In this document: piece by piece, positions 1 to 64,000 of the stretch
Numbering within the stretch: the stretch's first letter is position 1
Layout: each line of letters starts with the position of its first letter
Source: Sipunculus nudus
Taxonomy: Eukaryota; Annelida; Sipuncula; Golfingiida; Sipunculidae
Assembly: GCA_026874595.1 (NCBI GenBank)
Contig: CM049317.1
Coordinates: forward strand, 46,958,401 to 47,022,400
Direction: 5' to 3'
Length of the DNA: 64,000 bases
Program-made: the position numbers and the translations under genes
Notes under the pieces: model-generated
Database searches by the model: none
What the model was told of the DNA's origin: nothing
The model's input: only the letters and a program-made list of their open reading frames with translations

Positions 1-430
1 ATATTTAGAAAAAAAAGTTGTAAATACATGTATGAAATTTGAGATGGGTCAATGTCACACACCAAGATTACCTTTGTGACCTTGAAAACTGCACGAAGGT
101 CATCCATATTCAAACTTGACCTAGCCCTTTATGAGGTATGTCAATGCTGCAAGTTTGATGACTGTGCCTAAAATTTTTTTTCGAGTTATTGCATTAATAT
201 CATTTTAGCATTATTGCCACTGTGACCTTGAAAAATGTGTAAAGGTCATCCATGTTCAAACTTGACCTAGCCCTTTATAAGGTGCATCAATGCTGTAAGT
301 TTGGTGACTATACCTCAAATTTGTTTAGAGTAATTGTGTTAACAAATGTGTGACAGACGGACTTACAAAAAGATGGACGCCCACACTGTATGTCCCCCAC
401 CAATGGCGCCTTGGGCGACGGCAGGGGAAA
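1..430 (+). repeat. Bivalve-type ~146-bp tandem repeat with 3' tail
   Basis: Two copies of a ~146-bp unit are visible: the phrase CAAACTTGACCTAGCCCTTT starts near 111 and again near 257, and GTGACCTTGAAAA near 76 and 222. They end in GACAGACGGAC and a G-rich tail near 420. Two units followed by an ACGG-type microsatellite is the layout of pearl-like or Helitron-like elements of bivalves. The block lies in the SPAG16 intron after exon 7. Confidence 0.6.
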
Positions 431-535
431 AAACAACCTTATCTTATATCATAATCCTAGACTGAAATAATACCTTTGACAATTTTATAATTCTGACTTC
501 ATCTATTTGATTGTAATGTTGAGTGAAAATATTAC

Positions 536-720
536 CTGTGGCACTCTGAGATGTGATGGACCCGTTATCTAGACTCTTGATTGTGCTTTGTAGACCAACC
601 ACTTGACCAATGGCTCTGTCTCTCTCCAGTTTAGTTAACATTTTTTCTTTCATGGCTGTTTCATATTTTTGTTTCAACTGCCTTAGTGTTGGTTCATAAG
701 ATGCATAATGATTCTTTAGC
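536..720 (-). CDS. SPAG16: SPAG16 exon 7 (last in window)
   Basis: Encodes LKNHYASYEPTLRQLKQKYE, then an EKMLTKLERDRAIGQ segment and a polar tail SITSQSAT. The acceptor is TTTATTCAG; the donor GTAATA follows phase 1. Reading through the donor stays open for some codons, but no family similarity continues. The WD40 exons must lie left of base 1. Confidence 0.93.
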
Positions 721-3700
721 CTGAATAAAGAGAAAGAAAACAAACATGTACACATACAAAGCATGGGATGGTTTGTAATAAAAGAAAAAAACTTAGTTCA
801 GATTAACCTACACGAAACCAGCTGTTGGCAATATGTCTTCTCAGCATGAGATTAAGGGTGTAGTCATATGGTATGGAGAAAGAAATACTGGCAAAATGAG
901 GAAAGACAAGCTGCAAACAGTTTTTTTGCCTATATTTTACTTTCAAATGTTTTTAATTCAGTCCAAACTGAACTAAACTGCAATTGTAACACTGTGTTAT
1001 TTTGTGTTAGCATATTACCCTTCATTATCTTGCAGAAAGTATTATTCCAAATACAACAGATGGCACCAAAGATATACTATGGATAAATCTCACTGCTTCT
1101 CAGTTGAAATTAGAACACACAATCTCCCAGCTTTGATTTCTGTGATCTACCCTTAGACCACATAAGGAACTCTGCATTGCTTGTATTTGTGAGCAACAAA
1201 TTTATAAACAAGAGCACCGCAAACATGCATAATATGCCTGTTGTGTATCTGGTGACCTCTGACCTCATTAAATACGTGTGAATTTTGATGAGGAGGTAAT
1301 TCAGGTGAGAAACTCTATTGGTAAATATGTATAATGAGTTAATGTGTCATGAGTCCATAGGATTTTTGGTAAGTAACCAAGGTGCCTCAAAATTGTGGTA
1401 ACCTCAGACCTCATTAAATATGCATGGATTTTGCTGGAAATCAAACTTAGGCGAGATAGTTTATTGATTAACATTTCTGATGAGTTTGATCAAAATCCTT
1501 TTTATTCTTCATAAATTATCGTGGCTACACCACAAAGTAGCCTAGTGACCCCATGACCTTATTAAATATGTATTGATGTTGCCCATAATCAGACTTGAGC
1601 GAGATAATCTGTTGGTAAGTAGTTATGGTGAGTTTTGTTAAAATCCATCAAAGCCCCGGTAAGTTATCAGGGCGACACTAAAAATAAACAGACGGACGGC
1701 ATGACAGACGAATCGTGTGATGCCATAATTTTCCTGTCATATGATGGGCAAATAAAAAAAATACCATTTAGAATAGAAAACACAGAATTTAATCTTATTT
1801 TTTTTTAAATTTTCCTAATATTTCTTCTCATCCAAGTATGTAATATCATTATTGCAATTTATATTTCCAGTGTTGGAGGTCTCGAGGCCGGTCTTGGCCT
1901 CGAGGCCGGTCTCGAGGCCGGGTTTTGCCGGCCTCGGCCTTGGCCTTGGCCTTGGCCTCGGAAGGCCATGACTCAGACTCGGACTCGGCCTCGAGCCCTC
2001 CGGCCTCGGTGACTCGGGACAGACGGGTCCGAGGCCGGCTCGAGGCCGCGCACGTTTGACCTTTTTTGAATGAACTCAGCTTGCATTTGTGAACAGGATT
2101 CGAATTTTAGGGGGCCCGCGGGCCAATCACCCTTATTTTTTGGCTCACTCCCGTGAAATGTGGAGGTGCAAGCTTGTTTGGCCCGTAAAAATCTGCCTTC
2201 AGGTGCTAGACTAATAGCCCTTCTATTTTTAATCTCCCTCAGTCTCCATGTAGATATTCTTAATTTCCATAATGAAAGCCTTTGACAGATATATTACCCG
2301 ACGTAGCGGATCATTTAATTTGAGATTTTTAAATTAGTCTGATTGTGCTTACATACAAGGAACGATCGGTACACTCTCGTACGCCGGTGAGAAGGGGGAA
2401 AATTGCCGGTAAACCGCTCCCAAAGTTTCAACACTTGCAAGAGTGAAAAAGCTCCATGAACTGACTTATTAACATGCACAAACGTTATAAAAAATAGGAG
2501 GAATCGCGTAAATGGACACATTGAGCAATAAGAAACCATTCTCGTTGGATTACAGCGCAAGTTCATCGTTGTCGCATTAAATGAGTTCTCTCGACATTCG
2601 TAATGTAAACCGGCCATGTTGGCATTTAAACCATATATGGCACGTTGACTAACATGCAGTTGATTTGCATAGATCCGTGCCTAGCCAGTGCACGCATACG
2701 TGTGATTGGCGGAGAGATGAAGTGTCATAGACAGAGAGCCAATAAGAGGTTCGTAGTAAAATCCACCCCATGTGACTTCATTCATGACAATTTTGGCGGG
2801 AAAATGTTCACTGACATCGCTTCGCCTTCGGTTGTATTTTAGTGTTTGTTTTTCTAGCTAAGATTCTGGCGGCACCCTGAGTATATAAAGCAAATTATAA
2901 AGCAAATGACGCAGGGCTATAATGGAACCTGCAACTGACGATGTCTGGTGCACGATCTACACAAAACAGATGTTTGTAATTGCAAGAATTGTGCAATTTC
3001 TCCGGTTCTGTAACGATCACAACAGGGTTTTGGCAGCAGACGGTTTCTAGCGAATCGTCCCTATACCATCCATAACTGATTTGATTAATTTAAGCGACTG
3101 CGTATATCGTATACTTTTTGTAGTGTTTCGTTTTAACTGCCTTTGTTTACGTCAATTTATTTCATTTGATTAATAGCGTTTAAACCTGGAAGTTTATTTG
3201 ATTTAAATAAAAAAAGAAAGATATTTCCCAGCCGTGCGGCGTTTCATGTGGAGACGTTGAAAGGATACAGAAGGTCAACAATATTTGCTAAGTCATTAAT
3301 TAAAGAAAAATAAAATATAATCAACCCTAGGCAGCGCCGTGCCTGTCGTTGAATTTTATTTTATTTCTAGTCTTATGCTGGTACGTTATTTAACAAGTAT
3401 TTTGCCCGGCTGACTATATAGTTAAGTGGATTTTCCAAAATAAAGAAATTGACAACAGACTGGGAAAATAGATCGAGAAATCAGTCTAAATGTCTGTGAG
3501 AGTAATATTATCTCGCCAATGTTCCATTCTGGGCAAAATCCACGCATATTTAATAAGGTCAGAGGTCACTAGGCTGCTTTGTGGTGTCGCCGCGATAACT
3601 AACATGGAATACGATCGATTTTGATAAAACTCAAAAGAAATGTTTTTCAATATGATATCTCACCTATAGATTTCCAACAAAATCCATCAATAATCAGTGA

Positions 3701-6700
3701 GGTCAGCAGGTCAGCAGACTTTGGTTGCACCATGCATGGTGACGTAAATATATTATTGGTGAGTAACAGGGTCAGTACAAATATTAATCTATGCAGTTTC
3801 TCATCTGAATTTAATTTTCAGCAAATTTCACGCATATCAAAGAGGTCACAAGACAGAAAACGGGCGCATTGTGTACGTATTCGGTGCTCATGTTTTTAAA
3901 TCAAAACCAAATAAAAAAAATTAATACCATCGAGGCAGTGAACGATATACAAAGAGTACATATGTAGTTAATTATATTTAATCTTTTAACTATTTTTTTT
4001 AATTAAAAAAATATACGGGCCTGTATTTTTCTGGCGGACCTGTGTACACATGGGCGACTGGCCTTTATATTTTCAAGCCTTTTTTCTGTTTTTGCTCAGA
4101 ACTGCCCCATAAATTAGCGGTTATTATAATGTCCATCACTAGACAGTGGCCTTTGTCCCGCAAGCAGAAAAAAAAGACGTTTCAATCTACAGTATCGGAA
4201 CTATCAGAAGTATGCGGAATTTTGGAATGTATTTGTTTTTCACCAAAACAAACCTTTATCATGAACATTTGCAACTGTTAATTATCTCCTCGAAGATGTT
4301 CTATTATTAACTGTTATTAATCATAAATAAATAATTATTTGTGCATGAGTGGTTTTTTTTTAGCGGGATCTTTTCCAAGCGGGAATTCCCCAGAAATGTC
4401 ACTTATTTGTGACCGTGCCCCGTGATTTTCCTGTTAGCCGGCGCAAACACTGCATGTGTGGACAGAAAACTTGAACTGGGTTGGGTAACGCGTGTGAGCA
4501 GAGCAAATGCATGAGCACAGCATAATCGCTGCTTTTTGAGTGTACATGCAAGGCACGGAGTATCCTTTGGAAACTGTGGACAAACGATACTACCCTTCTG
4601 GGTCAAACTACGTTTTATCAGCATAACTTTGTACAGTTTTGTATACTTTGTAACTTATGGATCCGGGACACATCACGACCTATAAGACCATCACTAAAAA
4701 AACATATACTTATATACAGACTATTGTGGCCCAAAATGTGCATTAGGGCGATGTTTCATGTTATGAAAACTACCTCGGGGTAAATACATTGCTGGCAGGA
4801 AGAATACCCTTACGAAAATGGAAAGTACTCACATATATGTGCCTTATATGCCCCTTATAAGGGCCTTATATGTCCCTTATATTTCCCATATAAGTGCTGT
4901 GTATGTGAGTTATATGTATATTGCAGCTATATGTTTAGTCAGGCATTGTTATATGTGAGTTATAAGGGAGTTGTATGTTTGTTATATGTCAGTTATAAGG
5001 GAGTTGCACATGAGGCCATTCTGTACATTTCATTTATATGTGACTTGTATGGGAGATATAAGGGAGGTGAACGTGAAGGGGTTCTGTATATGTCAGTTAT
5101 AAGTTTATATACTGTGAGCTTACTGTTCTATAAGATAGGACTTAGACATTTTCCAAGGGAACACAAATGCTGCAGAAACTTCTAAGTCCCAGCTCCATTA
5201 TGGTTTTAAGAAAATGAATTATAATTGAATAATAAATACTGAAGAAGTATGTTAAAATGGGTATCAAAATAACCAGCTTCCTCAGAACTTTATGTATATT
5301 AGAAAAATAATACTATAAATAATTTTTTTTTTCATCTGACTTATTCATTAAGAAGTGTTAAATATAGTAATCATGCATGCAGTAAAACATCATTTACACA
5401 AAACACAATACAAAAAAATAATTTGACTATATTTCACATTGGTTATAATTTAGGCCCTTGATAATTATAAGAAAAAATAATTCTTGTAGTGGAATGTAGT
5501 GTATATACAAGTACTTCAGCATCTTATTGCAATTGATAACTACTTCATAAATACAGAACAAAGGGTACTGATGTAGTGTGCCACTGACCAATTATGGGAA
5601 TACATAGGCATTAACCTAATATCATATTGGTTTTAGAAACAGCTCAGCACACACACATTTTAGCAGTAAAATATTGCCACTGAAAATCAACAGCATTGAT
5701 AAAAGCAGAGGTACTTAAAAAGAATAAGCATCTGCATTCTTATTGTGACAATAACCAGCATTCTAATCAGTAAATTTCACTAGTATATGTAACTCCCCCC
5801 CCCCCCCCCCCCCCCCCCAGCAGACAAGCTTGCTGTACAAGCACTCTCTGCAATGGGCCATTGACCTTACTGTACCCTACCCTGGAATAGTGGTGACGTC
5901 ACATGAATACTGTACAGGCTGTGCACAACTAAGGCATGCAGAGTCAGTTTACATCTGTGTGATAACATCCGGTAACCTTTAAGGGAGTACACACTTTGAA
6001 GAGAAGTTCTTTGTCAAGCTGCTCAAGCGGAAGGGGAATGTATAGCTGAAAAAATGTCTAATTGGTAAGTAATCTTGCATTATTTAAGTTATTTTTGCAT
6101 AGTAAACCAGTGATTGCATAAAGATGACTTCACCTATCTTGGTTTGCCCTGCAAAAACAGAACTTGTGTGTTTCAAGATAACATTTCCTATTTGGTGGCC
6201 CATTTTTACAAAATACCAAATTTTCTACAAAAAGCTGATGCTGTTGCCCCTATATAGTGACAATGTGCATGTTCTATGCACCAACAGGAAGCTAAGAACA
6301 TATTCTTTTCAGTGGTGCTATTTACAATAGGGTGTGGAAAAATCAAGAGTCAGCAGCAGGCCCTAAAGTTACATATTGATTTAATTTCTGAATGTCCCCT
6401 ACCTGTGAAGGGTTGATCAGTTAACCTACATAAAGCTTAAATGGCACACAAATGCTATGAGTACCACATACTACCATTTTATTTGTTGAACCTATACATG
6501 GCTATTGACCATGTTATTATTTAGCTGAACTCTGGGTCATGAAAAGAAAAGCTGCTACAAGGTAATTATATTCCTTTCCATTTTCCAAATTGACTTGAAT
6601 TTTTCTGTCTTGCTAGAGTGCCCAAAAGTTATAATATGATTAAAAATGTTTAATTATACAATATTTATAAGTTTTTTTTTCAGGCAAAGTAAACATTAAC

Positions 6701-9700
6701 ACTGTTGATCATTGCTGAATTTACAGCCACTGTCTCAATTTTGATGAATGCTTTTTTTATAAAATTGAAGAGAGGTTTGCTGTACTCAGCCAAAACATAT
6801 CAACTAATCAAATATTTTTTACTATTGGAGTCTATCACACAAAAGCTCCTAAATTAAGCTTTAATTTGGTAATATGCATTTCTACATGTCATTTACATAT
6901 ACTGTAAACACCAATTAATTAACAATTTGACACATAACACACTATGTTTCATAACAACCCATAAACCATTCATAACCATATGTATGAATTTAATCTGAAT
7001 TTGACATCAGAAGATCAAGAACACTCTTTATAAAGGTCATGAGCACTTTAAAGGGCTTGGTCCTCTGACTTTTCTTTTCCTTTGAAGTTTTTCTGACATA
7101 TTCACTTTCATCACAAAAGAAAAAGCATAATAATTTGGGAATTTGTTTCACTAAGGATCAGATGATTTCATTAGGTACTGTTTTGATTCCCAAAGAGAAA
7201 TCAAATCCGGTTCAATTTACAGGTTAATCAAGAGTGGGTTTTTAGTCCACCTTGAATGATTCCTTTTTACATGTACATGTATTAGTGCCATTTCACCATA
7301 AAAGATCAAGACGTCATTTTGAACATTACTGACCACCAATATATCATTGATGTACTGTTTTAGCAATATTATTGATGTGAGGCCCTTTTTTAGTTAAATA
7401 ATTTGTCTACTTAAATGTCAAAATATGCAAGACTCCATGTTCTTAATTATTTATTTCGAACAACCTTTGTTTCTATGATTTGTAATGATTTCTTTACTTT
7501 TCTTAGAACCAGTATGAAGAAATGGTGCAGAAAGTATAAGGAGAGCCCAGATATCTCCAGCCCTTGCAAGAATTGTCTGGTAAGCATATTCAGTTTATCA
7601 TATGAAGGAACATTTAAATCTTTTAGCAAATGAGAAATGTTATGAATTGTAAGGTTTTTTTTATCAAATAGCTGGAACTTACCATATTTGAAGTGCAAAT
7701 TTGGTGGTTAACATTTATTGTGCATATGGGATATTAATATAACTGCTTACATGTTAAAATTGTTTCAACTGAGTAACCTACTTTCTGAACCTATGAGCAT
7801 CTTTAGTGTCTGTCCCGTGACCAGTATATTTAATAATCTGTATGTTTGTATATACTCTGCATAACTGGAAAACTCTTCCTCTGTTAGTAATTGAGAAGTC
7901 CAACTGTATTAAATTATAATCCTAAATGTTAAACAGGCATATTTTCAGAACATTTAAAACCCCTATATAGAGAGCAGATGTACTTTCAGTGAAATAAATT
8001 CTTTTCATTTTTTGACTTGTGTGTTGCCTCCAGATAAGGTAAACTAATGTTAATGTTAAGAAAAGCAATACTAAGCATCAATGTCAAAAGATTATCTTTA
8101 AACTGATGTAATAAAATAATTAATTTGAGCAATAATGACTATATGTGTATACTTAGACTGGTAACATTTGTTTTTGCAGGTCAAACAGGAGGGGACAGAA
8201 AAGGATTTAGAGTGTGGCAAGGCTGTATATTTCCTTCCAGCCTTCATTCCCTAAAATGACAACACTCTCAAATCTGACTGAACCAGGGAGTTTTAAAAAT
8301 CTTATGAAAATATTATTTTCAGTTTACAAATGTGTAAATAAACATTAATTTTGGCTATTGTATTTTCTTACTTTTATGTTTCATGTGTTTGCGTCCATGT
8401 GACTGTGTGAAGTTGATGACCCCCAGTGTGACTGCAGGCCAGCAATGATTTCAAGGAATTGCACAGTGCAGGAAGCTCACCACACACACACAAAGCTTAA
8501 TTTCTATCATCTAACGTAATTGCTTGTGGAATAAAGAAAAGAGTAAACACCTTTCAAAACAGAACATACAACAGATAGTAACTGAGCTATTGACAAACAG
8601 CACAGAAGGTGCATACACTGGACTTGTATGTGAGTTATATGTCATTTATAAGGGACATATATGGCACTTATAAGTCCCATATATGTCACATATATGTCAC
8701 ATATATGGAAGTTATAAGGCACATATATGGGAGTTATAAGGCACATATATGGGACATATATGGGAGTTATAAGGGACATATATGGGATATATGGGAGTTA
8801 TAGGGGACCTATATGTGGAAGCCTTATAAGTGACATATAAGGCCCATATATGTGACATATAAGGCTCCTACCTAATTTGCATATAAAATCCATATACCAG
8901 ACATATATGTGACATATATGGGAGTTATAAGGTTGGATATAAGGGACATATATGGCACATATATGTGCCTTATATGTGACATATAACTTTCACATATATG
9001 GCACTTATAAAAATTTTCGGTAAGGGGAAGAATAGGCCTGAAAATACGTGCAGCATTTCTCGGCAGGTCCAGATGAACCACAAAAAAGTTTTATCCGCTT
9101 TATCTAGGCATATATACGCTATATAGGCATATATATGGTACTTTTATGAATGAAATATTTGCCTTCTTAAATATAGGCAGTTTAACTGGTAGATCGCGGT
9201 GACACGGCCTCGGCCTCGGACATTGGTGACTCTGACTCGGTCTTGGCCTCGGATGGCGGTGACTTGGCCTCGCACGGTGGTGACTCGGACTTGGCCTTGG
9301 CCTCGGATGTTGGTGACTCGACTACAACACTGTATATTTCTATGCCCATTAGACACAAATTTCAAGATAATGACCCCTAAACTGTTTATTTATTGGTCTA
9401 GCTAAAGAAAATGCTCACCTCTTTATATCAGCAATGAGTTTGTTTTTCTCTTGAACTATTCTCTTGTGGTGCATCCTGTGATAGTCTCGCTCCTTCCTCA
9501 GCTTTACATATGTATCCCTGGCTTTTCTACAATACAGGGCAAGGCATTATACATGTAGTACTAGTGTAACTATCAATGATTGCTGGTCCTTTTAATTTGG
9601 TTTTGAATAAGGCTAGTGTTTAGTGCTGCAAAGAGGGGGGAATACTTTCCAAGGGAAACTTTCAGTGGTTTTGTATTCTGAAGATCTTAAGCCATACTCA

Positions 9701-12700
9701 GGCTGTATAAAAGGGAAACCAGGTCCAAAGGACTGATTGCTTACCTGTAAAATATATGCTTATGCAAATGGCAAAACTATTTAAAAGGAAAAATAGCAAC
9801 TTTTGATACAGTAAATATATGGATAAATTTCATTATTCATTTAAATTGCCAAACTGAAGAGAAATTACAAGAAGTATTATTAATGTCATGGCCCAACTAA
9901 GGTGAGAAAAACTAGTGGCCCATGGGCCATGACGCTCAGCTGAATTCAAGGATTGTTGAATTTGATTACAAGATGGAGAGATCCAAGATCTATATACATG
10001 CTAACTTTCAGCTCAATACATTGAGCCACTCCTGAGATATCAGCTGTTATCTAAAAGACACCCAGATTCAGACTGCCCAGAAAGGATTGCAGGTGGTGCC
10101 ACCTGTCTTTGTTATGCACAACTACATAGGTGAGGGAACAACTATGCCGGGTTACGGAAGATCAGTCCAAGGGTCTCAGAGGAGTTCTCCAGAAACAAAC
10201 ATTGTTTTTGTATCACATTTTTAATTATTTTGGGGGTTCTTATGAGCCCGATAGCTCAGAGGATATGGGTAACAGAGACCTAATTTCAGATTTCCATGAA
10301 GACTTTTCATGAAGTATGAAGATTCTAGGTCAAGTGTTTACGATTTGTGCCCTGTTACAAGATGAGGCTTTATTTGAAAGTCTCAAAATGAGAAAAAAAA
10401 TGCGTACAAATTAAAAAAAAAATAGGTGGCGCCACCAGTCTGCAGGAACTGATGAAACACTCCATGATCAATATGAATGCAAAAAATCATGGCCATCAGT
10501 ACATTAGTTATTCAGATACTGCAGCTTTTGTATCACATTTTAAATTATTCTTAGGAGTACTTACAAGCCCCATAGCTCACAGGATATGGGTAACAGAGAC
10601 CTAATTTCAGGTTTCCATTGAGACTTTTCATGGACCTCTCTTGATGTCAAGTTAGAAGAATCCAGGTTCAGCGGTTACGATTTGTGCCCTGTTAACAGAT
10701 GACAGCTTCTTTGAAGGTCTCAAATATACAGAAAAAAATTGTAAAATTGGAAAAAAAATACAGGTGGCGCCACCAGTCTGCAGGAACTGATGGAACATCT
10801 CATGATCAATATTCATGCAAAGAATCATGGTGATCAATGTAGTAGTTATTCAGATACTTGAGCTTTTGTATCAAATTTTGCATTATTCTGGGGGGGGGGG
10901 GGGGGGGGTATTTCAGAGCCCCATAGCTCAAAGGATATGGGTAACAGAGACCTAATTTCAAGTTTTCAATGAGATTTTTCATGGACCTCCCTGGATATTA
11001 AGTTTGAAGATTCCAGGTCAAGTGGTTAAGATTTGTGCCCTGTTAACAGATGACAGTTTCATTGCAGGTCTGAAAAAAAGAGAAAAAAAATTTGTAAAAA
11101 ATTGGAAAAAATACAGGTGGTGCCACCAGTCTGCAGGGAGTGATGGAACATTCCATGATCAATATTCATGCAACGAATCATGGTGATCAATGCCGTAGTT
11201 ATTCAGATACTTGAGCTTTTGTATCAAATTTTGCATTATTCTGGGGGGGGGGGGGGTATTTCAGAGCCCCATAGCTCAAAGGATATGGGTAACAGAGACC
11301 TAATTTCAAGTTTTCAATGAGATTTTTCATGGACCTCCCTGGATATAAAGTTTGAAGATTCCAGGTCAAGTGGTTAAGATTTGTGCCCTGTTAACAGATG
11401 ACAGTTTCATTGCAGGTCTGAAAAAAAGAGAAAAAAAATTTGTAAACAATTGGAAAAAATACAGGTGGTGCCACCAGTCTGCAGGGAGTGATGGAACATT
11501 CCATGATCAATATTCATGCAACGAATCATGGTGATCAATGCCGTAGTTATTCAGATACTTGAGCTTTTGTATCAAATTTTGCATTATTCTTGGGGGTAAT
11601 TCTGAGCCCCATAGCTCAAAGGATATGGGTAACAGAGACCTAATTTCAGGTTTCCACAGAGACTTTTCATGGACCTCCCTGCATGTCAAGTTACAAGATT
11701 CTAGGTCCAGCAGTTACAGTTTGTGCCCTGTTAACGGACGATGGACGGACGATGGACAAAGAGTGATCGCTATAGCTCAGATGACTTACAGTCAGCTGAG
11801 CTAAAAAAACAGGGAAGTTACAAACAGATTGTCATAGTGTATGTTTAACTCACAGTGCAGCCTCTTTGTACTTGATCATCTCCGCCCTGACATGTTTCAC
11901 TTCTTGGTCTAACGTCTGGTTACGAATGTAAACATCCGGAACAATACCTATATCCTCAGGCTTCAGCTCTCCCCGCTCCTGGAGTTCATACCTGACAAAG
12001 GTAATGTCACATTCATTAATAATAGGGGAGCACTAATACCTGCCAAGACTGTGTACAAAATTAATGATACCAAATGAGGTACAAACTGAGGGGCTGCAAA
12101 TGTTCAGCTGATCAAAAGGCATTTCATGCAATATAAGCAGTACCTGAAAATCATAAATGACAGTTTTGGATATGAATTGTGTTAATAATACATTCACAAA
12201 CATAACAACGTGGCTTTGAAACATACTAGAGCATGCTTCTCTGCATGTGCTTGTATCAGATCAAGCAGTCTCCTGTTGACTGTGAGACATACAGTATATA
12301 GCTGTCACTACAACAGCATTAATTCACCACTCTATACATCAATTTATTTTTTTTTTTCAATTTCTGAGTGTACTGATTATGAATGTTCACTTCAGATTTT
12401 ACTCACAATAACTTAAGATATTACCAAATCATCAAAGCTTACAATACACTCATCCTGCGGTGTCTGTACACTTCTGTTGTTCTAGATCTCCTTTACTTTA
12501 ACTGCTGCATTGTATAGCAAGATTCTCCAGGTTTCACCACCAGGGCTGGCACAGGACAAGAATTATAATCAGTTAAATGGGAATGGATTTTCCCACTGTG
12601 CATCCAACAACAGGATTAAATGTGCAGCACCCCACTCTTGTTGGTCTGATTTTTGGATATGTGCCAGCCCTGGTATTGAGGCCCAGAAAAAACTTGCTAA

Positions 12701-15700
12701 ACAAAGCAGTAGTTTAAACGAAGGAGATCTGGAACAAATGCAGTGTATTACAGTTGCATAAAGAGTGTATGAGACATTGTAGAGACAGCTTCTCCCATTA
12801 ATGAACTTGTCCTACTGAGTAATTTGAATTTAATTAATAAATTAATAATATGGTTTATTCCATGCAATTAAATTGTTGTTAAAATTCAGAAATGAATGCT
12901 GTCATTCAAGAACAATTATGCTTAAATAAGAGAAAGCACTTATAATATCAATATTTTCATGTACCATGGCCATTTCACCTTTTCAACTGGATAAAGGGCT
13001 TTGCAACCTTTTAATACTGGCATTGCTTAATTCAAAATATGTTATATACTTGATGTTTATATATTGATGTAGGCTTAATTCTGCATGGTGTCAGATTTTC
13101 CACACTCCGCTATTTCATCTTAGCATGTGATCCATCGAACTGAATTGTGTTAAAGGCATAGCCTGAAACTTTGTTTGCCATGTGAGTGGCTGAGTTGTCC
13201 TCACAATATATCATTTTCCTTGGGCTAGCTTGCTAGTTCTGATGGATTTCACATACCATTCTGTTTGGAAACAATCCAATGTTCTGCTCATCCCCATGCG
13301 TACCAAGAAGTTCCTGACAAAGTCATCTGTCACCTCTGCCCTCTGACTGGAGGAAGGGCGGGGCAAGTTCCCTTTTTTAACCTGTCAATCAATAACAACA
13401 AGGTAGGTACATCCATGCAAGGCTAACGTTGGCCGTATTCTATCAATTGACATTTGACAGTGTAAACTATTTAACCATTCTGTTTAGATCAATTTTCCAT
13501 TCTGGACAAATGATGACACTCTTTACATAAATTAACATTAACTGTTAAAGATGACATAATATTTGCAAAATTCTGTGTATGGCAGACCTGTAAACCATTC
13601 ATTCAGACAGTCTGACTGAGAATTATGTGATAGTAAGCTAGAACTGGAGGACTCAATTTTTTGTAACAGTTTAACACAAGATAATTTGATAAAACTTATA
13701 ATTAAGGCCGCAGAAGTTAAAAGATATATTATGCCAGTGTTGGAGAAATGTGTCAAAAGCCAGTTGAACACAAGATAAATGTGTCAAAAACCAGTTGAAC
13801 ACAAGATAAATGTGTCAAAAGCCAGTTGAACACAAGATAAATGTGTCAAAAGTCAACTGAACACAAGATAAATGTGTCAAAAGCCAGATGAACACAAGAT
13901 AAATGTGTCAAAATCCAGTTGAACACAAGATAAATGTGTCAAAAGCCAGATGAACACAAGATAAATGGGTCAAAAGCCAGTTGAACACAAGATAAATGTG
14001 TCAAAAGCCAGATGAACACAAGATAAATGTGTCAAAAGCCAGATGAACACAAGATAAATGTGTAAAAAGCTAGTTGAACACAAGATAAATGTGTCAAAAG
14101 CCGGTTGAACACAAGATAAATGTGTCAAAAGCCAGTTGAACACAAGATAAATGTGTCAAAAAACAGATGAACACAAGATAAATGGGTCAAAAGCCAGTTG
14201 AACACAAGATAAATGTGTCAAAAGCCAGATGAACACAAAATTAATGTATCAAAAGCCAGATGAACACAAGATAAATGTGTCAAAAGCCGGTTGAACACAA
14301 GATAAATGTGTCAAAAGCCAGTTGAACACAAGATAAATGTGTCAAAAGCCGGATGAAAACAAGATAAATGTGTCAAAAGCCAGTTGAACACAAGATAAAT
14401 GTGTCAAAAGCCAGTTGAACACAAGATAAATGTGTCAAAAGCCAGATGAACACAAGATAAATGTGTCAAAAGCCGGTTGAACACAAGATAAATGTGTCAA
14501 AAGCCAGATGAAAACAAGATAAATGTGTCAAAAGCTGGTTGAACACAAGATAAATGTGTCAAAAGCCAGTTGAACACAAGATAAATGTGTCAAACGACAG
14601 ATGAACACAAGATAAATGTGTCAAAAGCCGGTTGAACACAAGATAAATGTGTCAAAAGCCAGTTGAACACAAGATAAATGTGTCAAAAGCCATATGAACA
14701 TAAGATAAATGTGTTAAAAGCCAGTTGAACACAAGATAAATGTGTCAAAAGCCAGATGAACATAAGATAAAGGTGTCAAAAGCCAGTTGAACACAAGATA
14801 AATGTGTCAAAAGCCAAATGAACACAAGATAAATGTGTCAAAAGCCATTTGAACACAAGATAAATGTTTCAAAAACCAGCTGAACACAAGATAAATGTGT
14901 CAAAAGCCAGTTGACCACAAGATAAATGTGTCAAAAGCCAGTTAAACATAAGATAAATGTGTCAAACAACAGATGAACACAAGATAAATGTGTCAAAAGC
15001 CGGTTGAACACAAGATAAATTTGTCAAAAGCCAGTTGAACACAAGATAAATGTGTCAAAAGCCAGATGAACATAAGATAAATGTGTTAAAAGCCAGTTGA
15101 ACACAAGATAAATGTGTCAAAAGCCAGATGAACATAAGATAAATGTGTCAAAAGCCAGTTGAACACAAGATAAATGTGTCAAAAGCCAGATGAACACAAG
15201 ATAAATGTGTCAAAAGCCATTTGAACACAAGATAAATGTTTCAAAAACCAGCTGAACGCAAGATAAATGTGTAAAAAGCCAGTTGACCACAAGATAAATG
15301 TGTCAAAAGAGTGCTTTGCTTTGGTTTTTACAGACACCTACCGTAGCCTGGTCATCTTCTTCTGCTTCCCGGATAGTTCTTACTGCTGCCTCCAGATCCT
15401 CCTCCAGATCTTCAATAACATAACACATCATGATATTATCTTGTAAAGTCGAAATAAAAACAGTTCACTTCATGAATAACTCCCATGTTGCGTTTTAACC
15501 CACATCTATACACACATTAGTATATGAAACAACCCTATAATATTTAAGTTATGTGTATTAAAACTCAATGTAATTTAAATAGGAATGAGTTAAAAAAAAT
15601 GAAAATTTTCTCGTAACATGTTTAACCACTAAATGTATCACCTGTTACACCAGATTGCTACCTTGGTCTAGGCAAATGCAGACCAGTCACTAAAAGGTTG

Positions 15701-18700
15701 AGAATACAAGAGCATAGACAGAAATATTTCTTTGCAAGATATTAATCCATACAATAACAGCTGAATCATGCCAAATAAACTACATTCATATGTAGGATGA
15801 AAACTGTCCAATAGAAAGACTTCTCTTGTGTCAAAAATTTAAAAAAAATCCCAAAATGGGTCACAAAATGACTGTTCAACACCTCAAGTAGAGTGATAGT
15901 AGAGAGTATTTATCCCCACAGACAAGTATAGTGATATAAGAGAATATTTATTCTTACAGACAAGTATAGTGATATTAGAGAGTATTTATCCTTACAGACA
16001 AGTATAGTGATATAAGAGAATATTTATCCTTACAGACAAGTATAGTGATACTGGAGAATATTTATCCTTACAGACAAGTATAGTGATATAAGAGAATATT
16101 TATCCTTACAGACAAGTATAGTGATATTAGAGAGTATTTATCCTCACAGACAAGTATAGTGATATAAGAGAATATTTATCCTTACAGACAAGTATAGTGA
16201 TATTAGAGAATATTTATCCTTACAGACAATTATAGTGATATAAGAGAATATTTATCCTTACAGACATGATATTAGAGAATATTTATCTTTACAGTAAGAA
16301 GTAAATGCAGGATCATATTTTTGGGGCAGTGAATAAAACAGGAACCTGAGTGTGAACCAGTGTAATTTAATAAATGTACACAATTTTGCATGTGTTTACA
16401 AATGACAAAATGTCAGGGAAAAAAGCATGAACACATACCTGGAGGCAGAAAATCTTCGTCAAGTGGAACCTCCTCATAATGGTATTCTGAGTTTAAATCC
16501 TCTGGAATTTGTTCCTCTGATGAAGGTTAAGGTTGCAATGTTTTAGGAAATATCTCTAATAAACTAAGCATCAAGTGTGATCTTTCTTAAGCATGTTTAT
16601 AAGAAATAATAATGCCTTTATCATAGACTGATTTTGTTAGAAAACATGTCTTTTTTTAAGCAGAATACATACATACTTAATAAAAAGATGCATTATAAAT
16701 TACTGTGATGGTTGCACCATAACTTTCAAATTTTACAGACACTGCAAGAGTCAGATTTATCAAGATGTTATGATATTAATATATGATATATGATCTCGGT
16801 TGGTCATTTTTGTAAGTCACAAAACACTATTATGTATTACACTACAGTGTACCAGTGAATATTAAATAACTCTTAAAGGGGAGTCCTTTTCTGTATATAA
16901 ATAAAAGTCTAGCAAGAGCCTACCAGTTCACTTGTCTCAGTTACTGTGATACTAGTCATTCATGAGGAAGATCTCTTTTTTTTCCAGAATGCTACACAGA
17001 AGACAGGCAGCATTTCAAACCCCTAGTTGCAAAAGTAAAAATTTTACTGTTGAACATTAAAAAACATTTATAATGAACTGTATAATTATTTCATATGAAA
17101 TACAGCCACTAAACCAACCTTTTGGGCATTTGTTGTACAGTGTTCTTAACTTTCTCTGAAAACACAGTTCTGAGACTCCCATCAGTAAATATTAGGTCTA
17201 TGAATTGAGAGGGATTGCAGAATAGATTCTGATTATTGATTCTATTTCTATACCTTCCATTCAATGCTCATTTCAATTGTTACTTTCAGACTTTCTTTTG
17301 AGTAAAAGCAACTATTTTACCACAATGGATATAAGTTAATTTCGGCAGGTAAGGAAACAATAATTATAGCTATCCCTCTATTTATTGAGATCCGGGGCAC
17401 ATACTTGATAAAAATTTTGACATGGCCACTTTCTCCAGCAACTTTGACATCTCACTGAAGGCTTCAAGTTGGTACATGCAAGAAAGAAAGTATCAAAACA
17501 AATCAGTTTCAATTAATAGAGGGGTAGGGTTTGAATGCATCAATTATCTGATGCATTGTTTCACACCTATACATTATAGTAAATATCAATGTCTGCAAGT
17601 CATGTTATCATGTAAAGCCAAGAGCTGCGTTTGTCACACAAATGCAGCTGGCTTGGACAAAAAGACAGCTGACTTTAGTAGTAAGCTGGGTTTCTTGGCT
17701 CGACTCAGCTTGCAAAATGTCGCCTGCCTTAAACTAACCTGAAAGCCTATTCATTTGACGATGATAAAAAATGCCCATTTTATTTAAACAAGTTATCTAT
17801 ATTACGTGTGTCATATTGCATCCATTTTACATTTTAATAGTTTGTGATTGAATATCAAGTATAGGTTATCCTGGTTTCATAAGCCAACACATTCATAAAA
17901 CCATCACGCCGTTTCCTATCAGCAATAAGAAACCAAAAATATCATACCTGAAAATTTGTTTCGGGCATTTTACTTGTAAAAGATTTGTCATCTGTATTAA
18001 TTTTATCTCAAGCCAAACTGAGCTGGACAAAATTGGCTCACTTCGCTTTAGTGAAATATTGGCGGCGCCTCCTGATAAACTCGCCTCAGCTTAATCTTAA
18101 CTCGGTGGTGGCGCAAAATGGCAGTGGCACCGGACTTTTATTTTCATGGTTTTACTATTCCTATAGGCTTAGGTCAGTTCTACAATGGGATAGCTGTTTA
18201 GATGTAATGACAATGAATGAGTTGATATGGAAATTTATCTCTTACCGTTGCGTCTGTGCCCCTTATCTACAATGAATTTACCTGTTAAATGAACAAATAG
18301 TAATGTAATTACCTTGTAGAAAGTGCCTCATCTGCAGATAATGATGTACCAGGTATAGATAAACCAAAAATTAACCCAGCCAGTATCTTGTCTTCCATCG
18401 GCCCCTTGATAACTACTGCAACCGGTGTAAATCTCTACATTTGCACATCATAATCCTGTTTAATTGAATTAACTGTTTTGCCAGTGATATTCCTGCTAGA
18501 GTTTGAACACCATCATCAATTTTCTAAACAGGGTCCAGGATCCCCAAAATATTCTATAACCAACAATTTTCTCTTACCTTTTTGACATATTACTATACTC
18601 CATATTTGTAAAACAGGCATATTTATTTATGGCAATCCTAAATTTGGTGGGAACTCTCTGGCTGATTTAAAAATGGTGGACAACTCAGAGAATCTGTGGC

Positions 18701-21559
18701 TAGCTGGAGAATCCACAGAGAATTTCAGGGAGATAGTGGATTATGAGAAAGAAATATACACAATATAATGAAGTAATGTTTTATTATTACATAATATTAA
18801 TAATAAGACATATATTCCCTGTATTAACCTTGTAAATAAGGCGTAAAACATGTAAATATGTTTGAATCAGGGTTGGCAAGATTTAGGCAGGAAGGTTTTA
18901 ACCATAGGTTTTAACCTGGTTAAAACTGCCCTGTCTAAAACAGGTTTTGGGCAGGTTTTAGGCACCAAAAGTGCCTAAAACCTATATTTGTTTAAATTTT
19001 TAACTTAAAGTTCTATAAAACTGCCAGTTTGGCTGGGGTGATGCAGTCATAAGGCTTTGCTGAGCTTCTGGAAGGTTTCAGGTATTACAAGCAATGGATG
19101 ATTTCCTGTTGGCTGGCATCATGCAGTCTTCAAAGACAAGGAGCCTGTGTAGGTTTCTTGAGCATGAGACCATGTTTGTGTGGCACATAATTTCATTGGC
19201 CAATGTAAAGTTATTATCAGGACTCTTTAGGTTTCCTAATGAGCGCCCTGCTACCTGGAATGATGTAATAGAGCCTCCAGTATGCCTCCTGTAACTTAGT
19301 GTAAGGCAGGGTATCAGAGAGGGGGGGGGGGGGGGGGCATGCTTGATTAGACCTGTTAATGACTATTTATCAGGGTGATGGGATAATAAGACCCAATGGT
19401 CATAAGTCCTACTACTGTGTACTAGTAGATATTCATGTGAACTTTCATACATAACTAGGATGATGCAATAAAAGCCCTTGCCCTGAAAACTGTTCTTGAG
19501 TCAAACTTTTTACTGAGTGATGCAGTCAGGGCCCCTGACCATGACATAAGGGTTTCTCAGGACTTTAGGTTGAACATGGCCCAAAAGTGATTATGAATAT
19601 TCTGTGGTTTGCAACATATTCACTGCAATATATTTTAGCACTTTTCAGTTTTATACTAATTATAGTGTTTCATTAGGGTTCATTTTCACGATCTCATCAT
19701 ACAGTCAACAGAGCATTTCCATCATTATGTAGACAAGTATGTGCACAAAATCTAAAAAATTGACAATGGATGACCTAGCTAAGGAAATAAACAACTAGTG
19801 GAAATCTTGGTCATTATCAGATAATGTAAAAGATATTATCATATTTTAGTTTATGGCTAGCATAAAAGATCTTTTATTATTTATAAAATCAATCTTTTGC
19901 TTTTTGCCATTTGAAGCTACAGGCATTCAAAACATACATGTTATGTTAGTGAGACTACAGTATAAAGGACTTTTCATCAGTGTAAATGGAACAACTTTTT
20001 GAATTGGGGAAAAATTTCTTTCGCATATAGCACAAAATTTAATCCCTTGTGATCAAAAAGCCAATAAAAGAATCTGGTTATAAGCTTACAGTATTAGCAT
20101 TCATTTATAAATTGGCAGTAATGAGGTAGGATACCTCAGAACATGATTTTGGGATACAAGCTAAAACTGTCATTTGGAAAACCTGAAGTAGTGTTGTATT
20201 CATTTTTTTTTTGCTTTTGTTTGTATCATGGTTTATTTGTTTAGTTTGAATAAAGTGTTTCTCACTTTTAATATGTTGAGCATATTTCTGTAATGCATTT
20301 AGCTGTGTAACAATAAAACATAGTTAAACTACAAGTCATAGGTGAGGGTAAGTAAAGTTTTAGGCAGTTAAAGGCAGTTTTAGGCAGGTTATAACCTATT
20401 TTAGCCAGTTAAAGGCAGGTTTTAGGCTCTGCCCTGCCGAAAACAGGTTTTGGGCAGCCTTAAACCCAACCCTGGTTTGAATGCTCTTGTTTACTTGATG
20501 ACATAGGCAATGTCATGAACGTATTATGGCGGAATACATACTAGTTTTCTACTACATTAGTCCATGCCAATTTAATGGTGTTGACCTGGATCTATCAGCT
20601 TAGCCCATAAGAATGAACTCCTCAGTTGCTTTTTTTTCAGTGACTGACGCATTGTGGAGTCCATAGATTGCACCTGCAGTAAACTGTGATTATATCACTC
20701 CATACACAACTGTGAGATTTAACATATATCCATTGATTAATGTTCAGTACATCTATGTGTATTGTATATTTGACCACTAGAAAACATTACTGTTCTCTTC
20801 TCAGCCCTATTTTGCACCAAGGTAGTTAAAATATGAACATTATAGTACACAGGCCTAAAGCCTTATATAGGACTGCCACCAAATGCAAGATGTCTACCGG
20901 GGCTGTTAATGCTTCAATTCTCTCTGGACAAATACTATCAGTTGTTGATGTTACAGGTGCTTCATGCTTTCCAGAATTGTTACTTTTTATTACAGACCTT
21001 TCGACATACAACATTATGTGAACTTGGTTTGCTAAAACCATAGGAAATATTTTAATTTAATTTTCTTTCTAAGAGTAACAGATCGTATCGTGCTATAACC
21101 CCAGTTAGCCCTTTAATATTATTAAATATTTTAAAATGAAGACAGCATTCTGATCACTATACATGCTCTTTATACTGCCGAATTCATATTTTACATATTT
21201 TAAAAGAATCGGGCCAGAATGGGAAGGCTTTCGCTGACACTACCTGTGCCATTCAATATTTCACACAAGGCAAAAACCATAACACTTAGATCTAAAGCCA
21301 GTACTGCCAGTAGTAAAGACAAGTCGATCACTATCACAGTATCAACAGTGCCAGTGGAAATATGAAATGGACGTTTGATAGCCGTGACATTTAAAAAATA
21401 TGAGTAACATACATGGTGTTGTTGGCCAGATCCAACGCTTACTTGTATATATTTTGCATGATCCGTTGTTGGTAAAATCTGCCTTTAAAGGATACTTTCT
21501 AAATAGAACTTTTCTGGTTCTCCAGCGCCCGCATCGACAGCCGCCATTTTTGTTGTCAT
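536..21559 (-). CDS. SPAG16: SPAG16 (PF20), 5' seven coding exons, partial
   Basis: Seven exons on the minus strand join in frame into about 255 residues: 21559-21496, 16516-16439, 15409-15342, 13381-13257, 11991-11854, 9526-9419 and 720-536. Each has GT-AG borders and codon phases agree at all six junctions. The peptide matches my memory of vertebrate SPAG16 (PF20 in Chlamydomonas): an acidic N-terminus, a LisH-like stretch ending DCFQTEWYE, then a basic coiled coil with RKERDYHRMHHKR and HYASYEPTLRQLK. SPAG16 is a central-apparatus protein of motile cilia and sperm flagella. The usual C-terminal WD40 propeller is absent because the gene runs off the left edge; exon 7 ends in phase 1 at a donor, so more exons follow. 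Introns are swollen by transposons and minisatellites. Identity is firm; the exact start is likely but not proven. Confidence 0.9.
1200..1745 (+). repeat. ~150-bp unit repeat ending in ACGG microsatellite
   Basis: Three diverged units are marked by GACCTCATTAAATA near 1256 and 1407 and GACCTTATTAAATATG near 1555. The block ends in CAGACGGACGGCATGACAGACG-type sequence near 1690. Related sequence in the opposite orientation lies at about 3480-3870. Confidence 0.6.
1876..2060. repeat. GC-rich GGCCTC/GGCCTTGG low-complexity block
   Basis: About 185 bp built from short variants of GGCCTCG, GGCCTTG and GACTCGG, sharply GC-rich within AT-rich DNA. A sister block occurs at 9200-9325. There is no open frame with gene-like content. 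Internal palindromes such as GGCCTCGAGGCC are frequent. Confidence 0.7.
2061..3479. other. Intron stretch, nothing recognised
   Basis: Unique-looking DNA within SPAG16 intron 6. I find no exon with family similarity and no transposon termini. Short open frames are present but lack coding character. Confidence 0.4.
3480..3870 (-). repeat. Inverted relative of the 1200-1745 repeat
   Basis: Reads as the reverse complement of the 1200-1745 units: it carries AATAAGGTCAGAGGTCACTAG and TTTGTGGTGTCGCC-like text, the complement of phrases in the first block. Three partial units lack the microsatellite end. Together the two blocks form a divergent inverted pair. Confidence 0.5.
3871..4798. other. Intron stretch, nothing recognised
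   Basis: AT-rich intron DNA up to the target duplication of the 4.2-kb element. No exon, terminal repeat or tandem array was seen. Confidence 0.35.
4833..5110. repeat. Left subterminal TATA-rich 10-11-bp array
   Basis: Variants of CTTATATG, CTTATAAGGG and GAGTTATAAGGG repeat at roughly one helical turn. Many are self-complementary, so the array can pair with itself and with the right-hand array at 8616-9005. Confidence 0.7.
5795..5818. repeat. Poly-C tract, 24 bases
   Basis: An uninterrupted run of 24 C. Similar poly-C/poly-G runs recur across the window (10890, 11243, 19321, 22364, 31481, 52168). Confidence 0.9.
5894..5901. promoter_or_regulatory. Consensus CRE (TGACGTCA)
   Basis: A perfect palindromic TGACGTCA, the CREB/ATF binding consensus, lies about 155 bp upstream of a candidate start codon inside the 4.2-kb element. 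Function is not shown by sequence alone. Confidence 0.35.
6054..8254 (+). CDS. Candidate three-exon small gene inside the 4.2-kb element
   Basis: Exons 6054-6064, 7513-7579 and 8180-8254 would join in frame into about 50 residues, starting MSNCMKKWCRKYKES and ending VYFLPAFIP with a stop. The donors are GTAAGT and GTAAGC; the last acceptor is a strong TTTTTGCAG. The exon-2 acceptor used is the second of two AGs; the first would create a stop. AATAAA follows at about 8336 and a CRE lies upstream at 5894. No family is recognised. It could be a captured gene piece or chance. Confidence 0.22.
8616..9005. repeat. Right subterminal TATA-rich 11-bp array
   Basis: A long run of GGACATATAT, GGAGTTATAA and GGCACATATAT units, mostly 11 bp apart between 8655 and 8870. 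It alternates TATAT and TTATAA cores. It mirrors the left array inside the same element. The open frame across it only reflects the repeat. Confidence 0.8.
9200..9325. repeat. GC-rich GGCCTCGG / GGTGACTCGG block
   Basis: Short repeats of GGCCTCGGA and GGTGACTCGGAC, clearly related to 1876-2060. It lies about 170 bp outside the 4.2-kb element, so the two GC blocks were probably present before that insertion. Confidence 0.65.
9419..9526 (-). CDS. SPAG16: SPAG16 exon 6 (coiled coil)
   Basis: Contains RKERDYHRMHHKRIVQEKNK and LIADIK, almost identical to the vertebrate SPAG16 coiled coil. The acceptor is TATTGTAG and the donor GTGAGC. It enters and leaves in phase 2. It lies about 390 bp from the end of the 4.2-kb element in the next intron. 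Confidence 0.93.
9914..11808 (+). mobile_element. Pearl-like element, copy A (five ~348-bp units)
   Basis: Starts with GGCCATGACGCTCAGCTGA and ends with GTCAGCTGAGCTAAAAA; the termini contain the inverted pair GCTCAGCTGA/TCAGCTGAGC. Between them lie about five tandem units of ~348 bp. Units beginning near 10836 and 11184 are almost identical. The last unit leads into GGACGATGGACGGACGATGG. The same termini recur at 51428-52403 and 60880-62778. The layout resembles bivalve pearl elements, thought to be Helitron-like. No protein is encoded. Confidence 0.75.
10890..11256. repeat. Two poly-G tracts at the same point of adjacent units
   Basis: Runs of 19 G (10890-10908) and 14 G (11243-11256) both follow TTATTCT in neighbouring ~348-bp units. 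A 19-G run sits at the equivalent place in copy B (52168-52186). Confidence 0.9.
11854..11991 (-). CDS. SPAG16: SPAG16 exon 5
   Basis: Begins YELQERGELKPEDIGIVPDV and continues into a coiled coil ending YKEAA. The acceptor is TTTGTCAG and the donor GTGAGT. It enters and leaves in phase 2. The GIVPDVY segment parallels GNVPDVY of the vertebrate protein. Confidence 0.9.
12440..12776. mobile_element. Foldback (long inverted repeat) element
   Basis: Two diverged arms of ~150 bp face each other: one with AGATCTCCTTTACTTTAACT and CCAGGGCTGGCACA, the other its complement with TGTGCCAGCCCTGG and GGAGATCTGGAACAAATGCA. The loop is only a few tens of bases. A transcript of SPAG16 intron 4 would fold into a long hairpin here. 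It is probably a MITE or foldback element. Confidence 0.7.
13257..13381 (-). CDS. SPAG16: SPAG16 exon 4 (LisH-like)
   Basis: Encodes VTDDFVRNFLVRMGMSRTLD followed by CFQTEW, the most conserved N-terminal block of the family, a LisH-like dimerisation helix pair. The acceptor is GATTGACAG and the donor GTATGTG. It ends in phase 2, splitting the Trp codon, which exon 5 completes. Confidence 0.9.
13743..15308. repeat. 31-bp minisatellite, about 50 copies
   Basis: The unit is ACACAAGATAAATGTGTCAA plus AAGCCAG(T/A)TGA. Variants differ mainly at TTG versus ATG. The last third has a higher-order period of 372 bp (12 units): the rare variant CAAACGACAG at 14591 recurs at 14963 as CAAACAACAG, and TAAATGTTTC at 14861 recurs at 15233. 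The array ends about 33 bp from the SPAG16 exon 3 donor. It lies within intron 3. Confidence 0.95.
15342..15409 (-). CDS. SPAG16: SPAG16 exon 3
   Basis: Encodes LEEDLEAAVRTIREAEEDDQ and flanking residues, ending in phase 0 at GTAGGTG. The acceptor TTATTGAAG is weak in pyrimidines, but it is the only one that keeps phase with exon 2. The 31-bp minisatellite begins about 33 bp past its donor. Confidence 0.75.
15893..16300. repeat. 38-bp minisatellite, about 10 copies
   Basis: The unit is GACAAGTATAGTGATATAAG followed by AGAATATTTATCCTTACA, with exact 38-bp spacing over most of the block. It lies in SPAG16 intron 2, about 140 bp from exon 2. Confidence 0.92.
16439..16516 (-). CDS. SPAG16: SPAG16 exon 2
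   Basis: Acidic exon with EYHYEEVPLDEDFLPP. The acceptor is TTCATCAG and the donor GTATGTG. It enters in phase 1 and leaves in phase 1. It matches the DYEYEEIPDD region of the vertebrate N-terminus. Confidence 0.8.
16530..18859. other. SPAG16 intron 1, left part, nothing recognised
   Basis: AT-rich intron sequence with no transposon termini or arrays that I can see. One exon-like stretch at 18313-18422 was rejected on phase grounds. Confidence 0.4.
18868..20474. mobile_element. hAT-like non-autonomous element with 8-bp TSD
   Basis: The ends are CAGGGTTGG and CCAACCCTG. The perfect 8-bp duplication GTTTGAAT flanks them at 18860-18867 and 20475-20482. CAGGG-type termini with an 8-bp TSD are the hAT signature. 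Both ends carry clustered TTTTAGGCAG(G) motifs, as expected of transposase-binding subterminal repeats. The 1.6-kb body has a 17-G run at 19321 and no transposase. It lies in SPAG16 intron 1. Confidence 0.85.
21496..21559 (-). CDS. SPAG16: SPAG16 exon 1 (start codon)
   Basis: Encodes MTTKMAAVDAGAGEPEKFYLE and ends in phase 1 before GTATCC. A second in-frame ATG lies 12 bases downstream, with a good context (AAAATGG). The FYLE end parallels YYLE in the vertebrate protein as I recall it, and its phase fits exon 2 exactly. About 300 bp separate this ATG from the transposon end at 21863. Confidence 0.75.
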
Positions 21560-21862
21560 GACAGTTGCTATGATGTTACCGCAATGGTACCAATGAAACT
21601 CGGACCCAACGTATACGAGAAAGACCCGCCACTAGATGGCAGCATGGGCTTGGTCGTGCAACTAACTGTGCAGGAAAGGTTCCGCACAAAGATTCCTTTT
21701 GCGTCAGAGAAATAATTTTTTGCTGGTTTGAGCAATACATTACTATGAGACATTAAGGCAAATTGCTTGCCTGCACAGGTGCATTGCAAAGATAAAAATT
21801 AACGGCGCGCACCGATGGACCATGCTATATGTATATGTTCAGTTACGCACGTTATATATATT

Positions 21863-21895
21863 CTCGGGCACGCCGCTACGTCACTTCCGGTTGGA
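21863..21895. repeat. Left terminal inverted repeat of the ISL2EU-like element
   Basis: Carries CTCGGGCACGCCG and GTCACTTCCGGTT, separated by four extra bases relative to the right arm. Further inward matches continue to about 21945. Confidence 0.85.
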
Positions 21896-21995
21896 ATTCC
21901 CCAAGCTATAAGCCTACTCGGTGAAAACAAACCCACGTGGTCTTTGACATGACCTTAGGTTTGGATAGGTCATACGTGATTACGGTGTTGCTGTC

Positions 21996-22179
21996 ATGTC
22001 GTTCGAGCATTTTGATAGCTTAGATCCCTCCGCTCGGTCGAGGTACGAGCTGAAGCTCCATTCTTCAGGCCTGACAACCTGTCCCTACAAACTGCCAGCA
22101 GGATCATGGGTAAATGAACCAACCAAGTGGCCGAAGGTGGAATGGTCTGACGTGTACTCATATCTGGTCGAGACCCCAG
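21996..22179 (+). CDS. YqaJ gene exon 1
   Basis: Starts at ATGTCGTTCGAGCATTTTG and ends at GAGACCCCAG before GTAAGT, phase 1. It encodes a polar N-terminal stretch with WPKVEWSDVYSYLVETPG. Confidence 0.85.
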
Positions 22180-25100
22180 GTAAGTCATTTCTCTCGTCTT
22201 ATTTACTAAGTAATTATTACTTACGTCAGTGACGTGGGTTTATAATCACAGCAGCAATTAACTAGCAGCATTATTAAACACAAGTACGTGTAACCCGTCT
22301 TTATTTACCTCCCTGACACGTACTTGCAATTTTATCTCGGACTGCCCAAAAAAAAAATCCCTGCCCCCCCCCCCCCCCCAAATGATTTCTCAGTTTAAGA
22401 AACCGCACGCAGTGGTTTTTACACACACCTGCATAAGTTTTTCTCAAAGTAGAAATTTACCAGTTTTGAGCTTCAACTAGCCTCTCACATTTCTTTCAAC
22501 AAAATAGAATATTAAATTTAGATAAATTTTCATTTTTTATGGTGCATTATTACTTGTTTAGCAAATATATTATATGATCATGAGGTGGCCTGATCTTATG
22601 AAATTTTTATCAAAAACCTATCATAAAAAAGTATTAAACATTTTGTTTTTGAAAAGAGTGCCTTAGAAAGACACTGATACTGATGTGGAGCTAATGAGTA
22701 GTAGATACCATATGAAATGATATAAAACATGACATCTAAGCCATGGCATTGGTCAGGATGTTGCCCCAGGTCTTCTCCATGATTTTTATTTTAAATTGTA
22801 CGACTCATATTCCAACATTTACCATTCAATACACAATATGAATTATGATATTTACTATTTCAGGTGTATTCACACGTGAAGCGATGAAGAACCACAAGAG
22901 TTTAGAAGCTCATAATTTTTTTGTTTCTGGATGGGTACAGACCATACTCCACTTTGAAATTCCTGGAACACAGAATTATGTTTTGAAGGCTGATGTACGT
23001 CCCTCTCAACGCATGAACAACCCACCTCACCATCCATGGGTTTCCTGCTCTAAAGATGGTACTGTAATCACTGCTCACTGTGACTGCAAAGCTGGGTATG
23101 TTCTCATTTCATATACATGAAATTAAGGCAGTTAATGTTTTTGTTATTGTTGTTTTCTTAATTTATTGACCTTCAGAAAATTCAGATCTACCTTCTACCA
23201 AATGCAATTTAACAGTGAAAATAATTTCACTTAACATGTACAAATCCTGCATTCTGTTGTTGTTTCTGTTTCTGTTGTTTCTGTCTTGTTTTTCAGGTGT
23301 CATTTCCAGGGAAGTTGCAGCCCTGTGACTCCCAATATGAGTATAAAAAGGTAAAAATGTTTTAAAAATCAGACTACACTGTTTTACCAACTTTACAAAA
23401 GAGATTTATCTTAACAATACTCATTCTTATAAAGGTAGCTTACTTGATCAATTTTAATGAACAATATATATATTTTATTTGGGAGTCAAATATGAGTATT
23501 CATAAAAATTCTGTTGTTGGCTTTATATTTGTGTGGCTGAAATTTTGTGATTTCTTCATGTTTGGTGTTTCGCTAGGGCTTCATTTTTACAGTTGCACCA
23601 CAACCTAAATAATCTTAGTACAGCTGTATTAGTATTGATTTTAAATTTAGAACAAATCCTACAATACTTTGCTCCTTTCTTGTTCAGTCATTCTCTTATG
23701 ACCGTTGCCACAGTTGATATATCTCTCATGCCATTACCACATAACTAATCTGTTTTTGCAGATGTTTTATCCACTCTTGTTCATCTTAGTTTATGGGGCA
23801 TTTTCAACCAAGGGTTTTATAGTCATGATTTTCTCATATTCATGATTATTACAAAATTAAAACCCTTGGGAATATAAAGGCAACCACAGTAAATCCCTAA
23901 GCACTTTTTGGTCATTCATATGAACTGTACGTATTAATCATTGGTTTTTATCCAAGTTTGCTATTTTATCTTTAATTAATTTTCACTTTTAAGCTTAGTA
24001 TTTATACTAATGTGCCTCTTGTTAAATACAATACATTTTGATGTATTGTACGATTGCATTATCATATATGTGTACTTGTTTAACAGGCTGTGCGAGTCTT
24101 GCTCCCATGTGGCAGCTGTCCTGTTCAAGATTGAGGCTGCAGTGCGAATGGGGTACACCAGTTTGGCTTGCACAGATCAGGTATGTATGTGGAATAAATG
24201 CTTTACAAAAAAAATACAGCCTGAAAGAATAGCTCAGATAAAATTCTTCAAAGACAAAGCTAAACAGCGACTTCAGTGTAGACAGACTCCTGTCATTCCA
24301 CCAGCCACTGAGCAACAGCAGGAGACCTTGCTCAAGCAGTTAGCTCAGTGCTCCAGGCCACAGATTGCATTGAGCAGTTTTAGTGATTACCATCATCCGT
24401 TCTCAGTGAAACAGGTCGTACCAGTTAAGGAAATTCTTCCACTTGACCTGCGCACACTCTACCAACCAACAGCCGTGCCAGAGAAATTAGATGATCTCAT
24501 TGCAAAGGCTCAGAACAGCATGAAAGTCACCGAGGCTGAGGTTGCATACCTTGAAAAGACCACCAGAAACCAGTCTTCATCAGTTGTCTGGCACCAGATG
24601 CGATGCGGCAGGATAACAGCATCCAGTGCATACCAGTTTCTCCATACTGACCCTCAACAACCAGCCGAGTCTCTTGTGAAAAAGATCTGCCTCCCAGGAC
24701 AAAGCCTTTCAGTTCCATCTGTGAACTGGGGCATCAGCCATGAAAAAACTGCCCTGCAAAGCTTCAGTGATGCATTCTCCCAGATACATGATGACGTGAA
24801 AGTCAGAAATACTGGGATGAGACTTAGTTTGGATGAACCATTTCTTGGTGCATCTCCAGATGCAATGGCTGTCTGTTCATGTTGTGGTTCAAGTGTAGTT
24901 GAGATAAAGTGTCCTTTTGTGTTTAGAGATAGTGAACTGAGTGCCATGTACCAAGATACTAGGTGCTGTCTTACAGCAGACAACACTTTAAAGTCTAATC
25001 ACCAGTATTATGCTCAAGTCCAAGTCCAGATGTATGTGTTTCAGGTGTCAGCAGCACAGTTTGTGTTATGGACTCCAAACTTTACCATCATAACTAAAGT

Positions 25101-25395
25101 TGCCCGAGATGATGAATTCATTGCAGAAATGCTGGACAGGCTGAAGTTATTATGGCCGGCTCATGTTCTTCCTGAACTGATAACCCGTAGCCTTGAGAAA
25201 AGACAGAAGAAAGCAGATGACTCACAGAACAGTGAACACACATACTGTTATTGCAAGAAGGACATTGGAGGGCAAATGATTGGGTGTGACAATCCATCCT
25301 GTCACATCAAATGGTTCCACATAACATGCCTGAAAAGGAAAACAGTTCCTAAAGGATCTTGGTATTGTAAAACATGTAAACCAAGGGCATCATAA
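21996..25395 (+). CDS. SWIM / YqaJ nuclease / PHD protein of the transposon
   Basis: Exons 21996-22179, 22864-23095 and 24087-25395 join in frame (phases 1 and 2) into about 574 residues with no disruption. In order: a SWIM zinc finger across the second junction (CDCKAG, then CESCSHVAAVLF, residues ~133-152); a YqaJ/lambda-exonuclease-type domain (~300-465) with the GASPD and VEIKCP nuclease motifs; and a C-terminal PHD finger (~520-570) very like the ING family. YqaJ domains act on DNA ends in recombination. Here the protein is probably the accessory protein of the transposon, acting with the transposase in the nucleus. The gene starts 436 bp from the divergent SPAG16 start. AATAAA occurs near 26079. 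Confidence 0.9.
22364..22379. repeat. Poly-C tract, 16 bases, in YqaJ intron 1
   Basis: Uninterrupted run of C after an A-rich run, inside the transposon. Confidence 0.9.
22864..23095 (+). CDS. YqaJ gene exon 2
   Basis: The acceptor is TACTATTTCAG and the donor GTATGT. It contains KNHKSLEAHNFFVSGWVQTI and ends inside the SWIM finger at CDCKAG in phase 2, which exon 3 completes. Confidence 0.9.
23511..23889. mobile_element. Nested CpG-decayed MITE in YqaJ intron 2
   Basis: The ends CTGTTGTTGGCTTTATATTT and CAACCACAG match the TA-flanked MITE at 53510-53919. Inside, CGCGA motifs of that copy appear as TGTGA or TGTGTGG. It looks like an older copy of the same family inserted into the transposon intron. 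Confidence 0.6.
24087..25395 (+). CDS. YqaJ gene exon 3 (nuclease and PHD)
   Basis: The acceptor is TTGTTTAACAG. The exon carries the second half of SWIM, the YqaJ nuclease and the PHD finger and stops at TAA 25393-25395. PHD ligands are all present: CYC, C-x4-C (CDNPSC), H-x2-C (HITC) and C-x2-C (CKTC). Confidence 0.95.
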
Positions 25396-26715
25396 GGCTT
25401 AATGGATGTGAATGTAAGGCCATCATCCTATGCCAGTCAGCTGAGCATCATGACCCATTGGCCTCTTGTTTCTCTGTGGTCCTAAGAGTACTGTGTTTGG
25501 CCTCTCTGTGAAACAAAAACGTATAGTCAATTAAACATTGTTGGTAGAATGGACAACTATAATGTAAGTGGTCAATGTCAGCAGTTTTATTTAGGCAGAT
25601 GAAAAACACATTTAGGCATGCATTTTTTATCAGCTACATGACAAACCTGACAGATATATACTATATATGCACTTTAAGTCTTGGTTATGGTTTACTTTTT
25701 AACAGTTTGTCTTTGTTATAACAGGACTCTGCAGTCTGCTCACAAGGCTGTGGTCAGGAAGATCACCTGCAGTTACTTTCCAGCATTTTAAGTGATGAAT
25801 GATTCATCACTGGTTCAGCAAGATATGATATTGTTATCTCCACAGCTTACTGATAATCCTGTGTATTCACATACATTTCACTTCACTTGAAGTTTGGGTT
25901 TACTTATCGGTTCATACTTTGTGTACACATGCTGCAAGTGCATATATGAAATATGATTTGAATACACATTCTTGTTATACAAGCCCATTATTTTATTCAT
26001 TCTAGTATTGTTGCTCTTTATTATTAAATATATTTTGTTTTGGTACAATTTTATAATTCTGTGTACATGTATACACCAATAAATCACATGTATGTGATTC
26101 AGTACAACTGTGCAACTGTTTATTAAAGGTTATTTTTATTTGTTTAAAAAAAGCATTCAGTCTGTTTGAACAGGGGCCTTCAAACACACACATATCAAGT
26201 AAGTACTATACTATTTTGCTCACTGGAGACCCAACAGGACCTACATCAGCAAATGCTTCTAGCTTGGTGGTGCAAAGGCCTGTCCATCAGTGATAAGGCA
26301 AACCATCTGCATGAATGCGCCTGCATGGTGAATTCAAATGTTAATAAATAAAACCTAATTTTGTAATGAGAAATACCATATGACACATTTTAACAAAGAC
26401 ACAATTATTTTAAAAGATTTCCTAAGTGGTAAGTGACAACTTGTAGTTTCTTTATCACATTCTGTTTTGTTATGTTCATCTCTTAATGTCAACTGAGGTA
26501 CAGATTCCTTGTGACTTAACAGGAGTTTAAATAGATGGTAAACTGATCTATGGTCAATCTAAAGCAAACCCTCTCTGTAGAAACCTGAAATTTAATAGGG
26601 ATACAAAAAAGCTCAGCAAGATATTGCCTGTAATATTAATGTAAAATGCTAACGTTTCCCTGAATTATATATTTAAATGAAAACAGGAAATCAAATATAC
26701 ATTCAAATATACATT
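25396..26715. other. Spacer between the two convergent transposon genes
   Basis: 3' untranslated and spacer DNA. It contains AATAAA near 26079 (plus strand) and a near-perfect palindrome AGTGATGAATGATTCATCAC at about 25791. No further coding sequence is seen. Confidence 0.5.
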
Positions 26716-28022
26716 TCAGTTGTTACCAGGTGAAAACACAATTCCATCACCTAAGTTAACAAGTGCTGCACAAACAGAAACAATTTTATCCACACTAGAC
26801 AACTTAGAATCTATGGCTTCATCTCTACATGACTTGATAACATTAACTGGCAAGGTTCCCTGTAACATAGCATATCTGTTTTTCATCAAACCAATTATTC
26901 TTTCTATATGTATTCGGATGGAGGCTATTTGGCGAGATGTTTCAACTTCCCGAGCTGACAACTGCGTTTTACCTTTTGTAAAACTTGGAATAATGAGGTG
27001 TGCACCACAACTTAAAGCAAAATCTTCCTGAAGTGTAAAACCCCTGTCAGCTAAAATTTGGTCACCTGGTCTGTGACGAGAAGGGTCAATAAATCCTGAC
27101 TTGCGCACCAGTTCATTGTCAGATACACGACCACCCCAACCTTGTGAAATAAACGATACACATCCTTGAGGTGTGCAACCTATTAAAAACTTAACAGTGT
27201 TATGCTTTTTGTAATTTGAATATGTACATGCACGAGCAAGAAGGTTCTTTGGCTGGTCAATGAAGATTTCAAAACAATCAATTATACAAGTGAGACGAGG
27301 AAATTTAGCCTTGAAGTGAGGAGGTATAATAGCTTGTGATGTCTCATGGTCTGGAGCTTTAATAAGAAAACCAAGTTTAGCATGCATCACATCTATCCAC
27401 TGCCAGAATACTTTAATTATGGTTGTTGTTGAGAATCCAGATCTTTCTGCAATAAACTGAAATGGCATACCAAAACGAAGTTTAATGAGTGTTACAAAGA
27501 ACTGATCGATAGGAGACATGGATGAGATATTCTTTGATACAGTGTTACAAGGAATGAAAGTTTGCAAATACATGAAGACAGAAAAGAAAACATCCCAGTT
27601 GAGTCCTGTGTGAAACTTGCATTTCAAATCATCACCAGTTACTGATGCTGCAGTAAGTCGGACCTCATCTAGTTTTTTTTTAAGTCTCTCTGCATTTTCT
27701 TGGGCCTCATCACGCTCTTTCCTCAAATTCTGCATTTCCTCCACATACCTTGCTCTTTCAGAATCCGACAAGGGAGCCTGAAGACCTTGGCTGGTGACAT
27801 CTTCATGACTGTTACCAGTATCACTGGAGGAGGTGGTAGGTACTGGCACAGAGGATGTTCTTCTGATCTTTGGCTGTGGCAAGTTGCAGCTGGCCTCACT
27901 TCTTCTCTTACAGGACTCGTATCTCTTTAGTTTCCTGGCTGAATGATCACTCAATCCGGATAGTCGATAAGCAAAAATTGTTGGAATGTAGTCTGGATGT
28001 TTTGGATCAGAATTTGGTCGAC
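26716..28022 (-). CDS. Transposase exon 2 (coiled coil, HTH, DDE core)
   Basis: The acceptor is TAATTACTTTCAG and the stop is TGA at 26718-26716. Its 434 codons are open throughout and hold all three acidic catalytic motifs. There is no good ATG before the coiled coil, so translation depends on exon 1. Confidence 0.93.
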
Positions 28023-28480
28023 CTGAAAGTAATTATTAAAGATTCTTCTATTTATAGACAACTTTAACTGATAACTAATATTATTAATAATCATTTAGAC
28101 TGTGCAGATGGTCAATTAAAATATGGGCCATTAGTTTGATACCCAGGTGCATAGGGGTCAGTTTATACCAATATATGATCAATTTAATGGTTGTCAGTAG
28201 TTATATTGTCACCAAACCTTCCCCAACATTCTGGACCATACTGAAATCTGATTAAATTCCTGCTTTTAAGATAAACATGGAAACAAGATATGGATTTATT
28301 ACATTTACAATTCTGAATATTTTTTTTAATAATTCAAGCTTATTGAAAGGAAAAACAACATTCTTGGTCACTTAATGTTAGTCTATACTAAAAAATAGAA
28401 TTATGTTACACTTACAGATAAACATTAACTCTACAGATATGATTAGATATGTTGCTTATATTTTTACCAGATATTAAGAA

Positions 28481-28664
28481 TTAATACTCATCACTAAAAC
28501 TGTCTTGCAAATTGGGGAATCCCCCTATTTTATTTAAGGCCCGGGGCCAGTATAAATGGTATGCCTATATTTTAAGCAGACATCAAGGGATTAATACTAA
28601 ACAGTAAAACGTTCTTGCAATGTGGGGAATCCCCCTATTTTATTTAAGGCCCGGGGCCAGTATA
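28481..28664. repeat. Tandem duplication with palindromes in transposase intron
   Basis: Two ~75-bp near-copies, 110 bp apart, each hold the perfect palindrome-like GGGGAATCCCC (28514-28524, 28624-28634) and GGCCCGGGGCC. The first core also fits the NF-kB consensus. Confidence 0.8.
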
Positions 28665-28818
28665 CGTACGTGGTATAATTATAAGGCCAATTAATGATCA
28701 TATGAATTTTTATGTTTGTCAACTGATCAAGACTTGGTCTCTAGCTTTGAATTTTTATAGTAGCATCTATGTAAGAGAAGTGAACTATATTACAGCACTA
28801 TAGATAATAACGACTTAC

Positions 28819-29012
28819 CTTGAATGAAATGTTTACCGCACAGTACTGCATGTTTTGATGGTTCCCATTTGGTCCCGTCAGGGTTCACCCGTCTGACCGC
28901 TTGAATCCATTTGTCTCGTCGTTCCTGGGCCTTCGGAAACACGTGGAAAGAAAGTTTTGCCCCCACTTTCAAATTGTGACTCGTACAGTCGAGCTACGCA
29001 AGATTTCGGCAT
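28819..29012 (-). pseudogene. Transposase exon 1 (THAP domain, frameshift)
   Basis: ATG at 29012 reads MPKSCVARLYESQ and then leaves the THAP frame. The continuing THAP frame starts at TGT 28987-28985. The donor GTAAGT after 28819 is perfect. The zinc-ligand Cys pair of the C2CH motif is split by the shift. Confidence 0.85.
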
Positions 29013-29127
29013 TTTGAGAAAATAAAACAAACACTAAATAGTAAATATTGCTACTTGGGGCGTGACCTTGGCTGTCCAAAAACGTGATAGAGGCTGCGCA
29101 CGTGGTTTTGTTTTCACCGAGTTGCGT

Positions 29128-29153
29128 GAACCGGAAGTGACGGCGTGCCCGAG
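29128..29153. repeat. Right terminal inverted repeat of the ISL2EU-like element
   Basis: Carries AACCGGAAGTGACGGCGTGC and CCGAG, the complement of the left end. The matching inner block CACGTGGTTTTGTTTTCACC lies about 30 bp inward. Confidence 0.85.
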
Positions 29154-29157
29154 TATA

Positions 29158-29340
29158 CAGTGAAACCTCGTTGTGTCGAGGTCGAAGGGACCCTAAAAAA
29201 ACTTCGACATATCCGAGGTTCGACACAAGCGGGTTTTATTTGGTTTAAATGTAACTAGAGTTGTCCGGAATATCGAGTCTGTAACTTCGACATAAGAGGT
29301 TATTCGACTTAAGCGAGTTCGACACAACGAGGTTTCACTA
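29158..29340. mobile_element. Pogo/Tigger-type MITE
   Basis: About 183 bp with inverted ends: CAGTGAAACCTCGTTGTGTC on the left and the complement at 29320-29339. A TA precedes the left end. The interior is a set of TTCGACATA, CGACTTAAG and ATCGAGT phrases in both orientations. CAGT ends with TA targets are typical of pogo-group MITEs. It starts only four bases beyond the ISL2EU-like terminus. Confidence 0.75.
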
Positions 29341-29341
29341 A

Positions 29342-29402
<61 letters not shown>

Positions 29403-29411
29403 TAGATAGAT

Positions 29412-29443
<32 letters not shown>

Positions 29444-29525
29444 GGGGGGAGAGAGGGGGACAGAGAGAGACGGAGAGAGACGGAGAGAAAAAGAAAGAGA
29501 AAAAGAAAGAGGGAGAGAGATATTC
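29341..29525. repeat. TA, GATA and GA microsatellites
   Basis: A (TA)n run to 29400, then GATA to ~29412, then GA-rich repeats with GGGGGAGAGA blocks to ~29525. Open frames on the minus strand here are low-complexity artefacts. Confidence 0.95.
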
Positions 29526-29984
29526 TGTGTATTCATGTTCCATAAATATATGAATGAATGATCATCTTTATTCTGCAAGTGATCAGGCTAATGAACAGAT
29601 ACAACATGTAGACATACATAATACAGTCACGTGAAAAAAAAAAAATAAATGATAAAATTTAATAAAAAAATAAATATCATGTATATAGTTTTTAACAATA
29701 CACAATTATTTATTACAAAATATTAACAAAAAATCACTTTACATATATGTACTTTTGTGTGTATACAATACCTAGCATAAATCGTACTAAATATATAATA
29801 CATCCAACAACATCTGGTGCTTTGAAGCAACATTTTAACGTTTTTGCAATCAGTAATGAGTCCATATCTTTGTCTCCTGTCGATGCAGTCCACGACTGGC
29901 AGCTGGCAGCTCATAGAACAAACCAAAGTGACCTAAAGACACATGATTAAAACTTTTCTGATCTTCCAGTATTCCTACATGTAA

Positions 29985-30550
29985 GACTATAATTAGCCTG
30001 CTATGAACCCGATATTCCGACACGACATTACATGTTACTCTGGTCAACCTTCATACACTTGACCTGATCTGACCCCGATATTCCGACATGACATTACATA
30101 TTACTCTGATCGCTCTTCATGCACTTGGCCTGATCAGACCCCGATATTTCAACATGACATTACATGTTACTGTGATCAACCATCATTAACTTGACCTGAT
30201 CTAATCCTGATATTCCGACACAACATGATATGTTACTCTGATATCGACCTTTATGCACTTGACCTGATATGACCCCGATATCCCGATATGGCATTACGTG
30301 TTACTGTGATCAATCTTCATACACTTGACCTGAACTGATCCCGATATTCCGACACAACATGACATGTTACTCTGATCGACCTTCATCCACTTGGCCTACT
30401 CTGATACTGATATTCCGACACAACATTATAATTTACTCTGCTCGATCTTCATGCGCTTGGCCTCATCTGACCCTGATATTCCGACATGGCATTACATATT
30501 TCTTTGATAGGATTTTAAACACTTGACCTGATTTGTGTTCTGATCTTATC
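29985..30550. repeat. 66-bp tandem repeat, about 8.5 copies
   Basis: The landmark GATATTCCGAC recurs at 30011, 30077, 30143, 30209, 30277, 30343, 30409 and 30475, 66 bp apart except one 68-bp step. Units also carry CATTACATGTTACTCTGATC and CACTTGACCTGATCTGACC. No frame stays open. Confidence 0.93.
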
Positions 30551-31502
30551 CTTTAACGAGTATCCTTTAATATCGAATTACAAACAAGTGAAATGATAAA
30601 AAAAAAAGTTACACCAACATTCGGGTTTTATATCAGCAACAGAGAGACTGAGACTGTATGTACAGTGTTCACGTTCTGTTTGATCACGGTGAGTGCAGCA
30701 ACATCAGAACAGCACAGCACTTGGTGATTACTTGGGAGTGAATTTGGTAAATGAATCATACATCAGTAAATTACAGTAATTTGGATTACTGGAAATTCAA
30801 TATTATTTAACGAAACCCGCGAGGTGATATTTGGCAAATAAATGGGGTTATTCTGTCAAAATCATTAATGACAAAGAACCAAATACCCAAATATGTAACT
30901 ATCTTAGGCCATTGCGTACCCTGGGTCGCACGATTAGACTGCTTTGTGGGTAATCCGGAAATACTCTTCTGATAGCACAAAGGGAAATAATGGTATATTC
31001 TGTTACCTGGCAACGGGATTTATATTGTGCTTATAAAATGTAAAGACTTGTTGGAGGGATATCCTGACTGAGTTATAAGCTTCCATAAATATCACATTAT
31101 GGGTGAATCAATAGAAAACCAGCGGCGTGGTCTTGGTTTATGCTCAGTTTATGACGCTGTTGCAGAACAATTGTTTGACATCAATATTCTTGTGCTGGAT
31201 TTAAAGAAAAATCTAAGGAAGTGTATAAATGTAATCTAAAAATTCACGTGATCTGATGTTTGTATTTGTACGTGAATCTGAGCTGGCGTTAAGAACGTCA
31301 GTTAATTATACCTTGATGTTCTGTTTGCGTGATGTGAAAAAACCTGTGTATTCTGATGATTTACGTATATTGCATGTGTACTGTTGAGCTGATTTAATTA
31401 TCTTCAAGTCGGGGGCAATGATTCAGGGATATAGATTAGGGCACTTAGTTTCAATCAACACATTAAAATTAAAATATTCTCCCCCCCCCCCGAGTTAAAG
31501 TG

Positions 31503-31557
<55 letters not shown>

Positions 31558-32764
31558 ATCTCTTTCAGTTGGTGCCATTGATGATAACCATGAGACCATA
31601 TATTTTACAATACCATATAATATAATAAAACCTTTGTTCTGTATGGTTCAAGGAAGCAGCTGTAAGAAATATATTTTGGAGCAACATGAATACGTATGAT
31701 TAGATGCCGCCAGATACAGAGCGTTATATAAAGAACTTTAACAAAAACATTTCGTTTCATCTTTTATCAGCGTGTGTTACATGGCCGTGCAGGATCTGAT
31801 AAGAGCTTATACACGGTGTATCGTATATTTTTTTGCTGCGACATGTTTTCTCAATATCAATGTAATCGCACTATCAGCCCACCTGCAGAACACATACATA
31901 ACAATAGTAAGTTGCAGGCCTATTCACTGAAACAAATTGAAATCAAATTATGTGTACCAATCAATAATTGTGGACTACAATGTTTATTGTAATTCTAGAC
32001 CCTGATTTGTCAAGGGCCGATATTTAAACAAAGTACCCATCGGGCTATGCGCCGATGAAAATTACAAGGTAAAAACTAAAAATGAAAGCTATAAAAATAT
32101 AAATATAAATAAAAATAAAAATAAATATAAATATATATCTTTGACATGGCACTGTCTGCTTCATTCTTATGACTGCGCTTCAGCATATACAGATTATAAA
32201 TACCTTGGCTCGCAAATTCAAACTTAGTGGTGCCAGGAGGAGGGGGAATTTTTATTCCACGAGGTCACATTGTACATATTGTTTTCCCATCTTTAGGTGT
32301 TCAACTAAAATCTAAAAGTCTAGTTTAGTATCACAAGACTCTTATGACAAGTTTACGTAAGTAAGTTGTCTTTTTTTATTATGATCGACATATATAGTAA
32401 TGTTAATTATGATTATAGATAGTATTTGGTAGCTTATATGTATTGGTGTTTCGCTGATACACTGAGTGCAGGGTTTTGTTTTGGTCCTTGCACTTCAGCA
32501 CCTGCCGTTTGATTAACTATTCATATACCTGGGTATTTACTTTCTCTCTGATATCGGGGAGTGAGCTTGTCAGTTTCAGTACCCATCAAAGACTGGCAGG
32601 TGTCAGGTATCCGTTAAAGTGCTTATTTATTCATGCGGCGAGTGACGTTTGGTGTATATTCAAATATGTTCGGTTGAGTATGATGTAGAATAATGTATAT
32701 GTAGATATGATAAGTAGGGGGTGATTACACGGAAAAGTGTAATATATATTAATATAAACTATAT
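30551..32764. other. Repeat-poor stretch with microsatellites
   Basis: No gene recognised. It contains poly-C at 31481-31490, a (TA)n run at 31505-31554 and an AAATAT-rich patch near 32100. Confidence 0.4.
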
Positions 32765-32972
32765 GCATTTTACATGGATTGTACAAATAGTTATAATAAT
32801 TAATACGAGGCACTCTCCATCGCTCGGTAGTCTGTAAAGATGGAGGAAACCGGAGGACCCGGAGAAAACCACCGACCTTGGAGGGCAATCTCATAGCCAC
32901 GCCATGAAACGAACCCGGGTCGCTAGCGGAGAAGGCCGAGCGTTTTACCACTCAGCTGTCTAGGCTAATAAC
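32765..32972 (-). mobile_element. tRNA-derived SINE (minus strand)
   Basis: On the minus strand it has a box A-like CAGCTGAGTGG, a box B-like GGGTTCG and then a conserved body GGTTTTCTCCGGGTCCTCCG GTTTCCTCC shared with 38818-39048. The central body resembles widely distributed invertebrate SINE core domains. The box B end is altered compared with the other copy. Confidence 0.75.
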
Positions 32973-33409
32973 CAGTTACTAGCAAGTGCAATAATGCTGT
33001 AAGCTTTTATTTTCGTTTAGAGCCACAGGAGACTGTAATGAGAAATTATTTATTTCAAGATTTTACACTTTCATTTCGACAGTATAAGTAATCGTTGGCC
33101 TCCAGTGGTACGATAGAAATTGAAATGGGCATTTAGCACACCTAACGTGCCTCCAAGTTTCATATGACGTTTCATTTTGAAAATTAAATGTAAGACGTTT
33201 CAAAAAGCTACACAGAAAACGGAGCGCGCTAGGACCGATAAAATACTGCCGCAAGTTGACAAGCACAACAGCTGGGAAATGATGAATGCACCTAGTTACT
33301 CAGGTAACACGAAATAATAAATTTATATTTTATTTTTACTCATAAAATGGCCATAAGTACTGAATTAAGTTTGTATATTTGTTAGCACCGTCAGAGAGTA
33401 TATAGTGAG

Positions 33410-33895
33410 TAGACTGGACTGGATTCATATTCGCGAGGTTAAATATTTGTGAATTTCAATTTTCAATGTTTCCCCGAGGTTCATTATTTTCGCGACCTTA
33501 CAATGCAGTAACCAACACATTATATATCTATTATAAAACTGATTATTTAATATGCACGCTTAATCTTAACAATTTGACGAGGATCCACGGCAATGAGTAG
33601 AACTTCTGGTCCCCTATCGGCAGAAAATATGAAGGTCTTTTATTTGGTAAAATGTTTAACTTTGATTTACAGGTAACATAAAATAATTTTTTTATTTACA
33701 GTCTGATTCTTTTGTCCATCCGACCTTGCGTGGTCGCTTGGATAACACACATCAAAACGGAAACGAGGCTATTATAAATGACCTTTCACCTATGTAGATG
33801 AGGCGTCTTATTCACGAAGGTTTCGTTTTCGCGATTATTTATCTTTTGCGAGTATCGCGAATTTGAAACCCTCGCGAACAAAGTGCCAACTACAC
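33410..33895. mobile_element. CGCGAA-rich MITE, copy 2
   Basis: The left arm has TTCATATTCGCGAGG and the right arm ACCCTCGCGAACAAAGTGCCAA, matching the arms of 53510-53919. Termini are degenerate, so the borders are approximate. Confidence 0.55.
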
Positions 33896-34669
33896 TATAT
33901 GACAACTTGAATAGCAATCAACAAAGCACATGCCTCCACCTACTGGATCACCCTATTCGGATCTACATTAAAACATAATTGGTTGAGTCTTCCCTGACCC
34001 ATTTCCGTTTCCCTTTACAACCTTTCATGGATGTTGGTTTTATAGTTTTTCGGTAATGGAGCAAACAAACAACAAATCCAAACACAGACAACGAAACGAT
34101 AGCACTCACAGCAGACGAAAACACATTGTGGTGAGTTGTTGTTAGTCTTACATCAGTGTCATATCATTTTATGAATCGGAAAATGAATTAGTCTGCTTCT
34201 GCTGCTCATTTTCTTCGAGGTGCAAGTCTCCCATGACGAATCAGCCATACGGTTTGTCTGGGTTGCCAGACGTTTTGCGTGGTTTAAGACAGCTGTCCCC
34301 GCCTTTCGTTTCCACAATTACTGTAAGACGTTAAAATCTCATAGAAGTTCCTGACTGCAAAGTTCAAAACAAATTTAATGTTATTTACTCTCTAAAGCGT
34401 CACCGTAATTCAGAAAGTTCAAGCACGCTCCGATCAGTTTACTAGCTGGGGAGTCTATTTGTTAAAATTAATCCAACTGTTTAAAGTGACGATGCATACA
34501 CGAGAAGAAGTCCCAAACTCGCTCAACTCACAAGTATCCTATAATCTTTAAGGTTCATATTAGTTCGCAATAATATGTGTAATTGCTCATTTTGGCTTGA
34601 TACAAAATTTGCAAGCAAAATCATCCCGAAATACGGGTTTATTACCGTTTTGTACGTTGTTATGGGACT

Positions 34670-36212
34670 TATTCCCTACACCAATATGGAGATCCTGTAC
34701 TCTTTCCCTACATAAATATGGTGATCACGTTGCTCATTCCCTACATAAATATGGTGATCACGTTGCTCATTCCCTTAATTAATATGGAGATCACGTTGCT
34801 CATTCCCTTAATTAATATGGAGATCACGTTGCTCATTCCCTCAATTAATATGGAGATCACGTTGCTCATTCCCTCAATTAATATGGAGATCACGCTGCTC
34901 ATTCCCTTAATTAATATGGAGATATCGCTGCTAATACCCTTAATTAATATGGAGATCACGTTGCTCATTCCCTTAATTAATATGGAGATCACGTTGCTCA
35001 TTCCCTTAATTAATATGGAGATCACGTTGCTCATTCCCTTAATTAATTTGGAGATCACGTTGCTCATTCCCTTAATTAATATGGAGATCACGTTGCTCAT
35101 TCCCTTAATAAATATGGAGATCACATTGCTCATTCCCTTAATTAATATGGAGATCACGTTGCTCATTCCCTTAATTAATATGGAGATCACGTTGCTCATT
35201 CCCTTAATTAATATGGAGATCACGTTGCTCATTCCCTTAATTAAAATGGAGATCACGTTGCTCATTCCCTTAATTAATATGGAGATCACGTTGCTCATTC
35301 CCTTAATTAATATGGAGATCACGTTGCTCATTCCCTTAATTAATATGGAGGTCACGGTACTCATTCTCTTAATTAATATGGAGGTCATTGTGCTCATTTC
35401 CTACATCAATATGGAGGACCGGTGCTCATTCCCTTAATTAATATGGAGGTCACGGTGCTCATTCACTACATCAATACGGCGGTCACGGTGCTCATTTCCT
35501 ACATCAAAATGGAGGTCACGATGTTCTTCACTACATCAATATGGAGGTCACGGTGTTCTTCACTACATCAATATCGAGGTCACGGTGTTCTTACTACATC
35601 AATATGGAGGTCACGGTGTTCTTCACTACATCAATATGGAGGTCACGGTCTTCTTCACTACATCAATATGGAGGTCACGGTCTTCTTCACTACATCAATA
35701 TGGAGGTCACGGTGTTCTTCACTACATCAATATGGAGGTCACGGTGTTCTTCACTACATCAATATGGAGGTCACGGTCTTCTTCACTACATCAATATGGA
35801 GGTCACGGTGTTCTTCACTACATCAATATTGAGGTCACGGTCTTCTTCACTACATCAATATGGAGGTCATGGTGTTCTTCTCTATATCAATATGGAGGTC
35901 ATGGTGCTCATTCCCTTAATAAATATGGAGGCCCGGTGCTCATTTCCTTAGTTAATATGAAGGTCACGGTGCTCATTCCATTAATCAATATGGAGGACAT
36001 AGGGATCATTCCTAACATTAATACGTAGGTTTTCGATGCTTATTCCATTACTCAATATGGAGGTCATGATGTTTATTCCTCACATCCGTAGGGAGGTCAC
36101 GGGCCTCATACCCGACATCAATATAGAGGTCACGGTGCTCATTCCATGCATCGATATGGAGGTCACTGTGCCCATTCCCTACATCAGTATCGAAGTCATG
36201 GTTCTTATTCCC
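34670..36212. repeat. 33/32-bp minisatellite, about 47 copies
   Basis: The first half repeats ATTAATATGGAGATCACGTT plus GCTCATTCCCTTA, exactly 33 bp. From ~35510 the unit becomes 32 bp (ACATCAATATGGAGGTCACG plus GTGTTCTTCACT), then degenerates. The 33-bp period is a multiple of three, so frames of 239 codons (plus) and 218 codons (minus) stay open as an artefact. Confidence 0.95.
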
Positions 36213-37039
36213 TATTACATCATTGTATATTTTGTTGTTTGATAAATTACTCTGTAATTCCGCAAAACAAAAATAAACCGATTGAAGCACGGCGACGTCC
36301 CGAACTTGTCAATGAGTGGTTTCAATTATAATCAACTATCTGACATTCTGCTAGAAAACATTGATAAAAACGTGAAGCTGTAGTAGCCAATACTGAATAG
36401 ACAACGGGACATTAAAATGAAAATATGAAGATATATTTTTACTCTAATTATCTGTGCTTGTAATTCTATAAATCAAGATTATCTAATGTAGATGGAACTT
36501 TATTATCAGAATACAGTCATCTTACATTGACAATAAACAACTGTCTAGCCAATCAGATGTCGACATGAGATTGGGAGCATTATTTATAGCCTTTTTCTCA
36601 CGATTGTAAGAAACCTGGGAAAATAATTAGTGGAGACCAGCCAAGAAACAAACGATCTTATTAACGAGAGCCGACTGCTAATAAAGCGTATTATGCCAAA
36701 TTGGATATTGATTTTAGCAGTTAATAGCGCAGAGTTGAAAGAAATCTTCTCTTTGAATTCTTCATAATACCGAGGGTACTGTCAGCATTGATGCTTCAAT
36801 TAGTGTAAAACTCTTTTGTTTATGACAGACTAATACACGCATATCAAATACAGTAATTCAATATCGAGACGAAGTCATTTTATAGCCGGGATCGCTGTTT
36901 GACTGTGGGTGAGGAGGAAGGGTGTACCATGGTTATATCGTTTTTCTGTCATATCTGCTTCGTATCGGTTTGCTTTTCTGTTCCCACCGGTCTGTATTCT
37001 GAATGTGTAAATTAGACTGTCAATTCTTTTCTCTTCCGC
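36213..37039. other. Spacer between two minisatellites
   Basis: No gene recognised. An AGCCAATCAG motif (CCAAT box) at about 36549 precedes a TTTATAG at ~36584, a weak promoter-like pair without a visible exon. Confidence 0.3.
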
Positions 37040-37645
37040 TTGCACAGTATTTATGTAAACCCTGTTGACCGTCCGGTTTATCCCCGTCGGTACCATATTA
37101 TTATATGTGAACCCGATGATAAACCGGTTGACAATTCGGTTTACTCTCATCTGTGGCATGTCTATGTAAAACCAGTTGACAATTTGGTTTACTCTCGTCT
37201 GAGACATGTCTATGGAAAACCGGTTGACAATGCGGCTTACTCTCGTCTGTGACATGTCGATGTAAAACCGGATGACAATTCGGTTTACTCTCGTCTGTGA
37301 CATGTCGATGTGAAACCGGATAACAATTCGGTTTACTCTCGTCCGTAACATGATTATGTAAAACCGGTTGACAATGCGGTTTACTCTCGTCTATGACATG
37401 TCTATGTAAACCGGTTGACAATTCGGTTTACTCTCGTCTATGACATGTCTATGTAAAACAGGTTGACAATTCGGGTTTTACTCTCGTCTGTTGCATGTCT
37501 ATGTAAAACAAGTTTACAATTCGGTTTACTCTCCTCTTTAAAATGTCTATGTAAAACCGTTTGACAATTCGGTTTCCTCCCGTACGTAACATGTCTATGT
37601 AAAACCAGTTGGAAATTGGGTTTATTCCCGTCTGTAACATATGTC
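37040..37645. repeat. 48-bp tandem repeat, each unit with a hairpin
   Basis: About 12 units, 48 bp apart. Each holds AAACCGGTTGACAATTCGGTTT-like text, that is, arms AAACCG and CGGTTT around GTTGACAATT, followed by ACTCTCGTCTGTGACATGTC. The edges are degenerate. Confidence 0.93.
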
Positions 37646-38300
37646 TAGATATTTTGATAGGGGCACAGATAAACCATGGGTTATATAACTTGGATTCAAA
37701 GGGAGCAAGGGAATAGGCGTATTGTGGTAACGATATTGAAGTAAAGAATGAAGGTCCCCAGATTGATCCCTTAAAGTGTCCACTATTAATTTTGAAATTT
37801 CGATAAAACCTAAGAATTTCGGTCTACCGGAATATCTAATTTCCTGATCGTATGAGGATTAAACGATCCTAAATTGTTATTCTAATTACATTGTCACCTT
37901 GATCGTCATTCAATAGACAGTGTTACCAACAGGGTATGGGCCTTCCCTTTAAACTTTATATTCAGTTTAAAGAAAAGATGGATCCATGGATATTGTAGGA
38001 CAAATTCAGCAAGAATATATAAAGAAAACTGTGAGTTTAACTATCATGACTAATTTCAGATACACACAGATGTAGTTTCCAGTTTACTGTTTCTTTAACA
38101 TTTTATCAAAGTATTCCTGATTGCACCGACCGTCAGAAACTATATCAATATAATTTAAAACCAACTAAAACATTATAATTTGTTCAAAGCATTAATGTAA
38201 CACGATGTCTCAAATATATAGACAAAGTATCTACAGGGGAGTTTAAACATATCTTGGGCATGAAGATTAAAAAAAAAAAAATTGGGGGTGAAGGTAACCG
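37646..38300. other. Spacer, nothing recognised
   Basis: AT-rich DNA without arrays, gene similarity or transposon ends that I can identify. Confidence 0.3.
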
Positions 38301-38560
38301 CTTCCATTTTAGCAGCCGAAGGAGGGAGGACCACCAAAGTGGTCGGCATCCGTCCATCGGGCCGTGCGTCCGTCTGTCCGTAACATCCCTCCTTTTACTT
38401 GATAGCTCTAAAACCCCTGCTGATTTCTTGACCCAGTTTTACACATATGTCGGTCACATGACTGGCATTTCATTGTATCCTGCAGATGGTGCCACCCGTG
38501 TTACACCTACTTTTTTGCCCACAGTTGTGTTTTTCCTTTAAATTTGGGCTAGTGTGTAAA
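38300..38560. repeat. Fragment of dispersed repeat with CCGTCCGT motif
   Basis: CATCCGTCCATCGGGCCGTG and CGTCCGTCTGTCCGT followed by text like 'ATAGCTCTAAAACCCCTGCT' resemble the ends of pearl-like or Helitron-like bivalve repeats. Confidence 0.35.
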
Positions 38561-38817
38561 TAAGAAAGCTATAATGCCTTAAACTGTATACACCGATTTC
38601 TGACAACAAGGGGGACTGAATAAATTCTAAATTTAATAGCATTGTTATTCCAATTATGGTTCCACAGGACTTTGAAATTTGGCCAATCACCCAGTTCTTT
38701 ATTTTCAATATATTCATTTACTAAACAAAGCCCTGTGCGCTGCCCTTTTACCACAATAGCCCGTTATCTTCGGCATGATGTTTGCGTACCTTCATAAATG
38801 CAATAAGTATCCTTAGA

Positions 38818-39048
38818 AGGGGACCTGGATAGCTGAGTGGTAAAACGCTCGGCTTTCTCCGCTTGCAACCCGGGTTCGATTCCCTGTGTGGCTGTGAGAA
38901 TGGGTTGTAGTGGCCCGTCCAAGGTCGATGGTTTTCTCCGGGTCCTCCGGTTTCCTCCACCGTTACCGACTACCGAGCGCCAACATCCGTGCCACGGAGA
39001 GTGCATAACTAGTTGTACAATCCATGTAAAATAAATAAAGTTTACATT
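38818..39048 (+). mobile_element. tRNA-derived SINE with 10-bp TSD
   Basis: A 231-bp SINE flanked by TATCCTTAGA at 38808-38817 and 39049-39058. The head has box A TAGCTGAGTGG and box B GGGTTCGATTCC; the body has GGTTTTCTCCGGGTCCTCCG; the tail is AAATAAATAAAG. It matches 32765-32972 on the other strand. The tRNA head is not a functional tRNA gene. Confidence 0.9.
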
Positions 39049-39058
39049 TATCCTTAGA

Positions 39059-40870
39059 TGTTTAGACGCATAGAGACATGTTAATTTAAATCTGACTGGC
39101 AGTGTGTATATTAATTCTACAAACTCAAATACGGAGACCAATTTTATTTCCTTATAACCGCCTATACATAATTAATGAGAATAATGATTAACTTTCAAAA
39201 GAAATGAAATTCTGGTGTTTAATTTAATAATAACAATCTTTGAAACAAAGTCTTAATCTGAAAGAGCTTGATGCTGTCGATACTTTCCAACTGGCACATG
39301 GCAAAACCGGCTATAACATAAAAAGTACGACAATGTAGCCGGGAAGAGGCCTGGAGCGAAGAAAAATACATTTATATCATAACTGACACAGTTAACACAA
39401 AGACAAATAATAATACACTACCCCATTTTTCAAAATGATATATGTTATAATCACAAATCAAGTGACCCATAGGCCGTAAGTTGAGCTGAATGAAATAAAC
39501 ACGTGTGATAAAACGTACAAGTAAACAAATACTGGACATGACCTGAAGAGCAGTCTGAGAACCAGCTAAAAGTAACATCTAAAAAAATGTGTCTGTGGAA
39601 AATGTATGAAAAAAAAACGTTTTTTTTTATAGAGTACGGCAAGGCATTGGCAATGGTTCCACTATTTCACTCCATTTGCATATTTGTTTATTCTTCTCTT
39701 TTAAAGTAATTTTTTAAAGATGCAGAAGAATACAAAATCTGTATTCTGTTCCATCAACTTTTTTCCACCTGTTTTCTAGAGATAATTTTCTTAAAGGTTT
39801 ACATTTCACAAAATTTCCTAGAAACCTCTACATGGAAGTGAGAGCATTATATGAAAAATTAAAAAAAAAATTGTCCAGTTTATGTTTTATAACATTTTGG
39901 ACTCTTTCCAATGACTTTACAGATCAGATGTGTCTCTGCTTTATTTAGCTGGTCATAATTTACACGTGAGGTGTTTACATGGCCTCATCCAATCAGCTTC
40001 TGTCAACTGGGGCTGTTTTTGCCTGTGACCAAAGATCTTGGTCGCCTGAAGTCGAACTGATGTTGTAAAATGTAAACTGATTTCTCATATATCAATATAC
40101 TTCTGTTTCTTAAATAATGTCTAAAGTATGTATTTATATACCGTTTTAAAAATTAGGCCCACAAATCATCCATCTTCCATTATCATTCTCTTCTAAGAAA
40201 TGTTTTTAACTTATATAAATGTTCAAAGAAAAAAAAAACAGGTGGACAACAGGTGATGAAATGGACTGTGGTTACAGTTTTCTACCGGAAAATTGTGGTG
40301 CCAATATTTCGAATTCTGAATTTTCTATAATTGCCGTTGTATTGCTGGGAATCGCAGCGGGCGTGATTAAATCACAAATACTACCATAGGTTTTCCAAAA
40401 CGCTCTTCTATTAGAAAACTTTGCACAGTTAAGTTTCTAGAGATTCTGCTACACTTGGCAGGTTCACAGCCTGGTATATTCTACTCCCTGCAAACTCAGC
40501 AAAATAAACATACACAAAAGGGAACCCTGAACTTCTTATGATTTTATTTTCAGATGTCTGCTGATCTGGATTATATGATCTAACGTTGTGACGCCTATCC
40601 TTGTCTCTGGTGTGAAAGTGTAGACCACGCATGAACGTCCATTTTATCAACAGAAAGACAAAGATTACCTTCTGGTACCTTTCACCAGCTCAATGCAAGG
40701 GAAATTAGTTTAACCTGTATACCCGGAAAAAAGTCATCTTGAGAGTTCATAATAAGTTATGAGACAGATGACATTACTATAGTAATAACAGAAATAAGTA
40801 ATGATTTTTCCTAGTATCTAATTCTTGAAACGGGATTAACATGTAATTAAGGCTTATTGCAGTAGAGCTC
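39059..40870. other. Spacer, no gene recognised
   Basis: AT-rich. A 42-codon frame at 40261-40389 could encode a short peptide with a hydrophobic segment (IIAVVLLGIAAGVI), but nothing else supports it. Confidence 0.3.
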
Positions 40871-40876
40871 TACATC

Positions 40877-42206
40877 AGTGGCGGATCCAGAGAGAGGTCT
40901 AGGGGATTTGGACCTCCCCCACCCCCCACCCCCCACCCGGGCCCCTTTTTTTTAACCATCACACACTATTTCAGTTGTTTAAACAATATCTGCATTCTGC
41001 TCTCTCCCCCCCCCACCCCCCAACACACCCACCCACCTGTCCGGACCAGAAGTTTTGTTGTAAGTTTTGTTTCAGTCTTCTTGGATTGCACACTCCCCTT
41101 TACACATCCTGGATATAGAGTAAATGGTGCTACAGCTGTAACAATGTTTAACTTATTTGGAAGGTCATACAAATCGTATAAGAAGTTTTATAAATCTTGC
41201 ACCTTATTCGAATCAGGACAGGTTCTCCGTGCCATAGAGTGAAAACCAATCCCTGAAGCGCCGGACGTTAGTTACCTAAGCTCGTACTATGTATTTTCAG
41301 ATTCCCTTAACTTTTAATTGCCTCCGCTAGGAGGGGATGCGTTTAATCCCGTTCGTGTGCGTGTTTGCATGTCTCTGCGTTTGTAAACAACAAAACTCAG
41401 CGCTATCATGAACGGAATCTTATAAAATTTTCAGAGCATATCTAGAATGTGCCAGTGAGGAATCGATTACATTTTGATGTGGATCCGGCACATGGTCCGG
41501 ATTCGGGAACGTGATAAAGGAATATTATTAAATGTAACAGTCACTTATGTTCGAATGCACTTGGAATATTCGCCGAATAAGTGAATGCAAAAACGGTTGG
41601 GGGAGGATTTTCAAGAACAGGTACTCCCACATGACGGAGGCTTGCATTCCTTAGAGTGCAGATTTCCAGTTAAGAATTAGGATTAAGTAGCGCAGTTCTG
41701 ATAAAATTCCAATGATTATCCAATATCGATGATATTATGTGATCAAGGACTGGGTTAGCTATGTGAATCATGTGTCTTGTTTCAGAGAGATCAGGGGTGT
41801 ATGCCCCCTTACTATTTTAGGGATGGGGACACAGTACCATTGAACCTCATATTTTAGGGGTAAAACAAAAAAAAATAAATTTCGTTCAATAATATTTTCA
41901 TTATGCAACTCATATTCAAACAGTTGAACAAAAAGTGTATGCGTCAATAACCTCAGTGACTGGTCATAATAAGCTTATGTTTTTGAATACTAAAGTTAAA
42001 TTTGAATTATAAATAAATAATATAGTGATGAAAATATTTGACTGTTACAAATTATAATACGGAAATTATTTCAGTATAATGAAAAAATATTTCCTATTAT
42101 ATGTGGTGGGAGCGAAGAATTGGTCTAAAATCTTTAAAAAAAGGTTGCAGCGGCTGAAGGGTCCGGACCCCCTGGACAATTCCCCTGGACCCGCTTTTTA
42201 GGTCCG
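40877..42206. mobile_element. Possible element with GGCGGATCCAG-type ends
   Basis: AGTGGCGGATCCAGAG near 40877 and GGTCCGGACCCCCTGG... GGACCCGCTTTTTAGGTCCG near 42140-42206 look like degenerate inverted ends with C/G-rich tails. No TSD was found, and the interior includes another dispersed repeat at 41320-41680. Confidence 0.25.
41320..41680 (+). repeat. Dispersed repeat ending GGAGGCTTGCATTCC
   Basis: Starts TTGCCTCCGCTAGGAGG and ends ACGGAGGCTTGCATTCCTTAG. Related ends occur at 48080-48670 (TGGCGGAGGCTGGCAT) and 52485-52790 (GCGGAGGTATGCGCTCC, GCAAGCCTCCGCC). It is a common invertebrate repeat type of unknown class. Confidence 0.5.
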
Positions 42207-42774
42207 CTTATGCAGGTGTCCTTATGCTGGTGGTGGTGATGGGGGTCGGGGGCTTCTGTCCGTATTCCTTTGGATTGTGCCCTTCACATTTTTGCAGCAA
42301 ACAAGGCCCATGATAAGAATGTGCAATGATAATTTACTTCGTTTTTATCCTTAAAAGTTCGACACACGTTTAACCAATGAATTTTTGTTTGCTGATGGCA
42401 CTTATACAAATATGTATGTGGTGACTTTGGTGGTGGCCGTGACATCATTGTTTGAGCACTTAATAAATGTTCTTACATTACAGAGATAGGCTATAATTTA
42501 TTGCTTTAAAATTGCACTATTTTGATGGTTCACTGGTACATCAACCCAAAGACATTCAGACATCCAGCCCGAGCATACGTAGACCGCACAATTATGATGT
42601 TAGTAATGATACACAGAACATGTCTAACTACTTGATATTCCGAACACAGCGATCGCGGTGGCTCTGTCCCAATGCTCCAAGAAAACTTGATGAAAGGTTT
42701 GACATATTTTTTATGAAAATATGGAACGCAGGTGAACAGTTATATTTATCAGTTGCCACCCAATACATTGAATG
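42207..42774. other. Spacer, no gene recognised
   Basis: Contains the first part of a 114-codon frame (42512-42856) without recognisable domains; the frame runs into the MITE at 42775 and is treated as chance. Confidence 0.3.
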
Positions 42775-43080
42775 TAGGCCAAAAAAATTAAAGGTATGGT
42801 TCTCAGGCACCGCCCGCGTCATTTATAGTCCCCGCATCAAATATTTTTATTTTTAATTTCTTTCAAGAAGATAAAATAATACAATTTTGATAAGATTTCC
42901 TTGGTTTTGTAGTGATATAACCTGCCCAGCAAAATAATTTCTGTTATTATCATGCTTTTTCTTAATCATATGACATTTTTATCGAAACATACAAAAAGGT
43001 AAAAGAAAAAAGACAAAAAATCGCCCGCCCGCACTGATTTCTAAAAAAGTGCCCGAGAACCATACCTTCTTTTTGGCCTA
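42775..43080. mobile_element. 306-bp MITE with TAGGCCAAAAA ends
   Basis: The inverted ends are TAGGCCAAAAA, then AAGGTATGGTTCTC and GGGCAC/AGGCAC, at 42775 and (complement) 43080. GCCCGC-rich blocks mirror each other inside. ATG flanks both ends and may be a 3-bp TSD. Confidence 0.7.
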
Positions 43081-43447
43081 ATGAACTAATATTATAGCAT
43101 CATTTGCAAATTTGTATCCTAATTTTTATTTAAAAAATTAAGACTTATAATTCTATGTTGTATAATTTTAACTATTCATATTTAAAACGCCATTTTTCCA
43201 GCAAACAACCTGGCAAGGTTCATTGTCACAACCTCAGAATTAGCACCTTCCCTCCCGACAGATACAACTTTCACTAGGATCCAGCCTCGTCTGATATGTC
43301 TTCACACTTCACCGGGCAACTATTTGAAACATAAAATGCGACTGGTAACCAGTCAGAACCAACATATTATAAATGGTAGGAACAGTTCAACATAAATATC
43401 CATCTACGGCATCACAGAGCGTTATTATGGCGACTGGAATGTACTTA

Positions 43448-46400
43448 TCACAAATCCTGACCGTATGTGTACATAACCTCAGGCGTGCCGGATATGACGT
43501 CATCCTTCTTATCCGGGGGTTCTGACTTCACGCATTTATTATCATTTGTATCCTCCTTTGATTGACAGTCTTCAGTTTTACTTGTTTCCATATCTGGATT
43601 GACGTCACAGTTGCTGCTGGTTACAACTTTCTCCAATGGAACATCAGTTCCAGAACCATCAGTGATAAAATCCTTGTTGGAATGTCTGGCCGCGAGCTGA
43701 GGTTCTTTGAGTTCACCACCATTTGTGTCTGTGGTATGACAGTCGACCTCTTCCGGCCCATCTTTGTCGTCCATAACATACTCACATTCTGGGGTCGCCT
43801 TTCTATGCGTTGAGGTGACGGCGGTGGCACCCCGGGATTCACAGCGTGAACCACCCGCACCTAGTGGTGGCTTGGACTCATTCACCGGAGTTTTACTGCT
43901 CTCCTCACTGCACAATAGTATATCCCCTTTTTGCGGTTTATTGTCCTCGCTACTCTTTGAAGAATCTCCGCAAGATTCTGATGACATCTCAGATACATCG
44001 ATATATACAGAGTCAGGGGTAGGCATGGGAGAAACACGGCGCATTTTGAAATCATCTTCTCCGGGCATAAGTCCGTTCATTGAACCTGGACTTACACTTC
44101 TCTTCCTTCGAGAGGAATACAATGAATTCCAACGCCCTTCGTCCATATGGTCATTCTTAGAGCAATGTCTACTAATGAAACTTCCAATCATGTCAAGAAC
44201 TGTCTCGGAGCCGGAGGATTTTCTTTTTTGGTGGCACCAGTCGTAGAACTGTCTCTGCTCCGAGGACATTGGAACCCTTTGTTCATCATAGCCTTGTATA
44301 CCGGCATGCGGAACTGGCAGTGTCTCTCTGTGTTTGCTATTTATGGCACTACTGACAGCAGTTTGTCCCGGCACACCGATCATCGCCTGTTGTACAGACG
44401 GATGAGTTGGGTATGTGACGCCGTGCGACGGTTTACCCCTATTACCATGACCTGCAGGAGCAACTGGCGCACCCGAATAAACAAGTTCAGGGGCCCAACT
44501 AGGCATCATGGGCCGGCGCATATGATCAACAGCTGGTCGCTGAGCCGCAGATTTCATAGGGTTCTCTCCATTTGGATCTTTCAAATTCCCTGCATTAAAC
44601 ACTTCGAGCTGCGCAAACATCATTTGCACATCGGTGTTGTTCAATCCATGTTGTTGCATTGCTCCACGTACCTCGGTGACCGTGCGGACAGTAATATAGT
44701 CCATGCATAGTGGCACCTCGTGCGTGCGCGAAAAATGAGAGTACAGCGTAGATACTCGAGTAAAATAAGCCGAGCAAATGTTACACACTAAACATAATAT
44801 GTCATTCAAGTTATATTTCATGCGTAACGCATCTTCAAGTGCCTTCAGTGATTTGGGAGTCCTCGGACGACCCCGACCACGTTTAAATGGTTTCGGAGGC
44901 AGGACAAAGTACGCAGGATGCAGATGAGGTTGAGATGAAACTGGATTATTTTGGTAATGTGGCGGCTCTTGGGCCTGGGTGTTGCGTACTGGGGGCACGT
45001 GGGGATCAGGTTTATAGGGACCACTACCGTTCTGAAGCACCCGTACGTCAATGCGATCAATATGTGGCTCTCTGTGCTGATCCAAGCGCTGGTTTTGCCA
45101 TTGGAGATGGCGTCCGATGTTAGTATCCTCCATCCTTATTCTCACGGGCGCCTCGTGGTGTCGGTGTACCTCTGGTGTTGGTACGCGGTGAGGTTGCCCC
45201 ACATGTGGCCAAGGATAAATTGGTGGGGGCTCAGGGGCCGGAGGAACTTTGAGATTTGTGGCCTTCACACTTAAATCTAAAGGCTCATCCGACACCCGTA
45301 GGTCTAGCGGTGACGCAGCGCTCTCGCTGTGCGATAATCTTTTATCTTTGCCTTCCACAGAGCTGTTACTATTCCTGTATGTCCTGTAGGGAGATTTAGT
45401 GTCATATCTCAAATTGGGTTCAGTTTCAGGCTGTGTATCTTGATAAGATTTTTCCTCTATTGGTATCAGAGGAGGTGGCCCTAAGTCTTTTGGTAATCCT
45501 GGGCCAGACCATTGACTTTGCTGTTCATACTGATTATCTAGACGTGGAGGTTCCGAAACTGAATGACTCTCGTCTCTCATGGTGGACTCTTTGTTTTGTA
45601 CATGCCCCCATGTCCGTTCATGGTGATTTTTAACTATTGATTTATTCTGCGACGACAAAAGACACATCCCATCTACAAGATGTCTAGGTAAAGCATGGGG
45701 TGGCTTTCTTTTTGGATCCCAGGCAAGTTCACTTCTACAGTATTCAGAAGGGGGTGTCTCGTATGATTTATCGTGGTCATCTCTTAAAAAGTGTTCATGG
45801 TAAGGGGCGTGTCTGCTGTTGACGCTCCTCATATATTGGGCGTGTTCTGTCTCATTAACCCTCTCGGTAGAAACCACCGGACCTCCGTTTACGCTGCCCA
45901 GCGCTGGGCCATATTGTTGGTATGATTTTGGACTTGGTGGTTCGCTGCTTTGTGTCACAGTTTGCGTGTACCCAGAATCTGACTGTACTTGGATTCCAGA
46001 GTATTGCTTTACCGACTGTGCTGGAGAGGGGGCAGCGACATGTACATGTTCGGGAGGGGATCCTAATTGATTTACGCTAATATTACTGGTTTTACCAGAA
46101 GCCAGGTAATTTTTCGAGAGCTGTGTTTGATGCGGATCAGGTAGTATTTTCGCAGGCTTTGAAATTCCTTGTTCCACTTTTATTGATTTTTCGTCCACCC
46201 CGCCCTTGTTAGCCCTTTCTGTCGCCACTAACATGCGTTTTAAATACGAGTTACCGTTACACCCACAACCACAAGGTCCCTCAGTGGCGTACTGCATCCC
46301 CTGTCCGTGAACACAGGCCGGTGACACAAACGTGTCCGATTTCACAATATCCACAGCACTTGGTAATGAGGGCCGCACATTTTGTGGCATCGTAGTTCCA

Positions 46401-46832
46401 TAATGAGTCAAGAATGTCTCAAAGACATTTTGTGCGTCACTATCACCACGTACTTCTTCATCTTTTGATAGAGTCTGCACCAAATTGCTGCTGTCTCTAC
46501 TGTGGGTTTTTTGTACGCCGTGTTTCTTCATATGTTCTTGGTCATACCTAGAATTGCATTCTTCGCTTTGAAAATTTTCATAAAGGTAACGTTTTCGTGG
46601 ATGCTGGCATTTTGCCGAATCTCTCTCTGCGTCGGACAATATAACTGCTCTCCCGTCAAAGGAGGTAACGCGTGGTAAGTTATTTCTGTCACTGAAGCTC
46701 TGATAACCGCAAGAATGGCCACAGCAAGTGGTGGGACTTCCTTGGCAACGAGCACATCCTTTTTCGCCTTCATCTCTAATGAGCACTTCAGCTGCCATCT
46801 TGGTAACCATTGGCCCCATGTCGGACTTGTGT
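43448..46832 (-). CDS. Zinc-finger gene, main exon 2
   Basis: 3385 bp with an unbroken frame to TGA at 43450-43448. The acceptor TTGACTTTTGCAG is strong. The first in-frame ATG of this exon (46819) could also start translation if exon 1 were non-coding. Antisense frames across the exon are shadows. Confidence 0.92.
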
Positions 46833-48945
46833 CTGCAAAAGTCAACAACAGGTGGAATAAATAAAAAAAGTGCATTTTCTCAGGCAAAACACCACCAGAT
46901 GGTGTGGTTTTACATATTTAGTATAGATTTATGATAAATTAATTATTGTCACATCAAGGTTGATGCAAGTTGTTTCACCAGCTGGTTTCTATAAGATTCG
47001 GTCACTTATATTTCACACCGTCACCTTAGAATTTCCTCTGTCATACTATCGCACTGAAAATTCGAGTTGTTGTTAGCATTGAAAATATATCAAACATTTC
47101 GATATTGAAAGGAAAAAACTAAATATGGAAATAGAGGTCTAATCACACAGGTTTGCATTGTTACTTGCACACTTTATAAAGCCAGAGTCACTGCATGGTC
47201 TCGAATTGGAGACCAAAATAGAGAGCCAGTCTGTTTTGTTTCGAGACTTGGTACATGAAAGATATCAAGACCAGCACCTCCCAGTCCGAAAGCGAGACCA
47301 GTTAATCTAGTCTCGAGAGCAGGACCGGTATCGAGACCTATACCACTTGTCATGGACATAAAGGAATGGCGACAGGAATCATTGTAAACGTATAACAAGG
47401 GCACCGCAAGCTCAGCGTCTCCTTGCACCGGATCATAATTATACTGGACGTATTACACAAGTGTGAAAATGACGAGGGCAGCTCTGTGACCGTGACTTTG
47501 ACCCTGTGACCTCGAACTCAGTAGGGTTTTATCCGTGAGGGGTGGGCGATCCATATGTGAAAGATAAAAGGTTTTGGTCAAACGGTTTGGCTTCAAATCG
47601 GTCCATAAGCTTTTACAAGAAGTGGGTCGCGTGGCCTTGACCTTTGACCACGTGAACTAAAAACCAATTGAGTTCTTCATCTGTTGGTGGATAAGCAAAA
47701 TGTGCAAGATGAAAGGTTGTTGTCAAGCAGTTTGACTTAAAATGGGTCCATAATATTTTTCAAGAAGTGGGCCCCGTGGCCTTGACCTTTGACCCCTCGG
47801 CCTCAAAATCGAAGGATTCCTCGCCCGTTGGTAGGTGAGTCATATGTAAATGATAACAGACTTTGTCAAACGGCTTGGCTTAAAATGGGTCCACAATCTT
47901 TTCAAGAAGTGGGTCCCGTGGCCTTGACTTACGCGACATAAAAATCGACAGGTTTCTTCACCTGTTGGTGGGTGTGACATATGTGGAGAATGAAAGTTTT
48001 GGTCAAAAGGTTTGGCTTAAATTCGGACCACAAACCAATTACTGACGGACGGACGGACGGCAAGACAGATAGACGAACGCACGAACAGAGGCGTTACTAT
48101 ATTCCTTCCTGCAACTTCGTTGCGAGAGGATAACAATCATCCAGGTCACAGTCAGCAATCCTGGTTGAGAGTATGCGTTCATTCCAATTCGTGTGTGTTT
48201 GTGTATGTGTTGGTTCACAACACAACTTATATAACTTGATCGGAATCCGATGAAATATTCGATTCGACTTTTGTGTTGGTCATGATCTGCATCCAGGAGT
48301 GACTTCCAGGAATATTCACAAATCTGCAGGCACATATGCACGAATGAACCTGGGAGTGTGGCCAATAAGTGAAGCAAAGACGGTCCAGCCTCGTGCCCTC
48401 ATCAGGTAATCTGTCGGGCTGTTCAGGTCACGGTCGAGTGCAAAGTACTAAGGATTGAGGGTGCCCGGTGGTTGTCTGCAGTACGGCTTTTGTACACAGG
48501 CAATTTCAGCGTATGACCTTCAGCACCGGGGTTTAGATATTCGCAGAGCGTTTTTTAAACGTGTGCTCTCTGTTCGGAGGTTAGCGGCCGTCTGCCTCCC
48601 ACAATAGGGACCCTGCATGGCGGAGGCTGGCATACCAAGGAATGCTTAAATTTAGATGTTTGATGTGGGAATTTACCTTTTCCGCGATCAATATAGCCAT
48701 GCTACGATAAGACCACAATAATCCATCCACAATCAAATGGAAAATAAAACGGTATGTAACCGTTATTGAAACAGCTCAAATAAACGCATATACCTGTAAG
48801 GAACAGATCGGAGGTCCCCGGTCTGCCCGTTCACCAGTTTAATAGCCTCTGTCGATATACCAGCAGAGCACAAATTCAACATACTTTCCTTCAAATAAAC
48901 ATTACAGCGTACACCATTAACGCTGAACTCGCATTCTTGTGCCAT
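43448..48945 (-). CDS. Nuclear C2H2/AT-hook protein with CtBP-type motifs
   Basis: Exons 48945-48794 and 46832-43448 join in phase 2 into about 1178 residues. I do not recognise an orthologue. Visible parts: a compact N-terminus (MAQECEFSVNGVRCNVYLKE) continuing over the junction to YRHKSDMGPMVTKMAAEVLI; a Cys-rich patch CARCQGSPTTCCGHSC; a long disordered, His/Pro/Ser-rich middle; PLDLRV and PLDLSV (~558-570), which fit the CtBP-binding PxDLS motif; an AT-hook KRGRGRPRTPK (~700); one C2H2 finger CNICSAYFTRVSTLYSHFSRTH shortened here to C-x2-C-x12-H-x4-H (~730-756); and psi-KxE SUMO-type sites IKVE and VKSE. A DNA-binding transcriptional repressor is the best inference. A 1.8-kb transposon lies just upstream. 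Confidence 0.8.
47480..48075 (+). repeat. ~145-bp unit repeat with ACGG microsatellite
   Basis: GTGGCCTTGACCTTTGACC-type phrases at about 47488, 47631, 47776 and 47918 mark four units, ending in ACGGACGGACGGACGG at ~48043. It has the same architecture as the repeats at 1-430 and 1200-1745. Confidence 0.7.
48080..48670 (-). repeat. Dispersed repeat, related to 41320-41680
   Basis: Begins with TTCCTGCAACTTCGTTGCGA and ends GGCGGAGGCTGGCATACCAA. It carries the same type of internal text (TTCGTGTGTGTTTGTG, GTGTGGCCAATAAGTGAA) as the related copies. Confidence 0.4.
48794..48945 (-). CDS. Zinc-finger gene, exon 1 (start)
   Basis: ATG at 48945 gives 50 codons ending SVPY and a split Arg before donor GTATAT. 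The join to 46832 keeps the frame and has no stop. The start context (TATATGG) is mediocre; upstream in-frame codons are AT-rich and UTR-like. The donor is less than ideal, so this exon is likely rather than certain. Confidence 0.62.
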
Positions 48946-49316
48946 ATACTTTTTGTTCGTAAATTTATTTATAAATATTTGATTTATATCCTGTCCTACA
49001 GACTGCAGTATTGAATATAGTTTAAATATCATATTAATCATATAGGCCAAAGTGGTTGCGAAATGATTGATTGGAAAGGACGGAGTACTCTTAATAGTTT
49101 ACTCTATAATGTGCATAAACTGTCATTCGTTATAAAACTTGTATACTGACGTACTGACCTGTTACAAATAGTTTATTGCAAAACCAAATAGAAACCTGCA
49201 TCCCAATGGTTTGATGCCCCGGCCATGGGAACACAGGTTACAATAACGCCCTGCGAACAAAGTAGACTCCTAGCGAAGGCATTAACATACCGCCCTTTCA
49301 AGGTGCTTAAAAGGTG

Positions 49317-51155
49317 CACTGAAAACCAAAAATGTGTTTGGGAACACATTTAAATGTGTACGACACTTGTATCTGAGATGAGGCATTAAAATGTGTACAG
49401 AAACACATTAATGTGTATGATAAATTTAATGTGTTTTGTAACACATCATAGATGTGTTTGGGAAAACATATAAATGTGTTTCGGAACACACATAGACGTG
49501 TTTCGGAACACACACATGTGTTTGGAAACACATAGAGATGTGTTAGAGAGTTGTATCTGGGACGAGGCATTAAATGTGTACGGAAACACAGTAAATGTGT
49601 ATGATAATATAAATGTGTTCTGAAACGCATTTGATGTGTTCTGAATGTGCTAAAATGTGTTCTGCAAAAGTTCCAAATACATGTAGCTTGCCTGGTCTTG
49701 AGACTGGAATAAGTAAGGAATAAAAGTATCTAATCCATATAATTCAGCTGTATATTCACCTTTAACACAGAAAACAAATAACAAAAGCAGTTACACAAAT
49801 TTGAACCATTTATCATAATATTTTCACCGTATATTTATTCATTTAATGAAAAAAATATATTATAGTCCTTGTCCTTATTGAATACAGAGACACAGGTCTC
49901 TAATGATGTTTTTCTGTAGTATGCAGGCCAAGAATCTGAGAAAAACACCCCAGATTATAACTTAACCAAGTGATGCACATACTATAATATACAGAAATGG
50001 GGTATATATGTAGAGTGCAAGTTGCCGAAATGTCATAATATATGGTAAATATAAGTTCAATGAGTCTGGAGTAATTGTGCATTCATCTATGATGTAGCTC
50101 TCTTAATTGGATCACCAGCAGTCTTGAGACAGCCTCATTTCGCTCCTCTTCTTGAAGAGCATAAAGACTTGGGTGGGCTTAAGTCCTATAAAATAAGAAA
50201 ACGAACGTATAAGAATTAACAGGCATGAAACATTGTGCAGTTGTATATTAGCATTTACTACTCGGGTGGGGAGGGGGGGGGGGGCATATATGTAGCTAAG
50301 TCACCAACATAACAAGAGTGTGGCTGTATAAAAGCACGCTGCGACTGTGACAACCTTATAGGGTTACAAACCTGACCCTGTTCTACAACAAGCTGCCTGC
50401 TGTCTTATCAGCAGTTGTTACATGTGCCCTGTACTGAGCGAAGCTTCATGAACTTTGTGCATGGCCCTGCATGCATACACATGCATATACAGTGAACAGT
50501 TGGAATTATATAATAATAACGTCTTTGGTAATGTTAAGTTGTTAAGTACGACAAAAATATGTTATATACATGTATAATATAAATCTCCTTGCACATTCCT
50601 TGTAAACTGCATGACTGTATACATATTATTTTAGGGGCAATGTCGCAGTCAGGCAGGCATGCAATGCAGGCATCATCATCTAAATCTGGATAATTAACAC
50701 TCAGTGCTCTTACTGACTGTACATATAATTAAGACATTCCACATATAGCCGATTTTGAAAAAAAACAATACATTCTTAACTTACCTCAGACCTTGCAGCA
50801 TGTACTCTGCCACTTATGTCTGCTGAGATGATGGGCCACCCGAACAAAGACCAGACTGTTTTTGAATTTGGCGGTTATGTATCACGTGACAACCAACTCC
50901 CTCTCGGGGAAAGGCGCATACACATTACATGTGTTTTGAAACACATACTCAAACACAGTAGATGTGTTCCCAAACACATTTCCAAACACATTTTGGAAAA
51001 CAGATGTGTTTGAGCGGAATAATGCGTTTGGTAACACAGTGAGTGTGTTCTGACTAAACGAAACACATTTAATGCCTCATACACAGCAAAATTTGATGTG
51101 TTTGAGTTCCGGAACGCGCTAAATGTGTTCCCGTACACATTTTTGATTTTCAGTG
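49317..51155. mobile_element. 1.8-kb element with TGTGTTT/AACACA subterminal arrays
   Basis: The ends CACTGAAAACCAAAAATGTG and (complement of right end) CACTGAAAATCAAAAATGTG agree over more than 30 bases. Both ends continue into arrays of the palindrome ATGTGTTTGGGAACACAT and variants: 49330-49670 and 50920-51145. No TSD is clear and no transposase is present, so it is probably non-autonomous. A run of G lies near 50265-50284. It sits about 370 bp upstream of the zinc-finger gene start codon. Confidence 0.75.
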
Positions 51156-51427
51156 TGCCATTATAAAATGTTAAATGCGCATTCCCCAAATAGATGAACA
51201 AGACATTTAAAATGTATAACGAACTAATGTAAGACCACGTTTCCGAACCTTCAATGTTTGCATTGACTTTTGGCAATGCATCAAAGTTATGATACCGCAA
51301 AGCGCCTCACGTGAACCTGTCTACCCATAATTTAATTCAGCACGACATAGGAAAAACTAAATTAACATATAAATTTAAAGTACGTAATATGAAAAGCAGA
51401 TTACTGTATTAAATAACAATATTACAA

Positions 51428-52403
51428 GTGTCTTATGGGCCATGACGCTCAGTTGAATTCAAGGAGCCTAGACCAAATGGCAAAATGTCTATGAGAGTGC
51501 TCAGAATCATGCATTTTGAAAATAGACCTTAGATATAAGTTTCAGTGAACTTATTCTACACCTAGTTGCTACCATTTGTGCCCACCTGACTAAAAGAGTT
51601 TAAATCGAGTTCTTTCATACAAATTGCAGAGAATAGGTCAAAGTAACATTTCAGGTTCCCAAGGAGAGTTTTAGGGATGATCTGAAAGTCATATACGTGG
51701 ATTTTAGGCCAAATTAAGTACAATTTGTGCCCCATCAGACTCACTGGAAGCGTAAAAAATCTTGTTTTCTCTCCTAATGTGCAAATATAGGTCACCATGA
51801 CCTAATTTCAGGTTTCATGCAAAGAATCATGGCGATTAATGCATTAGTTATTCAAATACGGGAGTTTTCATATCATTTTTTTTAAATTATTCTGATGGGT
51901 ACTCACAAGCCCCAAATTTCGGCAAAAATATGGAAAATAGAGACCTTATTCAGGTTTCAAAAGAGATATTCCATGGATCTGCCTGGATGTCAAGTTAGAA
52001 AATTCTAGGTTAATTCAACGGTAATGATTTCAGCCCTATTAACGGACGACCGCTTCATATGAATTTGAACAAGCACTATATGATCAATATGCATGCAAAG
52101 AATCATGGCGACAAATACATTAGGTATTTGGATACTGAAGCTTTTGTATGAAATGTTTTATTATTCTGGGGGGGGGGGGGGGGGGGTACCTACGGGCCCC
52201 ATAGCTCGGAGAATATGGGTAACAGAGAACTTATTTTAGTTTTCCAAAAAGATTTTTCATGGACCTCCCAGGATGTCAAGATGGAAGATTCAATAGTTAC
52301 AATTTGTGCCCTGTTAAAGGACGTCCGGGCGGACGGACGGACTGACGACGGACAGAGAGTGAATTCTATAGCCAAGATGACTTTCAGTCAGCTGAGCAAA
52401 AAA
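51428..52403 (+). mobile_element. Pearl-like element, copy B
   Basis: Starts GGGCCATGACGCTCAGTTGA and ends CAGTCAGCTGAGCAAAAAAC. It holds about two diverged ~350-bp units with a 19-G run (52168-52186) and a GGACGGACGGACTGACG microsatellite near the 3' end. Confidence 0.75.
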
Positions 52404-52484
52404 CTAAACATGGGCCAGGGTGGACACAATTTAATTTTGGTTGGGATCCGAATAAATGGCTTATCTAGTTGGATTTTTTTTTGT

Positions 52485-52790
52485 CTTGGCGGAGGTATGC
52501 GCTCCATTAAAATGTCACTGATATAAGTGTGTTGCGTCAGCCCGTGTTCTTACTTTAATAGAATATTGTAATAGACAAGAAGCAGGCTTACCTGTATATA
52601 TATATATAATGGATATTTTCATCAAATATCACGTAAATCATGTTATTTATATAATACACGTACAAGAAAACTACTTATACATATCTCGTCATATAAGGTC
52701 ATGTAACACAACATTTCATATCAATACTTCAATTCTGCATTCCAATGAATGCAAGCCTCCGCCATTCACCTATTTGGCCCATATTCCCAG
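52485..52790 (+). repeat. Dispersed repeat, related to 41320-41680
   Basis: Begins TTGGCGGAGGTATGCGCTCC and ends AATGCAAGCCTCCGCC. The interior is unlike the other copies and may be a truncated member. Confidence 0.35.
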
Positions 52791-52799
52791 GTTCATACG

Positions 52800-53507
52800 T
52801 GCATAACTGTTTTTAAATTTGTTAAAATTCCTTGATGACTCTACTGAATCCGTATGATTTGCCGCATCGACTGCTGGCTCGCCGTGGCTTTGGAGAACAC
52901 AGGATAGATATTCCCCGCTGATCCTCACTGATCAGTGCTTATCTAACGATATGTAAAGTAAAAAAAAATGACGGGAGTGTATTTTACATATGCTGTCGAT
53001 ACAAAAAAAAATTCTAATTTATGATGAAAACTACATTTTTTAGCTGAGATATCATAATGTTATCTTAAGTTAAATGTGTCTAGTTTTCTCAAAGGGTCTT
53101 CCAGGGCTCTCGCACAGTGCATGATTTACCATAGGTCTCCCTGTAAGTTATGAATTTCTATTTGAAAACTGCAAATGAGGAACACTGATGACTAAAATTA
53201 TTCATCGCTATATCAGTTGCTTTACAAATTTAGATTGTAAAGTTGATGACGCCATAGACATGTAAAAAAAACTACAAGGCCAAATAAAGGTTTGCTGCTT
53301 ATGCACTTTATTAGAAGTCACACAAGCGGACAATTTTTAAAAACATCTTTAATATAGGGTTTCGAATGCATTCTATTACAGAAGCGGTACATGGGAGGGG
53401 TCCCAAAACTCACTGAAAAAAAAACAAGCTTGTTTGCCCTACATACACTCTTATTCATTGGTTTTGATGGAGCTAAGTATATGTGTGCATTTATATGTGT
53501 AAGCATA
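52800..53507. other. Spacer, nothing recognised
   Basis: AT-rich sequence with no gene or repeat borders seen. Confidence 0.3.
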
Positions 53508-53509
53508 TA

Positions 53510-53919
53510 CTGTGGTTGGCTTCATATTCGCGAGGCTTGAATTTCGCGATTTCTCCATTTTGAATGTTTCACGAAGGTTTCATTTTCGCGATCTCACCAG
53601 AACCTATATGAAATATTTGGTAGAGCCATACCTGTGTGTATTATAAATTGAGAATGAGTCATGAGTCTGTGATATATTCTACTCATATAACGATGGTCCC
53701 GTACACCCAGCACAGGTAGTTAAGTTCAAATTTAAGGTAACGTAATTTATTTTAACATTTCTCACTGTTCTAACCTATTCTCATACAGGTATTGATTTCA
53801 CTGAATAAGATGGATATACTCAATGGGCCAATTATTCCCGAGGGTTTCATTTTCGCAATTATTTCCCATTCGCGAATATCGCGAAATTAAAACCCTCGCG
53901 AACAAAAAGGCAACCACAG
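53510..53919. mobile_element. CGCGAA-rich MITE with TA target, copy 1
   Basis: The ends CTGTGGTTGGCTTCATATTC and the complement of CAACCACAG are flanked by TA on both sides. The arms are rich in TTCGCGA and CTCGCGAA. About 410 bp, typical of a mariner/Tc1-type MITE. Confidence 0.8.
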
Positions 53920-54166
53920 TATGTATAAACTAAGTAAAATATACGTAAATGTCGCCGTATATGCGTACCAGTATGCCGTGTATGCCTGGCACGGCTTCAG
54001 GTGGGACTTTAACGTATGCATGGGGTGGACGTGAACTCGGGTATTCCCCAAAAGATATCGTCACTGCAGCATGGGTAATTTTGGATGAAGACTTAATAGA
54101 TCGACCGGCCCAATATACGATTACAAACATATATACAAGTTTATACATATACGCACACATATGTTT

Positions 54167-55090
54167 ATTGCTCAGTTGACTGAAAGTCAACCGGGGTACA
54201 GGTATGGCGGTTTGTCCGTCGTCCGTCCTGGCGTCCGGCCGTCCGTTAGCAGGGCAAAACTCGTAACTGCCGACCCTAAAAACCTGCAATTAACTGAATA
54301 TATAGGACCGTTAATATAAATTCTCCTTGGAAACCTGAAATAAGGTCACTGTGACCTATATCCTCCGAGCTATGGGGCTTGTAAGTACCCCAAAATTTTT
54401 TTTTTTTCAATTGACACAAAATCTCTAGTATCTTGATAATTAATTGCTGATGACGAAAAAAATTGCTAAACTTGCTAATACGGTCTAAATGGCCGAAACT
54501 GCAAGTATAAAGGGGCGATCTGTCTCAAAGCTCAGTCGTTCAAAGATCGGGTTCGGCTCTCGGATGGCATGGCTGGGTCTCCGCTGCTGGGATCGGTAGA
54601 TGGAATGTAGGTTGCTTCTGCCTTTGCGGCTTTGGATGCTGTAGCTTTCCTAAAAGGTCACCGGTTCGGGATGTACGGTGGCGGTCTCTCGCGCCTCTTT
54701 GCCTGGCTTTGTGTGGCATCAGTCTGTTGGCTCGGAGAACATGCTTAAGAAGCGCACAGGGCTGAGGTCTTGACCACAGGAGTCTGTAGCTGCTTGATGA
54801 GCAAAAACTTCTTCTGCTGCTGCTGCTGTTGATAATTAATGTATGTATTGCCCTGAATCTTTCTTTGAATATTGACCAGTTCCCGGAAACTGGTGGCGTC
54901 ACCTGTATTTTTTTTTCTATAAATTTTTTTTGTTTGCAAGATCGTCAAATGACAACAATTTTGTCAGATTCTCAGCTGTTGTTGCATCTAGTGTCCCGAA
55001 ATCTTGTGTGTTTAATGATTATGACTGATTTCTTCAGCTCCTGAAGACTGGTGGCGCCATCTATATTTTTTATTTGTATGCGTTATTTTC
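54167..55090 (-). mobile_element. Pearl-like element, copy D (degenerate, minus strand)
   Basis: On the plus strand it opens GCTCAGTTGACTGAAAGTCA with a CCGTCGTCCGTCC microsatellite, the complement of the 3' end of copies A-C. Unit text recurs as ACTGGTGGCGTCACCTGT (54893) and ACTGGTGGCGCCATCTAT (55048). It is split by the insertion at 54445-54828. Confidence 0.65.
54445..54828 (+). mobile_element. 384-bp SINE-like insertion with 12-bp TSD
   Basis: TTGATAATTAAT at 54433-54444 is repeated exactly at 54829-54840. The insert interrupts pearl-like copy D. It has A-box-like AAGCTCAGTCGTT and, after a short gap, B-box-like GGGTTCGGCTCT, and ends in a (CTG)n tail. A TATAAAG at 54506 with TCAGTC 28 bp downstream also looks like a pol II core promoter. 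There is no open frame of note. Confidence 0.7.
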
Positions 55091-55124
55091 TGTATTTTGA
55101 GACTGCCAAATTATATTGATACAG

Positions 55125-55255
55125 AAGAGCGTCGTTAATCCGAAAGCCTCGGAGACAAGCTTTTTTTGGATGAACGATCATTGTTCAGATTTCGGATAAA
55201 CGGTTGTCCCTTTTCTATTTCAGATGAACGATTTAACGGATAAATGGTGTTCGGA
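55125..55255. mobile_element. Short pogo-type MITE
   Basis: TACAGAAGAGCGTCGTTAAT plus CCGAAAGCC faces GGTGTTCGGATGTTCGACGT plus TTTACCTTA. This is the CGTTAATCCGAA type of pogo/Tigger-like MITE. The arms are diverged. Confidence 0.55.
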
Positions 55256-55279
55256 TGTTCGACGTTTTACCTTAGAATT

Positions 55280-55900
55280 GCAACTGTATCTGTCCATCTG
55301 TCCGTCGTTCTGTATGTCCGTCAAATTTGTTTCCTCATGATAACTCCAGTTTGGATTGACATATCGATTTCAAACTTGACATATGTGGCCCAACCTAAAG
55401 CAAGAACTCGATTGATTTTGGGGTCATGAGGACAAAGGTCAAGTTCACAGGACCCACTTATTAAGAAAAATTGGGGATGGATTTTAAGCCAAACGTTTCA
55501 TCCCAAACCTTCTATCTAGCACATATAGCTGACCTGCCAATGGTGGAAGAAACGTGTGGACCTAGGGTCACACTGTCAAAGTTTAAAGTCACAGGAGTCA
55601 TCTCTCGACATATCTGTTTCCAGATGATTGCTCCAGTTCTGATTCACAAATGGATATCATACTTGACTAGTATATAGCCCGTCACTAAAGCAAGAATCTT
55701 ATTGATTTCGGGGTCATGAGATCAAAGGTTAGGGTCAGAGGAGCAACTTCTTTAAAAAGATTGCGGATGCATTCTACGTCAAACTTTACATCATCTCAAA
55801 CCTTCCATCTTCCACATGTGGCTCATCTGCAAATAGTGGAAATTCTGTTTGATTGTTGTTTCACAGGCTCAAAGGTCTAGGTCACAGGGTCCATCGATTC
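55280..55900 (+). repeat. ~180-bp unit dispersed repeat
   Basis: Repeated phrases AGCAAGAACTCGATTGATTT and AGCAAGAATCTTATTGATTT with GGGGTCATGAGG, plus TTCATCCCAAACCTTC and TCATCTCAAACCTTCC, show two to three diverged units after a TCCGTCGTTCTGTATGTCCG start. Confidence 0.5.
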
Positions 55901-56309
55901 ACAGATGACCAGTATAAATACACGTATATGCAAACACTTATATATTGATAAAGGCTATAGGCGTAATAGGACTAGACTAGAATGAATATTTAAAATGTAT
56001 TCAGGCATTTCAGTACAAATAATGCATGGTGTTTGTGAAAATGAAATAAATAATATCAGCACAATATGTATACAAACCATAAGAAAGAATCACGATAGAA
56101 TTTTCTTTAAAAACAAGTATTGCATGTTTAACAGTTTTTAAAGAAACAAGAGTATTATGGGAAGATCAGAGAGAATCAGATTACCGCAAAAAGGTTCTTG
56201 CGTTTTTATTGCATGATAAAATTGTCTATAATTCAGACTCTTGGCTAGAATCCAGCTAGTGTTATTCCACAATATAATCCAGTCGGAGTCGTACAAGCGT
56301 CACGCCGCT

Positions 56310-56681
56310 TACTTTTCTTTCGCGAGGGTTTTAAATTTGCGATATTCGCGAAGGGCAATTATCACGAAAATAAACCATCGTGAATGTGAGGTCCCGTCGT
56401 CAAAGGCAAAGTTGAAAAGTAAATGGTTGACAATATGAACATAAATAGATCGTGTATGTTCAAAAACTGCTTTTGTTAATGATATCAGATATATCCATTT
56501 GTCTACCATTCCAATATGTTTTGTTAATAAAATTTTACGCACATAAAATGTGATATATTTAATCCACATAATAATGATTATACTCGTATCATGAGACCGC
56601 CGAAAATCGAACCCTCGCGATAAAAGTGAAAACGTGAAAATTGCGAAACTTAAACCCCTCGGATATGAAGAAAAACACAGT
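56310..56681. mobile_element. CGCGAA-rich MITE, copy 3
   Basis: TTTCGCGAGGGTTTTAAATT with GATATTCGCGAA opens it, and AACCCTCGCGATAAAAGTG and AAAAACACAGTA close it. Ends are degenerate. Confidence 0.5.
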
Positions 56682-56689
56682 ATATTCTG

Positions 56690-59210
56690 GATTGCTAATA
56701 TATAGTTTACTTTATCCCGTAAAGTTAAACCTTAGAACTTGCATTTGCTTCGAACCATGCATGCCGGGAAAACCCCACATCTATAAAAATCTGTATCTCC
56801 ATTAATATGTCAATTCTTTCAGAATATCATAATCAAAGCTACCGTGAAATAGTGGAATTGGTATTTACTTGTATACTACATAGCACTGAGGTGGCATACG
56901 CAAGTTTTGATCAAAATTTCATTAAGGGACATTCTGTTTAAAATGTTCAGAATTGTCTCTGTTAAGTATAATGTCAGATAGACATGTAACCGTTGCATGA
57001 ATCTATTAACGACATTATGAAACCACTTATATTTGCATATACACATATACACAAGATTTTATTCGCTCTAATAAGTTCATGTCACGCAATAATATGAACA
57101 TACTTAAAGCTGTTTTCCCCTTTAAGTTAAGAAATTACTTAAAAGTGTTTGTTTTATCGTGCAACTTAAGTTCAGTCCATATTAGGAGTCATGTTTCATA
57201 ATTAAGCATTATTACTTACAGTTCGTATAACTGAGGGTGTAACATTGCATTTATTTCATTTCCGAGTTATTGCCTTCTCATTTGTGTGTGGGGGTAAACA
57301 TGATACAATATATCACCTGCCAACGGTCATGCGAATCATTGTTTAGTTAAATTGCCCAGTCATTCGCATATATTATTATTTGAGGCCCCGAATTATTAGT
57401 TTCCCTGTCAAATACGTAATATTGGATTTTTCGGTAAGCGAAGAAACTTCTCTGAATATTCTTATCCTTTTTATTCAGCGGTATTCATGTATGCTGAGCC
57501 ACGTACATGCAGCTGAAAGGCTAGACCAAGTTGGGGTTCGATTATGAGCGGGGGTAATATAACAAAACAACGTTAATTACCTTCGACCATGTGAGACAAA
57601 TCAGTTATATATACTTATATAATATAAGCATTGTTTACAGCCCAGTAAAATGTTTTGCAAATCGTAAAGGTTTACTCGGCGTGTCATTCGCGATGCCATG
57701 GGTGATCCACCTTGTAAAACTTAACGTGATGCATAATATTTCACATGGCTATTAACAATACTTATATTTTCAACACTTCAAGGCAGATAGACCCTTTAGT
57801 GTGAAGTTTAAGCCTGGCATGTGAAACATGCACGGAAGGTTTCAAATCAATATATATGATTACCTAAAGTCTGAGACACTGGAGTAAGCGAACATTTTCT
57901 AGAAAAAGGTACAAGGTTTTTTAGCCCTTTTGATTCAGAACATGTCCTGGAGAGAATAAGAGGTTTAAAGAAACTTTAAAGCGATAACGTTCATATTATC
58001 AAAGACCCGTCCATTATTTTTGTCATCTTGGGATTGACTGTAAACAAAAAAAATATATAGACTGGTACCCAGCACTATTGTGATAGCCGAATCACAAGGT
58101 TGCATATTATTCTGTGTGGATTTACCAATTAATGGAACCAATGAAGTGTCAAAGGAAGATGCTGTCATTTTAATTTTTTTTCATGTGAAAAGTTACTGCC
58201 AAGCATTATATACTGGTTTAGCGCTTAGAAAAGGGCAGGGATGGTTTATTTAGTTGATTGACAAATGTTAGGCCAATACTTAAACCAACACGGATTAACT
58301 TGTCTGTGTTATTATATTACCATTATGTTGCTGATTCTTCCATGTTTCCGAGTCCTCATGGTACATATATTGGCCGACGCTCAACGTGGCATTCTTAATA
58401 TCCGCATGTGTGCACGTCAGTTGGTTTCTGTGGTCCGCTTTGAAATACTGAGCGGCAGATGTACATCGTACACTAATGGTAAAACTATCACTTTTCTTTA
58501 GGCAACAATCAACAGCGGTCGGTCAAGTCAATTTTTTTTATGTTACGCCTACGAGCGCATGTATGTCGTAAATTATCAGGTCACAAAACAGGTAGACCAT
58601 TCGCGGTTATGCACCTGGTGACCTTTTATTCACGGTATAGCTGTTGTGAGGTTCAGTATACGCTTGATTTTGTACATTTTTCATCTTTCGTAAGATATAA
58701 AGTTCATGAATTGTTTTCAGTGGATCGAAACATGGGGCGTTTCTGTGCCAAGTTTAAATAAACACAGTACCCAATGTATCACGATATATGGATGAAACAC
58801 TTTCAAGCGTGTATACTCTGTACAAGCAAAAGCATGTTATGCATAATTACCTATGAGGAAAGGAATCTTTTAGATGTGAGACGGCGACGTTATCTGATAT
58901 CATTTTCAGGCATCTGGTTGACTAGCCAGGTCAATATACTCATCTGTATCAGTAAAGCAGTAAATAAGGAAATTCTTCGTGTAACCTTCAATATTCACAC
59001 CTACGTCAATCATGTATTCCTTTTATCTATGAACAGTTCTAACTTGCTTTAAACTATAGTCCCTGATACAAGTCCTACTGACAAAGGGAGTCATTTTTAC
59101 TTTATTGTACGTATTGCATATATTTACTAGGTTGCTTAGAGTATGTTATGAACCAACGGCACTGCGCCCACGGAGTCAAGAGATGTTATACGGTCCAGTA
59201 ACCACCCGGC
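56690..59210. other. Spacer, no gene recognised
   Basis: AT-rich, with several short open frames on the plus strand between 58265 and 59052 that show no domain or splice support. Confidence 0.3.
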
Positions 59211-59217
59211 AGGCGCT

Positions 59218-59301
59218 GATTGGCCGAGAAAGAATAGCGCTAATTGGCTAATTATTGGGGAGAGTTTGCTGCGGCTACGATCCGCTGTACGTGTATAAAT
59301 A
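59218..59301 (+). promoter_or_regulatory. Promoter-like CCAAT/TATA cluster
   Basis: Three inverted CCAAT boxes (ATTGG at 59219, 59243 and 59254) precede a consensus TATAAATA at 59294-59301. A start site near 59325-59330 would be expected. No coding exon is visible downstream before 64000, so the first exon may be untranslated or the gene may lie further right. Confidence 0.45.
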
Positions 59302-59329
59302 GGACTCTGGGGCAGGGGGGTTCTAGCAT

Positions 59330-60880
59330 CATTTCTAGAATTTGCGAAATCCTTGTTTACTTCAGAGCATTTAACCTACTTTTTTTATAATTTTGCCCGT
59401 TTACACTAAGCACACTGCATTGAGCAAACTGGGGGAACGGTTTACTTGAATGAAATCATCTTACTGTTCTTACCTTCAATTGTTTGGCTCAGGCTGATTC
59501 TCAACTAGGCAGTTTAAAAATGTACTTTTTAATTCCGAACTTGAAAACTTTTAATAGACAGAATTAAATAACTTAAATAATAGACAGAAAAAATCAAAAC
59601 ATAATATTTGTTCGGCTGTCTGTCTGTTACATTTATGTAAAGCCGAGACAGTGGCAAAAAGCTCACAAACAAGTATTTCCTCAATTGTTCATACGAAAGA
59701 ATTTTTATATATTTTTTTAGCAGCACGATTCATGTAACAAAATATGACGAAACCTGTGGCCTTAAACGTGCACATGTTTGAAATGTATAAGTAATGTATG
59801 TACGTGTTGGGATAAAAAAGCATAACTAAAAGCAGACATTTTACGTTACCCGTATTTCAAAGACTGATGATATAAAGGGACATAATCAGGAACAATATTA
59901 TGCCTATCCTTTCACCCATCAGTTCAGTTTTGCTTTCTACAAAAGTTTCCCAGCAAAATCATCCGAGCACACGGTCTCAGTACCTTGTATACGGCTGTCT
60001 AACACCTTGTTATAGCTTTGCGTGTTGGTAAACACAATCCACGCGTGTTTGTTTACCAAAACAAGGCCACGTAACTGGAGGTTGGATTGTTAGCCAGCGG
60101 GAACATGTATTTCATTTTTTGGGCCAAGTCAGTCAGGGCATCTCCTGATTGACGCGTGTTGCGGCTCCACGATGCACACCTCCCATGCGCTGTGTTTATG
60201 TTGACACCTGTGATCGCGCCCGGTCCACTGTTTTTAACACTCGTTTACAGGAGTAAGCAAACGGTCTTTAAGGCAATATTTTAGCAGGTACCCATTAATT
60301 TTAAAGGAAAGAAGCTAATTTTCTTGTTAATTCAATATGGTTTATAGGTGATTGGGCTTGTATATATCTCCCACCAGTGCTGGCTGAATTTCCACCTGTT
60401 CCATGTTCCCTCAGCTTTTGGTAAGATTACGCTCTTTACACAGCACAATTGGTAAGATTTTGCGTGCATATTAGGTAATTGCTATCATAATGATTGTATA
60501 TATTGTGTTAGATACTCTGTGCTAAATCGTGAACATGAAAGCCTCGCGAAACACTGAATAAGTCAAAATCGCGAATGTTTGGCCTCGCTAATTCTACGCA
60601 AACCCAAGTATAGTGTAAACTAATACAGGAGCTCCTCGGGGATGTGTTCTATCATCCAGTTTATTCGTCGTACACTATAGTGATTGCAGGGCCATTTCTG
60701 ACGGTTGTAAACTGTACAAGTTACATATGACACACTGGATTGGCTGGTGCTTGCAATAAATCAGATGTGGATTACAGGCTATAGAGGTACAAGGATTGAG
60801 ACGTGGTGCAACAGTAATCTCTTGGAACGTAATGTAAATAAAACGAAGGGAGATTGTAGATTACAGGATAGGAAGTAAAC
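59330..60880. other. Unassigned stretch with FOX-site palindrome and MITE arm
   Basis: Contains TTGGTAAACA (60025-60034) facing TGTTTACCAA (60050-60059) and a solo arm of the CGCGAA-rich MITE at 60530-60612. No exon recognised. Confidence 0.4.
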
Positions 60881-62778
60881 AAGTGACCCATGGGTCATGA
60901 CGCTCAGCTGACTGGGAAGAGATTCCCAAAAGGAAATTTTATCATCTGAATGGTAGTATATACCCATTCAACTGACGCATCAAACAGATTAACCAACAGG
61001 CGAGTTGTGTCTGTATTTATATATCTCAAAAATAGAGAAAAAATGTGTAAACTTTAAAAGAAATGTAGGTGGCTCCACCAGTCTACAGAAACTAATAAAA
61101 AAAAACACTTAATGGTCAATATTCATGCAAAGAATCATGGTGATCTCTGCATTTGTTGTTCAGATACTTCAGCTTTTGAATCAAAATGTCCATTATTCTG
61201 AGGGATACTTTGAGTCCTATAGCTTGAAGGATATTGGTAACAGAGACCTAATTTCAGGTTTCCACAGACACTTTTCATGGGCCTCATTGCATGACAAGAA
61301 TGAAGATTTTTAGGTCAAGTTGTTACAATTTGTCCCACGTTAACAGATGACGGCATCCTTAAAGGTCTTAAAAATAGAGAAGAAAATTCGAAAAATTGAA
61401 TAAAATACAGGTAGCACCACCAGTCTGCAGAAACTGATGAAACACTCCATAATCAATATCCATGCAAAGAATCATGGTGATCTCTGCATTAGTTTTTCAG
61501 ATAGTTCAGCTTTTGTATCAAATTGTTCATTATTCTGAGGGATAGTTTGGAGTCCTTTAGCTTGTAGGATATGGGAAACAGAGACCTAATTTCAGGTTTC
61601 TACAGACACTTTTCATGGGCCTCCTTGCTTGACAAGAATGAAGATTCTAGGTCCAGTTGTTACGATTTGTACCCTGTTGACAAATAACCACATTTTTAAA
61701 GGTCTCAAAAATAGAGAAAAATATTCGTAAAAATTTGATAAAAAATAGAAGTGGAGCACCCAGTCTGCAGAAACTGATGAAACATCTCATGGTCAATATG
61801 TATGCCGAAAATCATGACCATCAGTGTTGTATTTATTGAGATACTGCAGTTTTTGAATCAAATTTTTCATTCTTCTGGGGGGTATTTTTGAGCCCTACAG
61901 CTTAAAGGATATGGGTAACAGAGACCTAATTTCAGGTTTCCATGAAGACTTTTCATGGGTCTCCCTGTGTGTTTAGAATGAAGATTCAAGGTCCAGTTGT
62001 TATGATCTGTGCCTTGTTAACAGATGTTCATATCTTTAAAGGTCTCAAAAATAGAGAAAAAAATTCATAAAAAAAAACAAACAAATACAGGTGGTCCCAC
62101 CAGTCTGCAGAAACTGATAAAACACTCCGTGATCAATATCCATGCAAACAATTATGGTGTTCTCTGCATTAGTTGTTCAGATACTTTAGCTTTTGTATCA
62201 AATTTTCCATTATTCTGAGCTGTACTTTGGAGTGCCATAGCTCAAAGGATATGGGTAACAGAGACCTAATTTCAGGTTTCCATGGAGACTTTTTATGGGT
62301 CTCCCTGTGTGTCAAGAATGAAGATTCTAGGTCCAGTTGTTATGATTTGTGCCCTGTTAACAGATGTTCATATCTTTAAAGGTCTTAACAATAGAGAAAA
62401 AAAATTCATAAAAAACCCAAACAAATACAGGTGGTCCCACCAGTCTGCAGAAACTGATAAAACACTCCATGATCAATATCCATGCAAACAATTATGGTGA
62501 TCTCTGCATTAGTTGTTCAGATACTTTAGCTTTTGTATCAAATTTTCCATTATTCTGAGCTGTACTTTGGAGTACCATAGCTCAAAGGATATGGGTAACA
62601 GAGACCTAATTTCAGGTTTTCATAAAGACTTTTCATGGGTCTCCCCGTATGTCAAGAATGAAGATTCTAGGTCCAGTCGTTACGGTTTGTACCCTGTTGA
62701 CAGATAACTACGACGGACGACGGACAAAGAGTGATCGCTATAGCTCAGATGACTTACAGTCAGCTGAGCTAAAAACAC
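60880..62778 (+). mobile_element. Pearl-like element, copy C
   Basis: Starts CCCATGGGTCATGACGCTCA and ends AGTCAGCTGAGCTAAAAAC. It holds about five ~350-bp units marked by ATATGGGTAACAGAGACCTA; units near 62173 and 62513 are almost identical. A CGACGGACGACGGAC motif precedes the end. Confidence 0.8.
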
Positions 62779-63079
62779 GAACCACTTCTTATAAATGGTC
62801 AGATGGTGGAAACAGTGAGAACATACGAATATCACATCTGGGTTCTACAATCGGTGACAAATTCACCTTCGAAAATAATGTAGCAAAGAATTACTAAAAG
62901 GCCAACCTATAATAAGAAGTTCTTCTTGAGAAAACTGCACAGGATGAAAATGGACACAAAAATAATGGAACTTTTCTACATGTCAGTAATACAGTCTGTA
63001 CTTACATTTTGTATTGCAGGCTGGTTTGGAAATTACAGTTTCCAGTCGAGAAATAAACTTAAGGAATTGTTTCTTTGAG
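62779..63079 (+). pseudogene. Non-LTR retrotransposon RT C-terminal fragment
   Basis: One frame reads PLLINGQMVETVRTYEY, then after a stop KKFFLRKLHRMKMDTKIMEL, FYMSVIQSVLTFCIAGWFGN and SRNKLKEL. This is the thumb/C-terminal pattern (LRKL..FY.S.I.S.LTF...WFGN) of LINE reverse transcriptases. An internal TAG and loss of both ends make it a dead fragment. Its left edge is the pearl-like element. Confidence 0.75.
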
Positions 63080-64000
63080 TAAAAAGTTGGGCCTATGGAA
63101 TGTAAAAATGTGGTATGAGCTCTACTGTTGCAATGTCACACGGAAACCAAAGGCTATATTGGTGGCTCCACTCTACGTTTGTCACGGATCTCCTGCTTGG
63201 CCATGCTTGCCTCGGATACACTCTTTTTGGACATGAACTGTCGGGAATGATGCCAAGTGTGTCCTAAGGGGGTCATTTCCCATACTGTCACCTAAAACTT
63301 GAGATAATTCACTGTATTCGGCCCCTCCGCCTTCTATCAAACTATACACAAGTAAAACATAATATGTTGTAAGTAGGGTTTGAAATGAATTTTTGTCTGA
63401 AGTATAAATTCATTCACAATTAAATTTAGTCATGTCATTCCTATAACCTGTAACATTCCTATAATAAAATTCTCCCCTGTCACGGATGTGTTGTTGTGCT
63501 ATCTATTAATATCAAAATGGTTTAGCAAGCCTTCAATATATTAAAGCGCTATTATTATTGATTAAAATACTAACCTGGGTAGGATGTGTTAATATGTATA
63601 ATGGGTGGTACTGGTAGACAAGACAGAATATACCATAACTAAAAATATGATGGGTGGAAACTGCATGAATAGACAGAAAAGTCAGGACAGATAATCTATT
63701 ACTGTCCATATTAGAACTGATATTGTAACGATGCCAAGTATGTCCTAAGGGTAGCATTATCGTGAGTAAACATAAACATTTAGGATTTCGATAAAAAGGT
63801 CTATGACAGCGCAATTTGTCAGACACTACATGGTTTAGATCCCGGAAGTAAACGCGGCCCCTGGTCAACCCGTACCCCGGAGTCTATCTATGGACTAACT
63901 ACACAATAACGGGCAATATGCTAGTATTTAATAATACTCTGTTCTGCGTTTTGTTATAATTAAGCGATATTCGTGAAAGTAAAATGATCGCGAAAATAAG
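63080..64000. other. Right edge, mostly unassigned
   Basis: ATGCCAAGTGTGTCCTAAGG at ~63250 and ATGCCAAGTATGTCCTAAGG at ~63731 form a short repeated pair. GCGATATTCGTGAAAG and GATCGCGAAAATAAG at 63963-64000 look like the first arm of another CGCGAA-rich MITE cut by the window end. Confidence 0.4.

Follow-up and report, generated by a model that had tools for sequence, protein, structure and literature searches.

ISL2EU elements, a group of DNA transposons in the PHIS superfamily, are described as encoding a THAP/HTH/DDE transposase together with a YqaJ protein whose role is unknown (PMC4482050, PMC9179366, as far as the available text of both goes). A second relevant group is the RAG-like (RAGL) transposons. 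Those that carry a RAG2-like protein (RAG2L) have convergent genes, and every invertebrate RAG2L protein but the amphioxus one is described as having a C-terminal PHD finger (PMC7204232). Some RAG2 and RAG2L proteins read H3K4 methylation, and the PHD finger of RAG2 binds H3K4me3 (PMC8355894). According to a preprint, the RAG2 finger inhibits transposition and H3K4me3 peptides relieve the inhibition (PMC11844651). For ING proteins, roles have been assigned to the cage residues and to the residues in contact with Arg2 of H3, among them a Glu present in ING1-5 (PMC5000080); ING3 numbering is used for them here.

An ISL2EU-like transposon and its accessory gene

The window is a 64,000-nucleotide stretch of the Sipunculus nudus genome. 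Judged by its sequence, the interval 21862-29154 is an ISL2EU-like DNA transposon that appears to have been recently active, and a predicted 574-aa protein is the product of its accessory gene. The features are as follows.

21862..29154, no strand: ISL2EU-like DNA transposon, ~7.3 kb, with inverted ends; two more full-length copies are ~99% identical
21862..21945, + strand: left terminal inverted repeat region (TCTCGGGCACGCCG..., interrupted), from comparison of the ends
21996..22179, + strand: accessory gene exon 1, predicted from the open frame and a GT donor
22864..23095, + strand: accessory gene exon 2, with the first half of a SWIM-type CxC..CxH motif, predicted from AG/GT dinucleotides and the joined frame
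24087..25395, + strand: accessory gene exon 3, with the rest of the SWIM-type motif, the YqaJ domain, the PHD finger and the stop (open frame, Pfam)
24586..25173, + strand: YqaJ/lambda-exonuclease-like domain, the stretch used as query (PF09588 E=4.2e-20; weak lambda exonuclease alignment)
25243..25377, + strand: ING-like PHD finger core (phmmer against PDB, Foldseek, alignment)
26716..28032, - strand: transposase main open frame, HTH_Tnp_4 and DDE_Tnp_4 (Pfam E=2.9e-09 and 5.7e-50)
28815..29015, - strand: transposase first exon, THAP-like by eye, frame shifted in the window copy (three-copy comparison)
29099..29154, - strand: right terminal inverted repeat region, from comparison of the ends

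The transposon origin of the nuclease, proposed in the first-pass annotation, is borne out by the inverted ends, the DDE transposase gene and the near-identical copies. Two convergent genes lie between the ends, the accessory nuclease on the + strand and the transposase on the - strand. The frame shift in the THAP-like exon is not common to all three copies compared. Five of the six ends start with TCTCGGG; the right end of the window copy starts with ACTCGGG. Both ends are flanked by AT in two of the three copies, the left AT is missing in the third, and the outer A and T of the ISL2EU A/AT/T target pattern do not fit throughout the three. A small element with inverted ends of its own (AGTGAAACCTCGTTGTGTCGA..., ~29157-29340) adjoins the right end of the transposon and an AT microsatellite, as seen by eye.

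The genome (1.43 Gb, 153 contigs) was searched with only the best candidates scored, so that counts are lower bounds. Exon 3 has at least five DNA matches, of which three are full: the window copy on contig C12, and one copy each on C5 and C14. A match on C6 (86%) stops before the PHD finger, and one on C11 (88%) covers the last 74 bases only. The left terminal region likewise has at least five matches. Any two of the three full copies are separated by 35 to 56 substitutions and 13 to 30 gap positions over ~7.3 kb. The finger has no amino-acid changes among them, and the rest of exon 3 has three variable positions; the copies are too alike for an unchanged finger to show selection.

The three exons of the accessory gene join via GT/AG splice dinucleotides into the uninterrupted predicted protein. 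Its identification as a YqaJ nuclease is confirmed by the PF09588 match listed above. In the alignment to lambda exonuclease, itself weak (E=0.003), the SPD and ExK positions are kept, which we take to be the catalytic, active-site positions. The SWIM assignment stems solely from a motif, CDCKAGLCESCSH, that spans exons 2 and 3, and the N-terminal 221 aa have no Pfam match. A scan of 13 further YqaJ loci found a SWIM-type motif at seven (L006, L008, L011, L029, L032, L035, L057), the open frame alone having been scanned in five of the 13. The order SWIM-YqaJ-PHD had been called unusual for a single transposon protein. The arrangement is present, with SWIM as a motif, but YqaJ followed by PHD is not unique to this element. 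Of 45 distinct YqaJ loci examined, 12 show a PHD pattern, and three of the 12 are copies of the window element.

Searches of viral contigs with exon 3 returned four loci at 26-27% that led nowhere, and the PHD profile gave 28 pattern matches there, none of which was confirmed. Elsewhere in the window, open frames in a minisatellite (34601-36300) encode INMEITLLIPL-like repeats. A 1143-aa open frame at 43451-46879 (-) has no Pfam match over the cut-off, and contains an AT-hook-like stretch and a C2H2-like stretch by eye.

The PHD finger and its relation to ING proteins

The four motifs on which the finger was first recognized (YCYCKK, MIGCDN, KWFH and SWYCKTC) are all in frame within 24087-25395 (+). 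The finger is of the C4HC3 type with ING spacing. The best 20 of 29 PDB sequence matches are to ING, YNG, PHO23 or png2 (best E=5.5e-17, phmmer), and the best 19 fold matches of the finger model are ING proteins (Foldseek). The ING-like class is thus upheld by both sequence and fold, although the generic Pfam PHD model scores the window finger at 19.4 bits, below its 24-bit cut-off. A model of the 435-aa exon 3 product alone was rejected as evidence (mean pLDDT 36.6).

The first-pass annotation had held that the aromatic cage and acidic wall for trimethylated H3K4 are retained. The cage Tyr, Met and Trp are kept in the alignment, and the predicted structure matches ING-H3K4me3 structures with the cage positions corresponding. 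Asp23, Cys22 and the pocket Trp47 (ING3 numbering) are kept as well. Two further positions differ from ING3, with Ile in place of Ser15 and Lys in place of Glu30. Of the four-residue ING cage Tyr, Ser, Met and Trp, three are therefore present, and we call the finger ING-like because the Ser is Ile. Of the Arg2-contact set Glu30, Asp23 and Cys22, the Asp and Cys remain. The earlier description holds for Tyr, Met, Trp and one Asp; it fails for the cage Ser, and the acidic wall is half lost because the Arg2-contacting Glu is Lys. This substitution would place a positive charge at the ING Arg2 contact site, which counts against H3 reading. H3K4me3 reading by this finger is plausible from its residues, and the earlier interpretation overstated it.

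The finger core is also basic. Its net charge (K+R minus D+E) is +6, as against 0 for the host ING, 0 for ING4 and -1 for png2. This comparison, small and made post hoc, suggests added affinity for DNA.

ING-like fingers on other YqaJ nucleases

A search of the same genome with the finger gave at least 17 matches. Three belong to the window family, one to a host ING gene on C10, where an ING-domain match lies ~4.5 kb upstream of the finger match, and 13 are others. Ten of these 13 adjoin a same-strand YqaJ match, and the sequences of the remaining three are similar to those of families C and G. Grouping by eye gave six families with ING-like fingers: A (the window family), B, C, D, G and a decayed H. 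Family B was found by pattern search and missed by the finger query. PDB searches with the fingers of B, C and D again returned ING proteins as best matches. Thus an ING-like PHD finger recurs at the predicted C-terminus of ISL2EU-like nucleases, which is a firmer and more general result than H3K4me3 reading.

The cage varies among these families. At position 8, families A and H retain the Tyr, B and D have Ile, and C and G have Trp. Met19 is kept in A, C, G and H, and Trp31 in A, B, D and H, with its loss in C and G. Asp23 is kept in A and H, so that the full Tyr-Met-Asp-Trp set is found only in the window family and decayed family H. The Arg2-contacting Glu30 is kept in none of the six; Trp47 is kept in all six, with Arg in one of four aligned G copies. 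Five of the six families have basic finger cores (G +5, D +5, C +3, B +2, and A as given above; H is -1). The family H finger is without several zinc-ligand cysteines. In L031, a copy of family B, the first zinc knuckle of the PHD finger is lost; the finger therefore decays in some copies. Since the other families lost Trp or Tyr, H3K4me3 reading would not be a need shared by all, and among the six it is plausible only for the window family.

Two further YqaJ families, E and F (L007, L009, L028, L034), end in a PHD finger of another class. The family F finger has KAT6A and TAF3 as best matches (that of L028 is KAT6A/TAF3-like), and the family E finger passes the Pfam PHD model. Their core charges are -4 (E) and -6 (F). 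Because these two families carry a different class, PHD fingers on YqaJ proteins may have been acquired more than once.

At 33 of the 45 distinct YqaJ loci there is no PHD pattern in the stretch examined, a count that misses split, decayed or out-of-stretch fingers. The same holds for L026 and L027, which are YqaJ by Pfam and stand outside the 45. Of the 45 loci, 35 have a transposase match on the strand opposite to YqaJ and one (L008, family B) has it on the YqaJ strand; no such match was found at the other nine. A YqaJ tree with 48 rows places families B, C and G together with L022 and L024, which have no PHD finger (support 94/87); families A, D and H are unplaced. This tree omitted L005, L014, L015, L016, L018, L019, L020 and L073, and also rows with more than three stops or a span of <110 residues, the remaining stops being set to X. 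The placing of finger-less L022 and L024 among B, C and G implies repeated gain or loss of the finger. Together with the 33 loci, their position makes the finger seem dispensable on these sequences.

Recent capture of the host ING finger was rejected as the origin of the window finger, the core of which is 49% identical to host ING and also 49% to family G. A PHD tree (10 rows, 47 columns) resolves nothing, with transposon rows on one side in 28% of bootstrap trees; a single early capture of an ING finger is thus something that we infer.

Possible roles of the finger and comparison with known systems

For the window family, our preferred reading is that the finger binds H3 in a manner dependent on K4 methylation and with an altered Arg2 contact, to which we assign a probability of roughly 0.4. 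The accessory protein would work together with the transposase on the DNA ends, and the finger would tether this transposase-nuclease complex to nucleosomes. It would most likely bind the H3 tail with a preference for methylated K4 via Tyr-Met-Trp. The Arg2 contact would be altered by the Lys that replaces Glu, perhaps with DNA affinity added. The expected outcome is a bias toward open, active chromatin, as is known for RAG2, and not strict choice of promoters.

Such choice had been suggested from the position of this copy, reported as about 300 bp from a gene start. A likely start codon, a - strand ATG, does lie 303 bp from its left end. The ATG is 20 kb from a SPAG16/PF20 exon within 447-797 (-, E=7.5e-17), and probably belongs to SPAG16. 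What we presume to be a CTCF-like core, CCACTAGATGGC, stands at 21629-21640, in the gap that separates the transposon from the presumptive SPAG16 start. When distances were mapped for the other full copies, the right end of the C14 copy was 852 bp before an ATG, which follows a splice acceptor and opens a Rossmann FAD/NAD-binding start (PF13450 E=1e-06). Within ~6 kb on either side of the C5 copy, no Pfam gene domain was found at the thresholds used (four of six frames for the near right flank), a weak indication that this copy has no nearby gene. Proximity to promoters is therefore seen for two of three copies, post hoc and with weak gene evidence. It is suggestive, but three young copies are not enough to demonstrate promoter targeting. 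A preference for open chromatin is in any case frequent among DNA transposons.

A possible alternative, to which we give less credence, is that the ING fold has become mainly a module for contacting DNA, RNA or protein, with histone reading lost or incidental. The charge of the cores (+6 in the window finger and +2 to +6 across the five basic families, versus 0, 0 and -1 for the ING fingers compared) points this way, as does the loss of the Arg2-contacting Glu in all six families and of the cage Trp in two, with Trp47 kept throughout. A PHD signature is no guarantee of H3 binding, since plant VEL fingers have the signature and do not bind H3, although they lack the aromatic cage too; VEL PHD superdomains are reported in the available text to bind DNA and RNA (PMC9640981). 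However, families A and H retain Tyr, Met, Asp and Trp jointly, and these would be unneeded for DNA binding alone.

It is unlikely, in our view, that the finger reads the H3 tail with another preference, for K4 that is unmodified or less methylated, or for tails modified at Arg2. Ile for Ser in the K4 pocket and Lys for Glu in the R2 pocket could shift the preference, the sea urchin RAG2L finger is described as preferring dimethyl K4 (PMC7204232), and R2 pockets are said to vary among readers (PMC9640981). Tyr-Met-Trp is nevertheless the cage type for trimethyl-lysine. Least probable, and argued by analogy, is an autoinhibitory switch, such as has been proposed for RAG2, that keeps the nuclease or transposase off until H3K4me3 is met and does no targeting. 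In its favour, the element resembles RAG-like ones in its convergent genes and in the PHD finger at the end of its accessory protein, and the preprint reports that the RAG2 finger blocks target DNA binding until long H3K4me3 peptides relieve the block (PMC11844651).

Methylation-dependent binding of H3 by the window family could belong to a wider scenario, which we consider rather improbable on these sequences. Besides the RAG type, another superfamily of animal DNA transposons, unrelated to it and represented by this element, would have placed a histone-tail reader at the C-terminus of its accessory protein. An ING finger would have been taken up once, early on, and its descendants in the different families would range from readers of H3K4me3 to binders of nucleic acid, with differing chromatin preferences; the window family would still home to active promoters. 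According to the available text of PMC4482050, what the second ISL2EU protein does is unknown; an ING-like chromatin-reader finger on it offers a concrete and testable proposal. Sister families with a full cage, an altered cage or no finger, all in one genome, form a natural comparison of the effect of a reader on landing.

The element resembles ISL2EU in its DDE transposase gene and its YqaJ gene, and probably in an AT target duplication, seen in two of three copies. It differs in length (7.3 kb, versus an ISL2EU average of ~4.8 kb) and in ends that begin TCTCGGG where ISL2EU usually has GG. Because the source calls the GG start only usual, we term the element ISL2EU-like and do not exclude it from ISL2EU. 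The ING-like PHD finger of its accessory protein is mentioned in the available text of neither PMC4482050 nor PMC9179366; the term PHD has no occurrence in the first and one, an academic degree, in the second. Among the open-literature papers listed, judged by title and abstract start, we found no mention of a PHD finger on an ISL2EU nuclease, and database-catalogued examples may well exist.

The nuclease is like lambda exonuclease and the YqaJ recombination nucleases in sequence and in its SPD and ExK positions; here, however, it has an N-terminal SWIM-type motif and a C-terminal PHD finger and resides in an animal transposon. The finger is closest in sequence and fold to those of ING1-5, YNG1/2 and png2, with Tyr, Met, Trp, Asp, the pocket Trp and Pro kept. 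It differs from them in Ser15 to Ile, Glu18 to Gln and Glu30 to Lys, in being basic and in its place after a nuclease. With RAG2 and RAG2L the accessory protein shares a terminal PHD finger and a convergent transposase gene, but these have a Kelch propeller in place of the YqaJ nuclease, and the transposase type and zinc-ligand pattern also differ. With a DDE_Tnp_4 transposase and a YqaJ accessory protein, the element lies outside RAGL. RAG2-like transposon proteins are nonetheless a precedent for an accessory protein that bears a PHD finger. If true, the proposed role would parallel that of the PHD finger in RAG2, a protein that partners the V(D)J recombinase.
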